In this document: positions 1 through 64,000 of the stretch, in pieces | Layout: each line of letters starts with the position of its first letter | Position numbering within the stretch: position 1 is the stretch's first letter | DNA from: Agrococcus lahaulensis DSM 17612 | GTDB lineage: Bacteria; Actinomycetota; Actinomycetes; Actinomycetales; Microbacteriaceae | Reading direction: 5' to 3' | Length of the DNA: 64,000 nucleotides | Assembly (NCBI RefSeq): GCF_000425105.1 | Contig: NZ_AULD01000006.1 | Coordinates: forward strand, 496,001 to 560,000 | Made by a program: the position numbers and the translations under genes | The notes under the pieces: model-generated | What the model saw: only the letters and a program-made list of their open reading frames with translations | What the model was told of the DNA's origin: nothing | Databases searched by the model: none

Positions 1-8
1 GGCGGCGC

Positions 9-422
9 GTGGAGATCCACAGACGACGGATGACGTCGGTCGACGCGGAGGAGTTCTTCGACTTCCAGCCGTGCTCGTCGGCCGAGCTGCCCGACCCGGT
101 GCCGCTGCTCGAGAACCTCACCGCGCGCGTCGTCGAGATCCTGCTGGGCGTGCGCGACGTGCAGCAGATCGCGCGCTGGGTGACCGAGTCGACCTACGAC
201 CAGCTGACCGAACGGGCGCTCGCGGCGCGCCGCCGCCGCGGCCGGCAGCTCTCGCGCACTGTGCCCGGGTTCGAGGTCAGCAGCGTGCGGGCGTGCCATC
301 CGGCCGACGGCGTGGTCGAGGGCGCCGCGGTCGTGCGCTCGGCCGGTCGCACGCGCGCCGTGGCGATCCGGCTCGAGGGCCTCGACGGCAAGTGGCGCGC
401 CACGTCCGTCAACGTGCTCTGA
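9..422 (+). CDS. Rv3235-like hypothetical protein
   Basis: This 137-residue soluble protein has no recognisable catalytic motif. Its pattern resembles the actinobacterial Rv3235 family: an acidic N-terminus, a helical LxxRVVEILLGVRDVQQIARW segment, then an Arg-rich stretch and a beta-rich C-terminal half ending in GKWRATSVNVL. No function is established for the family. The GTG at 9 is the most upstream start visible. An ATG at 30 (MTSVDAEEF) is equally plausible, because neither has a clear ribosome binding site and the upstream region is cut by the window edge. The next gene converges on it, with only 6 nt between the stops. Confidence 0.7.
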   Translation: MEIHRRRMTSVDAEEFFDFQPCSSAELPDPVPLLENLTARVVEILLGVRDVQQIARWVTESTYDQLTERALAARRRRGRQLSRTVPGFEVSSVRACHPADGVVEGAAVVRSAGRTRAVAIRLEGLDGKWRATSVNVL

Positions 423-428
423 TGCGCG

Positions 429-740
429 TCAGGCGCCCGCGCGGCCGGAGTCCCCCTGCGGCGGACCCAGGTCGGCGGCGCGGTCCTGCTCGGCGTCGCC
501 TCCCGATCGCTCCTCGGGTCGCGGCTCGGCGCCCGCGAGCTCGGCATCGCGCGCCGCGAGCTCCGCCTCGATGCGCTCCTTCGCCTCGGCGCGGTTGTTG
601 ATGCGCCGCACGCGGCGGTTGAAGTCGAACAGCAGCAGGATGATGACCAGGCCGACGAGCGCGGTCGCCGTGAAGCCGATCCAGCCCGGCGTGACCTGAT
701 TGGGGTCGAAGCCGAGCTCGTCGGGTGTGCGCAGCAGCAT
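429..740 (-). CDS. Small single-pass membrane protein next to mca
   Basis: This 103-residue protein has one predicted membrane helix at about residues 21-40 (GFTATALVGLVIILLLFDF). A basic stretch (NRRVRRINNRAEAKERIEAEL) follows, then an acidic, low-complexity tail. The topology suggests a short outer N-terminus and a cytosolic helical tail. Its ATG overlaps the stop of mca by one base (TGATG), so the two are probably translated together. Small membrane proteins of this kind often follow mca in Microbacteriaceae, but I know of no function. It is likely real because of the coupling and the clear membrane helix. Confidence 0.75.
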   Translation of the reverse strand: MLLRTPDELGFDPNQVTPGWIGFTATALVGLVIILLLFDFNRRVRRINNRAEAKERIEAELAARDAELAGAEPRPEERSGGDAEQDRAADLGPPQGDSGRAGA

Positions 741-1594
741 CAGTCCTCCTCGACGCCCGCGAACAGGTCGTCCTCATCGTCCGCCGCGGCGATGCGCGAT
801 CGCACCAGCTGGTAGTCGTCGGTCGGCCACGTCGAGCGCAGCAGCTCGTTGGGCCAGAAGAAGAAGCGCGACTCGGGGTCGACCTGGCTCGCGTGGGCCC
901 GGAGCGCGACGTCGCGCGCCTCGAGGTGGTCGGCCACGTGCACGCGGGTCGTCATGGTGGCGGGGCGCTCCGCGAGCCGGGCGGCCCACTCGCGCACCAT
1001 CGGCAGCCGCTCGTCATCGGGCGTCGCCGCCTCGAGCGCGGCGAGGAGCGCCTGCAGCCGCACGCCCGTCATCGAGCGGTCGAAGTAGACCTTCTGCACC
1101 TCCCACGGCTCGCCGAGCTCCGGCATCCCCTCGGCCGCGTGCTCGACCGCCCACATCGTCACCTCGTGGCAGCGGATGTGGTCGGGGTGCGGGTAGCCGC
1201 CGGTCTCGTCGTAGGTGACGACGACCTGGGGCTTGAGGCGACGGATGAGTCGCACGAGCGGGCGGCCGGAGACCTCGACCGGGATGGTCGCGAACGAGAG
1301 CGCGCGCAGCGGCTCCCCCTCGTCGGGCAGCCCCGAGTCGACGTAGCCGAGCCAGACGTGGTCGATGCCGAGCGCCTCCTGCGCCGCGCGCATCTCGAGG
1401 CGGCGGAGGCCCGCCATGTCTCGCGCCGCGCGAGCGCGATCCTCGAAGCGCTCGTTGAGCACGCTCCCGCTCTCGCCGCCCGTGCACGACACGACCGTCA
1501 CCTCGGCGCCCTCCGCGGCGTACCGGGCGAGCGTGGCCGCGCCCTTGCTCGACTCGTCGTCAGGGTGCGCGTGCACCGCGAGCAGCCGTCGCAC
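740..1594 (-). CDS. mca: Mycothiol S-conjugate amidase
   Basis: Mca cleaves mycothiol S-conjugates, releasing the mercapturic acid for export and recycling GlcN-inositol. It is a cytosolic zinc enzyme of the LmbE/PIG-L family. The sequence shows the metal motif AHPDDES near the N-terminus and the second His site in YPHPDHIRCHE. The downstream FDRSMTGVRLQALLAALEA and RVHVADHLEARDVALRAHASQ segments are typical of Mca, and length and motifs fit it better than MshB. I chose the GTG at 1594, which gives MRRLLAVHAHPDDES. It matches the usual Mca N-terminus and follows a strong GGAAGGGAGAGG ribosome binding site. The frame also stays open upstream to 1669. Presence of Mca implies mycothiol as the main thiol. 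Confidence 0.9.
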   Translation of the reverse strand: MRRLLAVHAHPDDESSKGAATLARYAAEGAEVTVVSCTGGESGSVLNERFEDRARAARDMAGLRRLEMRAAQEALGIDHVWLGYVDSGLPDEGEPLRALSFATIPVEVSGRPLVRLIRRLKPQVVVTYDETGGYPHPDHIRCHEVTMWAVEHAAEGMPELGEPWEVQKVYFDRSMTGVRLQALLAALEAATPDDERLPMVREWAARLAERPATMTTRVHVADHLEARDVALRAHASQVDPESRFFFWPNELLRSTWPTDDYQLVRSRIAAADDEDDLFAGVEED

Positions 1595-1688
1595 GGCCTC
1601 TCCCTTCCCCACAGCCCACAGCCCCGCGGCGCCGATCGGCGCGACGAGTAGGCTGGATCCACCGTCCATCCTCCCACGACAGGCCCCG

Positions 1689-2081
1689 ATGACCCATCTC
1701 GAAGCGCGCTACGGGCGCACGCGCGCCTGGTCGCGCCGCGAGCGGCTGCTCGGCATCGTCGCGGGGCTCGCGGTGCTGCTCACCGCGACGCTGTGGGTGT
1801 GGTGGGTGGGCACCGACCCCTCCCGCACGGTGCTGCAGACGCGAGACATCGGCTTCGAGATCGCCGACGACTCGACGATCGAGGTGATCTTCGAGGTGAC
1901 GGTCGAGCCGGGCACCCCGGTGTCGTGCGCGGTCGAGGCGCTCAACAGCTCCTACACGATCGTGGGGTGGCGGGAGATCGACCTGCCGGCCGCCGAGGCC
2001 CGCACATCCACCCACGTGCTCGAGGTGCGCACGACCGAGCGCCCGACCACGGGATTGGTCTCGGAGTGCTGGCTGTCATAG
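1689..2081 (+). CDS. DUF4307 membrane protein
   Basis: This 130-residue protein has a basic N-terminus (RYGRTRAWSRRERL), one membrane helix at about residues 20-40 (LLGIVAGLAVLLTATLWVWWV) and an extracytoplasmic beta-rich domain. That domain contains VEVIFEVTVEPGTPVSCAVEAL and ends in GLVSECWLS, with two conserved Cys. This is the DUF4307 layout, of unknown function, commonly found beside mca in actinobacteria. It is divergent from mca. A TAGGCT hexamer at 1649-1654 is a candidate -10 element. There is no strong ribosome binding site before the ATG at 1689. Confidence 0.85.
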   Translation: MTHLEARYGRTRAWSRRERLLGIVAGLAVLLTATLWVWWVGTDPSRTVLQTRDIGFEIADDSTIEVIFEVTVEPGTPVSCAVEALNSSYTIVGWREIDLPAAEARTSTHVLEVRTTERPTTGLVSECWLS

Positions 2082-2084
2082 ACT
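2055..2084 (+). promoter_or_regulatory. Candidate greA promoter
   Basis: TTGGTC (2055-2060) and TAGACT (2079-2084) are 18 bp apart and precede greA. They lie at the 3' end of the DUF4307 gene. TAGACT is a good actinobacterial -10 form and the -35 is partial. This is inferred from spacing and similarity only. Confidence 0.35.
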
Positions 2085-2093
2085 GCGTGGTGG

Positions 2094-2114
2094 ACCGGCC
2101 CACTCGGGGCCGGT
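2094..2114 (+). terminator. GC-rich hairpin between DUF4307 and greA
   Basis: ACCGGCCC (2094-2101) and GGGCCGGT (2107-2114) form a perfect 8-bp stem with a 5-nt loop. There is no T tract. It can end the DUF4307 transcript or sit in the greA leader if the promoter just upstream is used. Confidence 0.5.
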
Positions 2115-2136
2115 TCTGTGCATATCAGGAGACGAC

Positions 2137-2625
2137 ATGAACGGCACCACGGAGACCTGGCTCTCGCAGGAGGCGTACGACCGCCTGCAGGCTGAGCTCG
2201 AGCACCTCCAGGGCCCCGTGCGCGCCGAGATCGCCAAGCGCATCGAAGAGGCTCGCGACGAGGGCGACCTCAAGGAGAACGGCGGCTACCACGCCGCCAA
2301 GGACGACCAGGCGCAGGTCGAGGCCCGCATCGCGCAGGTCGTGCAGCTCCTCCGCACCGCCAAGGTCGGCGAGGCGCCCGAGGCCGACGGCATCGTCGAG
2401 CCCGGCACCGTCGTGACCGCGACGATCGCCGGCGACGAGACGACGTTCCTCGTCGGCAACCGCGAGATCGCTGAGGCGGGCGACGACCTCGACGTCTACA
2501 GCGAGGCGAGCCCGCTCGGCCGCGCGATCATCGGCAAGCGCATCGGCGAGAGCGCGACCTACGAGACGCCCACGGGCGCAACGATCGAGGTCGAGATCAA
2601 GGACGTGCAGACGTACCGCGGCTAG
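2137..2625 (+). CDS. greA: Transcription elongation factor GreA
   Basis: GreA rescues backtracked RNA polymerase by stimulating cleavage of the 3' end of the nascent RNA through the secondary channel. The 162-residue length is normal for actinobacterial GreA. The N-terminal coiled coil (about residues 5-78) carries the acidic tip in EEARDEGDLKENGGYHAAKDDQA, and the two acidic residues at DEGDLKEN fit the catalytic tip. The C-terminal FKBP-like domain contains VEPGTVVTATIAGDETTFLVG and SPLGRAIIGKRIGESATYETPTG. The ATG follows a good ribosome binding site (CAGGAGACGAC). It converges on ilvA. Confidence 0.96.
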   Translation: MNGTTETWLSQEAYDRLQAELEHLQGPVRAEIAKRIEEARDEGDLKENGGYHAAKDDQAQVEARIAQVVQLLRTAKVGEAPEADGIVEPGTVVTATIAGDETTFLVGNREIAEAGDDLDVYSEASPLGRAIIGKRIGESATYETPTGATIEVEIKDVQTYRG

Positions 2626-2665
2626 GCCCGCGACCGCTCGAGCACAGAGGCGCTCGCGCGCGCGG

Positions 2666-3898
2666 CTACAGCACCTGCGGCTCGTAGCCCGCGCGTCGCA
2701 GCGCCTCGAGCACCCGCTCGGCGTGCTCCGGACCGCGCGTCGTGACGGAGATGTCGATCGAGACGTCGCTGATCGACGTCCAGGCGTTGTGCTGCGAGTG
2801 GAGCACCTCGACGACGTTCGCCTGCTCGTCCGAGACGATCTGCGCGATGATCGCGAGCTGGCCGGGCCGGTCGGGCAGCGCGATGCGCACCTTGAGGTAG
2901 CGCTGCGACGCGGCGAGGCCGCGGGAGATCACCCGCTCCATGAACAGCGGGTCGATGTTGCCGCCCGAGAGCACGGCGACGGTCGGGCCGTCGGATGCGA
3001 CGAGCCCCGTCATGATCGCCGCCGTCGCGACCGCGCCGGAGGGCTCGACGACGAGCTTCGCCCGCTCGAGGAGCATGATCATCGCGCGCGCGATGTCGTC
3101 GTCGGTCACGGTGACGACCTCGTCGACCGTGTCGCGGATGATCGCGAAGGGCAGCGCGCCGGGCCGCGCGACCGCGATGCCGTCGGCGATCGTCGGGAGC
3201 GCGTCGATCGTGGTCGGCTCCCCCGCCGCGAGCGACGGCACGTAGCTCGCGGCCCGCTCGGCCTGGACGCCGACGATGCGGACCTCGCGGCCCTCCACCG
3301 CCGCCCGCAGCCGGATGGCGGATGCCACCCCGGCCGCGAGCCCGCCGCCGCCGATCGGCACGACGACCGTGGACGCATCCGGCACCTGGTCGAGGATCTC
3401 GAGCCCGACCGTGCCCTGTCCCTCGATGACGTCGCGGTGGTCGTAGGGCGGCACGAAGGTCGCGCCGGTGCGCTCGACGTGCTCGAGCGCCGCGGTGAGC
3501 GCGCTCTGGAAGTCGAGCCCGCGCAGCTCGACCGCCGCCCCGTAGTCGCGCGTCGCCTGCAGCTTGGGGAGCGCGACGCCGACGGGCATGAAGATCGTCG
3601 CGGGCATGCCGAGCGCCGTCGCGGCGAACGCGACGCCCTGCGCGTGGTTGCCGGCCGAGGCGGCGACGACGCCGGGCTCGCGCGCCTCGGGCGGCAGCTT
3701 CGCGAGCATGTTGTACGCGCCGCGGATCTTGTAGGCGCCCGTGCGCTGCAGGTTCTCGCACTTGAGGAAGACGTCGGCGCCGTGCATGCCGCTCAGGTAG
3801 CGCGAGCGCTCCATCGGCGTCTCCTGCGCGATGCCGACGAGGCGCTCGCGGGCCGCCTCGAAGTCGGCGAGCGCGAGCGCCGGCTCAGCGCTGCGCAT
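2666..3898 (-). CDS. ilvA: Threonine ammonia-lyase
   Basis: This PLP enzyme deaminates threonine to 2-oxobutyrate, feeding isoleucine synthesis or threonine breakdown. The Schiff-base Lys lies in GAYKIRGAYNML, the substrate loop is SAGNHAQGVAFAA, and the phosphate-binding glycine loop is PIGGGGLAAG. A single ACT-like domain occupies about residues 330-408 (YLKVRIALPDRPGQLAIIAQIVSD). The 410-residue length and single ACT domain fit the short, TdcB/actinobacterial IlvA form rather than the long E. coli IlvA. The start overlaps the 3' end of the upstream transporter gene by 14 nt, so the pair is probably co-transcribed. Confidence 0.93.
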   Translation of the reverse strand: MRSAEPALALADFEAARERLVGIAQETPMERSRYLSGMHGADVFLKCENLQRTGAYKIRGAYNMLAKLPPEAREPGVVAASAGNHAQGVAFAATALGMPATIFMPVGVALPKLQATRDYGAAVELRGLDFQSALTAALEHVERTGATFVPPYDHRDVIEGQGTVGLEILDQVPDASTVVVPIGGGGLAAGVASAIRLRAAVEGREVRIVGVQAERAASYVPSLAAGEPTTIDALPTIADGIAVARPGALPFAIIRDTVDEVVTVTDDDIARAMIMLLERAKLVVEPSGAVATAAIMTGLVASDGPTVAVLSGGNIDPLFMERVISRGLAASQRYLKVRIALPDRPGQLAIIAQIVSDEQANVVEVLHSQHNAWTSISDVSIDISVTTRGPEHAERVLEALRRAGYEPQVL

Positions 3899-5042
3899 CG
3901 GCCACGTCCTCCACGGAGGGGCGAGGGTTCGAGCGCCACGAGCCCGAGGCGATCGTGGCGATGAACACGTTGAGGAACGCGACGACCGGCACCGCGAAGA
4001 AGGCGCCCGCGATGCCGGCGATCGTCGAGCCCGCGCCCACGGCGAGCACGACGGCGAGCGGGTGCACCTTGACGGCCGTGCCCATCACGATCGGCTGCAG
4101 CACGTTGCCCTCGAGCTGCTGCACGAGCAGCACGATGCCGAGCATGATCACGGCCGGCCAGATGCCGAACGAGATGAGCACGACGAGCACGGCGATCGCC
4201 CCGGTCACGACGGCGCCGATGATCGGGATGAACGAGCCGAGGAAGACGAGGATCGCGATCGGCACGACGAGCGGCGTGCCGTCGTAGAACAGCCCGAGGA
4301 TCCAGGCGCCGAGGCCGATGCCGATCGCGTCGATGAAGGCGACGAGCACCTGCACCCGCACGAAGTTGCCGAGCGTGACCCAGCCGGCGTGGCCCGCGCC
4401 ATCGGTCGCCGGGCGCGCGGCGCGCGGCAGCACGCCGATGATCCAGCGCCAGATCGGCCGGCCGTCCTTGAGCGTGAAGATGAGCGCGAAGATCGTGAGC
4501 ACGGCGCCGGCGAGCACCTGCCCGACCGTCGAGCCGACCGAGACCGCTTGCGAGACGATCGACGACAGGTCGTCCCGGAGCGTGCCGAGGATGTTCGTGC
4601 CGAAGTCGCCGAGGTCCTGCTGCGTGATGCCGAACGGGAGCGAGAGCAGCCAGTCCTGCGTCTCGCCCCAGAAGTCGACGGCCTTCTCCTGCAGCTCGGG
4701 GTACTCACCGCGGATCTGCGACACCGCGAGCCAGCCGAGGCCCGTGACCGCGATGAGCAGGGCCACGATCGTGACCGCGACCGCGAGCCCCCTCGGCCAG
4801 CGAGCGCGGTGCAGGCGGTCGACGATCGGCATGAGCGCGGTCGTGAGGAGTGCCGCGATCACGAGCGGGATCACGACGATGCGGAACACCACGACGAGCC
4901 ACAGCACGATCGCGGTCGCGGCGGCGATCGCGACGATCCGCCACGCCCAGCTGCCCGCGATGCGCATCCCGTCGGGCACCCCGAGCGGAGCGGGCGTCAC
5001 GATCGGCTGGGGCTGCGCCTCGCGCGCGCGTCCGAAGATCAT
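3885..5042 (-). CDS. AI-2E family transporter
   Basis: This 385-residue membrane protein has about eight hydrophobic segments. The family signature is visible: an N-terminal pair of helices (IVAIAAATAIVLWLVVVF), the LVVPIAILVFLGSFIPIIGAVVTG motif, and GIVLLVQQLEGNVLQPIVMG near the C-terminus. Members are called AI-2 exporters after TqsA/YdiK, but their true substrates vary and include Na+/H+ exchange in some. The ATG at 5042 has no ribosome binding site. TAGGAT lies exactly 6 nt upstream, which suggests a leaderless mRNA. ilvA follows with a 14-nt overlap. Confidence 0.88.
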   Translation of the reverse strand: MIFGRAREAQPQPIVTPAPLGVPDGMRIAGSWAWRIVAIAAATAIVLWLVVVFRIVVIPLVIAALLTTALMPIVDRLHRARWPRGLAVAVTIVALLIAVTGLGWLAVSQIRGEYPELQEKAVDFWGETQDWLLSLPFGITQQDLGDFGTNILGTLRDDLSSIVSQAVSVGSTVGQVLAGAVLTIFALIFTLKDGRPIWRWIIGVLPRAARPATDGAGHAGWVTLGNFVRVQVLVAFIDAIGIGLGAWILGLFYDGTPLVVPIAILVFLGSFIPIIGAVVTGAIAVLVVLISFGIWPAVIMLGIVLLVQQLEGNVLQPIVMGTAVKVHPLAVVLAVGAGSTIAGIAGAFFAVPVVAFLNVFIATIASGSWRSNPRPSVEDVADAQR

Positions 5043-5048
5043 TGGTCG

Positions 5049-5105
5049 ATCCTACGGTCGGGGAGCCTGCCGCGACCGGCATGCGTCGGCGGCCCTTGCT
5101 AGGTT
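5049..5105. promoter_or_regulatory. Back-to-back leaderless promoters
   Basis: The 70-bp gap between two divergent genes holds one -10-like hexamer for each. TAGGAT on the minus strand (5049-5054) is 6 nt from the ATG at 5042. TAGGTT on the plus strand (5100-5105) is 7 nt from the ATG at 5113. Neither gene has a ribosome binding site, so transcription probably starts at the start codons. Confidence 0.55.
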
Positions 5106-5112
5106 GCCTCGC

Positions 5113-6339
5113 ATGGCGCGCCCCACGAGCATCTCCGCCGCGCAGGCCCGGCGCATCGCCGTCGCAGCGAGCGGCCTCGACGGCGCGGTGCCGGGGGCGC
5201 GGGGCCGCACGGGAGCTCGGACGCTCGAGCGCGCGATCTCGCGGCTCGGCCTGCTGCAGCTCGACTCGGTCAACGTCTTCGAGCGCAGCCACTACCTGCC
5301 GCTGCTCGCGCGCCTCGGCCCCTACGACCGGTCGGCGCTCGACCGCCTCCTCCACCACGACCACGGCCGCTCGCTCGGCGCCTACACCGAGTACGTGGCG
5401 CACGAGGCGGCGGTCATCCCCGTCGCCGACTGGCCGCTGTGGGCGTGGAAGCGCCGCGAGCCCATGCGAGGCAGCACCGACGCGTGGGCGGCCGAGCACG
5501 CCAGCCTCATCGACGACGTGCGCGCCGAGTTCGCCGAGCGCGGGCCCATGCGGCCGAGCGAGATGGAGCACCCCGCGCACGAGCGACTGCCCGGCGGGTG
5601 GTGGAACAAGTCGGATGCGTACTGGGCGACCGCGATCCTCTTCCGTCGGGGAGAGCTCGTCACCGTCGGCCGCTCGCGCTTCGAGCGCCGGTACGCCGTC
5701 GCCGAGGCGGTGCTGCCCGAGGCAGCGCGCGTCGAGGTCGATGCGCGCGACGCCCACCGGATCCTCGTCGGCCGGGCGGCGGTCGCGCTCGGCATCGCGA
5801 CCGTCGACGACCTCGCCGACTACCACCGGCTCTCGATCGCCGACACGAAGGTCGCGATCGCGGCGCTCGTCGACGCGGGCGAGCTCGAGCCGGTCGAGGT
5901 CGAGGGCTGGGGTCGCCCCGCCTACCGGAGCGTCGGCGCCCGGAGCCCGAGGGCGGTGCGGGCCACCGCGCTCCTGTCGCCGTTCGACCCGCTCGTCTGG
6001 CACCGGCCGCGCGCCGAGCGGCTCTTCGACTTCGCCTACCGCATCTCGATCTACACGCCCGCTGCGCAGCGGGAGCACGGCTACTACGTGCTGCCCGTGC
6101 TCGTCGACGACCACCTCGTCGGCCGCGTCGACCTCAAGAGCGACCGCCGCGCGGGCGTGCTCCGCGTGCAGCACGCGCACGTCGAGCCGGCGCACGTCGA
6201 GCGGGCGGGCGAGCTCGCGGACCGGATCGTTCCGGTGCTGCGGGAGGCGGCGGGGTGGCAGGGGCTCGAGCGGGTCGAGGTCGTCGGGGCGGGGACGTGG
6301 GCGCGGGAGGTGGCGGGGGTCGCGAGCGGCGCGCTCTGA
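5113..6339 (+). CDS. YcaQ-type winged-helix DNA glycosylase
   Basis: This 408-residue protein belongs to the HTH_42 (YcaQ/AlkZ) superfamily, whose members remove bulky alkyl adducts or unhook interstrand crosslinks. The N-terminal part has LGLLQLDSVNVFERSHYLPLLARLG, whose QLD corresponds to the QxD catalytic motif of the YcaQ (AlkX) branch rather than the QxQ of Streptomyces AlkZ. The middle carries HEAAVIPVADWPLW and HPAHERLPGGWW, and the C-terminal region has LLSPFDPLVWHRPRAERLFDF. The start is the ATG 7 nt after a TAGGTT hexamer. The stop codon lies at the edge of a 44-bp tandem repeat, so the last residues (GVASGAL) may be repeat-derived. Confidence 0.88.
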   Translation: MARPTSISAAQARRIAVAASGLDGAVPGARGRTGARTLERAISRLGLLQLDSVNVFERSHYLPLLARLGPYDRSALDRLLHHDHGRSLGAYTEYVAHEAAVIPVADWPLWAWKRREPMRGSTDAWAAEHASLIDDVRAEFAERGPMRPSEMEHPAHERLPGGWWNKSDAYWATAILFRRGELVTVGRSRFERRYAVAEAVLPEAARVEVDARDAHRILVGRAAVALGIATVDDLADYHRLSIADTKVAIAALVDAGELEPVEVEGWGRPAYRSVGARSPRAVRATALLSPFDPLVWHRPRAERLFDFAYRISIYTPAAQREHGYYVLPVLVDDHLVGRVDLKSDRRAGVLRVQHAHVEPAHVERAGELADRIVPVLREAAGWQGLERVEVVGAGTWAREVAGVASGAL

Positions 6340-6468
6340 TCGAGCGGCGGGGCTTCGATACGCGCGCCTGCGGCGCGCTCTGATCGAGCGGCGGGGCTTC
6401 GATACGCGCGCCTGCGGCGCGCGCTGATCGAGCGGCGGGGCTTCGATACGCGCGCCTGCGGCGCGCTA
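6337..6468 (+). repeat. Three tandem 44-bp repeats
   Basis: Three direct copies of 44 bp start at 6337, 6381 and 6425, each opening with TGATCGAGCGGCGGGG. Copies 1 and 2 differ by one base at the end and copy 3 diverges in its last bases. There are no spacers between units. Each contains GCGCGCCTGCGGCGCGC, which can form a stem with a TGC loop. The first copy starts on the stop codon of the upstream gene, and homology reaches back to about 6329. Confidence 0.9.
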
Positions 6469-6475
6469 CTCAGCC
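6439..6475 (+). repeat. 37-nt palindromic intergenic element, copy 1
   Basis: The last tandem copy runs into a complete element: GGCTTCGATAC, stem GCGCGCC, loop TGC, stem GGCGCGC, then TACTCAGCC. It aligns over its full 37 nt with the reverse complement of 52184-52220. The ends are conserved and the stem is replaced on both arms with pairing kept. Confidence 0.75.
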
Positions 6476-6477
6476 TT

Positions 6478-6527
6478 GATGACTTCGGACTCAACGCCGC
6501 TGCGCGGCATTGAGTCCTCCGTCATCA
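6478..6527. terminator. Bidirectional terminator hairpin
   Basis: TGATGAC (6478-6484) pairs with GTCATCA (6521-6527). Inside these, GGACTCAA pairs with TTGAGTCC and GCCGC with GCGGC. It lies between converging genes. The stop codon of the minus-strand LemA-like gene (6525-6527) is inside the stem. An AAAA run follows on the plus strand. Confidence 0.75.
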
Positions 6528-7073
6528 AAACTGGATCCTCGGTGGCTCGGCGACGGCGCCGGACTGGTCGACCTCGAAGAAGTCGCGGCGGCCGCCCGCC
6601 GAGCCCGCGAAGAGCGACGTCGGGAAGCGGCGCGCCTTCGCGTTGAGCTCTCGCGCACCCGTGTTGTAGTCGCGCCGCCGCGCCTGCGCGTCGTCGTCGA
6701 GCGCCGCGAGCGCCGTCCGTGCCTCCGCGGCCGACGATCCCACCGGCTGCGACGCGGCCGCCTGCACGAGCGGGCGCAGCGACCGCTGCAGCTCCGCCTC
6801 GGCGGCGGCCTTCTCCCCCGGCCCGCTCGCGCGCTCGAGCGCCGCGAACGCATCCGTCACCTGTGCCCGCTGCGGCTCGCTCGCCACCGCGAGCAGCGGC
6901 TCGGCCACCGCGCGGCGGCGCTCGAGCGTCTCGGCGAGCGCCGCCCAGCGCTCGTCGACGCGCGCGCCGAGGCGCCGCATGGAGACGGAGGCCGAGACGA
7001 TCCAGACGATCGCGATGACGGCGATGACGACGAGCGCGCCGACGACGATCCAGGTGATGAGCTGGGGATCCAT
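6525..7073 (-). CDS. LemA-like membrane-anchored protein
   Basis: This 182-residue protein has an N-terminal membrane helix (ITWIVVGALVVIAVIAIVWIV, about residues 5-25). A helical domain follows (VDERWAALAETLERRRAVAEPLLAVA), ending with RRDYNTGARELNAKARRFPTSLFAG. The YNxxxxxxNxxxxxFP pattern is typical of LemA-family proteins, whose role is not settled. I chose the ATG at 7073 because AAGGTGG lies 5 nt upstream. A GTG nine bases further upstream (7082) is in frame but less well placed. It stands alone between a lactone oxidase gene and the repeat block. Confidence 0.8.
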   Translation of the reverse strand: MDPQLITWIVVGALVVIAVIAIVWIVSASVSMRRLGARVDERWAALAETLERRRAVAEPLLAVASEPQRAQVTDAFAALERASGPGEKAAAEAELQRSLRPLVQAAASQPVGSSAAEARTALAALDDDAQARRRDYNTGARELNAKARRFPTSLFAGSAGGRRDFFEVDQSGAVAEPPRIQF

Positions 7074-7092
7074 GCGATCCACCTTAAGCGCG

Positions 7093-8385
7093 TCAGTCGC
7101 CGAGCACGCGGCGCGTCCACGCGCTCGAGAAGAGCCGCTCGGGGTCGAGCTCGTCGCGCGCGGCGAGGAAGGCTCCGAAGCCCGGCAGCCGCTCGGCGAG
7201 CTGCGGCGCGCGCAGCGAATGCAGCTTGCCCCAGTGCGGGCGCCCGTCGTGGGCGAGCAGGATCGGCTCGACGAGGTCGAACAGCGGTCGCGGGTCCTCG
7301 CGCCACCAGCGGTGCGCCGCGATGTAGCCGGTCGCCCTGCCGTTCGCCGTCGACAGGTGGGCGTCGTCGGCGCCGATCGCGCGCACCTCGAAGGGGAAGG
7401 TCGGCACGAGGTCGACGCGGCGGAGCGCGCGGTCGATCTCGCGCAGCGCCTCGGGCACCGCCTCGACCGGCAGGCCGTACTCGAGCTCGCGGAAGCGCAC
7501 GCGGCGGGGCGCGCTGAACACGTCGTGGCTCGGCTCGACGAAGCGCCCGCGCGGCATGAGCCGCGCGGCGAGGTCGTTGAGCGCCGGCGCGGTGCGCGGC
7601 ACGGCGTGGCCGACCGAGAGAAGCGCGCGGTGGCCGTAGTCGGTCAGCACGCGCTCGTCGAGGAAGCGGGCGAACGACGGGCGCGGCGAGAGCGGGCCAG
7701 CGACGCGCGTGTTCGACTTCGTCGCCGCGAGCCGCGTCGCCGCGAACCAGAAGAGCTCGAAGTGGTCGGTGCGCTCGTTGAGGCTCATCCACTCGTCGAG
7801 CACGACGTCGAAGCGCACGGTCGACTCGATCGCCTCGAGCGCGAAGGCCGGCACGGCCTGCACCGTCACGTCGACGAGCACGCCGAGCACGCCGAGGCCG
7901 AGCCGCACGGCCGGCAGCAGCTCGGGGCGCTCGGTCTCGCTCACGCGCAGCAGCTCGCCGTCGGCCGTGACGAGCGTCGCCGCGACGACCGACGCCCCGA
8001 TCGAGCGGTGCCGCAGGCCCGTGCCGTGGGTGCCGGTCGAGATCGCGCCGGCGATCGTCTGCGCGTCGATGTCGCCGAGGCAGTCCATCGCGAGCCCGTG
8101 CTCCGCGAGGAGGGCCGAGAGCTCGCGCACCGTCGTGCCGGCGAGCACGGTCGCGCGGCGCGCCTCGGGGTCGATCGAGACGAGACCGCGGAGCCCGTCG
8201 ATGCGCAGCTGGGCGTCGTCGGGCCGGGCGGCTGCGGAGAAGGAGTGGCTGCTGCCGACCGGCCGCACCGTGCCGCCCCGGTCGCGGATCCGCCCGATCG
8301 CGCCGCGCACGTCGTCGATGCGATCCGCGACGTGCACCTCGCTCGGCTCAGCGCGCTGGGATCGGCCCCAGTTCCTCCACGTCAC
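7093..8385 (-). CDS. D-arabinono-1,4-lactone oxidase-type FAD oxidoreductase
   Basis: This is a 430-residue flavoprotein of the aldonolactone oxidase family. The N-terminal FAD-binding PCMH domain (about 10-180) shows VRPVGSSHSFSAAA, DPEARRATVLAGTTVREL and GDIDAQTIAGAISTGTHGTG. The His of GSSHSF is at the site of covalent flavin attachment in alditol oxidases. The C-terminal ALO domain ends with HWGKLHSLRAPQLAERLPGFGAFLAARDELDPERLFSSAW. It is expected to oxidise a sugar lactone or polyol with O2 as acceptor; the substrate is unknown. The GTG start has a GGGAGG site and lies 15 nt after the lyase gene, in an operon with that gene and tetR. Confidence 0.88.
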   Translation of the reverse strand: MTWRNWGRSQRAEPSEVHVADRIDDVRGAIGRIRDRGGTVRPVGSSHSFSAAARPDDAQLRIDGLRGLVSIDPEARRATVLAGTTVRELSALLAEHGLAMDCLGDIDAQTIAGAISTGTHGTGLRHRSIGASVVAATLVTADGELLRVSETERPELLPAVRLGLGVLGVLVDVTVQAVPAFALEAIESTVRFDVVLDEWMSLNERTDHFELFWFAATRLAATKSNTRVAGPLSPRPSFARFLDERVLTDYGHRALLSVGHAVPRTAPALNDLAARLMPRGRFVEPSHDVFSAPRRVRFRELEYGLPVEAVPEALREIDRALRRVDLVPTFPFEVRAIGADDAHLSTANGRATGYIAAHRWWREDPRPLFDLVEPILLAHDGRPHWGKLHSLRAPQLAERLPGFGAFLAARDELDPERLFSSAWTRRVLGD

Positions 8386-8400
8386 CGACGGCCTCCCAGC

Positions 8401-9618
8401 TCAGAGCAGCTTCCTTCCCTCGCCACGATACGTGGGCACGCTGGCGACGACCTCCTCGCCCGAGACGACGTGGAGCTCGTCGGTGCGCTCGGACAGCTCG
8501 CCCGCCTTCGCGTGCCGCATCCAGACGCGGTCGCCGATCGCGAGCCGATCGGCGGCGCGGCCGTGGACGGGCGTGTGGATCTCCCCCACCCCCTCCTCGC
8601 GATCGAGGCGCAGCCCCTCGGGCCACGTCGCGATGGGCTCCTTGTCGTGCCCCGCCGGGCCCGAGGCGACCCAGCCGCCCCCGAGCAGCGTCGCCCAGCC
8701 GGGCCCGGGTCGCCGCACGACCGGGAGCGCGAAGGCGAGCGCCGGCGCGACGGTGAAGGCGCGGTAGCCGTCGAACAGGTGGGCGCCGAACAGCCCGCTG
8801 CCCGCGGCGATCTCGGTGACCGCCGCCTCCCGAGCGGTCGTGTCGATCGACCCCGTGCCACCGCCGTTGACGAACTCGAGCTCGGCGATCTCGCGCACGG
8901 CCGCGACCGCCGCGCCGCGGCGCTCGAGCAGCTCGCGCGCCGAGAGCCGCTGCATGAGCCGCAGCGCGGCGGGCGGCACGAGACCGCGCGGCACGGTGTT
9001 CTGCACGCCCGAGATCTGCGCCTCGTACGCCATGATCCCGACGAGCCGGAATCCGGGTCGGTCGACGACGGCGCGCGCGAGGCCGACGAGCTGCGCCGGG
9101 GTGCGCTGCGGGGAGCGCCGCACGCCCGCGTAGATGGGTCCGAGGTGGAGCGAGGCGTCGAGCTCGATCGCGACGCGCACCTCCGGGTGGCCGGGGATGA
9201 CGCGGTCGATGAGCTCGAGCTGATCGACGCTGTCGACCATGAGGGTGACGCGCTCGAGCGCGCGCTCATCGCGGGCGAGGGAGCGCAGCGCGCCTCGATC
9301 TGCCGTCGGGTAGCCCACGACGATGTCGTCGATCGTCGCCGAGAGCCACAGCGCCTCCGGCAGGGTGGCCGACAGGACTCCCCGCCAGCCGGGCGTCGCG
9401 AGCACCGCCTCGATCACCGGTCGGCTGCGCACGGACTTCGTCGCGACCCGCAGGGGCGTGCCGCCGGCGCGTCGGACCATGTCGCTCGCGTTCCGCGCGA
9501 GCGCGTCGAGCGAGACGGCTGCGAACGGGCCGTCGAGGTGCGCGGTCGCGGCGTCCATGCGCTGCCAGTGGCCCTCCGCCGCCCACGCTCGGGCGTCGGC
9601 GAGCCGCAGGTCGCTCAC
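8401..9618 (-). CDS. Alanine-racemase-fold amino acid deaminase/aldolase
   Basis: This 405-residue PLP enzyme is of the D-threonine aldolase / D-serine dehydratase group (fold type III). The Schiff-base Lys is in GTPLRVATKSVRSRPVIEAVL. Further family segments are YPTADRGALRSLARDE, VAIELDASLHLG and VNGGGTGSIDTT. The C-terminal beta domain includes DRVWMRHAKAGELSERTDELHVV, where the His is at the place of the metal ligand in this group. The substrate is unknown; hydroxy- or D-amino acids are expected. The GTG start overlaps the tetR stop (GTGA), and the lactone oxidase follows after 15 nt. The recurrent pairing of these two enzymes suggests a shared pathway. Confidence 0.85.
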   Translation of the reverse strand: MSDLRLADARAWAAEGHWQRMDAATAHLDGPFAAVSLDALARNASDMVRRAGGTPLRVATKSVRSRPVIEAVLATPGWRGVLSATLPEALWLSATIDDIVVGYPTADRGALRSLARDERALERVTLMVDSVDQLELIDRVIPGHPEVRVAIELDASLHLGPIYAGVRRSPQRTPAQLVGLARAVVDRPGFRLVGIMAYEAQISGVQNTVPRGLVPPAALRLMQRLSARELLERRGAAVAAVREIAELEFVNGGGTGSIDTTAREAAVTEIAAGSGLFGAHLFDGYRAFTVAPALAFALPVVRRPGPGWATLLGGGWVASGPAGHDKEPIATWPEGLRLDREEGVGEIHTPVHGRAADRLAIGDRVWMRHAKAGELSERTDELHVVSGEEVVASVPTYRGEGRKLL

Positions 9619-10211
9619 CGCTCGTCCCCGAGCGCCGCGGCGAGCATGGGGACGACCGCGTCGATCCAGCGCAGGGAGGCGTCGCTGTCGCGGGTGCGCA
9701 GCCACGCGTAGGTCAGGCCGTCGGTCGCGTGCAGGACGAGCCGCGCGACGTCGCGCGTCGGGACGGCGGGCGCCGCGATGCCGAGCTCCGAGCGGACGTG
9801 CTCGAGGAGCTCGCCGAGCGCCTCGAGGTAGTGCTCCTGCACCTTGCCGGGCAGGTGCGCGAGGGAGGGCGTCCGGCTGCAGTACGCCATGACCTCCATG
9901 ATCGCGAGCTCGTACTCCGGGTGCTCGAGGAACCGCTCGAACCAGCGCAGGAACGACGCGCGCACGACGTCCTCGAGCGTCGCGCCGTCGGGCAGGGCCG
10001 CGCCCGTGCCCGGCACCTCCGCGATGTACGCGTAGGCCTCGCCGATCATCTCGTCGCGCGAGGCGAAGATGTAGTGGAACGTCGCGAGCGGCACGCCCGC
10101 CTCGGCGACGATCGCGCGCACGGTCGCCCCGTGCATCCCCTCGCGCGCGATGACCCGCAGCCCTGCCTCGACGAGGTCCTGGCGGCGGGCGCTGGCCGGC
10201 TTGCGGGTCAC
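9615..10211 (-). CDS. TetR/AcrR family regulator
   Basis: This 198-residue protein has an N-terminal helix-turn-helix at about residues 25-55 (GATVRAIVAEAGVPLATFHYIFASRDEMIGEA), typical of TetR. It is followed by an all-helical ligand-binding domain. The start is a GTG with GGAG upstream. It is the first gene of an operon with the racemase-fold lyase (4-nt overlap) and the lactone oxidase, so it probably controls them and itself. An inverted repeat just upstream is a candidate operator. Confidence 0.88.
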   Translation of the reverse strand: MTRKPASARRQDLVEAGLRVIAREGMHGATVRAIVAEAGVPLATFHYIFASRDEMIGEAYAYIAEVPGTGAALPDGATLEDVVRASFLRWFERFLEHPEYELAIMEVMAYCSRTPSLAHLPGKVQEHYLEALGELLEHVRSELGIAAPAVPTRDVARLVLHATDGLTYAWLRTRDSDASLRWIDAVVPMLAAALGDER

Positions 10212-10221
10212 TCGAGCTCCG

Positions 10222-10260
10222 ATCTCGGCCGTCTTGGACAGGCGTCCGAGATGCAGTGTA
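10222..10260 (-). promoter_or_regulatory. tetR promoter and candidate operator
   Basis: ATCTCGG (10222-10228) and CCGAGAT (10246-10252) form a perfect inverted repeat with a 17-bp centre. On the minus strand TACACT (10255-10260) is a good -10 element directly upstream of the repeat. A repressor bound there would block the early transcribed region, which fits TetR autoregulation. Confidence 0.45.
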
Positions 10261-10310
10261 CGACAGCGTCGCGCCCCCGTGGGGCGCGGCGCTGCGGGTG
10301 CTGCGGGCTG

Positions 10311-11651
10311 CTAGGCCTCGACCTTGGGCTTCGGCCGCGAGGCGAAGGTCTCGAAGGCCTCGCGCGGCCGCTCCCGCTGCGAGATCTCGGCGATGTCGCG
10401 ACCGAGCAGGAAGCCGCCGATCCAGTCGCCGAAGACGCGCAGCTTGCGCTCCCACATCGGCATCGCGAGCCCGTGGTAGCCGCGGTGGGCGAGCCACGCG
10501 AGCGGGCCCTTGATGGCGATCTTGCCCTTCTGGAACACGCCGTTCCAGAGGCCGAGGCCGGCGACGGCGCCCTGGTTGTCGTGGATGTACTCGCGCGGCG
10601 CATCGCCTCGGATGACGGCGGCGATGTTCTTGGCGAGCAGCTTCGCCTGGCGGACCGCGTGCTGCGCGTTCGGGACGCAGAAGCCGCCGGGGCCGGGGGT
10701 CTTGGAGATGTCGGGCACCGCCGAGACGTCGCCGGCCGTCCACGCACCCGGGACCACGACGCCGTCGCGCGCGACCTGCAGGGTCGGGAGCGCCGTGATG
10801 CGGCCGCGGTCGTCGAGCGGCAGGTCGGTCGTGCGCACGACGGGGTTCGCCATGACGCCCGCGGTCCAGATGATGAGGTCGGAGCCGAAGCGCTCGCCGG
10901 TCGAGAGCTCGACGACGCCATCGAGCGCGCTCTGCAGCTGCGTCTCGAGGTGCACGTCGACGCCGCGCTTGCGCAGGTCGTCGACGACCCAGAGCGCGGT
11001 CTGCTCGGAGACCTCGGGCATGATGCGGCCCATCGCCTCGACGAGGTGGAACTTCACGTCGTCGAAGCCGATCTCGGGGAAGCGCGAGAGCAGGTGGGTC
11101 GCGAGGTCGCGGAGCTCGGCGATCGTCTCGATGCCCGCGAAGCCGCCGCCGACGACGACGGTCGTGAGCAGCCGGTCGCGCTCGGGACCGGCCGGCAGGT
11201 GCGCGGCCTTCGCGAAGTTCGAGATCAGGCGGTCGCGCACCGCGACGGCCTCCTCGATCGTCTTCATGCCGATCGCCTCGTCGGCGACGCCCGGGATCGG
11301 GAACGTGCGCGAGACCGAGCCGGCGGTCATGACGAGCACGTCGTACTGGATGGTCGACGCCTCGCCGACCTCCGGCTGGATCGTGGCGACCTTGTTCGCG
11401 TGGTCGACACCCGTGACCTTCGCCTGCACGACGCGCGTGCGGCTGAGGTGACGGCGCAGCGGCACGATCGCGTGGCGGGGCTCGATCGAGCCCGCGGCGA
11501 CCTCCGGCAGGAACGGCAGGTACTGCATGTAGGGCAGCGGGTCGACGATCGTGATCTCAGCCTCGGACTCGCCCAGCAGTCGCTCGAGCCCCCGAGCGGT
11601 GTACAGGCCGGCGTAGCCGCCTCCGACGATCAGGATCTTGTTCACGGACAC
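10311..11651 (-). CDS. ndh: Type II NADH dehydrogenase
   Basis: This single-subunit flavoprotein should pass electrons from NADH to menaquinone without pumping protons. Its 446 residues show the FAD site (ILIVGGGYAGLYTARGLE, residues 5-22), the second dinucleotide site (TTVVVGGGFAGIETIAEL, about 165-182) and the FAD-binding segment PGAWTAGDVSAVPD. The C-terminal amphipathic part (LAWLAHRGYHGLAMPMWERKLRVFGDWIGGFLLGRDI) is the membrane anchor found in NDH-2. GTG codons at 11651 and 11645 are both possible starts, and GGGAAGAAG lies just upstream. A TAGAAT element about 36 nt upstream is a likely promoter. Confidence 0.9.
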   Translation of the reverse strand: MSVNKILIVGGGYAGLYTARGLERLLGESEAEITIVDPLPYMQYLPFLPEVAAGSIEPRHAIVPLRRHLSRTRVVQAKVTGVDHANKVATIQPEVGEASTIQYDVLVMTAGSVSRTFPIPGVADEAIGMKTIEEAVAVRDRLISNFAKAAHLPAGPERDRLLTTVVVGGGFAGIETIAELRDLATHLLSRFPEIGFDDVKFHLVEAMGRIMPEVSEQTALWVVDDLRKRGVDVHLETQLQSALDGVVELSTGERFGSDLIIWTAGVMANPVVRTTDLPLDDRGRITALPTLQVARDGVVVPGAWTAGDVSAVPDISKTPGPGGFCVPNAQHAVRQAKLLAKNIAAVIRGDAPREYIHDNQGAVAGLGLWNGVFQKGKIAIKGPLAWLAHRGYHGLAMPMWERKLRVFGDWIGGFLLGRDIAEISQRERPREAFETFASRPKPKVEA

Positions 11652-11686
11652 ACACTTCTTCCCGGTATCAGATGAGGGGTCACGAC

Positions 11687-11692
11687 ATTCTA
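11687..11692 (-). promoter_or_regulatory. Candidate ndh -10 element
   Basis: The minus strand reads TAGAAT here, 5 of 6 to the TATAAT consensus, about 36 nt upstream of the ndh start. ATTCT lies 10 bases further upstream and forms a dyad with the AGAAT of the hexamer. No convincing -35 is seen. Confidence 0.4.
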
Positions 11693-11710
11693 TCGCTCCC
11701 TGAGAATCCG

Positions 11711-12238
11711 CTATCCCGCTGCGGGCCCTCGGGCATCCGGAGGGCACCCGCACACCGCGGGCGACCAGTCGGCGAGCTCGAGGGTCAGGTCGCCGATGGG
11801 GTTGACGCCGGGCCCGGCGGCGAGCGAGTGCGCGAGCACGGCGTGCAGGCACTTGACCCGCGTCGGCATCCCGCCCGCGCTCACGCCGGCGATCTCGTCG
11901 ACGACGCCGTGCGCCTCGCGGTCGGCGAGGTAGGCGCGATGCGCGGCGGCGTAGGACTCGGCGATCGGCGGCTCGGCGAGGCGCTCCTGCAGCTGCGCCA
12001 TCGTGCCGTCGGCCTCGAGCCGCGACGCGGCGGCGGTCGCCGCGGGGTGCGTCAGGTAGTAGAAGGTCGGGAAGGGCGAGCCGTCGGGCAGCCGCGGGCT
12101 CGTGACGACGACCGTCGGCGCTCCGCACGCGCAGCGCGCGCCGATGCCGAGCACGCCGCGCATCGAGCGGCCGAGCTGCGCGGCCATGATCTCGAGGTCG
12201 CGCTCGCTCGCGGGGTCGATCGCGGGCCGGGCGGTCAC
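11711..12238 (-). CDS. DUF501 protein
   Basis: This 175-residue soluble protein has the DUF501 signature: LGRSMRGVLGIGARCACGAPTVVVTSPRLPDGSPFPTFYYLTHP, then GVSAGGMPTRVKCLHAVLAHSLAAG and NPIGDLTLELADWSPAVCGC. The conserved Cys and His residues (CAC, KCLHAVLAH, CGC) suggest metal binding, but no function is established. The GTG start overlaps the stop of the ftsB-like gene by 4 nt. The order eno-ftsB-DUF501 is widely conserved in actinobacteria, usually followed by a Ppx/GppA phosphatase. Here the phosphatase is absent and ndh comes next. Confidence 0.9.
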   Translation of the reverse strand: MTARPAIDPASERDLEIMAAQLGRSMRGVLGIGARCACGAPTVVVTSPRLPDGSPFPTFYYLTHPAATAAASRLEADGTMAQLQERLAEPPIAESYAAAHRAYLADREAHGVVDEIAGVSAGGMPTRVKCLHAVLAHSLAAGPGVNPIGDLTLELADWSPAVCGCPPDARGPAAG

Positions 12239-12690
12239 TGCGGCTCGCCGATCTCGGCGGGCTCGCCGAAGCTCGACGGGCCGGCGGTCGTGAGCCCCGC
12301 GATGAGGAAGGACGAGGCCGCCGCGGCCGCCCAGTCCTCCTCCGGCTCCTCGAGCGTCGCGGACGGCACGTCGGCGGTCGCGGTCTCGAGCGTCGTGCGG
12401 TCGTCGAGCACGACGAAGCTCGTCTCGCCCGGGTAGACGAAGAACAGCCGGTCGCGCGCCTGCGCCTCGATGTAGGCGGGGTCGTCCCAGCGCGCCTGCT
12501 GCTCCTGCAACGACTCGACGTTCGCCTGCTGCGCGGCCACCTGCTCCTCGAGCGCGGCGATGTCGCGGCGCTGCTCGATCAGCAGGCCGACCGAGGGCGC
12601 GAGCACGACGAAGCCCGCGACGACGAGCCCGACGACCACGAGCAGCAGCCACGACACGCGCAGCTGCGGGGCGGGACGAGCGGAGGGCAC
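12235..12690 (-). CDS. FtsB/DivIC-type septum formation initiator
   Basis: This 151-residue bitopic membrane protein should link FtsL and FtsQ in the division complex. It has a short cytosolic N-terminus, a membrane helix at about 13-38 (WLLLVVVGLVVAGFVVLAPSVG), a coiled coil (IEQRRDIAALEEQVAAQQANVESLQEQQARW) and the family motif DDPAYIEAQARDRLFFVYPGETSFVVLDD. The GTG start at 12690 lies inside the stem of a hairpin, and the ribosome binding site is weak (CGGCGG). This hints that translation depends on mRNA structure or on coupling with eno, 61 nt upstream. The downstream DUF501 gene overlaps by 4 nt. Confidence 0.88.
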   Translation of the reverse strand: MPSARPAPQLRVSWLLLVVVGLVVAGFVVLAPSVGLLIEQRRDIAALEEQVAAQQANVESLQEQQARWDDPAYIEAQARDRLFFVYPGETSFVVLDDRTTLETATADVPSATLEEPEEDWAAAAASSFLIAGLTTAGPSSFGEPAEIGEPQ

Positions 12691-12715
12691 CCGCCGAGGA
12701 TATCGGTGGGTGCCC
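12685..12715 (-). promoter_or_regulatory. Hairpin over the ftsB start codon
   Basis: On the minus-strand transcript GGGCACCC (12715-12708) pairs with GGGTGCCC (12692-12685). An inner CCGA/TCGG pair and a TATCC loop extend it. The ftsB GTG (12690-12688) is within the 3' arm. It may be the eno terminator, a control of ftsB translation, or both. Confidence 0.6.
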
Positions 12716-12751
12716 TCTCGCGCGGTCAGGCCCGCGGCCGGTCGAGCGGCG

Positions 12752-14083
<1,332 letters not shown>

Positions 14084-15325
14084 CTACTCAGCCGAGGGTG
14101 ATGCGGGGCCGATGGGCTTGATCTCGAGGGTCGCCGCCGAGTCACCGGGCCGCACGAAGGCGAAGCGGTCGGCACCGGATGCGGCGAGCTGGGCGAGCAG
14201 GCCCGTCACGTTCTTGGGGCGGCGCTGCATGCGCACCGTCTCCCCCGCCGCGACGAGGTCGCGCTTGATCGCGATCGCGGCGGCCGGCTCGACGTGCTTG
14301 TCGACGAGCAGCGCGAGGGCGTCGCGGCCGGCGCCGCCGGGCAGCTCGACGAGGTCGACGAGCCGCTCGAAGCCGAGCGAGATGCCGACGGCCGGCATCG
14401 ACTGGCCGAGGAAGCGGCCGATCATGCCGTCGTACCGGCCGCCGCCGCCGATCGAGAAGGGCAGCTCGGGGTGCGCGACCTCGAAGATCGGCCCCGTGTA
14501 GTAGCCCATGCCGCGCACGAGCGTCGGGTCGAACTCCAGGCGGATGCCCACGCTCGCGTCGAGCAGGGAGCGCACGTCGTCGAGCACGCCCGCGTCGAAG
14601 CCCTCCGGCAGGTCGCCGCCGCGGATCGCCTCGAGCGTCGCCATGAGCCGCTCGCCGTCGATGCCGCGCTCGCCGAGCTCGGCGGTCACGCCGTCGCGCC
14701 CGATCTTGTCGAGCTTGTCGATCGTGATGAGCGCTCCCTCGCGGAGCTCCTCGGCGACGCCCGCGTGCTCGAGCGCCGCTGCGAGGATGCGCCGGTCGTT
14801 GATGCGCACGAACGCGTCGGGGATGCCGAGGCGGGTGAGCGCATCCGCCGTCGCCGACAGCAGCTCGAGCTCGGCCGTGACGCCCGGCTCACCGGCGATG
14901 TCGATGTCGCACTGCATGAACTGGCGGTACCGGCCGCGCTGGGGCCGCTCGGCGCGCCAGACGGGCGCGATCTGGATCGCGCGGAAGACGGGCGGGAGCG
15001 CCGCGCGGTTCGTCGCGATGAAGCGCGCGAGCGGCACGGTCAGGTCGAAGCGCAGGCCGAGGTCGGCGAGCTCGAGCGGCGCGCTCGCGCCGCGCACGTC
15101 GTCGACGCCGAGGCCGCGGCGCATGATCGCGAAGGCGAGCTTCTCGTTGTCGCCGCCGAGGCCCGCGTGGAGCCGCTCGGCGTCCTCCACGACGGGCGTC
15201 TCGATCTCCTCGAAGCCGTGGTCCTCGTAGGCGTCCCGGATGACGCGCAGCACGCGCTCGCGGCGCCGCTTCTCGACGGGCAGGAAGTCGCGCATGCCGC
15301 GCGGCGGGTGCACCTGGGTTGCCAT
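14084..15325 (-). CDS. hisS: Histidine-tRNA ligase
   Basis: This class II aminoacyl-tRNA synthetase charges tRNA-His. Its 413 residues contain motif 1 around GMRDFLPVEKRRRERVLRVIRDAY, the histidine-binding segments LRFDLTVPLARFIATN and PVWRAERPQRGRYRQFMQCDID, and the HisA motif region LVRGMGYYTGPIFEV with GGGGRYDGMIGRFLG. The C-terminal anticodon-binding domain starts near ALALLVDKHVEPAA. I chose the ATG at 15325, because GGGAGA lies 9 nt upstream of it and is too close to the alternative ATG at 15334. Confidence 0.96.
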   Translation of the reverse strand: MATQVHPPRGMRDFLPVEKRRRERVLRVIRDAYEDHGFEEIETPVVEDAERLHAGLGGDNEKLAFAIMRRGLGVDDVRGASAPLELADLGLRFDLTVPLARFIATNRAALPPVFRAIQIAPVWRAERPQRGRYRQFMQCDIDIAGEPGVTAELELLSATADALTRLGIPDAFVRINDRRILAAALEHAGVAEELREGALITIDKLDKIGRDGVTAELGERGIDGERLMATLEAIRGGDLPEGFDAGVLDDVRSLLDASVGIRLEFDPTLVRGMGYYTGPIFEVAHPELPFSIGGGGRYDGMIGRFLGQSMPAVGISLGFERLVDLVELPGGAGRDALALLVDKHVEPAAAIAIKRDLVAAGETVRMQRRPKNVTGLLAQLAASGADRFAFVRPGDSAATLEIKPIGPASPSAE

Positions 15326-15381
15326 GGCGACCATTCTCCCGCACCCCGGGCGCGCCCTTCGCCCGCCCGGGCATCCGTCGA

Positions 15382-15390
15382 TGGCACGAT
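15382..15390 (+). promoter_or_regulatory. TGGCACGAT element, leaderless start
   Basis: TGGCACGAT is followed by 6 nt and the GTG at 15397. The same nonamer with the same spacing precedes the genes at 35568 (+) and 57934 (-). It reads as an extended -10 (TGn plus CACGAT). Confidence 0.5.
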
Positions 15391-15396
15391 GACCGC

Positions 15397-16089
15397 GTGC
15401 GTCGTTCCTGGCCCCTCACCGATCGCGCCGTGCCCGTCGTGGCGTGGCGCATCCTCATCCTGCTCACGGCGGTGTTCGCCGAGGCGTGGAACATCAAGAA
15501 CATGCTGCAGTCGGGCGAGCCGCCGACCGAGCACTTCGCCTACTTCACGGTGCAGTCGAACCTCTTCGTCATCGCGCTCATGGCGTGGATGCTGCTCGTG
15601 CCCGAGTGGCGCCGGCCGCGGTGGTTCGACCACGTGCGCGGAGCGATCACGGCGTACATCGTGCTCACCGGGCTCGTCTACGCGGTGCTGCTCGCGGAGC
15701 CCGACGAGGTGTGGGCGTGGTCGATCGAGTTCACGAACGCGGCGCAGCACCGCTTCATCCCGTGGATGGTCGGGCTCGACTGGCTGCTCGTGCCGACCGC
15801 GCGGCGCATCTCGCTCGGCGCGGCGGCGTGGTGGATGGCCTACCCCGTCGGGTACCTCGTCGCGGCGTGGCTGCGCGGCGGGCTCGTCGACGGCTGGTTC
15901 CCCTACCCGTTCCTCGACCCCGCGGTGCACGGCGGCTGTGTGGGGCTCGCCTGGCCGACCGGGCAGGTGCTCATCGCGTTCGTGATCGGGATCTTCGTCG
16001 TCGCAGGCGTCGGGCGGCTGCGCTATCGGGAGTCACGTCGCGGCGCCGCCGCGGTCGACCCGCCCGGTCTCGCGGACACCGCTCCGTAG
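15397..16089 (+). CDS. Pr6Pr family membrane protein
   Basis: This 230-residue protein has about six membrane helices. It shows the Pr6Pr pattern: EHFAYFTVQSNLFVIALMAWML near the first helices, AAQHRFIPWMVGLDWLLVP in the middle, and YPFLDPAVHG with a conserved His before the last helix. The family resembles integral membrane proteins related to FAR-17a/AIG1-type hydrolases; its function here is unknown. The GTG start has no ribosome binding site. TGGCACGAT lies exactly 6 nt upstream, suggesting a leaderless transcript. Confidence 0.82.
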   Translation: MRRSWPLTDRAVPVVAWRILILLTAVFAEAWNIKNMLQSGEPPTEHFAYFTVQSNLFVIALMAWMLLVPEWRRPRWFDHVRGAITAYIVLTGLVYAVLLAEPDEVWAWSIEFTNAAQHRFIPWMVGLDWLLVPTARRISLGAAAWWMAYPVGYLVAAWLRGGLVDGWFPYPFLDPAVHGGCVGLAWPTGQVLIAFVIGIFVVAGVGRLRYRESRRGAAAVDPPGLADTAP

Positions 16090-16101
16090 CCGATCGCCAG
16101 C

Positions 16102-16161
16102 GCGGAGTCCCGGCACTCTGCGCATCCGGTGCATGCGGATCGCGGAGTGCCGGGACTCTGC
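16102..16161. repeat. Paired 20-bp palindromes, 40-bp period
   Basis: Two near-palindromic 20-mers, GCGGAGTCCCGGCACTCTGC (16102-16121) and GCGGAGTGCCGGGACTCTGC (16142-16161), are separated by exactly 20 bp. The spacer is itself a dyad (ATCCG...CGGAT). The whole block can fold as one long hairpin between converging genes, so it may act as a two-way terminator. The same arrangement recurs at 35431 and 36540. Confidence 0.85.
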
Positions 16162-16166
16162 TCGGG

Positions 16167-16853
16167 TCAGGCTCGGCGGCGGAAGGCGGCGAAGGCCGCG
16201 AGCGCCGCTGCCGCGAGCGCGACGACGAGCGCGACGATCGCGATCGGCATCGCGGCGGTCGCGTCGCTCGCTGCCGGTGCGTCGCCGGCAGCCGCGTCGT
16301 GGCCCGCCTCCGGGCCGTGGCCGTGCCCGTCGCCGCCGCCGATGGTGACGATCGGCGCGGGGGTGTCCGACGACTGGTCGAGGTCGGTCCACGCCGACTC
16401 CCCCACCTCGCACAGCTGCCGCGTCGGGAAGGCGAGCACGGTGCCGTCCTCCGCGTCGTCGGGCAGCGTCGCGCTCAGCTCAAGCGTGTCGCGCACGCCG
16501 TCGGGCAGCGGCTCCTCGGCCGTGAACACGACGGTGCGGGTGCCGTCCGCGGTGTCGATCGCGACGTCCCAGCCGGGGTTGGCGATGAGGCCGACCGCCG
16601 CGATCTCGGCGGGCACCTCGATCTCGACGGCGGTCGTGGGCGAGCCGTCGCAGCCGTGCCCGATGGCGAAGGCGATGTCGGCGCGCGCGCCGGGCTCGGT
16701 GCTCGTCGGCTCGGCGTGCACGTGCGCGCTCGCCGCGACCGGTGCGGCGAGCACGAGGGCGGCGGCGATGACGGTGCCCGTCAGCGCGGGCAGGGGTCGG
16801 ATGCGTCGCACGGCTCGGATGCGTCGGCGGGCGGGGTCGGTGGACGTGGTCAT
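16167..16853 (-). CDS. YcnI-family (DUF1775) copper-associated membrane protein
   Basis: This 228-residue exported protein has a signal peptide ending near VAASAHVHAEPTSTEPGA, so the mature form would begin with His-Val-His. In YcnI of Bacillus the N-terminal His and a nearby Trp bind Cu(II). Here the Trp residues lie in NPGWDVAID and GESAWTDLDQ. The DUF1775 beta domain (about 45-165) is followed by a His-rich linker (GGDGHGHGPEAGHD) and a C-terminal membrane helix before RRRA. The role is probably copper binding or delivery at the cell surface. A GGAGCACCC site precedes the ATG. It is last in the run that includes mazG and a His-rich membrane protein. Confidence 0.85.
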   Translation of the reverse strand: MTTSTDPARRRIRAVRRIRPLPALTGTVIAAALVLAAPVAASAHVHAEPTSTEPGARADIAFAIGHGCDGSPTTAVEIEVPAEIAAVGLIANPGWDVAIDTADGTRTVVFTAEEPLPDGVRDTLELSATLPDDAEDGTVLAFPTRQLCEVGESAWTDLDQSSDTPAPIVTIGGGDGHGHGPEAGHDAAAGDAPAASDATAAMPIAIVALVVALAAAALAAFAAFRRRA

Positions 16854-16893
16854 GGGTGCTCCTTGCTGCGCGCGCGAGGCGCGCTCGACTGCG

Positions 16894-16940
16894 GGCGACC
16901 GCGGTCGCGGTCGCCGGGGACGCGCGCCGTCGGGCGCGCG
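16894..16940 (-). other. Two hairpins upstream of ycnI
   Basis: The 98-bp gap contains two perfect inverted repeats: 16894-16915 (GGCGACCGCG, GT, CGCGGTCGCC) and 16921-16940 (CGCGCGCC, GTCG, GGCGCGCG). They could partly end the upstream transcript or form a structured leader for ycnI. Confidence 0.5.
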
Positions 16941-16951
16941 GTGGGGTCGCG

Positions 16952-17566
16952 TCAGGCGGTCGCGAGCGGCGGCCCGCGCCGCTCGAGCGAGCCGCGGAGC
17001 ACGTCGAGCGCGCGGCGGCTCGCGCGGCGCTCCGTCGAGATGGATGCGGTGGGCACGGGCCGCGGGGCCGTCCACGCGAGCACCGCGAGGGCGATGCGCA
17101 GCGAGACGGCCTCGAGCAGCGCGTCGACGAGCCGCGGCACGAGCCGCAGGAGCCCGAGCGCGAGCGCGCCGGCGACGAGGTGCGCGAGCGGCATCGCGGC
17201 GTGCTCGTCGAGCACGGCGCCCGCGAGGCTCCCGGCGTGCGAGTGGCCGGCGTGCGCGTGTCCCGCGGCGAGCGGCGCGCTCGCCTCCGGCAGCGCGTAG
17301 AGCACGTGCTGCAGCAGCTGCGCGGCGGCGACGGCGAGCGCTTGCCGCGGCAGCGTCGCGGCGAGGCCGCGCGCACCGAGCACGGGTGCGAGCACGACGA
17401 GCGAGAGCACCCCGGCGGTGGTGAGCAGCAGCGCGTCGGGCGGCGAGCCGCCGCCGATCGCGTGCGCGCTGCCCGTGAGCGCGGTCGTCACGACGGTGAC
17501 GACGAGCGCCGCGAGGATCGCGCGACGGCGCCGGTCGAGGCGCTCGTCTCGCGGGGCGGGGGTCAC
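16952..17566 (-). CDS. His-rich membrane protein upstream of ycnI
   Basis: This 204-residue protein has about four or five membrane helices and a His-rich loop, AAGHAHAGHSHAGSL, followed by DEHAAMPLAHLVAG. The position between helices and the His spacing suggest metal binding. The family is not one I can name; similar proteins sit beside ycnI in actinobacteria. The GTG at 17566 gives VTPAPRDERLDRRRRAI and has GAGGATGGCGGA upstream. mazG ends 25 nt before it. The open frame further upstream has no membrane character and was not used. Confidence 0.72.
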   Translation of the reverse strand: MTPAPRDERLDRRRRAILAALVVTVVTTALTGSAHAIGGGSPPDALLLTTAGVLSLVVLAPVLGARGLAATLPRQALAVAAAQLLQHVLYALPEASAPLAAGHAHAGHSHAGSLAGAVLDEHAAMPLAHLVAGALALGLLRLVPRLVDALLEAVSLRIALAVLAWTAPRPVPTASISTERRASRRALDVLRGSLERRGPPLATA

Positions 17567-17591
17567 TCCGCCATCCTCGCGCACTGCGGGA

Positions 17592-18254
17592 TCAGCCCGC
17601 AGCGGCGCCCGACCCGCCGGCGGCCTCCGCGGCCCGCAGCCGCTGCTCGAGCTCGCGCGTCGCGGTGCGCAGCGCCCGCTCGGCGTCGAGCCCGCGCTCG
17701 GCCGCGCCGCGCACGAGCGCGAGGAGCGCCCGGCCGAGCTCGTCCTCGGTCTCCGGTGCCGACGCATCCGTCGTCGTCTCCGCCGGGAGCGCGAGCCCCG
17801 CCCGGCCCGCGCGACGGATCACCTTCTCGGCGCGCGCGAGCGCCGGGAGGCTCGCGGGGATGCCGTCGAGCGCGCTGCCGCGCTCGGGCTTCTCGGCGCG
17901 CTTGATCGCGTCCCAGTTCGCGACGACGTCGCCGACCCCGTCGACGGCGACGTCGGCGAAGACGTGCGGGTGCCGGCGCCGCAGCTTCTCGATGAGCGAT
18001 CGCGCGACGGCCTCGAGGTCGAAGCGGCCGTCGGCGCGCGCGATGTCGGCGTGGAAGACGACCTGGAGCAGCACGTCGCCGAGCTCCTCGCGGAGGTGCT
18101 CGTCGTCGCCCGCCTCGATCGCCTCGACGAGCTCGTGCGCCTCCTCGATGGCGAAGGGGGCGAGCGAGGCGTGGGTCTGCTCGCCGTCCCACGGGCAGCC
18201 GCCCGGGCCCCGCAAGCGGGCCATGACCGCGACGAGCTCGTCGAGCGCGCTCAT
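17592..18254 (-). CDS. mazG: MazG nucleoside triphosphate pyrophosphohydrolase
   Basis: MazG hydrolyses aberrant or excess NTPs to NMP and PPi. The single all-alpha NTP-PPase domain shows LRGPGGCPWDGEQTHASLAPFAIEEAHELVEAIE and EELGDVLLQVVFHADIA. The EExxE...ExxD metal ligands are all present. RHPHVFADVAVDGVGDVVANWDAIKRAEK completes the domain. The 220 residues fit one MazG domain plus a low-complexity tail. The ATG overlaps the mfd stop (ATGA), so it is translated with mfd, which pairs nucleotide-pool sanitation with transcription-coupled repair. Confidence 0.92.
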   Translation of the reverse strand: MSALDELVAVMARLRGPGGCPWDGEQTHASLAPFAIEEAHELVEAIEAGDDEHLREELGDVLLQVVFHADIARADGRFDLEAVARSLIEKLRRRHPHVFADVAVDGVGDVVANWDAIKRAEKPERGSALDGIPASLPALARAEKVIRRAGRAGLALPAETTTDASAPETEDELGRALLALVRGAAERGLDAERALRTATRELEQRLRAAEAAGGSGAAAG

Positions 18255-21200
18255 GCGGTCGCCTCGCCGCCTGGCGCAGCGGCGTCGGCGGGCTCCTTCG
18301 GCGGCGGGAAGATCGCCGTCAGGAGCGCGTCGACCCACGCGATGAGCTCGGCGTCGGGAAGCGGCTCGGCCTGCGTGCCCGCGAGCCGGCCGCCGCCCGC
18401 GGTCGGGATCGGCACGACGAGCGACTTCGCCTGCGCGTTGAGCTTCGCGCCCGGGTACATGCGCCGCAGCCGCAGCTGCGTCGACTCGGCGAGGTCGGCG
18501 GGCGAGACGCGCAGGTTCGGGCCGACGGTGATGACCTCCGAGAGCTTCGCGCGCTGCGCCTTGCGCCGCAGCCGTGCGATCGCGATGAGCGACGTGACCT
18601 GCGCCGGGGGCTCGCCGTAGCGGTCGCGCAGCTCGTCGAGCACCTGGTCGATCGCGGCGTCGTCGCGCGCCGAGGCCGCGGCCGAGATCTTCTGGTACGC
18701 CTCGAGCCGCAGCCGCTCCGAGTCGACGTAGTCCTCGGGGATCACCGCGTCGACCGGCAGCTCGAGCCGCAGCTCGCGCGGCCCCTCGTCCTCCTCGCCG
18801 CGGAAGACCGCGACCGCCTCCCCCACCATCCGCAGGTAGAGGTCGAAGCCGACGCCCGCGATGTGCCCCGACTGCTCGCCCCCGAGCAGGTTGCCGGCGC
18901 CGCGGATCTCGAGATCCTTCATCGCGACCTGCATGCCGGCGCCGAGCTCGTTGTGCACCGCGATCGTCTCGAGCCGGTCGTGCGCCGTCTCGGAGAGCGG
19001 CTTGTCGGCGTCGTAGAGGAAGTAGGCGTAGGCACGCTCGCGGCCGCGGCCGACGCGCCCGCGCAGCTGGTGCAGCTGGCTCAGGCCGTAGCGCTCGGCG
19101 TGGTCGACGATGAGCGTGTTCGCGTTCGGGATGTCGAGGCCCGTCTCGACGATCGTCGTCGAGACGAGCACGTCGTACTCCTTCTCCCAGAAGTCGACGA
19201 TGACGCGCTCGAGCTGCGACTCGGCCATCTTGCCGTGCGCGACGCCGATGCGCGCCTCGGGCACGAGCTCGGCGAGCTGCGCCGCGACGCGGTTGATCGA
19301 CGAGACGCGGTTGTGCACGAAGAAGACCTGGCCCTCGCGCAGGAGCTCGCGGCGGATGGCGGCGGCGACCTGCTGCTCGTTGTAGGCGCCGACGAACGTG
19401 AGCACGGGGTGGCGCGCCTCGGGCGGCGTCGCGAGCGTCGACATCTCGCGGATGCCCGTCACCGCCATCTCGAGCGTGCGCGGGATGGGCGTCGCCGACA
19501 TCGCGAGCACGTCGACGTTGGCCTTGAGCGCCTTGAGCCGCTCCTTGTGCTCGACGCCGAAGCGCTGCTCCTCGTCGATGATGACGAGCCCGAGCTCCTT
19601 GAAGCGCACGGCCTCCGAGAGGATGCGGTGGGTCCCGATCACGACGTCGACGGTGCCGTCGGCGATCCCCTTGATCGTCTCGCGCACCTCCTTGTCGGTC
19701 TGGAAGCGGCTGAGCGCGCGCACCTGCACCGGGAAGCCGGCGAAGCGTGCCGCGAAGGTCTCGAAGTGCTGGCGCACGAGCAGGGTCGTCGGCACGAGCA
19801 CCGCGACCTGCGTGCCGTCCTGCACGGCCTTGAACGCGGCGCGCACCGCGACCTCGGTCTTGCCGTAGCCGACGTCGCCCGAGAGCAGCCGGTCCATCGG
19901 CACCGGCCGCTCCATGTCGCGCTTGACCTCCTCGATCGTCGTGAGCTGATCGGGCGTCTCGGCGTACGGGAAGGCGTCCTCGAGCTCGCGCTGCCACGGC
20001 GAGTCGGGGCCGAACGCGCGGCCCTTCGACGCCATGCGCTTCGAGTAGAGCTGCACGAGCTCGACCGCGATGTCGCGCACCGCGCGGCGCGCCTTCGACT
20101 TCGCCTGCTGCCAGTCGCTGCCGCCCATCTTCGACAGCTGCGGCGCCTCGCCGCCGACGTAGCGGTTGAGCTGGTCGAGCTGGTCGGTCGGCACCGAGAG
20201 CCGGTCGCCCGGCTGGCCGCGCTTCGAGGGCGCGTACTCGATCACGAGGTACTCGCGCGTCGTCTTCACGGGGTTCCGCCCGCCGCTCGAGACGGTGCGC
20301 TGGGTGAGCTCGACGAAGCGGCCGACGCCGTGCGTCTCGTGCACGACGTAGTCGCCCGGCTTGAGCTGCAGCGGGTCGACGACCGAGCGGCGGCGGCCGG
20401 CGAGCTTGTGCGGCTGGCGGCTGTCGACGCCGACGGCACGGCCGAAGAACTCCGCCTCGCTCACGAGCTCGACGCGCTCCTCGGGCAGCGAGAAGCCGTG
20501 CTCGATCGCGGCGCGCGTGACGTGCACGACGCCGGGCTCGAGCTCGGCCGGCAGCGCCTCGACCTCGCGCGCGGCGACGCCGTGCTCGCCGAGCACCTGC
20601 ACCGCGCGCTCGACCATGCCGTGGCCGGCCGCGGTGACGACGACGCGCCAGCCCTCGCGCGAGCGCTCGCGGAGGTGCTCGACGGCCCCGTCGGCGCGAC
20701 CGGCGAAGCTCGGCACGGCGTGCGCGTCGATCGCGTCGACCGACTCGTCGGCCTGCAGGGTCGAGAGCGTCCACCACGGTCCGTCGACCGCGTCGTGCAG
20801 CTCGTCGAGGCTCAGGAAGCCGCTGCTGAGGTCGACGGGCGCCTCGCCGCCCGCGGTCGCGGCGCTCCAGGCTGCCTGCAGGAACTCCTGGTTGGTCTCG
20901 TTGAGGCTCGCGACGCGGTCGCGGATGCGCTCGGGCCCGAGCACGACGACGCCCGCGCCGGGCAGGTAGTGGGTGACGGGCACGAGCCGCGGCAGGAGCG
21001 CGGGCGCGAGCGACTCCATGCCCTCGACGGGGATGCCCTCGGCGATCTTCTCGAGCATCTGCGCGATGCCGGGGAACTCGGGAGCGAGCTGGCGCGCTCG
21101 CGCGCGCACCGCATCCGTCAGCAGCAGCTCGCGGCTCGGCGGCAGCACGACGCGCTCGAGGGGCGTCGGGTCGCTGCGCTGGTCGGCGACGTGGAACCAG

Positions 21201-21811
21201 CGCATCTGCTCGACCTCGTCGCCGAAGAGCTCGATGCGCACGGGGTGGTCGGCCGCGGGGCTGAAGACGTCGACGATGCCGCCGCGCACGGCGAACTCGC
21301 CGCGGCGGGTGACCATGTCGACCCGCAGGTAGGCGAGGTCGACGAGCCGGCGCGAGAGTTCGGCGAGGTCGACGCCGCGCGCGCCCGTCGCGAGCTCGAC
21401 CGGCTCGATGTCGAGCAGGTTGTCGGCGACCGGCTGCAGCGCGGCGCGCACCGAGGCGATGACCACGGTGGGCGTCGCGGGATCGCGCTCGGCGACCGCG
21501 CGGAGGGCTGCCCCGCGCTGGCCGACCGTCTCGGCCGACGGGCTCAGCCGCTCGTGCGGGAGCGTCTCCCACGCCGGGAGCGTGAGCACCTGCGCGCTCG
21601 GCAGCCACGCCGCGAGGTCGTCGCGGACGGCGTCGGCCTCGCGCCGGGTCGCGGTGATGACGAGCAGCGGGCGGGAGGCGCCGCTCGCGAGCGAGGCGAC
21701 GACCGGTGCGCGCATCGCCTCGATGCCGCTGAGCGCGCCGCCGCGCCGTGCCTCGACGACCGCGGCGAGCGCGCCGCGCTCGAGCAGCTCGAGGAGGGGC
21801 TCGAGGCTCAC
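18251..21811 (-). CDS. mfd: Transcription-repair coupling factor
   Basis: Mfd removes RNA polymerase stalled at DNA lesions and recruits UvrA. The 1186 residues follow the family layout: an N-terminal UvrB-like region (LLVITATRREADAVRDDLAAWLPSAQVLTLPAWETLPHERLSPS), the CarD-like polymerase-interaction domain (LQLKPGDYVVHETHGVGRFVELTQR, about residues 470-500), the translocase with Walker A GDVGYGKTEVAVRAAF (about 644) and DEEQRFGVEHKE (about 745), motifs LAMSATPIPRTLEMAV and VSTTIVETGLDIPNANTLIV, and the C-terminal TRCF domain. The start is a GTG with no strong ribosome binding site, 10 nt after a lipoprotein gene. Confidence 0.97.
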   Translation of the reverse strand: MSLEPLLELLERGALAAVVEARRGGALSGIEAMRAPVVASLASGASRPLLVITATRREADAVRDDLAAWLPSAQVLTLPAWETLPHERLSPSAETVGQRGAALRAVAERDPATPTVVIASVRAALQPVADNLLDIEPVELATGARGVDLAELSRRLVDLAYLRVDMVTRRGEFAVRGGIVDVFSPAADHPVRIELFGDEVEQMRWFHVADQRSDPTPLERVVLPPSRELLLTDAVRARARQLAPEFPGIAQMLEKIAEGIPVEGMESLAPALLPRLVPVTHYLPGAGVVVLGPERIRDRVASLNETNQEFLQAAWSAATAGGEAPVDLSSGFLSLDELHDAVDGPWWTLSTLQADESVDAIDAHAVPSFAGRADGAVEHLRERSREGWRVVVTAAGHGMVERAVQVLGEHGVAAREVEALPAELEPGVVHVTRAAIEHGFSLPEERVELVSEAEFFGRAVGVDSRQPHKLAGRRRSVVDPLQLKPGDYVVHETHGVGRFVELTQRTVSSGGRNPVKTTREYLVIEYAPSKRGQPGDRLSVPTDQLDQLNRYVGGEAPQLSKMGGSDWQQAKSKARRAVRDIAVELVQLYSKRMASKGRAFGPDSPWQRELEDAFPYAETPDQLTTIEEVKRDMERPVPMDRLLSGDVGYGKTEVAVRAAFKAVQDGTQVAVLVPTTLLVRQHFETFAARFAGFPVQVRALSRFQTDKEVRETIKGIADGTVDVVIGTHRILSEAVRFKELGLVIIDEEQRFGVEHKERLKALKANVDVLAMSATPIPRTLEMAVTGIREMSTLATPPEARHPVLTFVGAYNEQQVAAAIRRELLREGQVFFVHNRVSSINRVAAQLAELVPEARIGVAHGKMAESQLERVIVDFWEKEYDVLVSTTIVETGLDIPNANTLIVDHAERYGLSQLHQLRGRVGRGRERAYAYFLYDADKPLSETAHDRLETIAVHNELGAGMQVAMKDLEIRGAGNLLGGEQSGHIAGVGFDLYLRMVGEAVAVFRGEEDEGPRELRLELPVDAVIPEDYVDSERLRLEAYQKISAAASARDDAAIDQVLDELRDRYGEPPAQVTSLIAIARLRRKAQRAKLSEVITVGPNLRVSPADLAESTQLRLRRMYPGAKLNAQAKSLVVPIPTAGGGRLAGTQAEPLPDAELIAWVDALLTAIFPPPKEPADAAAPGGEATA

Positions 21812-21821
21812 TGGCTCACGA

Positions 21822-22295
21822 TCACTGGCTCATGACGACGGCGCCGGCACCGTCGAAGACCTGCAGGGAGTAGCCGCCCTCGGCCTGCGCGGGCGGCATG
21901 ACGCCGACGAACACGGGCGGCGCGTCCTCGGGGACGTTCTCGCCGCGGGCGAGCTCGATCTCCTGGCCGTACCACGTCATGACGGCGCGCTCGGCGCCGA
22001 CGGGCGCGATGACGAGCGCGCCCTTCGCCGCCTCCGGGCCCGCGACGCACAGCAGCGGCCCGGTGCCGAGGCACGAGGCGAGGAAGCGGCCGTCGGGGTC
22101 CTCGAGGATGAGGTCGGTGAGGCCGGACTCGGGCGAGCGGTCCCACCACAGGAGCGATCCGTCGGGGCTGCGCGCGGAGAGCGTGTAGCCGTGCGGGCCC
22201 TGCACCTGCTCCTCACCGCTGCCGCCGCTCGAGCAGCCCGTGAGGGCGACGCTCGCCGCGATGACGACGGTCGCGAGCATGGCGGTTCGGCGCAC
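21822..22295 (-). CDS. Putative lipoprotein
   Basis: This 157-residue protein has a lipoprotein signal peptide, VRRTAMLATVVIAASVALTGC, with lipobox LTGC and the acylated Cys at about residue 21, followed by a Ser/Gly linker. The mature part is beta-rich (GYTLSARSPDGSLLWWDRSPESGLTDLILEDPDGRFLA) with two further Cys. I recognise no family. The GTG start follows GGAAGGAACC, and a TAGCAT -10 candidate lies 29 nt upstream. It ends 10 nt before mfd and is probably the first gene of that transcript. Confidence 0.75.
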   Translation of the reverse strand: MRRTAMLATVVIAASVALTGCSSGGSGEEQVQGPHGYTLSARSPDGSLLWWDRSPESGLTDLILEDPDGRFLASCLGTGPLLCVAGPEAAKGALVIAPVGAERAVMTWYGQEIELARGENVPEDAPPVFVGVMPPAQAEGGYSLQVFDGAGAVVMSQ

Positions 22296-22323
22296 TGGCG
22301 AGGTTCCTTCCGGTCGGCATCCC

Positions 22324-22329
22324 ATGCTA
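22324..22329 (-). promoter_or_regulatory. Candidate promoter of lipoprotein-mfd run
   Basis: The minus strand reads TAGCAT here, about 29 nt before the lipoprotein GTG, leaving a short leader with a ribosome binding site. No clear -35 is seen. Confidence 0.35.
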
Positions 22330-22354
22330 GCGGCGGGCGGTCGAGCGTTCGGCT

Positions 22355-22930
22355 TCAGCGGGCGTGGATCCGCTGCTGCGCCGCGAGGAAGCCCTCGGCG
22401 ATGATGCGCTCGACCGCGTCCGCGCCGAGCTGCACGAGGAGCTCGGCCTCGGCCTGCTCGGCCTTCGCGAACGGCTTGAGCACGAAGTCGGCGGGGTCCT
22501 GCCGCCCGGGCGGGCGGCCGATGCCGAGCCGCACGCGCAGCACGTCGCCGCCGCGGGCGGCGATGATGTCGCGCATGCCGTTGTGGCCGCCGTGGCCGCC
22601 ACCCTGCTTGAGCCGGATCTCGCCGAGCGGCAGGTCGAGCTCGTCGTGGAGCACGATGACGTGCTCCGGCTCGATGCCGTACCAGTCCATGAGCTGCGCG
22701 ACGGGGCCGCCCGAGCGGTTCATGAAGGTGGTCGGGAAGGCCGTGACGACCTTCGGTCCGCCGACGATGCGCGACTCGGCGACGAGGGCGGCGGCGCGGC
22801 CGTGGCGCTTGGGCGTCGCGCCGGCTCGCCGCTCGACCTCGGCGAGCGCCATCTGGCCGATGTTGTGGCGCGTGCGCGCGTAGTCGGGCCCGGGATTCCC
22901 GAGCCCGACCACGAGCCACGTCTGCGCCAT
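22355..22930 (-). CDS. pth: Peptidyl-tRNA hydrolase
   Basis: Pth releases tRNA from peptidyl-tRNA that dropped off ribosomes. The 191 residues carry the active-site set: Asn in VVGLGNPGPDYARTRHNIG with the catalytic His of RHNIG, FPTTFMNRSGGPVAQL, and the Asp in VLHDELDLPLGEIRLKQGGGHGGHNGMRDI. The start lies 15 nt after the rplY stop, and the pair rplY-pth is a common operon. Confidence 0.96.
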   Translation of the reverse strand: MAQTWLVVGLGNPGPDYARTRHNIGQMALAEVERRAGATPKRHGRAAALVAESRIVGGPKVVTAFPTTFMNRSGGPVAQLMDWYGIEPEHVIVLHDELDLPLGEIRLKQGGGHGGHNGMRDIIAARGGDVLRVRLGIGRPPGRQDPADFVLKPFAKAEQAEAELLVQLGADAVERIIAEGFLAAQQRIHAR

Positions 22931-22945
22931 GGAGTGGCGGAGCGA

Positions 22946-23581
22946 CTACTCGGCGGCCGCGTCGGTCTCCTGCGAGGCCTCGCCGCTCGGGACGACGTCG
23001 CCCTCGGGCGCCTCCTCCTCGAGCGAGGGCGCCGCGGGCACCATGATGCCGACGACGAGCGCCTCGGGGTCGGTCAGGAGCGTCGCGCCCGACGGCAGCT
23101 GCACATCGCGGGCGAGCACGTGCGCGCCCTCCTCGAGGCCCTCGATCGAGACGGTGATCGCGTCGGGGATGTGGAGCGCCTCGACCTCGATCGAGATCGA
23201 CGTCTCCTCGAGGTTGTGGATCGTGCCGGGGGCCGACTCGCCCTCGAGGTGCACGGGCACGTCGACGACGACCTTCTCGCCGCGCTTGACGATGAGGAGG
23301 TCGAGGTGCTCGATCGCGTCGACGCCCTGCAGCACGGGGTTGCGCTGCACGTCCTTGACGAGCGCGAGCTGCGAGGCGCCCTCGACCTGCAGGTCGAGGA
23401 TCGCGTTCGAGCGGCGCACGAGCAGGAAGACCTCGTGCGCGTCGAGCGCGAGGTGCTTCGGCTCGGTGCCGTGGCCGTAGAGGACGGCCGGGACCTTGCC
23501 GGCGGCGCGCAGCTTGCGGGCCGCGCCCTTGCCGAAGGACGTGCGCGTCTCGGTCGCGAGCTTGTTGTCGTCGGTGCTCAT
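22946..23581 (-). CDS. rplY: 50S ribosomal protein L25/general stress protein Ctc
   Basis: L25 binds 5S rRNA; the long Ctc form has an added C-terminal domain. The N-terminal L25 domain (residues 1-95) shows TRTSFGKGAARKLRAAGKVPAVLYGHG and LVKDVQRNPVLQGVDAIEHLDLLIV. The C-terminal TL5 domain (about 98-185) has VDVPVHLEGESAPG and ALHIPDAITVSIEGLEEGAHVLARDVQLP. An acidic tail ends the 211 residues. The ATG has an AAGGAG site. A TAGGCT element at 23712-23717 (minus strand) could be the promoter, which would leave a leader of about 125 nt. Confidence 0.95.
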   Translation of the reverse strand: MSTDDNKLATETRTSFGKGAARKLRAAGKVPAVLYGHGTEPKHLALDAHEVFLLVRRSNAILDLQVEGASQLALVKDVQRNPVLQGVDAIEHLDLLIVKRGEKVVVDVPVHLEGESAPGTIHNLEETSISIEVEALHIPDAITVSIEGLEEGAHVLARDVQLPSGATLLTDPEALVVGIMVPAAPSLEEEAPEGDVVPSGEASQETDAAAE

Positions 23582-23711
23582 GGAAGTGCTCCTTGTGGGC
23601 CGCAGCCCGTCGTGGGTCGACTCGAACGCGCCAAGCGTGAGGACAGTGCCTGCTGCTGCGACCGCGTCGATCACGGATGCGTCCGCATCCCTCGCCGAAG
23701 TTCAGCCTCCG

Positions 23712-23717
23712 AGCCTA
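23712..23717 (-). promoter_or_regulatory. Candidate rplY -10 element
   Basis: The minus strand reads TAGGCT here. It lies right behind the gntP terminator hairpin and about 131 nt before the rplY start. It is a plausible but unproven promoter. Confidence 0.3.
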
Positions 23718-23724
23718 CCGCATC

Positions 23725-23759
23725 GCCGGGGCGCCGGCCGCGTCGGTCGGCGCCCCGGC
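23725..23759 (-). terminator. Terminator hairpin after gntP
   Basis: GCCGGGGCGCC (23725-23735) and GGCGCCCCGGC (23749-23759) form a perfect 11-bp stem, 8 nt beyond the gntP stop. There is no T tract, as is common in actinobacteria. Confidence 0.7.
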
Positions 23760-23766
23760 TCGCGCA

Positions 23767-25176
23767 TCACCCGAACGCGCCGGCGATGAGGTAGATCGCG
23801 TAGCTCAGCACGAAGCCGACGATGGCCATGAGGCCCTGCGCGACGGTCCACGTCTTGAGCGTCGTCTTGACGTCGAGGCCGAAGAACTTGCTCACGAGCC
23901 AGAAGCCGGAGTCGTTCACGTGGCTGAAGCCGACCGAGCCCGCCGCCGTCGCGAGCACGATCGAGGCGACCTCGACGGGGTTGAAGCCGCCGTCGACGAC
24001 GACGCCCGCCATGAGGGAGGCGGCGGTCGTGAGCGCGACGGTCGCGGAGCCCTGCGCGATGCGCACGATGAGCGAGATGAGGAAGGCGGCGACGATGACG
24101 GGCATGCCGATCGAGTTCAGCGACTCGGCGATCGCGTCGCCGATGCCGGTGACGCGCAGCACGCCGCCGAACATGCCGCCGGCGCCGGTGACGAGCACGA
24201 CCGAGGCGATCGGCCCGAGGGCGCTGTCGGCGACCTTCTCGACGAGCGAGCCGGCCTTGCCCATCCCCCAGCCGAGCAGCCACATCGAGACCAGGACGGT
24301 GATGAGCAGCGCGACGGGCGTCTCGCCGAGGGTGCGCAGGAGCGCGACGACGGGCTCGGCCCGGAACGCATCCGGGTCGTCCGTCGTCGCCGCGAACATG
24401 TTGAGGCCCGTGTTCAGCAGGATGAGCACGAGCGGCAGGATGAGCAGGAAGACGATCTTGCCGAACGCCGGGTTCGACTCCATCGCACGGTGCTCCTCCT
24501 CGGTGCCGGAGAGGATCGAGGGCACGCCGACGTCGTAGCGTCGGCCGACCCAGCCGCCGAACAGCACACCGACGACGTACCAGACGGGGATCGCGACGAC
24601 GAGGCCGAGGATGAGCACGAGGCCGACGTCGGCGCCGAGGATCGCGGATGCCGACACCGGGCCCGGGTGCGGCGGCACGAAGATGTGCATGGAGCTGAAG
24701 GCGAGCGCCGCGGGGAACGCGACGGTGAGGAGCGAGCCGCCGAGCCGGCGCGAGACGGCGTAGATGATGGGCATCATCACGACGAGGCCGGCGTCGAAGA
24801 AGATCGGGAAGCCCATCAGCAGGCTCGCGACGCCGACGGCCATGGCGGCGCGCTGCTCGCCGAACCAGCCGATGAGCTTGTCGGTCAGCACCCTCGCGCC
24901 GCCGGACGTCTCGATCATGCGACCGAGCATCGCGCCGAGCGCGACGAGCAGCATGACGCTGCCGAGCGTCGGGTCGAAGCCGAAGCGCAGCGCCGGCAGC
25001 AGCTGGTCGAAGGGGATGCCCGCCGCGAACGCCGTGATGAGGCTCGTGATCATCAGGGCGAGGAAGGCGTGGATCTTGAACGCCATGATGAGGACGAGCA
25101 GCAGCGCGATGGAGCCGGCCGCGAGCAGCAGCAGCCCTCCCGTGCCGAGGTCCCAGTTGAGGACGAGGTCGTCCAT
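23767..25176 (-). CDS. gntP: GntP family gluconate permease
   Basis: This 469-residue permease has about 12-14 membrane helices. Family segments include IMAFKIHAFLALMITSLITAFAAGIPFDQ, GAMLGRMIETSGGARVLTDKLIGWFGEQRAAMAVG, GFPIFFDAGLVVMMPI, FVPPHPGPVSASAILGADVG and VRIAQGSATVALTTAASLMA near the C-terminus. GntP carriers take up D-gluconate or related aldonates with protons. It lies 53 nt downstream of gluconokinase with its own ribosome binding site (GAAGGAG) and is followed by a hairpin terminator. It is the last gene of the sugar-acid locus. Confidence 0.93.
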   Translation of the reverse strand: MDDLVLNWDLGTGGLLLLAAGSIALLLVLIMAFKIHAFLALMITSLITAFAAGIPFDQLLPALRFGFDPTLGSVMLLVALGAMLGRMIETSGGARVLTDKLIGWFGEQRAAMAVGVASLLMGFPIFFDAGLVVMMPIIYAVSRRLGGSLLTVAFPAALAFSSMHIFVPPHPGPVSASAILGADVGLVLILGLVVAIPVWYVVGVLFGGWVGRRYDVGVPSILSGTEEEHRAMESNPAFGKIVFLLILPLVLILLNTGLNMFAATTDDPDAFRAEPVVALLRTLGETPVALLITVLVSMWLLGWGMGKAGSLVEKVADSALGPIASVVLVTGAGGMFGGVLRVTGIGDAIAESLNSIGMPVIVAAFLISLIVRIAQGSATVALTTAASLMAGVVVDGGFNPVEVASIVLATAAGSVGFSHVNDSGFWLVSKFFGLDVKTTLKTWTVAQGLMAIVGFVLSYAIYLIAGAFG

Positions 25177-25229
25177 CGTGCGTCTCCTTCGCGTGCGGCG
25201 CGGTGCGCGGGTGCGGGGCAGGCGCTGGT

Positions 25230-25814
25230 TCAGCGCCCGGGCAGGTGGATCGTGCCGGTGATGGTGGTCTCGGGGCCCGGCTCGACCGTGCGTCCGGCCG
25301 CTCGGCCCATGAGGATGCGCGTGACCTCGTCGACGATCGCCGCGGGGGTCTGGTCGATCGAGATCGCGATGCCGTGCTCCCACTCGGCGAGCGGCTCGAG
25401 CGTCTCGATCTGGCTGTCGAGCAGCGTCGAGGGCATGTACTCGTGGTCGCGGTGGGCGATGCGGTCGGCGAGCAGACCCTTGTCGCCCACGAGGTGCACG
25501 AAGACGAGCTGCGAGTCGCTCGCGCGCAGCAGCTCGCGGTACCACCGCTTGAGGGCCGAGCACGCGACGATCGTGATGCGCCCCTCGGCGCGGCCGGTCG
25601 CGATCGCGTCGCCGATCGCCTTGAGCCACGGCACGCGGTCCTCGTCGGTGAGCGGCGTGCCGCTCGCCATCTTCTGCTTGTTGGCCGCGGGGTGCAGGTC
25701 GTCGCCGTCGATGAACTGGATGTTGAGCCGGTCGGCGAGCGCCCGCCCGATCGTCGTCTTGCCGGAGCCCTGCACGCCCATGATGATCATGGACGGGTAT
25801 CGCGTCTCGCTCAT
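25230..25814 (-). CDS. gntK: Gluconokinase
   Basis: Gluconokinase phosphorylates D-gluconate to 6-phosphogluconate with ATP. The 194 residues contain the P-loop GVQGSGKTTIGRALAD, then FIDGDDLHPAANKQKMASGTPLTDEDRVPWL, ACSALKRWYRELLR and HRDHEYMPSTLLDSQIETLEPL, all standard for the GntK family. Its start overlaps the 3' end of the sugar-acid dehydrogenase gene by 4 nt (ATGA). The product would feed gnd, encoded 8 kb away in the same window. Confidence 0.95.
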   Translation of the reverse strand: MSETRYPSMIIMGVQGSGKTTIGRALADRLNIQFIDGDDLHPAANKQKMASGTPLTDEDRVPWLKAIGDAIATGRAEGRITIVACSALKRWYRELLRASDSQLVFVHLVGDKGLLADRIAHRDHEYMPSTLLDSQIETLEPLAEWEHGIAISIDQTPAAIVDEVTRILMGRAAGRTVEPGPETTITGTIHLPGR

Positions 25815-26878
25815 GCATCCACTCCCTCGTGCTCACCGAACGTCAGCAGCACCTTCGAGGATACGGATGCGTCGCGGGCGAGCTCGAGGGCGTCGAGGCC
25901 GCGCTCGATCGGCAGCTCGTGGCTGATGACGGGCGCCGCGTCGAGCGAGCCGTCGGCGAGCGCCTCGAGCACGTCGTCGATCTCGTCGTTGAAGCGGAAG
26001 GAGCCGACGAGCGTGAGCTCGCGCGTGATGGCGCTCGCCATCGGCACCGCGACGTCGCCTGCCCGCTGGAGGCCGAGCATGACGACGGTGCCGCCGCGGC
26101 GGGCGCCGCTGATCGCGGCGGCGAGCCCCGGCACGGTGCCGGACGACTCGATGACGACGTCGGCGTGGAGGCCGGCGATCCCGTCGACGTCGCGCGCGTC
26201 CATCGCGCGGGCGCCGAGCCGCTCCGCGAGCGCTCGTGGGTGCTCGTGCAGGTCGGTCGCGATGACCTCGGCCGCGCCGTGGTGGCGCGCGACCGCGATC
26301 GCGAGCGCGCCGATCGGGCCGGCGCCGATCACGAGCACGCGCGTGCCCGCGACGTCCCCCGCCTGGCCGACGCCGTGCCACGCGACGGCCGCGGGCTCCG
26401 CGAGCGACGCGAGCCGGAGGTCGAGCCCCGCCGGGAGCGGCCGCAGCATGCGGGCGGGCAGCGCCACGCGGCGCGCGAAGGCGCCCGCCGTGTGGGGCAC
26501 GCGCGCGGCCGACCCGAGGTAGGTGCCGGCGGGGCTGAGGTTCGGCCGATCGGCCGGGAAAGTCGCGGAGCCGTCGTCGATCGGCGTCGCGGGGTGCACG
26601 GCGACGCGCGTGCCGGCGGCGGGCCCGGTGCCGTCGGCGGCCGCCTCGAGCACCGTGCCGACGATCTCGTGACCGAGCAGCATCGGCTCGCGCAGGATCG
26701 ACTGCCCGGCGGCGCCGTGCAGCCAGTAGTGGAGGTCGGAGCCGCAGATGCCGCCGTACGCGATCTCGACGACCGCCTCGCCGGCCGCCGGCACCGGCTC
26801 GGGCAGCGCCTCGACGCGCACGTCCTCCTTCGCGTGGGCCACGAGGCCGAGGTTCTCGGGCATCCGGTCGTCGCGCAT
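25811..26878 (-). CDS. L-idonate 5-dehydrogenase-like MDR enzyme
   Basis: This 355-residue medium-chain dehydrogenase resembles IdnD, which oxidises L-idonate to 5-keto-D-gluconate. Catalytic zinc ligands are placed in YGGICGSDLHYW (Cys) and LLGHEIVG (His, Glu). The idonate-type loop PAGTYLGSAARVPHTAGAFARRV is clear, and the Rossmann motif is VIGAGPIGALAIAVARHHG. The structural-zinc lobe is odd: between VAVHPATP and GTYLGSA there is no Cys at all, where IdnD usually has four. The ATG at 26878 has GGGAGGACGCGG upstream. It sits 14 nt after the SDR gene. Confidence 0.85.
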   Translation of the reverse strand: MRDDRMPENLGLVAHAKEDVRVEALPEPVPAAGEAVVEIAYGGICGSDLHYWLHGAAGQSILREPMLLGHEIVGTVLEAAADGTGPAAGTRVAVHPATPIDDGSATFPADRPNLSPAGTYLGSAARVPHTAGAFARRVALPARMLRPLPAGLDLRLASLAEPAAVAWHGVGQAGDVAGTRVLVIGAGPIGALAIAVARHHGAAEVIATDLHEHPRALAERLGARAMDARDVDGIAGLHADVVIESSGTVPGLAAAISGARRGGTVVMLGLQRAGDVAVPMASAITRELTLVGSFRFNDEIDDVLEALADGSLDAAPVISHELPIERGLDALELARDASVSSKVLLTFGEHEGVDA

Positions 26879-26892
26879 CCGCGTCCTCCCTC

Positions 26893-27675
26893 TCACACGA
26901 CGGCGGTCATGCCGCCGTCGACGAAGATCGTCTGCCCGTTCACGAAGGCGCTCGCGTCGCTCGAGAGGAACACGAGCGTGCCGACGAGGTCCTCGACGCG
27001 GCCCCAGCGGCCAGCGGGCGTGCGGCCGGCGACCCACGCCGAAAACGCGGGGTCGTCGACGAGCGGCTGCGTGAGCTCGGTCGCGAAGTAGCCCGGGGCG
27101 AGGGCGTTGACGCTGATGCCGTGCGGCGCGAGGTCGGCGCACAGCCCCTTCGTCAGCATCACGATCGCGCCCTTCGTCGCGCTGTACGGCGCGATCGACG
27201 GGCGCGCGAGCTGCGACTGCACGCTGCCGATCGAGACGATGCGGCCGGAGCCGCGCGCGATCATTCCGCGCGCGACGCGGCGCGAGAGCAGGAACGCGCT
27301 CGTGAGGTTCGTCGCGACGAGGTCGTGCCAGTCCTCGTCGGTGAAGTCGGCGATGGGGTTGCGGCGCTGGATGCCGGCGTTGTTCACGAGGATGTCGGGG
27401 GTGCCGACCCGAGCCTCGACGTCGGCGATCCCCGCGTCGACCGCCGACGCATCCGTCACGTCGAAGAGCGCGACGTGCGTCTCGCGACCCGTCGACTCGG
27501 CGATCTCGGCGGCGGCGCGCTCGGCCTTCGCCGCGTCGCGGCCGTGCACGACGACCGTCGCTCCCGCCTCGGCGAGGCCCTGCGCGAGCGCCCGGCCGAT
27601 GCCCTGGCTCGATCCGGTCACGAGCGCCGTGCGGGCCGAGAGGTCGAACAGCGCGGTGCCGCGGGGCGCGTCCAT
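26893..27675 (-). CDS. Gluconate 5-dehydrogenase-like SDR
   Basis: This 260-residue short-chain dehydrogenase has the cofactor motif TALVTGSSQGIGRALA, NNAG at LVNNAGIQRRNPI, a catalytic Ser in SIGSVQSQLARPS and the YxxxK pair in YSATKGAIVML. The segment NNAGIQRRNPIADF and the end FVNGQTIFVDGGMTAV are typical of IdnO/gluconate 5-dehydrogenases, which interconvert 5-keto-gluconate and gluconate. Together with the IdnD-like enzyme and GntK this gives idonate to 6-phosphogluconate. The ATG overlaps the stop of the upstream dehydrogenase by one base (TGATG). Confidence 0.88.
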   Translation of the reverse strand: MDAPRGTALFDLSARTALVTGSSQGIGRALAQGLAEAGATVVVHGRDAAKAERAAAEIAESTGRETHVALFDVTDASAVDAGIADVEARVGTPDILVNNAGIQRRNPIADFTDEDWHDLVATNLTSAFLLSRRVARGMIARGSGRIVSIGSVQSQLARPSIAPYSATKGAIVMLTKGLCADLAPHGISVNALAPGYFATELTQPLVDDPAFSAWVAGRTPAGRWGRVEDLVGTLVFLSSDASAFVNGQTIFVDGGMTAVV

Positions 27676-28730
27676 CAGTAGAACTCCTTCGTGCTCATGA
27701 CGTTCTCGAGCGGCTCGCCGTCGAGCAGCCGCGTCGCGTTGCGCGCGAAGAGCTCGGCGATCCGGCGCGGCTCCTGCACCGAGAGCGCCGCGGTGTGGGG
27801 GCTCAGCAGCACGCTCGGGTGCTCCCACAGCCGCGACTCGGCGGGCAGCGGCTCGACCGCGGTGACGTCGAGGGCCGCGAAGCCGACGCGGCCCGCGTCG
27901 AGGGCGTCGAGCAGCGCGTCCTCGTCGACGACCGTGCCGCGGCCGACGTTGACGAAGACCGTGTCGTCCCGGAGCGCGCCGAAGACGTCGGCGCCGAGGA
28001 GACCGGTCGTGCGCTCGGTGCCCGGCAGCGTCGAGACGATCGCGTCGGCGTGGGCCGCCGCCTCGGCGAGCTCGTCGATCGGCACGAGCCGGTCGACGTG
28101 CGGGACGGGCTCGCCGGAGCGCGTCGTGCCCCACACGGTCGCGCCGAGCGCCGCGAAGCGCTCCGCGACGACCTTGCCGATGCCGCCGAGGCCGACGACG
28201 AGCACGGTCATCTCGCTCACGTGGCGCATGAGGCGCCGGCCGTCGCCCCACGTGCGCGAGGCCTGGTCGGCCTCGAGCCGCCGCAGCCCCTTCGCGCCCG
28301 CGAGCACGCCGAAGAGCGCCCACTCGGCGAGCGTCGAGGCGTGCATGCCGGCGCTCGTCGTGACGACGACGCGCTCGAGCTCCGCCTCGGTGAGCTGGGC
28401 GGCGCGCACCTGCCCGCCGCCGCCCGCGGCCGTCGTGTGGACCCAGCGGAGCCGCTCGTTCGCGCGCACGGTGCGGGCGAGGGCGGCCGGCGAGACGTCC
28501 GGGATGCCGAAGAGGGCATCCGCCTCGTCGAGCATCGCCTCGAACCGCGACTGCTGCTCGGGAGTGCGCTCCCAGTCGGGGTCGCCCTCCCAGTCGCCCT
28601 GCCAGCGCCACGGCCGGGTGAGCTCGGGGTCGCGCAGCAGCTCGACGCGGGGCTCGAGCTCGCGGATGCGATCGGCGGATGCGTCGTCGAGGCTGACCGC
28701 GACGGCGACCTTCAGGGTGTGCTCGGGCAT
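27675..28730 (-). CDS. D-2-hydroxyacid dehydrogenase
   Basis: This 351-residue NAD(P)-dependent enzyme of the D-isomer family has a nucleotide site VLVVGLGGIGKVVAERF (about 175-191). The usual active-site order follows: Arg in FVNVGRGTVVDEDALLDAL, Glu in DVTAVEPLPAESRLW, and His in LLSPHTAALSV. It would reduce a 2-keto acid, for example 2-keto-gluconate or hydroxypyruvate, to the D-hydroxy acid. In this operon a keto-gluconate reductase role fits best. It has a strong ribosome binding site (GAGGAGGAG) and is coupled to the SDR. Confidence 0.88.
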   Translation of the reverse strand: MPEHTLKVAVAVSLDDASADRIRELEPRVELLRDPELTRPWRWQGDWEGDPDWERTPEQQSRFEAMLDEADALFGIPDVSPAALARTVRANERLRWVHTTAAGGGGQVRAAQLTEAELERVVVTTSAGMHASTLAEWALFGVLAGAKGLRRLEADQASRTWGDGRRLMRHVSEMTVLVVGLGGIGKVVAERFAALGATVWGTTRSGEPVPHVDRLVPIDELAEAAAHADAIVSTLPGTERTTGLLGADVFGALRDDTVFVNVGRGTVVDEDALLDALDAGRVGFAALDVTAVEPLPAESRLWEHPSVLLSPHTAALSVQEPRRIAELFARNATRLLDGEPLENVMSTKEFY

Positions 28731-28769
28731 GGCGACTCCTCCTCGGTTCAGGCTAGTGATGGTGCGCGG

Positions 28770-29546
28770 TCAGCGCAGGGGCGTCTCGAGCCGCATGCCG
28801 CCCACGACGACCGTCGCGGTCTGGCCGGGCCTCGCCTCGTGGTTCGAGAGCGGTGCGCCGGCCATCACGACGTCGCCGGGGCCGAGCCGCACCCAGCGCG
28901 CGACGTAGGCGAGCGACTCGCGCACCGGCACGGGCATCGCGCTCGCGCTCGAGTCGCGCACGCGCTCGCCGTCGAGCTCGAGCGCGAGCGGGAGCTCGTC
29001 GAGCGACGCCCCGGTGTCGATCCAGGGACCGAGCGGGGTCGATCCGTCGCCGCCCTTCGACTCGAAGTTCCGCTCGTCGAGCGCGGCGCGGTCGGGGTAG
29101 GAGATGTCGTCGACGGCGGTCACGCCCAGCACGAACTCGTGCGCGTTCGCCGCATGGAGCAGCGGCGCGGTCGGATCGCCCGTGTCCCGGCCGACCACGA
29201 CGGCGATCTCCGCCTCGACGACGAGCCGGCCCGCGTCGCGCCGCACCCGGACGGGCTCGCCGTGCGCGACGACGGAGCGCGGGCTCTTGAGCCACGCCTG
29301 CACCGGCAGCGGCCGGTCGCTCGCGCCGCGGTTCTGCGCGATGCCGACGAGCACCGTCGGCGCGGCCGGCGGCAGCAGCCGCGCCTCGCCGGCGGGGATG
29401 GGCTCGCCCGTGTCGGCCGGGCGCCGGCCCTCCGCGAGCGCGGCGTAGGGGTCCTCGATCGGCACCCAGGCGTCGACCTCGGCCGCGTCGCCGTCGGCCC
29501 GCGCGTGGAGCGCGGCGGCGCCGACGGCGACCCTCGCGATGCGCAT
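28770..29546 (-). CDS. Fumarylacetoacetate hydrolase family protein
   Basis: This 258-residue FAH-fold enzyme shows NFESKGGDGSTPLGPWI, the metal-site region VVEAEIAVVVGRDT, VTAVDDISYPDRAA and DVVMAGAPLSNHEARPGQTATV. The Glu pair in EAEIAVV and the Asp in TAVDD match metal ligands of the fold. Members cleave C-C bonds in diketo acids or act on oxalo-, keto- or diketo-deoxy sugar acids, so the substrate cannot be fixed here. Its ATG overlaps the stop of the MHS transporter gene (TGATG). Confidence 0.82.
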   Translation of the reverse strand: MRIARVAVGAAALHARADGDAAEVDAWVPIEDPYAALAEGRRPADTGEPIPAGEARLLPPAAPTVLVGIAQNRGASDRPLPVQAWLKSPRSVVAHGEPVRVRRDAGRLVVEAEIAVVVGRDTGDPTAPLLHAANAHEFVLGVTAVDDISYPDRAALDERNFESKGGDGSTPLGPWIDTGASLDELPLALELDGERVRDSSASAMPVPVRESLAYVARWVRLGPGDVVMAGAPLSNHEARPGQTATVVVGGMRLETPLR

Positions 29547-30952
29547 CAGGCGCGCTGGAGGTCGGCCTCGATCTCGGCGTCGCTGCGCGACTCGTCGCTC
29601 GAGACCCGCACGGCGTCGTCGAGCCGCAGCAGGTCGCGGGCGCGCGTCTCGGGCACGAGGAACGTCGAGGCGGTCGTGATGAGGGCGAGCGTCGCCATGT
29701 AGATGCCCGGCAGCAGCCAGTCGCCGTCGGAGACCGCGAGCAGGTAGGCGCCGAGCACGCCGGCGAGTCCACCCGCGAGCACCGCCGAGATCTCGCGCGC
29801 CATCGCGACGCCGAGGTAGCGGTGGCGGTTGCCGAACAGCTCGGGCAGCATCGCGCACTGCGGGCCGAGCATGGTGTTGACGGCGATGCCGACGCCGAGC
29901 GCGATGACGACCACGACGGTCACCGGGTCGCCGAGCGACAGCAGCCACCAGGCCGGGAACGCGTAGACGAGCATGAAGACCGCGCCCGCGCGGTAGATGA
30001 TGCGGCGACCGAAGCGGTCGGAGAGGTGACCGGTGAGCGGGAGCACGAAGATCGCGATGAGCGCGCCGATCGTGACGCCCCATGCCGCGACGCCGCGGTC
30101 GACTGGGCTCGCGAGGAAGTTGCCGGCGACGAACGCGAGCGCGAGCGTCTGGAACATGTAGGAGCCGCCGTTCTCGGCCATCCGCAGCCCCACGCCGACG
30201 GTGACCCCGGCGAGGCCCTTCGTGAAGATCTCGCGGATGGGTCGCTCGGCGATCTGGTCGTGCTTCTCGAGCTCGACGAACGTCGGCGTCTCGCGCAGCC
30301 GCAGGCGGATGAAGAGCGCGACGAGGATGAGCAGGAACGAGGCGAGGAACGGGATGCGCCAGGCCCAGCCGAAGAAGACCTCGTCGGGCAGCAGCGACAT
30401 GAGCGAGAACACGAGGCCGGCGAGCAGCGTGCCGAGCTGGATGCCGATGAACGGCAGCGCGGCGAAGAAGCCGCGCCGCTTGACGGGCGCGTACTCGGCC
30501 ATGAGCACGGTCGCGCCAGCTTGCTCGGCGCCGGCGCCGAAGCCCTGCGCGAGCCGCAGGACGGTCAGCAGGATGGGCGCCCAGATGCCGATCTGGTCGT
30601 ACGTCGGGAGCGCGCCGATGAGCGTCGTCGCGCCGCCCATGAGCCCGATCGTGACGACGAGCACCCACTTGCGCCCGAGCCGGTCGCCGAGCGTGCCGAA
30701 GAAGAGGCCGCCGAGCGGGCGGGCCAGGAAGCCGACGCCGAAGGAGGCGAGCGAGGCGACGACCGCGAACTCCGGCGGCAGGTTCGAGAAGAACAGCTGG
30801 CCGAAGATGAGCGCCGAGAAGAGGCCGTAGAGCGCGAAGTCGAAGTACTCGAGCGCGCTGCCGACGCTCGAGGCGAGCGTCGCCCGGCGGAGGTTCGCCG
30901 CGTACTCGGGGTCGTCGGTGTGCGCCGGCTGCTGCGCGGTGGTGTCGGACAC
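29546..30952 (-). CDS. MHS-type MFS transporter
   Basis: This 468-residue carrier with 12 predicted helices belongs to the metabolite:H+ symporter group (KgtP/ShiA/ProP-like). It shows ATLASSVGSALEYFDFALYG at helix 1, the motif A region GGLFFGTLGDRLGRKWVLVVTIGLMG, then LRLAQGFGAGAEQAGATVLMAEYAP and RRGFFAALPFIGIQLG. The substrate is probably an organic or sugar acid. I chose the GTG at 30952 because of the GGAG site 7 nt upstream; the frame is open nine codons further. It is the first gene of the operon. An IclR-type dyad lies 71-86 bp upstream. Confidence 0.88.
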   Translation of the reverse strand: MSDTTAQQPAHTDDPEYAANLRRATLASSVGSALEYFDFALYGLFSALIFGQLFFSNLPPEFAVVASLASFGVGFLARPLGGLFFGTLGDRLGRKWVLVVTIGLMGGATTLIGALPTYDQIGIWAPILLTVLRLAQGFGAGAEQAGATVLMAEYAPVKRRGFFAALPFIGIQLGTLLAGLVFSLMSLLPDEVFFGWAWRIPFLASFLLILVALFIRLRLRETPTFVELEKHDQIAERPIREIFTKGLAGVTVGVGLRMAENGGSYMFQTLALAFVAGNFLASPVDRGVAAWGVTIGALIAIFVLPLTGHLSDRFGRRIIYRAGAVFMLVYAFPAWWLLSLGDPVTVVVVIALGVGIAVNTMLGPQCAMLPELFGNRHRYLGVAMAREISAVLAGGLAGVLGAYLLAVSDGDWLLPGIYMATLALITTASTFLVPETRARDLLRLDDAVRVSSDESRSDAEIEADLQRA

Positions 30953-31022
30953 GGTCCATCTCCTTCGACAGTCGTGCAAACGCGTCGTTGCTGCCGCCGA
31001 CTGTACCAGCGGAGTGGACGCC

Positions 31023-31038
31023 GTTCAATACTCTGAAC
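31023..31038 (-). promoter_or_regulatory. IclR-type operator before the MHS operon
   Basis: GTTCAATACTCTGAAC is a perfect 5+5 inverted repeat (GTTCA, 6-bp centre, TGAAC). It lies between the iclR stop and the transporter start. CTGAACAGCG (31033-31042) recurs exactly at 31903-31912 upstream of iclR. Confidence 0.6.
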
Positions 31039-31053
31039 AGCGGCGAGGATCCG

Positions 31054-31845
31054 TCAGGAGCGGGGACCGCGCAGCGGGTTCGTCAGCACCGCGACGGCCG
31101 CGAGCAGCCCCTCGCCCACCTCGGCGATGCGCTGCTCGTCGGCGAGCTCGGCCGGGAGGGCGGCTCCCATCGCGAGCGGCGGGTCGGCCGGCGCCCACGG
31201 CTCGAGCGCGACGGCGACGCCCGTGATGCCGCCGAAGGAGCCGCCGCGATCGACCGCGTAGCCGCGCTCGCGCACCTCGACGAGCTGCGGCAGCAGCTCG
31301 TCGACCGTCGTGATGCTGCCGGGTGTCAGTCGCGGGAACGGCTCCGTCGGCGCGAGCAGCGCGCGCACCGCGTCGTCGTCGAGCTCGGCGAGGAGCGCCA
31401 CGCCGGTCGCGCTGAGCGCCGCGGGCAGCTTCGAGCCGAGCGGCGTGCCGAGCCGGTAGGGCGAGCGGCCCTCGTGGCGGGCGAGGTAGAGCGCGTCGAT
31501 GCCGTCGAGCATCGCGATCTGCACGACCTCGCGGTGGAGCACGGGCGAGGCGGCCACGACGCGGTAGAACTCGCGCACCTGATTGAACTGCTGCGCGAAC
31601 GCGCCGCCGAGCTCGGCCGTGCGCCGCCCGAGCCGGTAGCCGCCGGCCTCCCGCTCGAGCATGCCGCCGTCCTCGAGCGCTGCGCACAGGTTAGCCGTCG
31701 ACGACTTCGCGAGCCCGAGCGCGCGAGCGATGTCGCTGAGCGTCATCGGCGCGCCCTCCGCGTCGGCGAGGGCGGAGAGGATGCGCAGGGCGCGCGAGAC
31801 CGCGGGTGCCGGGTCGCGCTCGGTCGGGGCGTCGGGCTGGGGCAT
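31054..31845 (-). CDS. IclR family transcriptional regulator
   Basis: This 263-residue protein has an N-terminal winged helix (about 12-75: VSRALRILSALADAEGAPMTLSDIARALGLAKSSTANLCAALEDGG). The C-terminal effector domain contains HREVVQIAMLDGIDALYLARHEGRS and ERGYAVDRGGSFGGITGVAVALEPW. In the last part many IclR proteins carry a conserved Cys; none is seen here. It is expected to bind a sugar-acid metabolite and control the downstream catabolic operon. Matching sites lie on both sides of the gene. The ATG follows GAAGGAGCGG. Confidence 0.9.
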   Translation of the reverse strand: MPQPDAPTERDPAPAVSRALRILSALADAEGAPMTLSDIARALGLAKSSTANLCAALEDGGMLEREAGGYRLGRRTAELGGAFAQQFNQVREFYRVVAASPVLHREVVQIAMLDGIDALYLARHEGRSPYRLGTPLGSKLPAALSATGVALLAELDDDAVRALLAPTEPFPRLTPGSITTVDELLPQLVEVRERGYAVDRGGSFGGITGVAVALEPWAPADPPLAMGAALPAELADEQRIAEVGEGLLAAVAVLTNPLRGPRS

Positions 31846-31902
31846 GGCTTCCGCTCCTTCGCGGTCGAGTCGTCGCCGCCACCCTACGGCCATGCCACAG
31901 GA

Positions 31903-31918
31903 CTGAACAGCGTTCGCC
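31903..31918. promoter_or_regulatory. Second IclR-type site
   Basis: CTGAACAGCG (31903-31912) is identical to the site before the MHS gene. It overlaps the dyad GAACAGCGTTC (31905-31915). It lies between iclR and the divergent dehydrogenase, 31-43 bp upstream of the latter's -10 element, so it could control both. Confidence 0.5.
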
Positions 31919-31945
31919 ATGCTGGTCGGCGCTGCGACGCGGCCG

Positions 31946-31951
31946 TAGCCT
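31946..31951 (+). promoter_or_regulatory. -10 element for leaderless dehydrogenase gene
   Basis: TAGCCT is exactly 6 nt upstream of the ATG at 31958, with no ribosome binding site between them. Confidence 0.45.
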
Positions 31952-31957
31952 CGACGC

Positions 31958-32860
31958 ATGGACACGGCAACGACTCTCGCAACGCGCGACGAGACCCTCG
32001 GCGTCATCGGCGCCGGCGCGATGGGCGAGCCCGTGGCGCGCCGGCTGCTCGCGGCCGGCCGCCCCACCGTCGTCTCGAGCCGATCGGCGCGGCCCGCGCT
32101 CGTCGAGGCCGGTGCCGCGTGGGCCGCGACGCCGCGCGAGATGGCGGAGCGCGCCGCGACCGTGCTGTCGATGCTGCCCGACCTACCCGAGCTCGAGGCG
32201 GCGCTCGAGGGCGCCGACGGGCTGCTCGCGGGGCTCGGCGGCGAGCGGGAGCTGCTCGTGCTCGTCGGCTCGACCTCGTCGCCGACGGGCGTGCGCGCGC
32301 TCGCGGCGCGGCTCGCGGAGGCGACCGACGGCAGGGTCCGCGTCGTGGACTCGCCCGTCTCGGGCGGCGTCGACGGCGCCGAGGCCGGCTCCCTCTCGAT
32401 CATGCTCGGCGGCGAGCCGGCCGACGCCGCGCGCGCCGCAGCAATGCTCGAGCCGTGCGGACGCGCTGTGCACCTCGGTCCGCTCGGCGCCGGCGAGGTC
32501 GCGAAGGCGTGCAACCAGCTCGTCGTCGCAGCGACGATCAGCGCGCTCGGCGAGGCGACCGTGCTCGCCGAGCGCTCCGGCCTCGACCTCGACGCGCTCT
32601 GGTCGCTCCTCGGCGGCGGCTACGCCGGCTCCAACCTGCTCGAGAGCCGCCGCGAGCGGCTCGTGCGCGGCGACGACTCCCCCTCCGGCATCGCGCGCTA
32701 CCTCGTCAAGGACCTCGGCTTCGCCGCCGACGTCGCCGAGGCGACCGGCACGAACCCGGCGCTGCTGCCGGCGCTCCGCGCCTTCTTCGACGAGATCGTC
32801 GAGCGCGGGTACGGCGACCGCGACATGTCGGTCACGCGCCGGGTGATCGAGGAGCGCTGA
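31958..32860 (+). CDS. NAD(P)-dependent beta-hydroxyacid dehydrogenase
   Basis: This 300-residue enzyme of the 3-hydroxyisobutyrate dehydrogenase group has the dinucleotide motif LGVIGAGAMGEPVARRLL and the substrate segment DSPVSGGVDGAEAGSLSIMLGG. The catalytic Lys lies in GAGEVAKACNQLVVAATISALGE. Related enzymes act on tartronate semialdehyde, 3-hydroxyisobutyrate or sulfo- and sugar acids. Divergence from iclR and the shared operator-like site suggest it belongs to the sugar-acid pathway. The mRNA is probably leaderless. The stop lies 22 nt from the stop of the converging LLM gene. Confidence 0.85.
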   Translation: MDTATTLATRDETLGVIGAGAMGEPVARRLLAAGRPTVVSSRSARPALVEAGAAWAATPREMAERAATVLSMLPDLPELEAALEGADGLLAGLGGERELLVLVGSTSSPTGVRALAARLAEATDGRVRVVDSPVSGGVDGAEAGSLSIMLGGEPADAARAAAMLEPCGRAVHLGPLGAGEVAKACNQLVVAATISALGEATVLAERSGLDLDALWSLLGGGYAGSNLLESRRERLVRGDDSPSGIARYLVKDLGFAADVAEATGTNPALLPALRAFFDEIVERGYGDRDMSVTRRVIEER

Positions 32861-32882
32861 GCCGCGCCGTCGCGCTCGCCGA

Positions 32883-33836
32883 TCACGCCCGCAGGCGCGG
32901 ACCGAGCTCGTCGGCGAAGAACGCGAAGAAGGCGTCGGGGTCGGGCCCGCCGTCCATGAGGGCGATGTGGTCGAAGCCCGCCTCGCGGTAGGGCTCGATC
33001 ACCTCGAGGTGCCGCTCGACGTCGGGCCCGCATGCGAAGGCCTGCTCCATCGCATCGACGTCGATCGCGGCGGTCGCCTCGTCGAACGCGGCGGGATCGG
33101 GCAGCTCGGCGAGCACCTTCCAGCCGAGGGCGCCGAAGCGGAAGGCGCGATGCGCCGACTCCGCGCCCGCGCGGGGGTCGGGCGCGAACGCGGTCGGCGC
33201 CTCGGCGTAGCGGGGCCCGTCGCCGCCCGCGGCCGTCCACGCCTCGACGAGCGACGCATCCGGATCGGTCGAGAAGATGCCGTCGCCGAGCTCGGCCGCG
33301 AGCTCGGCCGCTTGCGGTCCGCCCGCCGCGACGACGATCTCGGGCAGGGTCTCCGGTAGGTCGTAGACCCTCGCGTCGGAGAGCCGCAGGAACTCCCCGC
33401 GGTAGGAGTGCACGCCGCCCGACCACAGCATCCGGATGATCTCGAGCGCCTCCCGCAGCCGCCGGTGGCGGTCGCCCACCTCGGGCCAGCCCTCGCCGAC
33501 GATGCGCTCGCTCAGCCGCTCGCCGGCGCCGATGCCGAGCGTGAAGCGGCCGTCCGAGATGATCTGCAGCGTCGCCGCCGCCTGCGCGACGATCGCCGGG
33601 TGGTAGCGGATCGACGGGCACGTGACGCCCGTCGCGAGCCGCAGGGTCTCGGTCTTCGCGGCGATCGCCGAGAGGATCGCCCACGCGAATGACGAGTGCT
33701 CGTGCTCCGGGAGCCACGGGTGGAAGTGGTCGCTGATCTCGACGAAGTCGAAGCCGGCCCGCTCCGCCTCGACCGCGCGGCGGATGAGCTCCTTCGGGGC
33801 GACGTCCTCGGCGAAGAGCTTGTACCCGATCTGCAT
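32883..33836 (-). CDS. LLM-class F420-dependent oxidoreductase (FGD-like)
   Basis: This 317-residue luciferase-like monooxygenase fold protein resembles the F420-dependent glucose-6-phosphate dehydrogenase group. It shows MQIGYKLFAEDVAPKELIRRAVEAERAGFDFVEISDHFHPWL, SAIAAKTETLRLATGVTCPSIRYHPAIVAQAAATLQIISDGRFTLGIGAGERLSE and LPEIVVAAGGPQAAELAAELGDG. The EISDHFHPW and TGVTCP segments line the F420 site in Fgd. Whether glucose 6-phosphate is the substrate cannot be told. It is divergent from gnd. TACCGT lies 7 nt before the ATG, suggesting a leaderless mRNA. Confidence 0.85.
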   Translation of the reverse strand: MQIGYKLFAEDVAPKELIRRAVEAERAGFDFVEISDHFHPWLPEHEHSSFAWAILSAIAAKTETLRLATGVTCPSIRYHPAIVAQAAATLQIISDGRFTLGIGAGERLSERIVGEGWPEVGDRHRRLREALEIIRMLWSGGVHSYRGEFLRLSDARVYDLPETLPEIVVAAGGPQAAELAAELGDGIFSTDPDASLVEAWTAAGGDGPRYAEAPTAFAPDPRAGAESAHRAFRFGALGWKVLAELPDPAAFDEATAAIDVDAMEQAFACGPDVERHLEVIEPYREAGFDHIALMDGGPDPDAFFAFFADELGPRLRA

Positions 33837-33977
33837 GCGCGGCACGGTAGCCCCGCACGCTGGGAGCGGCCCCGGAGCGATCGGGTGGCCCGCCCGCTCG
33901 GCCGTCGCGACTCGCGTGCCCCGCGCATCCGCCCCTCGGTAGCCTGGCGGTACCCCGAGCCTCCAGGAGGACCCGCT

Positions 33978-35420
33978 GTGACCACCGCCAACATCGCCGT
34001 CGTCGGCCTCGCCGTGATGGGCTCGAACCTCGCCCGCAACCTCGCGTCGCGCGAGGGCAACACGGTCGCGGTCTACAACCGCACGACCTCGAAGACCGAC
34101 GACCTCATCGCCGCGCACCCCGAGGCGGGCTTCGTGAAGGCGGCCACGATGGAGGAGCTCGCCGCCTCGCTCCAGCGGCCGCGCACCGCGATCGTGATGG
34201 TGAAGGCGGGCCGGGCGACCGACGCGGTCATCGACGAGCTCGTGCGCGTGTTCGAGCCCGGCGACATCATCGTCGACGGCGGCAACGCGCTCTTCACCGA
34301 CACCATCCGGCGCGAGGCCGCGGTGCGCGAGACGGGCATCCACTTCGTCGGCTGCGGCATCTCGGGCGGCGAGGAGGGCGCGCTCAACGGGCCCTCGCTC
34401 ATGCCCGGCGGCACGGTCGAGTCGTACGAGACGCTCGGACCGATCCTGCGCTCGATCGCGGCGGTCGCCGACGGCGAGCCGTGCGTGACGCACATCGGCG
34501 CCGACGGCGCCGGCCACTTCGTGAAGATGGTGCACAACGGCATCGAGTACGCCGACATGCAGCTCATCGCCGAGGCCTACGACCTCATCCGCCGCGGCAC
34601 GGGCAAGAGCCCCGCCGAGATCGCCGACGTCTTCGACGAGTGGAACCGGGGCGAGCTCGAGTCGTACCTCATCGAGATCACCGCGGAGGTGCTGCGCCAG
34701 GTCGACGCCGCGACCGGGCAGCCGCTCGTCGACGTCATCCTCGACGCGGCGGGCGCGAAGGGCACGGGCGCCTGGACGGTGCAGACGGCGCTCGACCTCG
34801 GCGTGCCGGTCTCGGGCATCGCCGAGGCGGTCTTCGCTCGCTCGCTCTCGTCGCGCCTCGACCAGCGGGCGGCGGCGCGCGACCTGCCGGGGCCCTCGGG
34901 CTCGTGGCACGTGGACGACGCGGATGCGTTCGTCGAGGACGTGCGCCAGGCCCTGTTCGCGTCGAAGATCGTCGCCTACTCGCAGGGCTTCGACGAGATC
35001 GTCGCGGCGGCCGAGCAGTACGGCTGGGACATCCAGAAGGGCGAGGTCGCCCGCATCTGGCGCGCCGGCTGCATCATCCGCGCGCGCTTCCTCAACGACA
35101 TCACCGACGCGTACGCGGCCGACCCGGCCCTGCCGGCGCTCATCGTCGCGCCCTACTTCCGCGATGCGATCGCCCGCACCCAGGAGGCGTGGCGGCGCGT
35201 CGTCGTCGCGGCGGCGCAGGCCGGCATCCCCTCCCCCGCGTTCTCGTCGAGCCTCGCCTACTACGACGGCCTGCGCGCCGAGCGGCTCCCCGCCGCGCTC
35301 GTGCAGGGGCAGCGCGACTTCTTCGGCGCGCACACGTATCGCCGCGTCGACCGCGAGGGCACCTTCCACACGCAGTGGTCGGGCGACCGCTCGGAGATCG
35401 CGGCGGTCGACACGCACTGA
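33978..35420 (+). CDS. gnd: 6-phosphogluconate dehydrogenase (decarboxylating)
   Basis: This enzyme oxidises and decarboxylates 6-phosphogluconate to ribulose 5-phosphate. The 480-residue length is that of the long, NADP-type GndA form. Motifs are AVVGLAVMGSNLARNLASREG, NRTTSKTDD at the cofactor 2'-phosphate, GISGGEEGALNGPSLMPGG, the active-site HFVKMVHNGIEYADMQLIAEAYD, and GAKGTGAWTVQTALDLGVP. The GTG start follows CCAGGAGG. It completes the route from gluconate, whose kinase is encoded in the sugar-acid operon of this window. Confidence 0.97.
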   Translation: MTTANIAVVGLAVMGSNLARNLASREGNTVAVYNRTTSKTDDLIAAHPEAGFVKAATMEELAASLQRPRTAIVMVKAGRATDAVIDELVRVFEPGDIIVDGGNALFTDTIRREAAVRETGIHFVGCGISGGEEGALNGPSLMPGGTVESYETLGPILRSIAAVADGEPCVTHIGADGAGHFVKMVHNGIEYADMQLIAEAYDLIRRGTGKSPAEIADVFDEWNRGELESYLIEITAEVLRQVDAATGQPLVDVILDAAGAKGTGAWTVQTALDLGVPVSGIAEAVFARSLSSRLDQRAAARDLPGPSGSWHVDDADAFVEDVRQALFASKIVAYSQGFDEIVAAAEQYGWDIQKGEVARIWRAGCIIRARFLNDITDAYAADPALPALIVAPYFRDAIARTQEAWRRVVVAAAQAGIPSPAFSSSLAYYDGLRAERLPAALVQGQRDFFGAHTYRRVDREGTFHTQWSGDRSEIAAVDTH

Positions 35421-35430
35421 CGCGCCTGCC

Positions 35431-35490
35431 GCAGAGTGCCGGAACTCTGCCCTTTCGAAGGCTCTGAAGCGCAGAGTGCCGACACTCTGC
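35431..35490. repeat. Paired 20-bp palindromes, 40-bp period (left of Vsr-like gene)
   Basis: GCAGAGTGCCGGAACTCTGC (35431-35450) and GCAGAGTGCCGACACTCTGC (35471-35490) are separated by 20 bp ending in GAAGC. The copies start 11 nt after the gnd stop and 78 nt before the next gene. Same family and phase as 16102 and 36540. Confidence 0.88.
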
Positions 35491-35552
35491 GCGGCGGACG
35501 CGCGCGCCGCGACGACGGCTGTGGAGAGCGGCGGCGGCAGCAGGCAGGACGC

Positions 35553-35561
35553 TGGCACGAT
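35553..35561 (+). promoter_or_regulatory. TGGCACGAT element, leaderless start
   Basis: TGGCACGAT is exactly 6 nt before the GTG at 35568, identical in sequence and spacing to the element before 15397. Confidence 0.5.
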
Positions 35562-35567
35562 CCGCGC

Positions 35568-36494
35568 GTGGATCGATCCTTGCCGCCCGGCCTCGACGCG
35601 CGTGGCTTCCTCGTGGCGGACGCGGTGCGCGCGGGCATGACGCCCGCGCGGCTCCGGAGCGCGCGGCTCGCGGTGCCGCACTTCGGGGTGCGCTCGATCG
35701 CGCAGCCGGAGTCGCTGCTCGAGCGAGCCGCCGCCTTCGCCCCGCTGCTGCAGCCGTGGCAGAGGATCGGAGGTGTCGTGGCGCTCGCCGTGCTCGGGCT
35801 GCCGGTGCCCTGGCGCCTGCGGGGCTCGCTCGGCGTCGACGTCGTCGCCCCGAAAGGCCGAGGCACGCCCGATCGGCCCGGCGTCCGGGTGCGCCGCGTC
35901 TCGGACGCCACGCTCGACGCATGGGAGATCGAAGGCGTGCGGGTCGTCGCACCGCCGCTCGCCTGGGCGCTGCTCGCGGCGACGTGCACCGAGCACGAGC
36001 TCGTCGTGCTCGGCGATGCGATCGTCTCTGACGCGGAGCACTACCCGGATCGCCGGGCGCCCGGCCCGCTCGCGACCCTCGACGAGCTGCGCGCGACCGT
36101 CGGTCGGTGGACGGGTCGGCCGGGCGCCGCCCGCCTGCGTGCGGCGCTGCCGCGCATTCGGCTCGGCGTCGAGTCGCCCCGCGAGAGCGACATGCGGCTC
36201 TTCATCGTCGACGCGGGGATGCCCGAGCCCGAGGTGCAGGCGAGCGTCCACGATCCCGAGACCGGCCGGCTCCTCGGCAGGGCCGACCTGATGCATCGGG
36301 ACGCTCGCGTCGTCGAGGAGTACGAGGGCAAGGGGCACCGCTCGAAGGAGCAGTGGGAGCGCGACGTCCAGAAGTACCGCGACTTCGAGCGCATCGGCCT
36401 GCATGTCGTCCGGGCGACGAATCGCGACTTCGTGCCGAGCCCGGACCGCTGGTTGCGCGACCTCGCCGCCACGCTCCACAGCCGCACGGCCTGA
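35568..36494 (+). CDS. DUF559/Vsr-like nuclease-fold protein
   Basis: This 308-residue protein has an N-terminal winged-helix-like region (LPPGLDARGFLVADAVRAGMTPARLRSARL) followed by a middle part resembling AbiEi-type proteins (LERAAAFAPLLQPWQRIGGVVALAVLGLP, VRVRRV). The C-terminal domain looks like the PD-(D/E)XK/Vsr fold: LGRADLMHRDARVVEEYEGKGHRSKEQWERDVQKYRDFERIGLHVVRAT. The D, ExE-G-K and QxxxD-x-x-R-x-x-x-L pattern fits a Vsr-like core. The biochemical role is unknown; DNA nicking, mobile element function or defence are possible. The gene is bracketed by members of a palindrome family not seen elsewhere nearby, suggesting a mobile cassette. The start is probably leaderless. Confidence 0.8.
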   Translation: MDRSLPPGLDARGFLVADAVRAGMTPARLRSARLAVPHFGVRSIAQPESLLERAAAFAPLLQPWQRIGGVVALAVLGLPVPWRLRGSLGVDVVAPKGRGTPDRPGVRVRRVSDATLDAWEIEGVRVVAPPLAWALLAATCTEHELVVLGDAIVSDAEHYPDRRAPGPLATLDELRATVGRWTGRPGAARLRAALPRIRLGVESPRESDMRLFIVDAGMPEPEVQASVHDPETGRLLGRADLMHRDARVVEEYEGKGHRSKEQWERDVQKYRDFERIGLHVVRATNRDFVPSPDRWLRDLAATLHSRTA

Positions 36495-36539
36495 CTGAGC
36501 AGACGGTTCCGGCGCTCCGCGTCGACGCGCATCCGAGCC

Positions 36540-36599
36540 GCAGAGTTCCGGCACTCTGCGCGCTCGCGACCTCGGAAGCGCAGAGTTCCGGCACTCTGC
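36540..36599. repeat. Paired 20-bp palindromes, 40-bp period (right of Vsr-like gene)
   Basis: GCAGAGTTCCGGCACTCTGC occurs twice and identically, at 36540-36559 and 36580-36599, with a 20-bp spacer again ending in GAAGC. It lies between converging genes. Confidence 0.9.
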
Positions 36600-36616
36600 G
36601 CCCGGCGGGCGGGGAA

Positions 36617-36640
36617 CAGCGGAGTTCCGGAACTCCGCTG
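36617..36640. repeat. Perfect 24-bp palindrome
   Basis: CAGCGGAGTTCC is followed directly by its reverse complement GGAACTCCGCTG. It is a diverged member of the neighbouring 20-bp family and lies 14 nt from the APC permease stop. It may serve as that gene's terminator. Confidence 0.85.
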
Positions 36641-36653
36641 CAGTGGCGGCGGG

Positions 36654-37934
36654 TCAGCGGCGGCGGCCGAGCGCGGCGCGGGCGGCGAGGCCGAGCGCGA
36701 GCCACGCGGCGGCCGCGACGACGCCCGGCCACGGCAGGGTGACGACGAGCAGCGCGCACAGCGCGAGGCCCGCGACCGGCACCCAGCGCGGCAGCCACCA
36801 GCGCGCCCGCGGCGTCGACGCATCCGTCGTCCGTCGAGCACCGCACATCGCGCTCACGTGCGCGACCGCGTAGTAGGTGAGCACGCACGTCGACGAGAAA
36901 GCGACGAGCTGCGCGACCGGCAGCAGCAGCACGCCCGCGATCGCCGCCGCTGCGGTCACCGCCTCGGCGACGACCGGCGCCCTCGAGCGCGGCGACACGA
37001 ACGACAGCGGGCCGGGCAGGTCGCGCTCGCGCGCCATCGCGAGGCCCGTGCGCGAGAGCCCGGCGAGGATCCCGGTCAGGCTCCCGACGCTCGCGAGCGC
37101 CGCCGCGCCGAGCAGTGCCACGTGCAGCCAGCCCGCCCCGACGAGATCGGCCACCGGCGCGGCCGAGGTGGGCAGCGCATCCGCGAGCCTCGCCGTCGTC
37201 GCCCACGCGACGAGCCCGTAGAGCACGAGCACGATCGCGAGGCCCGCGCCGATCGCGCGCGGCAGGGTGCGCTCGGGGTCGCGCACCTCCTCGCCGAGCG
37301 TCGCCATGCGCGCGTAGCCCGCGAAGGCGAAGAAGAGCACGCCCGCGGCGGTGAGCACGCCGAGCGGCCCCTCGGGCGCGCCCTCGACGCGGTTGGCGGC
37401 GACGGGTGCGAGGGACTCGACGCCGGCGGCGGATGCGGTCGGCAGCCCGAGCGCGGACCACGCGAGCGCGGCGACCACGAGCGCGAGCACCATCGCGACG
37501 ATCGCGGTCGTGACCCGCACGGTCGAGCGGATGCCGGCCATGTTGACGAGCGCGAGGACGGCGATGAGCGCGGCCGCGAGCCACGGGGCCTGCTCGGGCC
37601 ACGCGTGCCGGGCGGCGATGAGCGCGATGGCCCCCGCCGAGGCGGTCTTGCCGGTGAGGAACATCCAGCCGGCGGCGAAGCCGACCGCGGGCGAGACCTC
37701 GGCGCGCCCGTAGGCGTAGGCGCCGCCGGAGACGGGATGCCGCATGGCGAGCTGCGCCGTCGACATCGCGTTGAGCGTCGCGACGGCGCCCGCGAGCAGC
37801 AGCGCGAGCCAGAGCCACTCCCCCGCGAGCTGCGAGGCGGGCACCCAGACGAAGAAGAGCCCCGCGCCGATCATCGAGCCCAGCCCGATCGCGATCGCGC
37901 CGGGGACGCCGATGCGCCGCTCGAGGGTGCTCAC
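36654..37934 (-). CDS. APC family amino acid permease
   Basis: This 426-residue carrier has about 12 helices. It carries the APC helix-1 motif GVPGAIAIGLGSMIGAGLFFVW and continues with AQLAMRHPVSGGAYAYGRAEVSPAVGFAAGWMFLTGKTASA. The segment VLFFAFAGYARMATLGEEVRDPERTLPRAI is typical of amino acid and polyamine transporters. The substrate cannot be predicted. The GTG start lacks a ribosome binding site, and TACGGT lies exactly 6 nt upstream, so the mRNA is probably leaderless. It is followed by the 24-bp palindrome. Confidence 0.88.
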   Translation of the reverse strand: MSTLERRIGVPGAIAIGLGSMIGAGLFFVWVPASQLAGEWLWLALLLAGAVATLNAMSTAQLAMRHPVSGGAYAYGRAEVSPAVGFAAGWMFLTGKTASAGAIALIAARHAWPEQAPWLAAALIAVLALVNMAGIRSTVRVTTAIVAMVLALVVAALAWSALGLPTASAAGVESLAPVAANRVEGAPEGPLGVLTAAGVLFFAFAGYARMATLGEEVRDPERTLPRAIGAGLAIVLVLYGLVAWATTARLADALPTSAAPVADLVGAGWLHVALLGAAALASVGSLTGILAGLSRTGLAMARERDLPGPLSFVSPRSRAPVVAEAVTAAAAIAGVLLLPVAQLVAFSSTCVLTYYAVAHVSAMCGARRTTDASTPRARWWLPRWVPVAGLALCALLVVTLPWPGVVAAAAWLALGLAARAALGRRR

Positions 37935-37999
37935 GACGCGACCGTAGCGCCGCCCGGTGAACGGCCGGTGCCGCACTCGTCCCGTGCACAGCGGGCGGG

Positions 38000-38128
38000 T
38001 CAGATGATCGGGCGGCCCTCCTCCTTGGCGGCGCGCAGCTCGCGGAAGAAGCCGCGCGAGATGACGGCGAGGACGCCCCCGACGATCACGGGCCAGACGA
38101 GGACGTATGCGGTCAGTGCGATGGTCAT
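38000..38128 (-). CDS. Symporter small accessory protein
   Basis: This 42-residue protein (begins MTIALTAYVLVWPVIVGGVL, ends EEGRPII) has one membrane helix and a short basic cytosolic tail. It starts 12 nt after the stop of the SSS symporter gene, with a GGAG site. Small partners of this type accompany sodium:solute symporters in many bacteria and help assembly or activity, by analogy with MetS and YjcH. It is too short for common gene-finding limits. The assignment rests on position, the ribosome binding site and the membrane helix. Confidence 0.75.
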   Translation of the reverse strand: MTIALTAYVLVWPVIVGGVLAVISRGFFRELRAAKEEGRPII

Positions 38129-38140
38129 GCGGTGCTCCGA

Positions 38141-39865
38141 TCAGTCGCGGGCGTGGGCGGGGGTGCCGTCGCTGGGTCGGCGGCTCGAGTCGTCCTCCGC
38201 CGGCGCCTCGGCGACCGGGGTCTCTGCCGTGTCGAAGTCGCCCGTGAGTCGGCGGATCGTGGCGAAGTCGAAGCGCTGCTTCGACCGCACCGACAGCCCC
38301 CAGCACACGAGGAACGACACCGCGTAGGCGACGAGGGACGCGGAGAGGACGGTGTAGTCGCGGAGGAAGAAGAGCGTGAAGGGCGCGGCCGCGAGGGTCG
38401 CGGCGATCCCGACCCCCACCCCGACCCGCAGGCCGAAGAAGCCGAACGCCATGATGCCGAGCACCACGCCGATGCCCACCGTCGCGAGCACCTCGATCGG
38501 CAGCGCGAGGACGCCGGTGAGCGACACCCACTCGAAGCGCACCGGCAGGAACACGACGAGCGCCGCGACGACCGAGACCGTGAAGGCGAGGTTCGTGACC
38601 TTCTTCCAGTAGAAGGACGCGATGACCGGGAAGACGAGGCAGCCCCACAGCGCGCCGACGAAGACGAGCAGGTCGAGGATGTTGAACTGACTCGTCGCGA
38701 AGAAGAGCGCGGCGCCGGTGGCGACGATCATCGTGATGCGGCCGATCAGCAGCATGGTCCTCGGGTTCGCCTTGTCCTTGCCCACCGACTGCCCGTAGAC
38801 GTCGGCCATCACGATCGACGAGAGCGCGGAGAGGTCGGAGTCGGCGGTCGAGGAGAGCGCGCCGATGATCATCAGGAAGGCGAGCGCGAGCAGCGCCCAC
38901 GGCAGGTAGGTCGCCGCCATCTGCGGGAGCAGGTTGTTGACGTCGCCGTCGAGCGGGGTGATGCCGAGGTAGAGCGCCATCACGCCGAGCATCCCGACGC
39001 CGATGACGGTCGCGCCGTAGCCGACGGTCGCGGTGACGAAGGTCGGCTTGATGAGGTCCTCGCGCACCGCGAAGAGGCGCTGGGCGATCGTCTGGTTGCC
39101 GATGGCGTAGGCGAGCACCGCGGCGATGTAGGGAGCGCCCTGGTTGAGGAACGCCTCCGACGAGAGGAAGTCCTGCTGCTGCGGGGTCACGGAGCCCGCG
39201 GCGACGCCGGCCTCGAACATCCCCGGACCGCCGGCGGCGAAGAAGATGACGGGGATGACGACGACCGCGGCGCCGAGCATGCAGAGCACCTGCGCGAAGT
39301 CGGTGAGCACTGAGGCGCGGAATCCCGACCACAGCGTGTAGAGCAGCACCCCTCCGGCGACGATGAGGATGCCGGTGCCGAAGCTCAGCGGCGAGAGCAT
39401 CGCGATGAGGGCGCCGCCGGCGATGAAGTTCGAGGTGAGCGAGATGAGCGAGCCGAGCACGTTCGAGCCGGCGAGCATGAGCTGCGACGAGCGGCCGTGG
39501 CGCGCGTACATGACCTCGGCGAGCGTGTGCGCGCGCGGCGCGACGGCGCGGATGCGCTTGCCGAACGGGTAGATGAACAGGATCATGAGCGCGCCCCACA
39601 GGCCGTAGTGGATGGGGCCGGAGACGCCGTAGGTGTAGCCCGCCGTCACCGACGCGTACATCGACGAGGCCCAGATCCAGGTGGCCGTCATCGAGGCGGC
39701 GGAGATGCCGAAGCCGATCCGGTTGCCCGCGGTCATGTAGCCGTCGGCGTTCTCGCGCTTCCGGCCGATCCCGAGGGTCATGAGCATCGTGCCGCCGTAG
39801 AAGACGACCAGCAGCACGATGACGACGACGATCCCCAGCTGGGCGATCTCCTGCGAAGGCGGCAT
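38141..39865 (-). CDS. Sodium:solute symporter (SSS family)
   Basis: This 574-residue transporter has about 13-15 helices. Its N-terminal motif KRENADGYMTAGNRIGFGISAASMTATWIWASSMYASVTAGYTYGVSGP is typical of SSS carriers, with some likeness to the Dur3-type branch. SSTADSDLSALSSIVMADVYG matches the sodium-site region with paired Ser/Thr. The substrate is unknown. I chose the ATG at 39865 (MPPSQEIAQLG), which has GAGAGGAACCGG upstream. A 42-residue accessory gene follows. A dyad at 40048 may control the pair. Confidence 0.88.
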   Translation of the reverse strand: MPPSQEIAQLGIVVVIVLLVVFYGGTMLMTLGIGRKRENADGYMTAGNRIGFGISAASMTATWIWASSMYASVTAGYTYGVSGPIHYGLWGALMILFIYPFGKRIRAVAPRAHTLAEVMYARHGRSSQLMLAGSNVLGSLISLTSNFIAGGALIAMLSPLSFGTGILIVAGGVLLYTLWSGFRASVLTDFAQVLCMLGAAVVVIPVIFFAAGGPGMFEAGVAAGSVTPQQQDFLSSEAFLNQGAPYIAAVLAYAIGNQTIAQRLFAVREDLIKPTFVTATVGYGATVIGVGMLGVMALYLGITPLDGDVNNLLPQMAATYLPWALLALAFLMIIGALSSTADSDLSALSSIVMADVYGQSVGKDKANPRTMLLIGRITMIVATGAALFFATSQFNILDLLVFVGALWGCLVFPVIASFYWKKVTNLAFTVSVVAALVVFLPVRFEWVSLTGVLALPIEVLATVGIGVVLGIMAFGFFGLRVGVGVGIAATLAAAPFTLFFLRDYTVLSASLVAYAVSFLVCWGLSVRSKQRFDFATIRRLTGDFDTAETPVAEAPAEDDSSRRPSDGTPAHARD

Positions 39866-40047
39866 CCGGTTCCTCTCGTCCAGCGCTTCGAGGCCGCGAC
39901 GAGGGCACGCCGAAGGGCATGCCGCGCGCACGGCTCTCGTCGAGCCCGGCTCGATCCCGCGAGCGTCTCCCGCGGAGCGCCACCGGCGCCGCGTTCGGAT
40001 CAGCGATGCGGAGCATGCGACCCGGTCATGGCGTTCGAGCGCCGGTG

Positions 40048-40062
40048 CTGGCCCGTGGCCAG
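40048..40062 (-). promoter_or_regulatory. Dyad upstream of the symporter
   Basis: CTGGCC, CGT, GGCCAG is a perfect 15-bp dyad in the 266-bp gap before the symporter. On the minus strand it reads CTGGCCACGGGCCAG, which resembles GntR/FadR-type sites (TGGxxxxxxxCCA). No regulator gene is adjacent. Nothing else clear was seen in 39866-40131. Confidence 0.3.
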
Positions 40063-40131
40063 TGCTTCCACCATGTCAGCAAAGCCCGCGCATGGCCAAT
40101 CGAGGGCGAGGAGCGCGCGCGGTCGCGGAGG

Positions 40132-41265
40132 TCAGCGGCGCTCGAGCTCGACGAGCACCTCGGCGTGCCCCGTGTGCGGGAACATGTCGAACACGCGGCC
40201 CCGCACGGGCCGGAAGCCGGGCATCGCCGCGAGATCGCGCGCGAGCGAGGCGGGGTTGCAGCTCGAGTAGAGCACGCGGTCGACGGCGGATGCGTCGAGT
40301 CGGGCGGCGAGGTCGCCGATGCCCCTGCGTGGCGGGTTCACGACGACCAGCTCGGGCGCGCTCGCGCCCTCGAGGTCGACCGCGGTCGCGTCGCCGACCG
40401 AGAACGACGCATCCGCGTCGAGCTCCGCGGCGCTCTCGTGAGCCGCGTCGATCGCCTCGGCGGTGACCTCGACGCCCTCGACGCGGCGGCCGGGGCGCGC
40501 GGCGTGGAGCGCGAAGCCGCCCACGCCGCAGTAGAGGTCGAGCAGGCTCGCGGGATCCGCTTCGTCGAGCCACGCGGTCGCCTGCCGGTAGAGGCCCGCG
40601 GCGACCGCGGTGTTCGTCTGGAAGAAGCTGCGCGGCCGCAGCCGCAGCCCGATGCCGTTGACGCGCATGACGAGCACGCCGTCTCCCGCGAGCAGCAGCT
40701 CCTCCTCGCCCTCGAGCACCGCCTTGTGCTCTGGCTGCAGGTTGGCCGAGAGCGAGGCGATCGGCAGCGCGTCGAGCACGCCGAGGTGCTTCCGGATGCG
40801 CGGGAGCGACTCCGTCGAGCGCAGCACGAGGCGCACGGCGAGCTCGCCGTCGGGCGACGCGGTGACGATGAGCAGCTTGAGCTCGCCGCGCCGGCTCGGC
40901 ACGTCGTAGGGCGTCAGCCGCGCCTCGCGCACGAGCCGCTCGAGCACGGGCATCGCGGCGACGATCCGCGCCTCGTGCAGCGGGCACGCCTGCAGGTCGA
41001 TGCCGGAGCCGTCGGCCGCGAGGATGCCGATCGTGGGCGCGTCGACGGTGCCGGCGACGGCCATCTTGGCCTTGTTCCGGAACCCGCCGACGGCACTGGC
41101 GTGCGGCGCATCCCACGCCATCGCCGGGAGCGCCGCCTCGATCGCCGCCTGCTTGTCGGCGAGCTGCCGCTCGTAGGGCGTCGGCAGCAGCGTGCACGAG
41201 CGGCAGCGGTCGGAGTCGAAGTAGGCGCAGTCGAGCGCGATCGAGACCGACTCAGCGATCGGCAT
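40132..41265 (-). CDS. rlmC: 23S rRNA (uracil-C5)-methyltransferase RlmC-type
   Basis: This 377-residue enzyme methylates a uracil at C5 in 23S rRNA (U747 in E. coli). It carries an Fe-S cluster motif: Cys at about 13, 21 and 24 (LDCAYFDSDRCRSC) with a fourth in QACPLHEA, the same spacing as in RlmC. There is no N-terminal TRAM domain, which also fits RlmC. The SAM site is LLDLYCGVGGFALHAA, and the catalytic parts are VVNPPRRGI and YSSCNPASLARDL. The start overlaps the end of the upstream hypothetical gene by 14 nt. Confidence 0.9.
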   Translation of the reverse strand: MPIAESVSIALDCAYFDSDRCRSCTLLPTPYERQLADKQAAIEAALPAMAWDAPHASAVGGFRNKAKMAVAGTVDAPTIGILAADGSGIDLQACPLHEARIVAAMPVLERLVREARLTPYDVPSRRGELKLLIVTASPDGELAVRLVLRSTESLPRIRKHLGVLDALPIASLSANLQPEHKAVLEGEEELLLAGDGVLVMRVNGIGLRLRPRSFFQTNTAVAAGLYRQATAWLDEADPASLLDLYCGVGGFALHAARPGRRVEGVEVTAEAIDAAHESAAELDADASFSVGDATAVDLEGASAPELVVVNPPRRGIGDLAARLDASAVDRVLYSSCNPASLARDLAAMPGFRPVRGRVFDMFPHTGHAEVLVELERR

Positions 41266-41749
41266 CGCTCGGCGACGGCCCACCCTCGTCCTCGATGCGT
41301 TCGATGAGGAACGCCGCGACGACCGAGGCGCGCAGCCGCTCCACTTGATTCGCGAGCCGCTCGCGCTCGGCGCTCGACCCGCCCGGGGCGATGAGAGCGT
41401 GCGCGCGCTCGAGTCGCTCGATCTTGCCCTGCCAGCCGATCGCACGCTCCCGCTCGGCGGTGTCGTCGGCGCTATCGAGCAGGTATTCGACCTGCGAACG
41501 CAGGGTCGCGATCGTCTCTCCGATGTCGCGCGCCGCGGGGCTGACGGCCGGCGGCACGTCATGGCTCGCATCGCTCATGTCATCCGCCTCGGACGTGGGG
41601 TGGGGCCGCGGTCGGGGCCGCACCTGCTCGACGATGTCTCGGACGAGCTCGGGGTGCTCACGCACCCACCTGATCAGCTCGGGCCCGTATGCCTTGACCA
41701 GGCCGGGTGCCTCCTTGAGCAGCTTGGCCAGCTGAGGCGGGATGGGCAT
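41252..41749 (-). CDS. Conserved hypothetical protein upstream of rlmC
   Basis: This 165-residue soluble protein is not recognised. The N-terminal helical part (LAKLLKEAPGLVKAYGPELIRWVREHPELVRDIVEQVRP) is joined by a Pro-rich linker to a second helical part (IGETIATLRSQVEYLLDSADDTAERERAIGWQGKIERLERAHAL) likely to form a coiled coil. The start at 41749 is supported by a strong CGGAGGAGCGC site. An internal ATG at 41578 would give only the second half. It lies 35 nt downstream of prs and overlaps rlmC, so the three genes form one transcript with glmU. Confidence 0.7.
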   Translation of the reverse strand: MPIPPQLAKLLKEAPGLVKAYGPELIRWVREHPELVRDIVEQVRPRPRPHPTSEADDMSDASHDVPPAVSPAARDIGETIATLRSQVEYLLDSADDTAERERAIGWQGKIERLERAHALIAPGGSSAERERLANQVERLRASVVAAFLIERIEDEGGPSPSDADR

Positions 41750-41784
41750 GCGCTCCTCCGTGGGATCGTCGCGGCGGTGCGGCG

Positions 41785-42762
41785 TCAGGCGGCGCCGTCG
41801 AAGAGGCTCGTGACCGAGCCGTCCTCGAAGACCTCGGTGATCGCCCGCGCGAGCAGCGGCGCGACCGACAGCACCCGCAGCTTGTCGAATCGCTGGTCGT
41901 CGCGCAGCGGCAGCGTGTCGGTGACGACGACCTCGTCGATGAAGTCGGAGTTCAGGATGCTCGGGGCCGGCTCGGAGAAGATCGCGTGCGTCGCGGCGAC
42001 GACGACGTTCGTCGCCCCGTTGGCCTTGAGGGCCTCCGCCGCCTTCACGATCGTGCGGCCGGTGTCGATCATGTCGTCGACGAGCAGGCACGTGCGGCCC
42101 TCGACCGTGCCGACGATCTCGTGCACGGAGACCTGGTTGGGCACGAGCGGGTCGCGGCGCTTGTGGATGATCGCGAGCGGCGCGCCGAGCTTGTCGCTCC
42201 ACACGTCGGCGACGCGCACGCGGCCCATGTCGGGCGAGACGACCGTGAGGTTGTCGGGCGCGATCGTGTCGCGGAAGTGCTTGAGCAGCACCGGCATCGC
42301 GAACAGGTGGTCGAAGGGGCCGTCGAAGAAGCCCTGGATCTGCGAGGCGTGGATGTCGATCGACATGATGCGATCCGCGCCGGCGGTCTTGAAGAGGTCG
42401 GCGATGAGGCGCGCGGAGATCGGCTCGCGGCCGCGGCCCTTCTTGTCCTGCCGGGAGTAGGGGTAGTACGGCATGACCACGGTGATGCGCTTCGCGCTCG
42501 CGCGCTTGAGCGCATCCACCATGATGAGCTGCTCCATGAGCCACTCGTTCACCGGGCGGCCGTACGACTGCAGGATGAACGCGTCGGAGCCGCGGACCGA
42601 GCCCGTGTAGCGGGCGTAGATCTCGCCGTTCGCGAAGGTGCGGCTGTCGACCTCCATGAGGTCGGTGCCGATCTCCGCAGCCACCGCCCGCGCGAGCTCG
42701 GGGTGCGACCTGCCGGTCGCGAGCACGAGGTGCTTGCGGTTCTTCGCGACGATCGATCCCAC
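41785..42762 (-). CDS. prs: Ribose-phosphate diphosphokinase
   Basis: Prs makes PRPP from ribose 5-phosphate and ATP for nucleotide, His and Trp synthesis. The 325 residues include FANGEIYARYTGSVRGSDAFILQS, MPYYPYSRQDKKGRGREPISARLIADL, SIDIHASQIQGFF and the PRPP-binding loop LLVDDMIDTGRTIVKAAEAL. The GTG start follows CTAGGAGGCACCCGA. It lies 11 nt downstream of glmU, the usual glmU-prs pairing. Confidence 0.97.
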   Translation of the reverse strand: MGSIVAKNRKHLVLATGRSHPELARAVAAEIGTDLMEVDSRTFANGEIYARYTGSVRGSDAFILQSYGRPVNEWLMEQLIMVDALKRASAKRITVVMPYYPYSRQDKKGRGREPISARLIADLFKTAGADRIMSIDIHASQIQGFFDGPFDHLFAMPVLLKHFRDTIAPDNLTVVSPDMGRVRVADVWSDKLGAPLAIIHKRRDPLVPNQVSVHEIVGTVEGRTCLLVDDMIDTGRTIVKAAEALKANGATNVVVAATHAIFSEPAPSILNSDFIDEVVVTDTLPLRDDQRFDKLRVLSVAPLLARAITEVFEDGSVTSLFDGAA

Positions 42763-42773
42763 TCGGGTGCCTC

Positions 42774-44216
42774 CTAGGCGTTCGGTGATTGCGTGCCCGC
42801 CGCTGCTGCCGCGTCGGCTGCCTTCGAGCCCGGCCGGTTCGCCTCGACCCAGCCCGACATGGTGCGCTGCGGTGCGACCGAGATCGCCAGCGCACCCGGC
42901 TCGACGTCCTTCCGGACGATCGTGCCTGCTCCAGTGTAGGCGCCGTCGCCGATCGTGACGGGGGCCACGAAGACGTTGTCGCTCCCGGTGCGCACGTGCG
43001 AGCCGATCGTCGTGCGGTGCTTCTCGACCCCGTCGTAGTTCGCGGTGATCGTGCCGGCGCCGACGTTGGAGCCCTCGCCGATCGTCGCGTCGCCGATGTA
43101 CGACAGGTGCGGCACCTTGCTGCCGGCGCCGAGCTGCGTGTTCTTCGTCTCGACGAAGGTGCCGATCTTGCCGTCCTCGCCGACGACCGAGTTCGGGCGG
43201 AGGTAGGCCCAGGGGCCGATGGATGCGCGTGCACCGATGACCGAGAGGGTCGCGTCGGTGCGCTTCACGACCGCGTCCTCCCCCACCTCGGTGTCGACGA
43301 GCGTGGAGTCGGGGCCGATCGTGGCGCCGGCCGCGATCGCGGTCGCGCCGTGGAGCTGCGTGCCGGGGAGGATCGTGACGTCCTCGGCGAGCGTGACGTC
43401 GACGTCGATCCAGGTCGAGGCGGGGTCGACGATCGTGACGCCCTCGCGCTGCCAGCGCCGGATGATGCGGTCGTTGAGCACGTGCGCCGCCGCGGCGAGC
43501 TGCACGCGGTCGTTGATGCCCCAGATGGCCCACTCGTCGGGCGCGGGCACCGCCTGGATGCGGCCGCCGGACGCCTGGATGCGCACCGCCGCGTCGGTGA
43601 GGTACATCTCGCCCTGCGCGTTGGCGCGGTCGATCGTGCGGAGCGCCTGCCGGAGGGCGGATGCGTCGAAGACGTAGATGCCGCCGTTGACCTCGTCGAT
43701 GGCGCGCTCCGCCTCGCTCGCGTCCTTCTGCTCGACGATGCGCAGGAACGCGCCCGCCTCGTCGCGGACGATGCGCCCGAGGCCGCTCGGGTCGCTCAAG
43801 TGGGCGGAGAGCAGCGTCAGCTGGTTGCCCTCCCGCTCGTGCCGCTCGATGAGCGCGCGGAGCGTGTCGGCGTCGATGAGCGGCACGTCGCCCGAGAGCA
43901 CGACGACGTGGCCGTCGAAGTCGGCGAGCGCCTCGAGGCCCTGCTCGACGGCGCGGCCGGTGCCGGGGATGTCGTCCTGGTCGGCGATCACGACGTGCGG
44001 CGCGAACTCGAGCACCGCCTCGGCCATCCGATCGCGCTCGTGGCGGACGACCGTGACGATGCGGTCGGGGTGCAGCTCGCCCGCCGTGCGCAGCACGTGC
44101 GCGATGAGCGGCTTGCCCGCGAGCGGGTGGAGCGGCTTCGGCGTGCGGCTCTTCATGCGCGTGCCGGCGCCTGCGGCGAGCACGATGACGGCGATCGAGG
44201 GCACAGCTTCTCCCAT
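42774..44216 (-). CDS. glmU: Bifunctional GlmU
   Basis: GlmU acetylates glucosamine 1-phosphate and uridylates it to UDP-GlcNAc for peptidoglycan. The 480 residues contain the pyrophosphorylase domain (about 1-240: VIVLAAGAGTRMKSRTPKPLHPLAGKP, SGDVPLIDADTLRALIE) and a left-handed beta-helix acetyltransferase domain with hexapeptide repeats (GPWAYLRPNSVVGEDGKIGTFVETKN, NVGAGTITANYDGVEKHRTTIG). The ATG at 44216 has no ribosome binding site. A GTG at 44204 follows GGGAG at good spacing and may be the true start. A TAGCCT element about 25 nt upstream faces the divergent tRNA-Gln. Confidence 0.96.
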   Translation of the reverse strand: MGEAVPSIAVIVLAAGAGTRMKSRTPKPLHPLAGKPLIAHVLRTAGELHPDRIVTVVRHERDRMAEAVLEFAPHVVIADQDDIPGTGRAVEQGLEALADFDGHVVVLSGDVPLIDADTLRALIERHEREGNQLTLLSAHLSDPSGLGRIVRDEAGAFLRIVEQKDASEAERAIDEVNGGIYVFDASALRQALRTIDRANAQGEMYLTDAAVRIQASGGRIQAVPAPDEWAIWGINDRVQLAAAAHVLNDRIIRRWQREGVTIVDPASTWIDVDVTLAEDVTILPGTQLHGATAIAAGATIGPDSTLVDTEVGEDAVVKRTDATLSVIGARASIGPWAYLRPNSVVGEDGKIGTFVETKNTQLGAGSKVPHLSYIGDATIGEGSNVGAGTITANYDGVEKHRTTIGSHVRTGSDNVFVAPVTIGDGAYTGAGTIVRKDVEPGALAISVAPQRTMSGWVEANRPGSKAADAAAAAGTQSPNA

Positions 44217-44272
44217 CGTTGGCGGTGGTCGTCCGCTCAGGCTATCGGCCGCCAGTACCCTGGATCCTGCCT

Positions 44273-44343
44273 TCCGCCATGGTGTAACGGCAGCACAGCG
44301 GCCTTTGGAGCCGTTTGTCCAGGTTCGAATCCTGGTGGCGGAG
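44273..44343 (+). tRNA. tRNA-Gln (UUG)
   Basis: The acceptor arms TCCGCCA and TGGCGGA pair over 7 bp, with discriminator G and no encoded CCA. The D arm holds GGTGTAACGGCA, the anticodon stem GCGGC/GCCGT encloses loop CTTTGGA with anticodon TTG, and the T arm is CCAGG-TTCGAAT-CCTGG. The length is 71 nt. It reads CAA, and CAG by wobble. Confidence 0.95.
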
Positions 44344-44367
44344 CGAACGACCCGGTGGGTCGTTCGC
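44343..44367 (+). terminator. Terminator after tRNA-Gln
   Basis: GCGAACGACCC and GGGTCGTTCGC form a perfect 11-bp stem with a GGT loop. It starts at the last base of the tRNA. No T tract follows. Confidence 0.7.
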
Positions 44368-44420
44368 GACGCCACCAGTCGCGAGCGTCAGCGAGCGAGG
44401 GCGGAGCGCACCGCGATCCA

Positions 44421-44429
44421 TGGCACCGT
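44421..44429 (+). promoter_or_regulatory. TGGCACCGT element, leaderless start
   Basis: TGGCACCGT is 6 nt before the GTG at 44436. It differs by one base from TGGCACGAT-type elements aligned at the TGGCAC core and holds the same position. Confidence 0.4.
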
Positions 44430-44435
44430 TGTCCA

Positions 44436-45038
44436 GTGACCCACGCCCCTCGCCTGCGCGCCGAGGCGCGCGTCGGCCGCCGCTACGCATCCGTCGGGGG
44501 ACGCGCGCTCACCTTCCTCGGCATCGCGGTGTGCACGCTCCTCGCGCTCTACGGCATCGGCTGGACGCTGCTCGGCCTCGTCGCGATCGCCGCCTTCGTC
44601 CTCGTCGAGCTCCACGTGGCGCGCTCGGCGTGGGCGCTCGATGCGCTCGGCCCCGACGCGGCGTTCCGCTTCGGCACTCGGGCGTCGCGCGCTGTCCCGA
44701 TCGCCGACATCGCCGGCGTCGCCGTGCAGCACGCGGGCGGCGTCTCGTCGCGCGGCGTCCCCATCACTCGCGCGCACGAGCGCTGGTGGCTCGTCGACCG
44801 CGACAACCGCGTGCTCGCGAGCGCGAGCACCGAGGGGCTCGCCTCCGCCGACGTCGACGCCTTCCGTGCGGCGCTCGGCGTGCCCTTCGCTCCGCTCTCG
44901 ATCCTCCGGCGCAGCGGTGAGCTCCCTGCGGGGCTGCCGCTCCACGCTCGGCGTCCTGGCGCGACGCTCGTGCTCGCCGTGCTCATCGCGATCGCGGTGA
45001 TGGTCGCGGTGCTCGCCGCGCCGCCGTACCCCTGGTGA
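44436..45038 (+). CDS. Membrane protein with PH-like middle domain
   Basis: This 200-residue protein is not assigned to a known family with certainty. It has two close hydrophobic segments at about 24-58 (LTFLGIAVCTLLALYGIGWTLLGLVAIAAFVLVEL), a beta-rich middle part (AVPIADIAGVAVQHAGG, ERWWLVDRDNRVLASASTEGL), and one C-terminal helix (ATLVLAVLIAIAVMVAVLA). The arrangement suggests a small bacterial PH-like domain between membrane helices. It lies just upstream of a marR gene, 21 nt from it. The start is probably leaderless. Confidence 0.7.
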   Translation: MTHAPRLRAEARVGRRYASVGGRALTFLGIAVCTLLALYGIGWTLLGLVAIAAFVLVELHVARSAWALDALGPDAAFRFGTRASRAVPIADIAGVAVQHAGGVSSRGVPITRAHERWWLVDRDNRVLASASTEGLASADVDAFRAALGVPFAPLSILRRSGELPAGLPLHARRPGATLVLAVLIAIAVMVAVLAAPPYPW

Positions 45039-45059
45039 GCGGCGTGCGAGACTGACGCC

Positions 45060-45551
45060 ATGACCGAGCTCCGCGGCGATGACGTCGATCGCATCATCGA
45101 GCAGTGGATGCGCGTGCGGCCCGACGCGGACGTCACCCCGCTCGACGTGCTGAGCCGCATGACGCGCATCTCCCGCCAGCTCGCGCGCATCCGCGCAGAG
45201 GCGTTCCAGCTCGCGGGCCTCGAGCCCTGGGAGTGGGACGTGCTCGCGGCGCTCCGCCGCGCCGACGGCCCGCTGAGCCCGAAGGACCTCATCGCGCAGA
45301 CGATGGTGACGAGCGGCACGATGACGAACCGCATCGACAACCTGGTCGCATCCGGTCTCGTCGAGCGCGTCGAGAGCGCGAGCGACCGGCGCGTGCGGCT
45401 CGTGACGCTCACCGACGAGGGCATCGACCGGGTCGACGTCGCCCTCGACGCCCTGCTCGACGCCGAGCGCCGGCTGCTGCGCGGGATCCCCGCCGACGAC
45501 CAGGCGCGGCTCGCCGAGCTGCTGCGGGTGCTCAGCGACGCGATGGTCTAG
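45060..45551 (+). CDS. MarR family regulator
   Basis: This 163-residue winged-helix protein has the MarR core: LEPWEWDVLAALRRADGPLSPKDLIAQTMVTSGTMTNRIDNLVASGLVERVESASDRRVRLVTLTDEG. The recognition helix is MVTSGTMTNRIDNL, and the wing is SDRRVRLVTLT. Its target and ligand are unknown. GAGACT preceded by TGC lies exactly 6 nt before the ATG, suggesting a leaderless mRNA. The last 4 nt overlap the end of the converging kinase-like gene. Confidence 0.9.
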   Translation: MTELRGDDVDRIIEQWMRVRPDADVTPLDVLSRMTRISRQLARIRAEAFQLAGLEPWEWDVLAALRRADGPLSPKDLIAQTMVTSGTMTNRIDNLVASGLVERVESASDRRVRLVTLTDEGIDRVDVALDALLDAERRLLRGIPADDQARLAELLRVLSDAMV

Positions 45552-46096
45552 GGCTGCCTGGGCGTGAGCGCGTCGATGATGCGGCGCGCGACGCGGCCGA
45601 CGGGCTCGGAGGCGTCGACGCGCAGACGGTCCTCGGTCCACGACTCGAAGGCGGCCCGACGCGACTCGACCTCCGACCACCTCGGCTCCGGGAATCCATC
45701 GAGGTCGCGCACGCGACCCTCGAGCCGCCGGCGATGCTCCGAGCGGTCCGCGAGCCGCACCTCCACGAAGGCGAGTGTCGCGCCCGTCCGCGTCGCGAGG
45801 TCCTGCCATTGCTGCCGTGCCGCCGGATGGTCGTTGACCGCGTCGACGACGACCGGACCGCCGAGGCGCAGCTGTCCCTCGGCGACCGCTTCAGCGACCA
45901 CGTAGGCGGCGAGACCCGTGGGCGCGTCGTGCGAGATGCCCGCTCGCCACATCGCCGCCTCGAGCGGATCGACCGAGACGAGCGTGCAGCCCAGCAGCCC
46001 GGCCGTCGCGTGCGCGACCGCGCTCTTGCCGACGCCCGGGAGCCCCGCGAGCACGACCAGGTCGGGCCGAGCGAGGCGCATCGCGCGGCGTGCCAC
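45548..46096 (-). CDS. P-loop kinase-like ATPase
   Basis: This 182-residue protein has Walker A LAGLPGVGKSAVAHATAG and a mononucleotide-kinase-like layout: VSVDPLEAAMWRAGI, then GGPVVVDAVNDHPAARQQWQDLA and LADRSEHRRRLEGRV. It resembles the AAA_33 small-molecule kinases, but the substrate is unknown. The GTG at 46096 and an ATG at 46081 are alternative starts. It lies 4 nt downstream of ahcY, so it is probably co-transcribed. Confidence 0.8.
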   Translation of the reverse strand: MARRAMRLARPDLVVLAGLPGVGKSAVAHATAGLLGCTLVSVDPLEAAMWRAGISHDAPTGLAAYVVAEAVAEGQLRLGGPVVVDAVNDHPAARQQWQDLATRTGATLAFVEVRLADRSEHRRRLEGRVRDLDGFPEPRWSEVESRRAAFESWTEDRLRVDASEPVGRVARRIIDALTPRQP

Positions 46097-46100
46097 CGCG

Positions 46101-47537
46101 TCAGTAGCGGTAGTGCTCGGGCTTGAACGGCCCCTCGACCGGGACGCCGATGTAGGCGGCCTGCTCCGGGCGGAGCGTCGTGAGCTTCGCGCCGAGCGCC
46201 TCGAGGTGCAGCCTCGCGACCTCCTCGTCGAGCACCTTCGGCAACCGGTGCACGCCGAGCTCGTACGACTTCGTCGCGAGCTCGATCTGCGCGAGCACCT
46301 GGTTCGAGAAGGAGTTCGACATCACGAACGACGGGTGGCCGGTCGCGTTGCCGAGGTTCATGAGGCGCCCCTCGGAGAGCACCAGGATCGAGCGGCCCGA
46401 CGGCATGCGCCACTCGTGCACCTGCGGCTTGATCTCGATGCGCTCGGCGCCCGAGCGCTCGAGCGCCGCGATGTCGATCTCGTTGTCGAAGTGGCCGACG
46501 TTCGCGACGATCGCGAGGTGCTTCATGCCCTGCAGGTGCTCGAGCGTGATGACGTGCTCGTTGCCGGTCGTCGTGATCCAGATGTCGGCCTCGGAGAGCG
46601 CGTCCTCGACGCGCGCGACGCGGAAGCCGTCCATCGCCGCCTGCAGCGCGCAGATCGGGTCGACCTCGCTCACGATGACGCGCGCACCCTGGCCCCGGAG
46701 CGCCTCCGCGGCGCCCTTGCCGACGTCGCCGTAGCCCACCACGAACGCGGTCTTGCCGCCGATGAGCACGTCGGTCGCGCGATTGAGGCCGTCGGGCAGC
46801 GAGTGCCGGATGCCGTAGCGGTTGTCGAACTTCGACTTCGTCACCGAGTCGTTGACGTTGATCGCCGGGAAGAGGAGCCGGCCCTCGGCGAAGAGCTGCT
46901 CGAGGCGGTGCACGCCCGTCGTGGTCTCCTCCGTGACGCCCTGCAGCTGCTCGGCGATGCGCGTCCAGCGCTGCGGGTCCTCCGCGAGCGTGCGGCCGAT
47001 GAGCGCGTCGAAGACGCGCAGCTCGTCCGAGGCGCCCTCGGGCGTGACGGGCGCAGCCCCGGCGAGCTCGGCATCCCGACCCCGATGCACGAGCATCGTG
47101 GCGTCGCCGCCGTCGTCGAGGATGAGCGTCGGCCCCTCCTCGAAGTCGAAGATGCGGTTGGCGCAGTCCCAGTACTCCTCGAGCGTCTCGCCCTTCCAGG
47201 CGAACACCGGCACGCCCGCGGGCGCCTCGGCGGTGCCGGAGCCGACGACGACGGCCGCCGCGGCCTCGTCCTGCGTCGAGAAGATGTTGCAGCTCGCCCA
47301 GCGCACGTCGGCGCCGAGCGCGACGAGCGTCTCGATGAGCACCGCCGTCTGCACCGTCATGTGGAGGCTGCCGGCGATGCGCTGGCCGGCGAGCGGCTGG
47401 GCGTCGGCGTAGCGGCGGCGCAGCTCCATGAGTCCGGGCATCTCGTGCTCGGCGAGGCGGATCTGGTGGCGGCCGGCCTCGGCGAGGCCGAGGTCGCGCA
47501 CCTGGTGCTCGAGGGTGCGGGAGGCGGTGTCGGTCAT
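46101..47537 (-). CDS. ahcY: Adenosylhomocysteinase
   Basis: This enzyme hydrolyses S-adenosylhomocysteine to adenosine and homocysteine with tightly bound NAD. The 478 residues include [79 protein letters not shown], the NAD motif [20 protein letters not shown], and the C-terminal [10 protein letters not shown] chose the ATG at 47537 (MTDTASRT). TGGGACGAT lies 7 nt upstream, so the mRNA may be leaderless; an ATG at 47546 is in frame. Confidence 0.96.
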
Positions 47538-47559
47538 GCCCACCATCGTCCCACGGGCG

Positions 47560-48981
47560 TCACTCGAGCGTCGCCACGTACTCCTCGAGCATCTCGAGCT
47601 GATCGCGCGGCTCGAAGCCGGTCGACTCGAGCCTCGCGAGGCTCAGCGTGCTCTGCAGCGGCCGGGGCGCGATGCCCTCCTTGCCGGCGTAGTACTCCTC
47701 GGTCGAGACCGGGGTGACCCTGGATGCGTCATGGCCCGTGCGCTCGAACACGCGCGCAGCGATGTCGGCCCACGACGCGGGCTCCCCGCCGTTCGAGACG
47801 TTGTAGGTGCCGAACGGCGCGTGGCTCGAGAGCAGGTGGTCGATCGCACGGGCGAGCTCGGCGGCGAACGTGAGCCGCCCCACTTGGTCGCCGACGACCG
47901 AGGGGTCGATGCCGCGCTCGGCGAGCGAGGCCATCGTGGCGATGAAGTTCTTGCCCTCGCCGACGACCCACGACGTACGGAGGATGTAGTGGCGCGGGGC
48001 GACCGACACCGCGAGGTCGCCCGCGGCCTTCGACTGGCCGTAGACGCCGAGCGGCGCGAGCCGCTCCCCCTCGTCGTGCTCGGGCGCGGTGCCGTCGAAG
48101 ACGTAGTCGCTCGAGACGTGCACGAGCGTGAGGCGGTGCTCGGCCGCGAGCGCGGCGAGGCGGGCGGGACCGCTCGCGTTCGCCGCCCACGCGTCGCGAC
48201 GGCCCTCGACGGTCTCGGCGGCGTCGACGGCGGTGTGCGCGGCGGCGTTCACGACGGTGTCGTACCGCGACCAGCGGACGGCGTCGAGCGTCCGCGGGTC
48301 GGCGAGATCGACGGTGTCGCGGCCGACGTAGTCGACGTCCGTGCGGTCCGCCCACTGCTGCCGCAGCGCCCGGCCGAGCTGGCCGTTCGCGCCGAGCACG
48401 AGGGTGCGCAGCGGCTGCATCGGCGCGACGTCGGCGAGCATCGGGTGCGCGCGGTCCTTGTCGCTCAGCTCCGCCCGCTCGAGCGGGATGGGCCACTCGA
48501 TCGCCGCGGTGGGGTCGGCGAGGTTGAGGAACGTGTACTCGTCCTGCGCGTCGGCCGACCAGTGCTCGTTGACGAGGTAGGTGTAGGCGGTGTCCTCCTC
48601 GAGCGCCTGGAAGGAGTTCCCGACGCCGCGCGGCACGAACACCGCGATCGACGGGTCGATCTCGATCGTGAAGGTCGCGCCGAACGACGGCCCCTCGCGC
48701 AGGTCGACCCACGCGCCGAACACCCGACCGGTCGCGACCGAGATGTACTTGTCCCAGGGCTCGGCGTGGATCCCGCGCGTGGTGCCGACGGATGCGTTGA
48801 ACGAGATGTTGTTCTGCACCGGCGAGAAGTCGGGCAGGCCCAGGGCGAGCATCTTCTCGCGCTGCCAGTTCTCCTTGAACCAGCCGCGGTTGTCGCCGTG
48901 CACCGGCAGGTCGACGACGAGGAACCCCGGGATCGGGGTCTCGCGCACGCGCAGCTGCTTCCCGGTCGCCACGTCCGCCAT
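47560..48981 (-). CDS. dTDP-rhamnose synthesis fusion (RmlC-RmlD)
   Basis: This 473-residue protein joins two enzymes of dTDP-L-rhamnose synthesis. Residues 1-185 form an RmlC-type cupin epimerase: [79 protein letters not shown]. Residues 190-473 form an RmlD-type reductase with [26 protein letters not shown] and [12 protein letters not shown] (YxxxK). The epimerase His of the GIHAEP motif is present. Fusions of this kind are seen in Microbacteriaceae. It starts 2 nt after the rmlB stop. Confidence 0.93.
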
Positions 48982-48983
48982 CG

Positions 48984-52130
<3,147 letters not shown>

Positions 52131-52134
<4 letters not shown>

Positions 52135-52183
52135 GCCCGCAGCGCGCAATGCGGCGCAGCCGCGTTGCGCGCGGAGGGCTCAA
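52131..52183. terminator. Large bidirectional terminator hairpin
   Basis: TTGAGCCC (52131-52138) pairs with GGGCTCAA (52176-52183). Inner pairs are GCGCGCAA/TTGCGCGC and GCGGC/GCCGC around a GCA loop. It contains the stop codon of the plus-strand gene and faces the stop of the DUF5719 gene. Confidence 0.8.
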
Positions 52184-52220
52184 GGTCGAGTAGCCGGCCA
52201 ACGGCCGGCGTACCGAGACC
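52184..52220 (-). repeat. 37-nt palindromic intergenic element, copy 2
   Basis: Read on the minus strand it is GGTCTCGGTAC, stem GCCGGCC, loop GTT, stem GGCCGGC, then TACTCGACC. It aligns without gaps with 6439-6475. The stem sequence differs on both arms and still pairs perfectly. Confidence 0.8.
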
Positions 52221-52231
52221 CCCCACCAGCC

Positions 52232-53818
52232 TCAGTGCACGACGGTCACCCCGCCGGCGGTCGGCCCCTGCGGGCTCGCCGTGAACCCGCCCACCCGGCT
52301 GCCGTCGCGATACCCGACGCTCACGACGAGCTCCTCGCCCGTCACGACGACGGAGCCGGCCTCGACCGGCTGCCGGTGCACCCCGAGCCCGTCGAGCTCG
52401 ACGGCTCGCCCGTCGACGGTGATCTGCTGCGGCTCCTCCGCCGCGCTCGCGACGTGGAGCGTCGCGCCCGGTCCCGGCGGCACGGCGATCGCCGAGCTGC
52501 CCGAGCGGGGCTGACCGCCCGCGACCCAGTCGAAGTCGTTGCCGTCTGCCGCGATCGCGACCTGTCGCGCACCGGCGACGACCGGGGTGTCGGCCGAGAC
52601 GCGGATCGTGGTGATGCCGACCGGGATCTCCTCGAGCGCGAAGTCGGTGACCCGCCCCGCCTCGAGGTCGCCCTCGGACTCGATCACGGAGCCGTCCTCC
52701 GCCTCGAAGACGACCCGCACCGGCCCGCCCTCGAGCGAGAGGAGGCGCAGCGCCGGCACGGCGTCGTCGAAGCCCTCCTGCGTCTCGATGCCCGTCGCCT
52801 CCGTCACGGCGACGCCCGGGAGCACCGCGGTCGTGAGCGCCGAGACCGGGTCGACGATCTCGAAGCCGCCCCGCTCGAGCCCCCGCGTCGTCGACTGCTG
52901 GAGGTGCGCCGAGACGGGCGCGCCCGTCGAGACGACGTGCACGACGACGTCGTCGACGCCCGGTGCGATCGCGGCGAGGTCCATCACCGCCTGCGAGGCG
53001 GGCGGCACGCTGATGCCGGTCGAGCCGACGGTCTCCACGGGGCCATCGGGGCCATGGACCGTCACGTCGACGCTCGCGCTCACCTGGGATGCGTTGGCGA
53101 TCGTGAGCGTGGACTGCCGGCCGGTGCGGGTCGAGCCGCCGACGAGCCACTGGTCGAGCCGCGTCTCGCCGCACTCGCTCACCGCGAGGCCGCGCACATC
53201 GTCGACGTCGACGGGGAGCGACTGCGCGGCCGAGAGCGTCGTCGCCTCACCGCGCTGGGCGATCGCGGTGCCGCCCGAGATCTCGTCGCGCCCGGGCACC
53301 GGCAGCCGCTGCTCGGCGACCTCGCCGCCGAGGCTGCCGACGACGACCTCGGGCTCGGCGACCGCCGACAGCGCGAGCGCGTCGGTGCCGTCGCTCGTGC
53401 CGACGCGCAGCGCCGGCCCCGCGCACACGCGCGACTGGAGCGGCGAGGAGGGCAGCACGTGCGTGGTGGGCGCCTCGGCGCGCTCGAGCGGCTCGGCGGG
53501 CAGCGCTCCGGCGCCGAGCACCGCGCCCGTCATGAGCAGCGCGGCCCCGAGCCCCGCGGCGGCCCTGACGCCCCAGCGGAGCATGTCGCGGCGCTCGACG
53601 CGGCGCGCGCCGGCGGCCGCGTCGTTCGCGGCCGCCTCGCGGTCGGTGAGCGCGACGTCGGTCGCGATGTCGCCGGCTGCGGCGGGCGCCTCGGCCTCGA
53701 CCGCGAGCTCCTCGGGAGACGGCGTGCGCGGGCGCGGCTCCTCCTCGTCGGAGATGGGCGAGTCGTCGTCGAACTCCTGCGAGTCGTCGATCGCGCCGGG
53801 GTCGTCTCGATCCGTCAC
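52232..53818 (-). CDS. DUF5719 secreted/anchored protein
   Basis: This 528-residue protein has an acidic cytosolic N-terminus (about 1-75), one membrane helix (VRAAAGLGAALLMTGAVLGAGAL, about 83-105) and a long extracytoplasmic beta-rich region. Repeated segments there, such as SQVSASVDVTVHGPDGPVE and GGPVRVVFEAEDGSVIESEGDLEAG, suggest Ig-like modules. This is the DUF5719 pattern. The function is unknown. In actinobacteria the gene follows the large glycosyltransferase, as here (4-nt GTGA overlap), which suggests a role in cell-surface glycan assembly. Confidence 0.87.
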   Translation of the reverse strand: MTDRDDPGAIDDSQEFDDDSPISDEEEPRPRTPSPEELAVEAEAPAAAGDIATDVALTDREAAANDAAAGARRVERRDMLRWGVRAAAGLGAALLMTGAVLGAGALPAEPLERAEAPTTHVLPSSPLQSRVCAGPALRVGTSDGTDALALSAVAEPEVVVGSLGGEVAEQRLPVPGRDEISGGTAIAQRGEATTLSAAQSLPVDVDDVRGLAVSECGETRLDQWLVGGSTRTGRQSTLTIANASQVSASVDVTVHGPDGPVETVGSTGISVPPASQAVMDLAAIAPGVDDVVVHVVSTGAPVSAHLQQSTTRGLERGGFEIVDPVSALTTAVLPGVAVTEATGIETQEGFDDAVPALRLLSLEGGPVRVVFEAEDGSVIESEGDLEAGRVTDFALEEIPVGITTIRVSADTPVVAGARQVAIAADGNDFDWVAGGQPRSGSSAIAVPPGPGATLHVASAAEEPQQITVDGRAVELDGLGVHRQPVEAGSVVVTGEELVVSVGYRDGSRVGGFTASPQGPTAGGVTVVH

Positions 53819-56589
53819 TGCCACGCCTCCGCTCCCTCGAGCCGCTTCGTCCGCACGCGCGCGCCGCGACGGAGCGACGGCAGCGCCGCGACGATCGCGC
53901 CGGCGATCGCCGCGAGCTGCGCGGCGAGCAGCCAGCCCGCCCACGCGGGCACCGGCGCCGGGGGCGCAGGCGCGGCCTCCGTCCGCTGCCACAGCAGCCC
54001 GGCCTCCGTCTCGCCGATCGCCTGCAGGTCGCCGCGCGCGTCGAGCGAGCGCTGGGCGCGGTCGTGGAGGCCCGCGGCGCCCTCGCGCTCCTGCTCGACG
54101 AGCACGAAGCGCACGCCGTGCTCGTCGAGCAGCGCGGACACGTCGACGTCGGCGCCCGAGGCGAGGTCGACCGCCGCTTGCGCGAGCTCGGCCTCGACGG
54201 CGCCGGCGCTCTCGCGCGTGTGCCGCGCCGTCGAGACGCGGTCGAGCGTCTCGCCGCGGCCCCGCTCGACCTCCACGCGGAGCACGTCCTCCGCGAGCGG
54301 GCGCAGCACGAGCGTGCCGACGCCCGGGTCCTCGGCCGCGGCTGCCTCGACGAACGCGGGCATGCGGCGCTCGGGGGCCGGCACGACCGTCGCGGGCGCG
54401 AGGAACGAGCTCGCGACGACGGGCAGCGACGCGGCGACCGCGGCGAGCGCCACGACGCCGCCCGGCACGGCGCCGACGCGGTCGTCGACGTCGACGGCGA
54501 TCGCGGCGAGCATGACGAGGGAGAGCAGCATGAGCGACGCGCCGGGCCCGGCCCAGACCGCGATCGCCTCGGCCTCGAGCGTCGAGATCGAGAGCCGCGA
54601 GGCGAGCACGGCGGTGCCGTAGCCCGCGAGGAGCAGCAGCACGGCGGGCCAGGCCCGCGCCGGCCGCAGCACGATGCCCGCGAGCGCCGCGAGCGCGAGC
54701 GGCGCGAGCATGACGAGCGCGATCCAGCCCGCTGCGACGCCGGGCGCCAGGGCCGAGACCGCGGTCTCGAGCGTCGCGAGCGTGCCGTCCGGCGCGGCGA
54801 GCGCCGCCTCGAGGGCTGTGGGCGGCTCGCTCCCGAACGGCACCCCCGGGTCGGCGAGCGTCGCGAGCGGGGCTCCCCCGCGCCAGCGCTCGACGGCGAT
54901 CGGGGCGATGAGCGCAACCGCGGGCAGCGCCGCGACGAGCGGTCGCAGCGGCGACCGCCAGCCGAGCGAGGCGGCGAGCGCGACGAGCAGCACCATCGCC
55001 GGCACGAGCACGGGGGCGCTCGCCACGACGATCGCGAACGGGATCGCGGCGGCGCCGGCGGCGCGCCACGAGCGGTGCGCGCGGAGCATCCCGGTGACCG
55101 CGAGCGGCAGCGCGAGGTGCGCGACGACGGCGCCGATCCTGCCCTCGGTGACGGCGAGCAGGAGCGTCGGCGAGAGCGCCCACACGGCGGCGGCGACCGC
55201 GGGCGCCCAGCGCGAGCCCGTCAGGCGGCGCGCGGCGAAGAAGCCGACGATCGAGGCGATCGCGGGCGCGAGCAGCAGCAGGAGCACGATCGCGGTCGAC
55301 GGGCGCCACGGCGTCAGCGAGCCGAGCACGGCGAGCACCAGCGCGAACGGGTCGGCGGCGCCGTCGACGGCGCCGAGCGCATCCCGCTGGCCGCCGAGCG
55401 TGCTCGACCAGAGGTCGCCGATCGAGCCGGGCAGCGGCAGGAGCGCCCCGCCCGTCGCGGCGCCCGCCGTGATGAGCTGGGGCGAGACCACGATCCCGAC
55501 CACGATGGCGAGCGCCGTGACCCAGAGCCCCGCGCCCTCGACGAAGCCGACGCGCTCGACCGGGACTGCGCGCATCCGCTCGGGATCGCCGATCGCCCGC
55601 CGCTGCAGGCGCATCGCCCGCCACGGCACCCGCAGGCCGCGCAGCGCGCTCCAGCGCTCCGTGCGAGAGCGCGCGATGCGGCGCCTCGCACGGGCGACGG
55701 CGGCCATCGAGACGAGCACCGCGAGCGTCGCGCGCCACTCCGAGAGCACCGCGGCCGGCCGCTTCGCGAGCAGGTGGCCGACGGAGCGGAGCACGGCGAG
55801 CGGCAGCAGCAGCAGCCAGTGCAGCACGAGCGCGACCGGGCTCGCGTACGCGAGCCGCCGGTGCAGCTGCGCGCGCCTCGCGATGCCGACGCGCTGCGCG
55901 TCGCTCACCGCGCGCAGCGCGAAGTGCTCGGGCCCGCCCGCCCGCCGCGCTCGCGCGCGGGGCTCGAGCGCGACGCGATGGCCGGCGAGCCGCGCCCGCA
56001 CCCCGAGGTCGAGCCCCGCGTCGATCGAGTGGAGCGCGGGATCGAAGCCGCCGAGCGCCTCGAAGACGTCGCGCCGCACGAGCATCCCGGTCTCGGCCAC
56101 GCCGAGCGTGTCGGAGTCGTCGTCGCGCTGCCCCTGGTCGAGCTCCCCCTCGCGCAGCAGCAGGCTGCGGCCGAAGCGCGTCATCGACTGGCCGAACTCG
56201 GCGAAGCGATCCGGCTCGTCGGCGCGCATGATCTTCGGACCGACGAGCGCGACGCTCTCGTGCACCTCGACGTGGCTCAGGAGCGCCCCGAGCGCCCGCG
56301 GGTGGGGCGCCGCGTCGTGCGCGAGCAGCCACAGCCAGTCTCCCGCCCGCGCGGGCGGCAGCGCCGCGACGCCCCGCGCGACGAGCTGGCCGAAGGGCAG
56401 CCTCGGGGCGATGACGACGCTCCGGGCACCCGATTCCTCCAGCAGCCGGAGCGTGGCGTCCTTCGAGCCGCCGTCGACCGCCACGAGCGCATCCGGGGCG
56501 GCGCGCTGCGCGGCGATCGCGTCGAGGGTCGCCAGCAGGTACTCGGCGCCATTGCTGGCCGCGAGCACGGCGAAGACCCTCGGATGCAC
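53815..56589 (-). CDS. Large membrane glycosyltransferase (GT2)
   Basis: This 924-residue protein has an N-terminal GT-A domain (about 1-250): FAVLAASNGAEYLLATLDAIAAQRAAPDALVAVDGGSKDAT, DWLWLLAHDAAPHPRALGALL and VAETGMLVRRDVFEALGGFDPALHSIDAGLDLGVRARLAG. At least a dozen membrane helices follow, with large loops and a late extracytoplasmic domain, ending in one helix and a basic tail. It probably transfers a sugar on a lipid or polymer at the membrane; donor and acceptor are unknown. The GTG start has TAGCCT exactly 6 nt upstream (leaderless). DUF5719 overlaps its end by 4 nt. Confidence 0.87.
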   Translation of the reverse strand: MHPRVFAVLAASNGAEYLLATLDAIAAQRAAPDALVAVDGGSKDATLRLLEESGARSVVIAPRLPFGQLVARGVAALPPARAGDWLWLLAHDAAPHPRALGALLSHVEVHESVALVGPKIMRADEPDRFAEFGQSMTRFGRSLLLREGELDQGQRDDDSDTLGVAETGMLVRRDVFEALGGFDPALHSIDAGLDLGVRARLAGHRVALEPRARARRAGGPEHFALRAVSDAQRVGIARRAQLHRRLAYASPVALVLHWLLLLPLAVLRSVGHLLAKRPAAVLSEWRATLAVLVSMAAVARARRRIARSRTERWSALRGLRVPWRAMRLQRRAIGDPERMRAVPVERVGFVEGAGLWVTALAIVVGIVVSPQLITAGAATGGALLPLPGSIGDLWSSTLGGQRDALGAVDGAADPFALVLAVLGSLTPWRPSTAIVLLLLLAPAIASIVGFFAARRLTGSRWAPAVAAAVWALSPTLLLAVTEGRIGAVVAHLALPLAVTGMLRAHRSWRAAGAAAIPFAIVVASAPVLVPAMVLLVALAASLGWRSPLRPLVAALPAVALIAPIAVERWRGGAPLATLADPGVPFGSEPPTALEAALAAPDGTLATLETAVSALAPGVAAGWIALVMLAPLALAALAGIVLRPARAWPAVLLLLAGYGTAVLASRLSISTLEAEAIAVWAGPGASLMLLSLVMLAAIAVDVDDRVGAVPGGVVALAAVAASLPVVASSFLAPATVVPAPERRMPAFVEAAAAEDPGVGTLVLRPLAEDVLRVEVERGRGETLDRVSTARHTRESAGAVEAELAQAAVDLASGADVDVSALLDEHGVRFVLVEQEREGAAGLHDRAQRSLDARGDLQAIGETEAGLLWQRTEAAPAPPAPVPAWAGWLLAAQLAAIAGAIVAALPSLRRGARVRTKRLEGAEAWQ

Positions 56590-56653
56590 CCGGCAAGGCT
56601 AGGCGCGCGGCTCGCCGCGCCTGCGGGTTGGCGCCGGTGTGCCGCGCGATCGG

Positions 56654-57934
56654 TCAGCGGACGGTGCTGATCGCGACCGTCTCCGGCGCTCGCGGCACGA
56701 TCTCGCGACGGCGCCGCCCGATCGTGAAGATGAGCAGCAGGATCATGCCGTACTCGATCCACGGACGCGACTCCGCGAGACCCTGCACGAAGAACGCCAC
56801 CCACAGCAGCAGCGGGGCCGCGTTCATCGCGTACTCCTCGGGCCGCGAGCGGTACATCGCGCCGAGGCAGTTGACCATCGCGCGCCATTGCATCGCCGCC
56901 CACAGGATGACGCCCACCATGCCGAGCTGCATGAACACGTCGAGCCACACGTTGTGCGCCTGCAGGTAGGCGACATCGCCCACGCGCCCGAGCACGTCGA
57001 ACGGCGGCACCCAGGGCTGCCAGTAGCCGAGGTAGCCGACGCCGACGACGGGGCTCGAGAGCGCGAGGTCGACGACGCGCCCCCAGATGTCGAAGCGGCC
57101 GGTGAGGTCGGCGTCGCGGTTGAGGAACTCGGCGACGTGCGCCCAGTTCGCGATGATGAGGCCGATCGCCACGAGCCCCGCGGCGATGACGATGGCGAAG
57201 ACCCGGTAGAACGTCGCGCCCCGCCAGCGCACCCAGACGACGATGAGGCCGCCGATGATCGCGACCGCGAGGAGCGCGAAGGCGACGGTGGCGCTCCTCG
57301 CGAGCGCGAGCATCACGACCGGCATCAGCACCCACAGGGGCCAGCGCCGATCGAGCCCGGCGACCGCCCGGCACGTCGCGACGACGAGCGCGACGAGCGC
57401 GAGCATGGCCAGCAGGTTCGCGTTGCCCATGACGCCCTGGATCCGTCCGCCGTGCAGCAGCAGACCGCTCGACCACGAGAACTCCGCCGTCGTCCCCGGC
57501 GGATAGTCGGACCACAGCGGGAAGAGCGGCCCGTCCACGGTGAGGGACACGAGCAGCTCGAAGAGCAGCGACGCCAGCAGCAGTCCCTGCAGGCTCCAGT
57601 GGAAGACGTCGAGGATGAGGCGGTACGGGAGCGCCGCGATGAAGATCGCGCTCGCGACCATCCCGAGGAGTCCGACCGAGCCCAGCAGGCTCGCGCTCGG
57701 GGAGATGGCCCAGCTCGCGGAGGCCACGGCGAGGACGCTGAACAGCGCGATCGAGGTGGGCACCCGGGAGAGCCGGACCCGCAGCAGCACGAGCTCGACC
57801 GAGACCCAGATGAACGTCGCCACGACGAGGACCCCCCACGCGGGGTAGCCGATGACGTTCCGCACCGCGTCGCCTGCCGCCGCGTTCACCACCACCCAGG
57901 TGGCGAGGGCCGCCCGGCGGCGCTGATGGAGCAC
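56654..57934 (-). CDS. O-antigen ligase-like (Wzy/WaaL) membrane protein
   Basis: This 426-residue protein has 10-12 helices. A large loop before the C-terminal helices contains VAEFLNRDADLTGRFDIWGRVVDLALSSPVVGVGYLGYW and AYLQAHNVWLDVFMQLGMVGVILW. The Arg of LTGR and the His of QAHN, followed by D/Q residues, are typical of the Wzy_C ligase/polymerase fold. It should polymerise or attach lipid-linked glycan outside the membrane. The GTG start has TGGCACGAT exactly 6 nt upstream, so it is transcribed on its own as a leaderless mRNA. Confidence 0.86.
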   Translation of the reverse strand: MLHQRRRAALATWVVVNAAAGDAVRNVIGYPAWGVLVVATFIWVSVELVLLRVRLSRVPTSIALFSVLAVASASWAISPSASLLGSVGLLGMVASAIFIAALPYRLILDVFHWSLQGLLLASLLFELLVSLTVDGPLFPLWSDYPPGTTAEFSWSSGLLLHGGRIQGVMGNANLLAMLALVALVVATCRAVAGLDRRWPLWVLMPVVMLALARSATVAFALLAVAIIGGLIVVWVRWRGATFYRVFAIVIAAGLVAIGLIIANWAHVAEFLNRDADLTGRFDIWGRVVDLALSSPVVGVGYLGYWQPWVPPFDVLGRVGDVAYLQAHNVWLDVFMQLGMVGVILWAAMQWRAMVNCLGAMYRSRPEEYAMNAAPLLLWVAFFVQGLAESRPWIEYGMILLLIFTIGRRRREIVPRAPETVAISTVR

Positions 57935-57940
57935 GGATCT

Positions 57941-57949
57941 ATCGTGCCA
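57941..57949 (-). promoter_or_regulatory. TGGCACGAT element, leaderless start
   Basis: On the minus strand TGGCACGAT is followed by 6 nt and the GTG at 57934. It is the third identical copy at this spacing in the window. Confidence 0.5.
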
Positions 57950-57993
57950 CGCGGCAGCGGACGGGTCGCGGGCGACGGATCGCTGCAGCGCGG

Positions 57994-58362
57994 TCAGGCG
58001 AGCTTGCGGAGCTTCCGGCGCTCGCGCTCCGAGAGTCCGCCCCAGATGCCGAACCGCTCGTCGTTCTCGAGCGCGTACTCGAGGCACTCCGCGCGCACCT
58101 CGCACGACTCGCAGATCCGCTTCGCGTCGCGCGTCGAGCCGCCCTTCTCGGGGAAGAACGCCTCGGGATCCGTCTCGGCGCACAGCGCGTCCGCCTGCCA
58201 CGCGAGGGCACTGTCGACCTCTGCGGCGCGCCGCACGCCGGGCACGCCCAGCTCGACCGGATCGATGAACCAGTCGTTCGGGATCGGGCGGTGCAGTGCA
58301 CCGTTCGTGATCGTGCGCTGTCGGTGCGTCGGCGCTTCGTTGCGCTGCTGTCCCTCTCGCAT
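57994..58362 (-). CDS. whiB2: WhiB2-type iron-sulfur regulator
   Basis: This 122-residue WhiB protein has the four cluster Cys at 61, 84, 87 and 93 (CAETDPEAFFPEKGG, ICESCEVRAEC), the GIWGG turn (FGIWGGLSERER) and a basic C-terminus RRKLRKLA. The N-terminal extension and location beside the manB/DUF3499 genes match WhiB2/WhmD, which is needed for septation and binds sigma region 4. The ATG has a GGGGGA site. A good promoter with an overlapping dyad lies upstream. Confidence 0.92.
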   Translation of the reverse strand: MREGQQRNEAPTHRQRTITNGALHRPIPNDWFIDPVELGVPGVRRAAEVDSALAWQADALCAETDPEAFFPEKGGSTRDAKRICESCEVRAECLEYALENDERFGIWGGLSERERRKLRKLA

Positions 58363-58407
58363 GGCGTCCCCCGGTTCTGCGGCCCCCGGCCGGGCCCGCG
58401 CGGGTCA

Positions 58408-58437
58408 ATTACATCGCTGTAGTTCCGTCGCCGTCAA
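58408..58437 (-). promoter_or_regulatory. whiB2 promoter with overlapping dyad
   Basis: On the minus strand TTGACG (58437-58432) and TGTAAT (58413-58408) are 18 bp apart. TACAGCGATGTA, a perfect TACA/TGTA dyad, overlaps the -10. The predicted leader is about 40 nt. Confidence 0.55.
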
Positions 58438-58492
58438 GTCCGCGATCCTAGGCGCGTCGCCCCGCTTCGCCGCGGATTCCGGGTCCGGCGTG

Positions 58493-59749
58493 TCACCTTC
58501 CTCGTCGCAGGCGCGCCGCCGCTCCCACAAGCAGCCGACGGGCCCGCACGAGCGGGTGGCGGTCGATCCGCTCGAGGCGCGCGCGCGACGACCGGAGCTC
58601 TGCCTCGAGCTCGTGGAGCCGAGCATCCCGCGCGGCCGCGGTCGCGCCCAGGCTGTCGAGTCGCTCGGCGGCGGACGCGGCTGCCGCCTCTGCTTCCGCT
58701 GCGATCCGGTCGCGGTCGGCGAGCACTCGGCCGAGGTGGCCGTGCAGCTCCTCCACCTCGCGCTGGAACACGCTGGCGTGCTCGTACAGCACGGCCTCGA
58801 GCGCAGCCAGCGACCGCGACCGCGCGCGCATGCCGTTGATCTCGGCGTCCGGCACCGGGATGTCGTCCGTGTCCTCCAGGCACGCTCGCAAGCGCGCGGG
58901 GAGGACGGCGCGATGCTCGAGCTCGACGAGCCGCTCCTCGAGGGAGGTGTCGAGTCGATAGCCGCCGTGGTCGAGGTCTTCGCCAGTGAGGCTCCGCAGC
59001 GCGATGAAGTCGTCGAGGACGCCCGCCTTCAAGCGACGCCAGTCCCGCATCCCGTGGTGGTTGGGCGAGGGGCGCAACTCCGGGTTCGCCTCGTACGCTC
59101 GGCCGGCGTTCCCCGTCTTCCGCTCGAGCTGCGCGAACGAGCGCCAGGGGAGGTGGAGGACCTCGAGCTCGAGGGCCTCCGGTGGGTCGCCCCGTCGCTC
59201 GACGGACACGAAGTGGTTGCCCTGCGCCACCTCGACGTCGGGGGAGCCGACATGGATGGCGTTGGGCGTCGGATGCGCGAGCAGGCCGGCGTCCTGCAGC
59301 TGCTGGACCGAGCGCTCATCGCGATGCACGAGCCTGTGCAGCCCGACACCCCGACGCGCCATCGGCCCCACGAGGTTCACGACCGGGACCTCGATCGCTC
59401 CGATGGCCTTCGGCATGCGATCGAACACGGTCCGCAGGCTGAGCGCCGGATCGACGGCGCGCACGAACTCGTCCGCGTCGCCGTTGATCACCCAGTCGGC
59501 CCCGAACTCCGTGTAGGCGAGGCGCGCCATGCGGGTGACCACGAGGTGCTGCTGCTTGCGGTGCTCGGGATCGTCGAACACCGTCACGGGCGCCACGCGC
59601 GAGTACTCCTCGAGGATGTCGCGCGTGCCGTCCGAGGAGCCGTTGTCGGTGACCAGGATGCGGTCGACCCCCTCGGCGAGGTGGTGCTCGATGGTCGCGG
59701 CGATGATGTCCGCCTCGTCGCGCACCATCATCGTCAGCACGAGGGTCAT
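58493..59749 (-). CDS. GT2 glycosyltransferase with coiled-coil tail
   Basis: This 418-residue cytosolic protein has a GT-A domain at about 1-280: LVLTMMVRDEADIIAATIEHHLAEGVDRILVTDNGSSDGTRDILEEY, and INGDADEFV with the DxD-like metal site. LEVLHLPWRSFAQLERKTGNAGRAYEAN follows. A coiled coil occupies about 300-390 (VFQREVEELHGHLGRVLADRDRIAAEAEAAAASAAERLDSL). The family (Glyco_tranf_2_4) often acts on surface polysaccharides. Its ATG overlaps the manA stop (ATGA), so the two are co-translated. Confidence 0.87.
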   Translation of the reverse strand: MTLVLTMMVRDEADIIAATIEHHLAEGVDRILVTDNGSSDGTRDILEEYSRVAPVTVFDDPEHRKQQHLVVTRMARLAYTEFGADWVINGDADEFVRAVDPALSLRTVFDRMPKAIGAIEVPVVNLVGPMARRGVGLHRLVHRDERSVQQLQDAGLLAHPTPNAIHVGSPDVEVAQGNHFVSVERRGDPPEALELEVLHLPWRSFAQLERKTGNAGRAYEANPELRPSPNHHGMRDWRRLKAGVLDDFIALRSLTGEDLDHGGYRLDTSLEERLVELEHRAVLPARLRACLEDTDDIPVPDAEINGMRARSRSLAALEAVLYEHASVFQREVEELHGHLGRVLADRDRIAAEAEAAAASAAERLDSLGATAAARDARLHELEAELRSSRARLERIDRHPLVRARRLLVGAAARLRRGR

Positions 59750-60873
59750 GCGGCGATCCTACGATCGTGCCCGGGGGCGCCCGGGAGCGCCGCCCATGCG
59801 TCGTCGCCCTCGAGCTCGAGCTCGCTCACGGCTGCGACGAAGGCCGCCTCGCCCCGCGCGAGCTCGAGCCGCTCCCCGCCCGCCACGATCGAGAGCGGCG
59901 CGACCGCGAGCAGGATCGCCTGGTCCACCGATGCTCGGTGCCGGCCGTGCACGCGCCGCAGCTCGAAGGGCGCCGCGGGCCGCCAAGCGGTCGCGCCCGG
60001 CAGCTCGACGGGAGCCAGCCTGGGGTCGTCGAGGGGGGCGAAGTCGAGGATGCGCAGCAGCTCGTCGCGGTCGACGTGCTTGCGGGTGAGGCCGCCGCGC
60101 AGCACGTTGTCGCTCGGGCCCATGAGCTCGATGCCGAGGCCCTCGAGATAGGCGTGCAGGTTGCCCGCCGCCAGGAAGAGCGCCTCGCCGGGCTGGAGCG
60201 ACAGGCGGTGCAGGAGCAGCGCGATGGCGATCGCCGGATCGCCAGGGGATGCCGCCTCGAGCCTCCGCACGGTGTCGCGCTCGGCTTCGAGCGCGACGGG
60301 CAGCCGCTCGACGGCCGCGACGATGCCGCGCACGACCGAGTGCGCCTCGTCGCCGCCGGCAAGCATCCACCCCACCGCGTGCTCGAGCGAGGCCCGCACT
60401 CGCTCGACGAAGGGCTCGACGCGCTCGTCCAGCGAGGTCAGCGCGTCGAGCACGGGCAGCGACGCGTCCAGCGGCCGGAAGCCGCTCAGCGCCTCGAAGC
60501 GCGTGACGGCCACGAGCAGCTCGGGCTTCGCGTGCGGGTCGCGGTACGTGCGGCTGGGAGCGTCGCGAGGCAGCCCCGCGGCGTCCTCGCGCGCGAAGCC
60601 CTCGGCCGCCTGCGCGGCATCGGGGTGCGCCTGGAGCGAGAGCGGCGCAGCCGCGGCGAGCACCTTGAGCAGCATGCCCGGCTGCTCGACGCCCGCCTCG
60701 TCGAGCACCGCGTCGAGCGGCCGACCGTCGGCGCGTGACGGACAGCCGGGGTGAGCGCCGAGCCACAGCTCGGCCTGCGGCCGCCCGGTCGCGGGCAGCC
60801 CCAGGTAGTCGGAGATCGCCGACGCGCTGCCCCACGCGTAGTCGCGGGGCTCGTTGGTGATGCGCACAAGCAC
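59746..60873 (-). CDS. manA: Mannose-6-phosphate isomerase
   Basis: This type I isomerase interconverts fructose 6- and mannose 6-phosphate, feeding GDP-mannose through manB. The 375 residues carry RDYAWGSASAISDYLGLP, AELWLGAHPGCPS, the zinc ligands in LSLQAHPDAAQAAEGFA, KPELLVAVTRFEALSGFR, and AGNLHAYLEGLGIELMGPSDNVLRGGLTRKHVD. I chose the GTG at 60873 because AAGGAG lies 9 nt upstream. It is divergent from the acyl-CoA dehydrogenase gene, and a glycosyltransferase gene overlaps its 3' end. Confidence 0.93.
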   Translation of the reverse strand: MLVRITNEPRDYAWGSASAISDYLGLPATGRPQAELWLGAHPGCPSRADGRPLDAVLDEAGVEQPGMLLKVLAAAAPLSLQAHPDAAQAAEGFAREDAAGLPRDAPSRTYRDPHAKPELLVAVTRFEALSGFRPLDASLPVLDALTSLDERVEPFVERVRASLEHAVGWMLAGGDEAHSVVRGIVAAVERLPVALEAERDTVRRLEAASPGDPAIAIALLLHRLSLQPGEALFLAAGNLHAYLEGLGIELMGPSDNVLRGGLTRKHVDRDELLRILDFAPLDDPRLAPVELPGATAWRPAAPFELRRVHGRHRASVDQAILLAVAPLSIVAGGERLELARGEAAFVAAVSELELEGDDAWAALPGAPGHDRRIAA

Positions 60874-60979
60874 GGGGGCGGCTCCTTCGGGCACAGTTGG
60901 GTCGAGGCTACCAACGGCCGACCGAGGGCCCCGCGCTCCCCTAGCGTGCGGAGCGACCGCTGATCCTGACGGGAGCACC

Positions 60980-62158
60980 ATGGACTTCACGCCGCTCGAG
61001 AGCGACTTCTACGGCTTCGCGCACGACCTCACCGCCGCCGAGCAGGCCTCGCTCGCCGAGATCCGCGAGTTCATGGAGACGCGCGTGCGGCCCGAGATCG
61101 ACGAGCACTGGCACGCCGACGCGTTCCCGATGCACCTCATCCCGGGCATCGCCGAGCTCGGCGTGATCGGTGCGGCGTGGCCCGAGTCGGCGCGGCTCGA
61201 GAGCTCGGCCGTCTACCGCGGCTGGATCGCGCTCGAGATGAGCCGCGTCGACGCATCCGTCTCGACCTTCGCCGCCGTGCAGAACGGCCTCGTGTGCGGC
61301 TCGATCGGCGTCGCGGGATCCCCCGCACAGCGCGCCGAGTGGCTCCCGAAGCTCGCCGACTGCTCGGTCATCGGCGCGTTCGGGCTCACCGAGCCGCTCT
61401 CGGGGTCGGATGCCTCGAAGGGCCTCGCGACGACCGCGCGCCGGGAGGGCGACGAGTGGGTGCTCGAGGGCGAGAAGCGCTGGATCGGCAACGCGACGCA
61501 CGCCGACATCGTCGTCGTCTGGGCGCGCGACGTCGCCGACGGCGAGGTGAAGGGCTTCATCGTGCCGACCTCGAGCGAGGGCTACTCCGTCTCGAGGATC
61601 GAGCGGAAGATCGCGCTGCGCATGGTGCAGAACGGGCACATCGTGCTCGACGGCGTGCGCGTGCCCGAGTCGATGCGGCTGCAGGGGGCCGCGAGCTTCC
61701 GCGACACCGCGCGCGTGCTGCGCCTCACGCGCGCCGAGGTCGCGTGGAGCGCGGTCGGCGTCATGGTCGGCGCCTACGAGGCCGCGGTGCGCTACACGAC
61801 CGAGCGCACGCAGTTCGGCAAGCCGCTCGCCGCGCACCAGCTCGTGCAGGACCTGCTCGCGAAGTCGCTCGGCCACATCACCGCGTCGATCGCGCTGTGC
61901 GTGCAGGTCTCGCGCATGCTCGACGAGGGCCGCCAGGGCGACGCGCACTCCGCGCTCGCGAAGGCGTACGCGACGGCGCGGATGCGCGAGGTCGTCGCGT
62001 GGTGCCGCGAGGTGTGCGGCGGCAACGGCATCGTCACCGACTACGACGTCGCGCGCTTCTTCGTCGACGCCGAGGCGCTCTACACGTACGAGGGCACGGC
62101 GCAGATGAACTCGCTCATCGTCGGGAAGGCGATCACCGGAGCGTCGGCGTTCGCCTGA
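60980..62158 (+). CDS. Acyl-CoA dehydrogenase (glutaryl-CoA type)
   Basis: This 392-residue FAD enzyme shows AFGLTEPLSGSDASKGLATTARREGDEWVLEGEKRWIGNATHADIVVVWAR, then RTQFGKPLAAHQLVQDLLAKS and GGNGIVTDYDVARFFVDAEALYTYEGTAQMNSLIVGKAITG. The catalytic Glu lies in YEGT, as in glutaryl-CoA dehydrogenases and related short-chain enzymes. The substrate cannot be fixed; the EPLSGSD variant replaces the more usual EPxxGSD. The ATG has a GGGAG site. Its last 26 nt overlap the converging Ppm-type gene. Confidence 0.9.
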   Translation: MDFTPLESDFYGFAHDLTAAEQASLAEIREFMETRVRPEIDEHWHADAFPMHLIPGIAELGVIGAAWPESARLESSAVYRGWIALEMSRVDASVSTFAAVQNGLVCGSIGVAGSPAQRAEWLPKLADCSVIGAFGLTEPLSGSDASKGLATTARREGDEWVLEGEKRWIGNATHADIVVVWARDVADGEVKGFIVPTSSEGYSVSRIERKIALRMVQNGHIVLDGVRVPESMRLQGAASFRDTARVLRLTRAEVAWSAVGVMVGAYEAAVRYTTERTQFGKPLAAHQLVQDLLAKSLGHITASIALCVQVSRMLDEGRQGDAHSALAKAYATARMREVVAWCREVCGGNGIVTDYDVARFFVDAEALYTYEGTAQMNSLIVGKAITGASAFA

Positions 62159-62891
62159 CCGCCTCGGCGCTCGAGCGCAGCTGGCCGAACCGCCGGCCGA
62201 TGCCCCACGCGGTCGTGCGCACGAGCGCCTCGACGATGATGCCGCTCGACATCTTCGAGCGGCCGAGCTCGCGCTCGCGGAACGTGATGGGCACCTCGGC
62301 GATGCGCGCGCCGAGGTCGGCCGCGCGGCGCGTCATGTCGATCTGGAAGCAGTAGCCCTGGCTCGAGATCTCGCACGCGAGCATCTCGCGCAGCAGCTCC
62401 GCGCGGTACACGCGGTAGCCGGCGGTCATGTCGGCGACATCGATCCCGAGCGCGAGCTGCGCGTAGCGGGTGCCGGCGCGGCTGATGAGCTGGCGGTGCA
62501 GCGGCCAGTCGACGATCCCGCCCCCAGGCACCCAGCGCGAGCCGATCACGAGGTCGGCGTGCTCGGCGGCCGCGAGCATCGCGGGCAGCGCGTCCGCGGG
62601 ATGCGAGCCGTCGGCATCCATCTCGACGATGAGGTCGAAGCCCTCGTCGATGGCGAGCCGCATGCCCGCGAGGTACGCGGCGCCGAGGCCCTGCTTGCTC
62701 GATCGGTGCAGCACCCGCACGCGCGGGTCGGCCGCCGCCATCGCGTCGGCCACGTCGCCCGTGCCGTCGGGGCTGCCGTCGTCGATGACGAGCAGCGTGA
62801 CGTCGGGGACGGCAGCGAGCAGGCGGTCGACCGTCACGGGCAGCGCTTCGCGCTCGTCGTACGTCGGCATGAGCACGATCGTTCTCGGCAT
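62133..62891 (-). CDS. Polyprenol-phosphate mannosyltransferase (Ppm1 catalytic type)
   Basis: This 252-residue GT2 enzyme should transfer mannose from GDP-mannose to polyprenyl phosphate for lipoglycan and protein mannosylation. It shows LMPTYDEREALPVTVDRLLAAVP, LLVIDDGSPDGTGDVADAMA, IVEMDADGSHPADALPAM (metal DxD), GSRWVPGGGIVDWPLHRQLISRAGTRYAQLALGI and DMTAGYRVYRAELL, all typical of dolichol-phosphate mannose synthases. There is no membrane domain and no fused Lnt part. The ATG has GGAG upstream. Confidence 0.9.
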   Translation of the reverse strand: MPRTIVLMPTYDEREALPVTVDRLLAAVPDVTLLVIDDGSPDGTGDVADAMAAADPRVRVLHRSSKQGLGAAYLAGMRLAIDEGFDLIVEMDADGSHPADALPAMLAAAEHADLVIGSRWVPGGGIVDWPLHRQLISRAGTRYAQLALGIDVADMTAGYRVYRAELLREMLACEISSQGYCFQIDMTRRAADLGARIAEVPITFRERELGRSKMSSGIIVEALVRTTAWGIGRRFGQLRSSAEAVRRTPTLR

Positions 62892-62967
62892 GGATCTCCG
62901 TCCAGGGGCAGGATGCCGATCGTAGTGGGCGTCGATGGGCGATTCCTGCCCGGCCTCTTCCGCGGGC

Positions 62968-63342
62968 TCAGTGCTCCTCGGCTGCCGTCGAGCTCGGCGC
63001 CGGCGGCTTCGCCTCGGCGATCGCCAGCTCGCGCGTGAGCTCAGAGATCTGCCGGTCGACCTTCCGCAGGTGTGCCGAGGTCGAGAGGCCGTAGCCGATG
63101 AAGACGATGATGAGTCCGTAGAGCAGCAGGTCGGCGCCGCGGCCGACCCCGACCGCGTTCGCGACGGCGTTCGCGAGCGACGGGAAGATCACCGCGATGA
63201 TGCCCACGATGAGCGCGGCGAGCATCGTCAGCCGACGGAGCGCAAGCCCGCGCGCGCCCCTGGTCGGCAGCAGCAGGATGATCGCGGGCACCGCGAGCCC
63301 GATGATGAGGATGATCTGGATGACGATCTTGCCGGTGTCCAT
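62968..63342 (-). CDS. DUF2304 membrane protein
   Basis: This 124-residue protein has three membrane helices: IVIQIILIIGLAVPAIILLL, LTMLAALIVGIIAVIFPSLA and DLLLYGLIIVFIGYGL. A cytosolic coiled-coil tail (AHLRKVDRQISELTRELAIAEAK) follows. DUF2304 proteins usually pair with a GT2 polyprenyl-phosphate glycosyltransferase and anchor it in the membrane, as proposed for Rv3632/Rv3631. Here the GT2 gene ends 9 nt upstream. The ATG has GGCGGGAGC. Confidence 0.9.
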   Translation of the reverse strand: MDTGKIVIQIILIIGLAVPAIILLLPTRGARGLALRRLTMLAALIVGIIAVIFPSLANAVANAVGVGRGADLLLYGLIIVFIGYGLSTSAHLRKVDRQISELTRELAIAEAKPPAPSSTAAEEH

Positions 63343-63351
63343 GCTCCCGCC

Positions 63352-64000
63352 CTACTTGAAGATCAGCTCGCTGAGGATGTTCACCGAGTTCCAGAGCGAC
63401 TGGCCCTTCGAACGCGAGTAGTCGGTGTAGATGACGTGCACGGGCTCCTCCGCGTAGCGCAGCTCGAGCTCGCCGAGCTGGTCGACGATCTCAGAGGCGT
63501 GCGCCATCCGGTTCTGCGTGATGCGGATGCGTCCGGCCGCCTCGCGCGTCATGGCACGCAGTCCGTTGTGGGCATCGGTGAGGCGCACGCCGCTCGTGAC
63601 CCGCTGGAAGATCACCGCGGCGCGCAGGACGAGCCGCTTGAGCAGGCCGGGCTTCGTGCGACCGTCGAGGAACCGCGAGCCGATCACGATGTCGAGCGGC
63701 TCGGCCTGCAGGCGCTCGACCATGCGGAGCGCGTCCTCGGTGCGATGCTGGCCGTCGGCGTCGAAGGTCACGATCCAGCGCGCGCCGGGATCCTGGAGCG
63801 CGTAGCGGATGCCCGTCTGCAGCGCGGCGCCCTGGCCGAGGTTGACCGCATGCTGCACGACGTGCGCGCCTCCGGCTCGCGCCTCCTCGGCCGAGCCGTC
63901 GGAGGAGCCGTCGTCGACGCACACGACGTTGGGGAAGGTGCGGCGCGTGTGCTCGACCACCTCGCGGATGACGGGCGCCTCGTTGTAGAGCGGGACGACG
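63352..64000 (-). CDS. GT2 glycosyltransferase, partial at window end
   Basis: The gene continues beyond the window; the visible 216 residues begin VVPLYNEAPVIREVVEHTRRTFPNVVCVDDGSSDGS. The GT-A fold shows NLGQGAALQTGIRYAL, IVTFDADGQHRTEDALRM (DxD), IGSRFLDGRTKPGLLKRLVLR and LTDAHNGLRAMTREAAGRI. The tail FK ends next to DUF2304. It is of the polyprenyl-phosphate glycosyltransferase type; the sugar is unknown. Confidence 0.9.
   Translation of the reverse strand, partial: VVPLYNEAPVIREVVEHTRRTFPNVVCVDDGSSDGSAEEARAGGAHVVQHAVNLGQGAALQTGIRYALQDPGARWIVTFDADGQHRTEDALRMVERLQAEPLDIVIGSRFLDGRTKPGLLKRLVLRAAVIFQRVTSGVRLTDAHNGLRAMTREAAGRIRITQNRMAHASEIVDQLGELELRYAEEPVHVIYTDYSRSKGQSLWNSVNILSELIFK

Follow-up and report, generated by a model that had tools for sequence, protein, structure and literature searches.

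A GTAG-Tagged Family of Repetitive Extragenic Palindromes in Agrococcus and a Companion Palindrome Placed on Stop Codons

A 37-nt palindromic element that occurs twice in a 64,000-nt stretch of the Agrococcus lahaulensis DSM 17612 genome (the window) is one unit of a GTAG-tagged family of repetitive extragenic palindromes (REPs) with about 94 copies in this genome (G000: 2,677,837 bases in 13 contigs). Some units are fused to a second palindrome, P53, which sits on the stop codon of the adjacent gene. Judging from sequence comparison, we lean toward the reading that these composites fold in the sense transcript and may serve as mRNA 3' ends.

Results

Copy 1 in the window reads GGCTTCGATAC-GCGCGCC-TGC-GGCGCGC-TACTCAGCC and copy 2 GGTCTCGGTAC-GCCGGCC-GTT-GGCCGGC-TACTCGACC, each on the strand given in Table 1. 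The preliminary description of this DNA had reported a 37-nt match without gaps between copies with these two stems, and both were found exactly so. It had also taken the element for a dispersed, non-coding one. Two copies alone could be a coincidence, but genome-wide searches bear this reading out. The pattern TCGRTACN{5,35}TACTCRRCC has 43 matches in the whole genome against none for the reversed control, and the looser TCGATACN{6,36}TACTCG has 94 (50 forward, 44 reverse; control, 0), one of which (C7:72562) comes without a palindrome. An Rfam search of the window returned tRNA as its sole match at gathering score; at a relaxed threshold none reached that score, the best being sucA with 27.5 bits against the 40 needed. 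Another dispersed palindromic repeat (family D19), with GCAGAGTNCCGGNACTCTGC-like cores, occurs in the window at 16099-16163, 35428-35492 and 36537-36601.

Table 1. Coordinates of the two elements, their companion modules and neighboring features in the window
Feature	Position	Strand	Remarks
REP copy 1	6439..6475	+	tagged, GNA-loop strand is minus: GGCT-GAGTAG-CGCGCC-GCA-GGCGCG-CGTATCGA-AGCC
REP copy 2	52184..52220	-	tagged strand is plus: GGTC-GAGTAG-CCGGCC-AAC-GGCCGG-CGTACCGA-GACC
P53 of copy 1	6476..6528	-	R1 73.0 bits; outer end TTGA 6525-6528 (minus), stop codon of the lemA-like gene
P53 of copy 2	52131..52183	+	R1 82.0 bits; outer end TTGA 52131-52134, stop codon of the plus-strand gene
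LemA-family gene (PF04011)	6525..7073	-	stop codon within P53 base; start approximate
Short gene without Pfam match, ending ...DRWRQH (stop)	51781..52134	+	stop codon is P53 outer end; start approximate
Convergent gene on far side of copy 2	52232..53818	-	ad hoc gene caller; start approximate
Tandem array of three hairpins, 44-bp spacing	6321..6467		intact TACTC foot kept in last hairpin only

On the tagged strand, the layout of the unit is NNNN-GAGTAG-stem-C(GNA)G-stem'-CGTAYCGA-N'N'N'N'. It combines a variable but covarying 4-bp outer arm, a fixed core (GAGTAG/CGTAYCGA), a variable and again covarying stem usually of 5-9 bp, and a triloop that in most copies is C(GNA)G. GAGTAG directly precedes the stem on this strand in both window copies; among the census copies the GTAG tag is part of the search pattern itself. 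The 94 matches reduce to 55 distinct inner sequences, 36 of which form a perfect stem closing on a 3-nt loop. These 36 are covered by 22 different stems, are closed by a C-G pair without exception, and carry the loop TNC, which is GNA on the tagged strand, in 29 cases. Among 57 copies considered in the family genome G045, 49 combine a perfect stem with a 3-nt loop, and 46 of these carry the same loop. Of 210 copies listed from a scan of named genomes, 69 have such a stem and loop length, 57 of them again with this loop; the other 141, in which the stem is imperfect or the loop has another length, lie outside the loop counts. GNA loops give unusually stable DNA mini-hairpins, according to the accessible text of PMC4686876 and PMC6479982.

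Both variable helices are conserved as helices. Watson-Crick pairs make up 96.2% of the inner-stem cells in the 39 distinct copies whose inner part is 15 nt long, compared to 70.2% in shuffles (0/1000 as high), and sliding the stem by up to two positions leaves at most 42%. For the outer 4-bp arm, 58 distinct full copies give 97.4% versus 76.7% (0/2000 as high), with the arm types GGTC/GACC (25), CGTC/GACG (17), GATC/GATC (5), CATC/GATG (3), GGCT/AGCC, GGCC/GGCC and a few imperfect ones. The paired changes that the preliminary description had read as conserved folding are a property of the family; independent variation of stem positions, which it had named as the opposing pattern, was looked for genome-wide and is not what the copies show. 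Two-sided change alone cannot tell RNA folding from folding of single-stranded DNA. On the tagged strand, the stems contain only 16 G.T versus 7 A.C cells (p = 0.09), as counted over distinct inner sequences that have an odd length and few mismatches. GTA pairs with TAC in the predicted RNA fold of copy 2 and is unpaired in the centroid fold of copy 1.

To describe the surroundings of the family we used 864 kb, made up of 40 stretches chosen around elements and the window, with 86 elements in 54 clusters. Single copies account for 37 of the clusters and the rest are groups. Among 32 pairs of neighboring REPs, 21 have GTAG facing outward, 5 inward and 6 lie in direct orientation; 19 of the 21 outward pairs are less than 60 bp apart, ten of them at exactly 17 bp. 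At L017, L021, L028 and from L203:8342 onward, tandem arrays of half-hairpins directly follow an intact element, as if produced by hairpin-caused slippage; two relatives have one decayed unit at L203:8342.

Fifty-one clusters are intergenic, two overlap a called gene and one is unclassifiable. The intergenic clusters occupy 26 convergent, 24 tandem and 1 divergent gap, and background gaps of at least 60 bp in the same sequence number 70, 204 and 109, respectively (chi-square p = 2e-11; convergent enrichment p = 7e-9), an enrichment that is approximate since the background comes from sequence chosen for its elements and the elements lengthen their own gaps. Genes were called with our own caller (86% coding; starts approximate). 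Convergent gaps are enriched, but with 24 of 51 clusters in tandem gaps the element is not confined to them. The median distance from element to gene is 51 bp for 3' ends (n = 76) and 107.5 bp for 5' ends (n = 26). Single REPs are not clearly oriented relative to genes: the tag is on the gene strand in 12 of 17 tandem singles (composites included) and matches the nearer gene in 7 of 18 convergent singles.

As the preliminary description stated, each window copy is found in a gap between convergent genes, with a strong hairpin at its side. The "terminator hairpin" of that description is, however, a second module of fixed form, fused to the element, and does not qualify as a canonical terminator. 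T-runs are absent after P53 and after REP, and a search for terminator hairpins followed by a T-run gave none in each of two window regions. P53 is a palindrome, usually of 53 bp, with the fixed layout 8-3-8-6-3-6-8-3-8. The 1.66 Mb of G000 that were covered (62%) contain ten copies, nine of 53 bp and one of 45 bp. A structural scan of the 864 kb gave nine matches, of which eight are P53 and one is false; a second structural scan added the copy at L236, completing the nine of 53 bp, and R1, a covariance model built on P53, added the 45-bp form (L235:8212-8256). R1 found nothing above 25 bits in 800 kb of G000 outside the census matches (best, 24.3) and nothing above 19.4 bits in the 58 loci (417 kb) taken from G045 and from the named-genome scan. 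Three R1 matches of 23-25 bits in L222 include REP hairpins. One further R1 match (36.1 bits) lies in the window at 44332-44378, in a strong palindrome; the left arm is formed by the 3' end of a tRNA-Gln gene (44273-44344). This match has neither an adjoining REP nor a stop codon, and was left out of the count because it lacks a TTGA or CTGA end.

Every accepted P53 in the 1.66 Mb adjoins a REP and sits on a stop codon. The module abuts the tagged end of the REP without a gap in all ten copies (in L224, a GGAG variant of the tag), and its outer end is Y-TGA, with TGA being the stop codon of the neighboring gene, again in ten of ten. The wobble base of the last codon forms part of the outer base pair, and the next three bases are the stop codon; for L236 this overlap was read from the rpmJ reading frame. 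The ten genes encode gyrase B domains (gyrB), a GTPase with KH_2 domain (era-like), L36 (rpmJ), LemA, LytR_cpsA_psr, a binding-protein-dependent permease, a zinc-type dehydrogenase, a 4-TMS holin-type domain, DUF3040 and one protein without a match.

Covariation in P53 was measured on an alignment of fifteen sequences, nine from G000 and six orthologs, which leaves out the 45- and 51-bp forms and a rearranged form from G119 at the copy-2 site. Of its 330 cells, 99.1% are paired, compared to 80.9% after shuffling (0/500 as high), and slid versions reach at most 40.7%. Two-sided change affects 14 of 22 pairs and 52 cells (14.5 in shuffles; 0/500 as high), with a covariation of 0.489 versus 0.143 (0/500 as high) and 22 versus 17.3 further pair types (2/500 as high). 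The sense strand has 13 G.T versus 2 A.C cells, an excess that shrinks to 4 versus 2 independent positions because 10 of the 13 G.T cells share one position; this bias favors RNA only weakly. The first internal triplet is GNA in 15/15 sequences, the opposite one in 14/15 and the apical one in 10/15. As RNA, the two window composites are predicted to fold at -67.2 and -59.9 kcal/mol (z = -9.5 and -9.7), and copy 1 with its P53 is also stable as a DNA fold (z = -7.7).

We then compared the orthologous sites in 24 genomes of the genus. The composite is present at the copy-1 site in 6 of 17 readable genomes (G000, G566, G119, G564, G576, G583) and at the copy-2 site in 6 of 20 (G000, G571, G573, G576, G119, G566), with an insertion beside the REP in G573 and a repeated inner part in G119. 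All sit on the same stop codon, except for copy 2 of G566, where the module starts a few bases past it. Between orthologous sites the outer arm changes in a compensated manner from GGCT/AGCC to GGTC/GACC, and the foot pair from T-A (GTAG tag) to G-C (GGAG tag). The ends of P53 (TTGATGAC/GTCATCAA, TTGATGGC/GCCATCAA, CTGATGGC/GCCATCAG and TTGAGTCC/GGACTCAA) close with T-A or C-G, changing in step with the wobble base of the last codon.

The composites are also dispensable, as close relatives have remnants or a clean absence at orthologous sites. G575 retains only a remnant at the copy-1 site and has a short clean gap at the copy-2 site, which we read as a loss since the composite is present there in G571 and in more distant species. 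Four other sites, all within a single stretch of 20 kb, were compared with G571 and G575 (about 93% identical); there, elements are shared, decayed or replaced by unrelated palindromes, and no fresh insertion was seen in the comparison with these two genomes. At L203:13166-13256 one species has an element dimer in a convergent gap, and the orthologous gaps of G571 and G575 contain unrelated palindromes; at L203:3764 a plain hairpin replaces the dimer in one relative. At the copy-1 site, G570 and G579 (L263, L268) carry related palindromes whose feet differ (TCGACTCG...GGCTCGA or similar) and which may represent another tag class.

Outside the genus, the strict pattern is present in 35 of 120 family genomes and absent from 85 (reversed control, 0), with 652 copies in G045 and 182 in G116. 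A shorter pattern matches 9 of 396 phylum genomes: four have many copies (90, 27, 28 and 260), and the single matches in the other five are probably due to chance, since the reversed control also gives single matches in 8 genomes. The scan of named genomes (at least 118 stretches, 80 of them listed) found the element, among the matches listed, in Microbacteriaceae, Nocardioides, Mumia, Aeromicrobium, Flexivirga and Gordonia and in many metagenome-assembled genomes (MAGs) of Anaerolineales and other Chloroflexi, one Calditrichia and one Sphingobacteriaceae MAG, of which the last two may be binning errors.

REPs with a GTAG tag are usually explained by RAYT transposases. As a present partner in Actinobacteria we reject RAYT/IS200, since the Y1 (REP transposase) family PF01797 is absent from G000, from 119 of the 120 family genomes, the sole carrier having no strict copy of the element, and from all 32 named actinobacterial element carriers among the matches listed. 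Y1 is present in 18 of 18 carriers from other phyla, again among the matches listed and grouped by record title, and may be a partner in the Chloroflexi carriers. Of 20 Y1 loci inspected out of 73 in these other-phyla carriers, three have an element within about 1.5 kb and none is flanked on both sides. Several Y1 domains in Chloroflexi carriers (L190-L196) lie within long open frames (about 400-590 aa), and the N-terminal part in L190 and L196 resembles a response regulator by eye, possibly marking a domesticated Y1 protein.

Clustering of gene neighbors in L062-L179 pointed to five loci with candidate partner genes, which we take to be DUF222/HNH (13E12) genes. This candidate was dropped, as the 11 DUF222 matches in G000 are far from elements, the nearest at about 3.5 kb. 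Element dimers in Agromyces bracchium were considered as ends of composite transposons and rejected: by eye, the enclosed segments contain ordinary operon genes, and no transposase was recognized. In L132 of this species, inverted dimers lie at four gene junctions of what looks, by eye, like a sulfur-assimilation cluster.

Discussion

Mobility and function are both inferred for REP and P53. The REP family may have spread by transposition or by a copying process like that of other REPs, through an enzyme that would be other than a PF01797-detectable RAYT or has since been lost. In the sense transcript of a gene whose stop codon carries the composite, P53 and REP would form two neighboring hairpins right at the end of the reading frame. 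Such hairpins could define or protect the mRNA 3' end, either by blocking 3'-exonucleases or by terminating transcription without a U-tract, and between convergent genes they would shield both transcripts. Selection on the composite fold would explain why both arms change together at orthologous sites. Placement on the stop codon, sense orientation and compensation across the genus are most simply read as an mRNA 3'-end structure, an account that we consider somewhat better than an even bet. More tentatively, P53-REP may represent a new class of gene-end element, placed on stop codons to the single base, built from helices joined by GNA/GNA internal loops with a GNA apical loop and a GTAG REP, dispersed through the genus and held in its fold by compensatory change, and propagated independently of RAYT by a process that targets stop codons.

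The main rival is selection on single-stranded DNA hairpins. REP, alone or with P53, would be the substrate of an HUH-type or other ssDNA transposase that selects folded hairpins, a selection that the paired changes would reflect, and the composite would insert at YTGA stop codons. Much of the anatomy agrees with such an element: a GTAG tag stands at the foot of the hairpin, inverted dimers occur at a typical spacing of 17 bp, the ends are identical in Actinobacteria and Chloroflexi (among the matches listed), and P53 has its outer end on a stop codon in all ten copies. The C(GNA)G loop on the tagged strand, considering the DNA mini-hairpins described in the accessible part of PMC4686876, fits an ssDNA role at least as well as an RNA role. 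We nevertheless consider this origin rather unlikely, given the lack of Y1 transposases in G000, in 119/120 family genomes and in 32/32 listed actinobacterial carriers, the three of 20 Y1 loci (of 73) with an element nearby and none with elements on both sides, and the absence of recent insertions in the comparison with G571 and G575. A second alternative is that the copies are neutral leftovers of a once-active repeat whose subfamilies had their own stems, in which case paired changes would be inherited from a few founders and imply no present function. The 22 perfect stems that cover 36 inner sequences suit this idea, as do copies that have decayed or been deleted in relatives. Most changes are GC-to-CG swaps, and G-G or C-C intermediates are almost lacking (1 GG in 9 non-Watson-Crick inner-stem cells), as expected from replacement of whole stems rather than stepwise mutation. 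Compensation between orthologous sites in the outer arm, the foot and P53, together with the ten-of-ten placement of P53 on stop codons, makes a purely neutral account improbable. Least probable, and by our estimate very much so, is a protein or nucleoid site, in which gyrase, an HU-like protein or a terminator factor would bind the core GAGTAG/CGTAYCGA as a cruciform or duplex held open by the helices. This would explain why the core alone is fixed in sequence and both flanking helices vary with compensation, but the element is missing at the two window sites in many relatives within the genus, 85 of 120 family genomes lack the strict pattern, and there is no candidate protein.

Relation to Known Systems

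A published description of the Agrococcus repeat was not found in the literature searched. The closest published match is the work on GTAG-tagged REPs by Di Nocera et al. (2013, PMC3733652). As far as its accessible text goes, those REPs are likewise palindromes of 20-40 bp with GTAG at one foot, form subfamilies with alternative complementary stem bases and dimers with GTAG outside, and are mostly located near 3' ends, in gaps that are convergent or unidirectional; certain species have a palindrome that never occurs apart from REPs. The hosts named there are Proteobacteria, Cyanobacteria, Chloroflexi and the PVC group, and the same text contains no word beginning with "actinobacter". Many loops in that collection fit TY or CMA, in contrast to the mostly GNA loops of Agrococcus. 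The Agrococcus element further differs from the REPs in the accessible text by a stem that is nearly free within one genome, an outer arm beyond the tag, the absence of a RAYT, and a companion palindrome that lies beside the REP on a stop codon.

With REPIN/RAYT systems, as presented in the accessible parts of PMC3116915, PMC2817692, PMC8266576 and PMC6006769, the family shares inverted REP pairs, a typical spacing and many copies, but unlike those systems it was found without a RAYT (PF01797 is absent from G000). According to the accessible part of PMC6006769, subclass 1.1 (IS200-type) is the only kind of TnpA-Y1 in high-GC Actinobacteridae. Palindromic repeats in Actinomycetota are not new as such, since a RepRanger table (accessible part of PMC12306157) gives counts of putative REPs that run into the thousands for each of three genomes of Actinomycetota, under a much looser definition than that of the present family. 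The PMC12306157 text names no RAYT and no Microbacterium, and its accessible part was found to contain neither the Agrococcus REP sequence, nor the tag, nor anchoring at stop codons.

Intrinsic (Rho-independent) terminators resemble P53 as strong hairpins just past the stop codon, often between convergent genes. P53 differs in that it lacks a T-run, includes the stop codon in the base of the hairpin and is part of a repeated composite. Mycobacterial MIRU elements are repeats whose end overlaps the TGA stop codon of a gene; they are non-palindromic and tandem, unlike P53-REP. New within the literature searched are a GTAG-type REP family in Actinobacteria without RAYT, the GNA loop combined with nearly free stems, and the stop-codon-anchored composite. 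Hundreds of REP copies in some actinobacterial genomes in which no RAYT was found imply either another mechanism of spreading or a wide loss of RAYT. Anchored at stop codons and compensated in their arms, the composite hairpins, including those at gyrB and rpmJ, form a natural series in which selection on the fold at the RNA level can be directly tested against selection at the DNA level.
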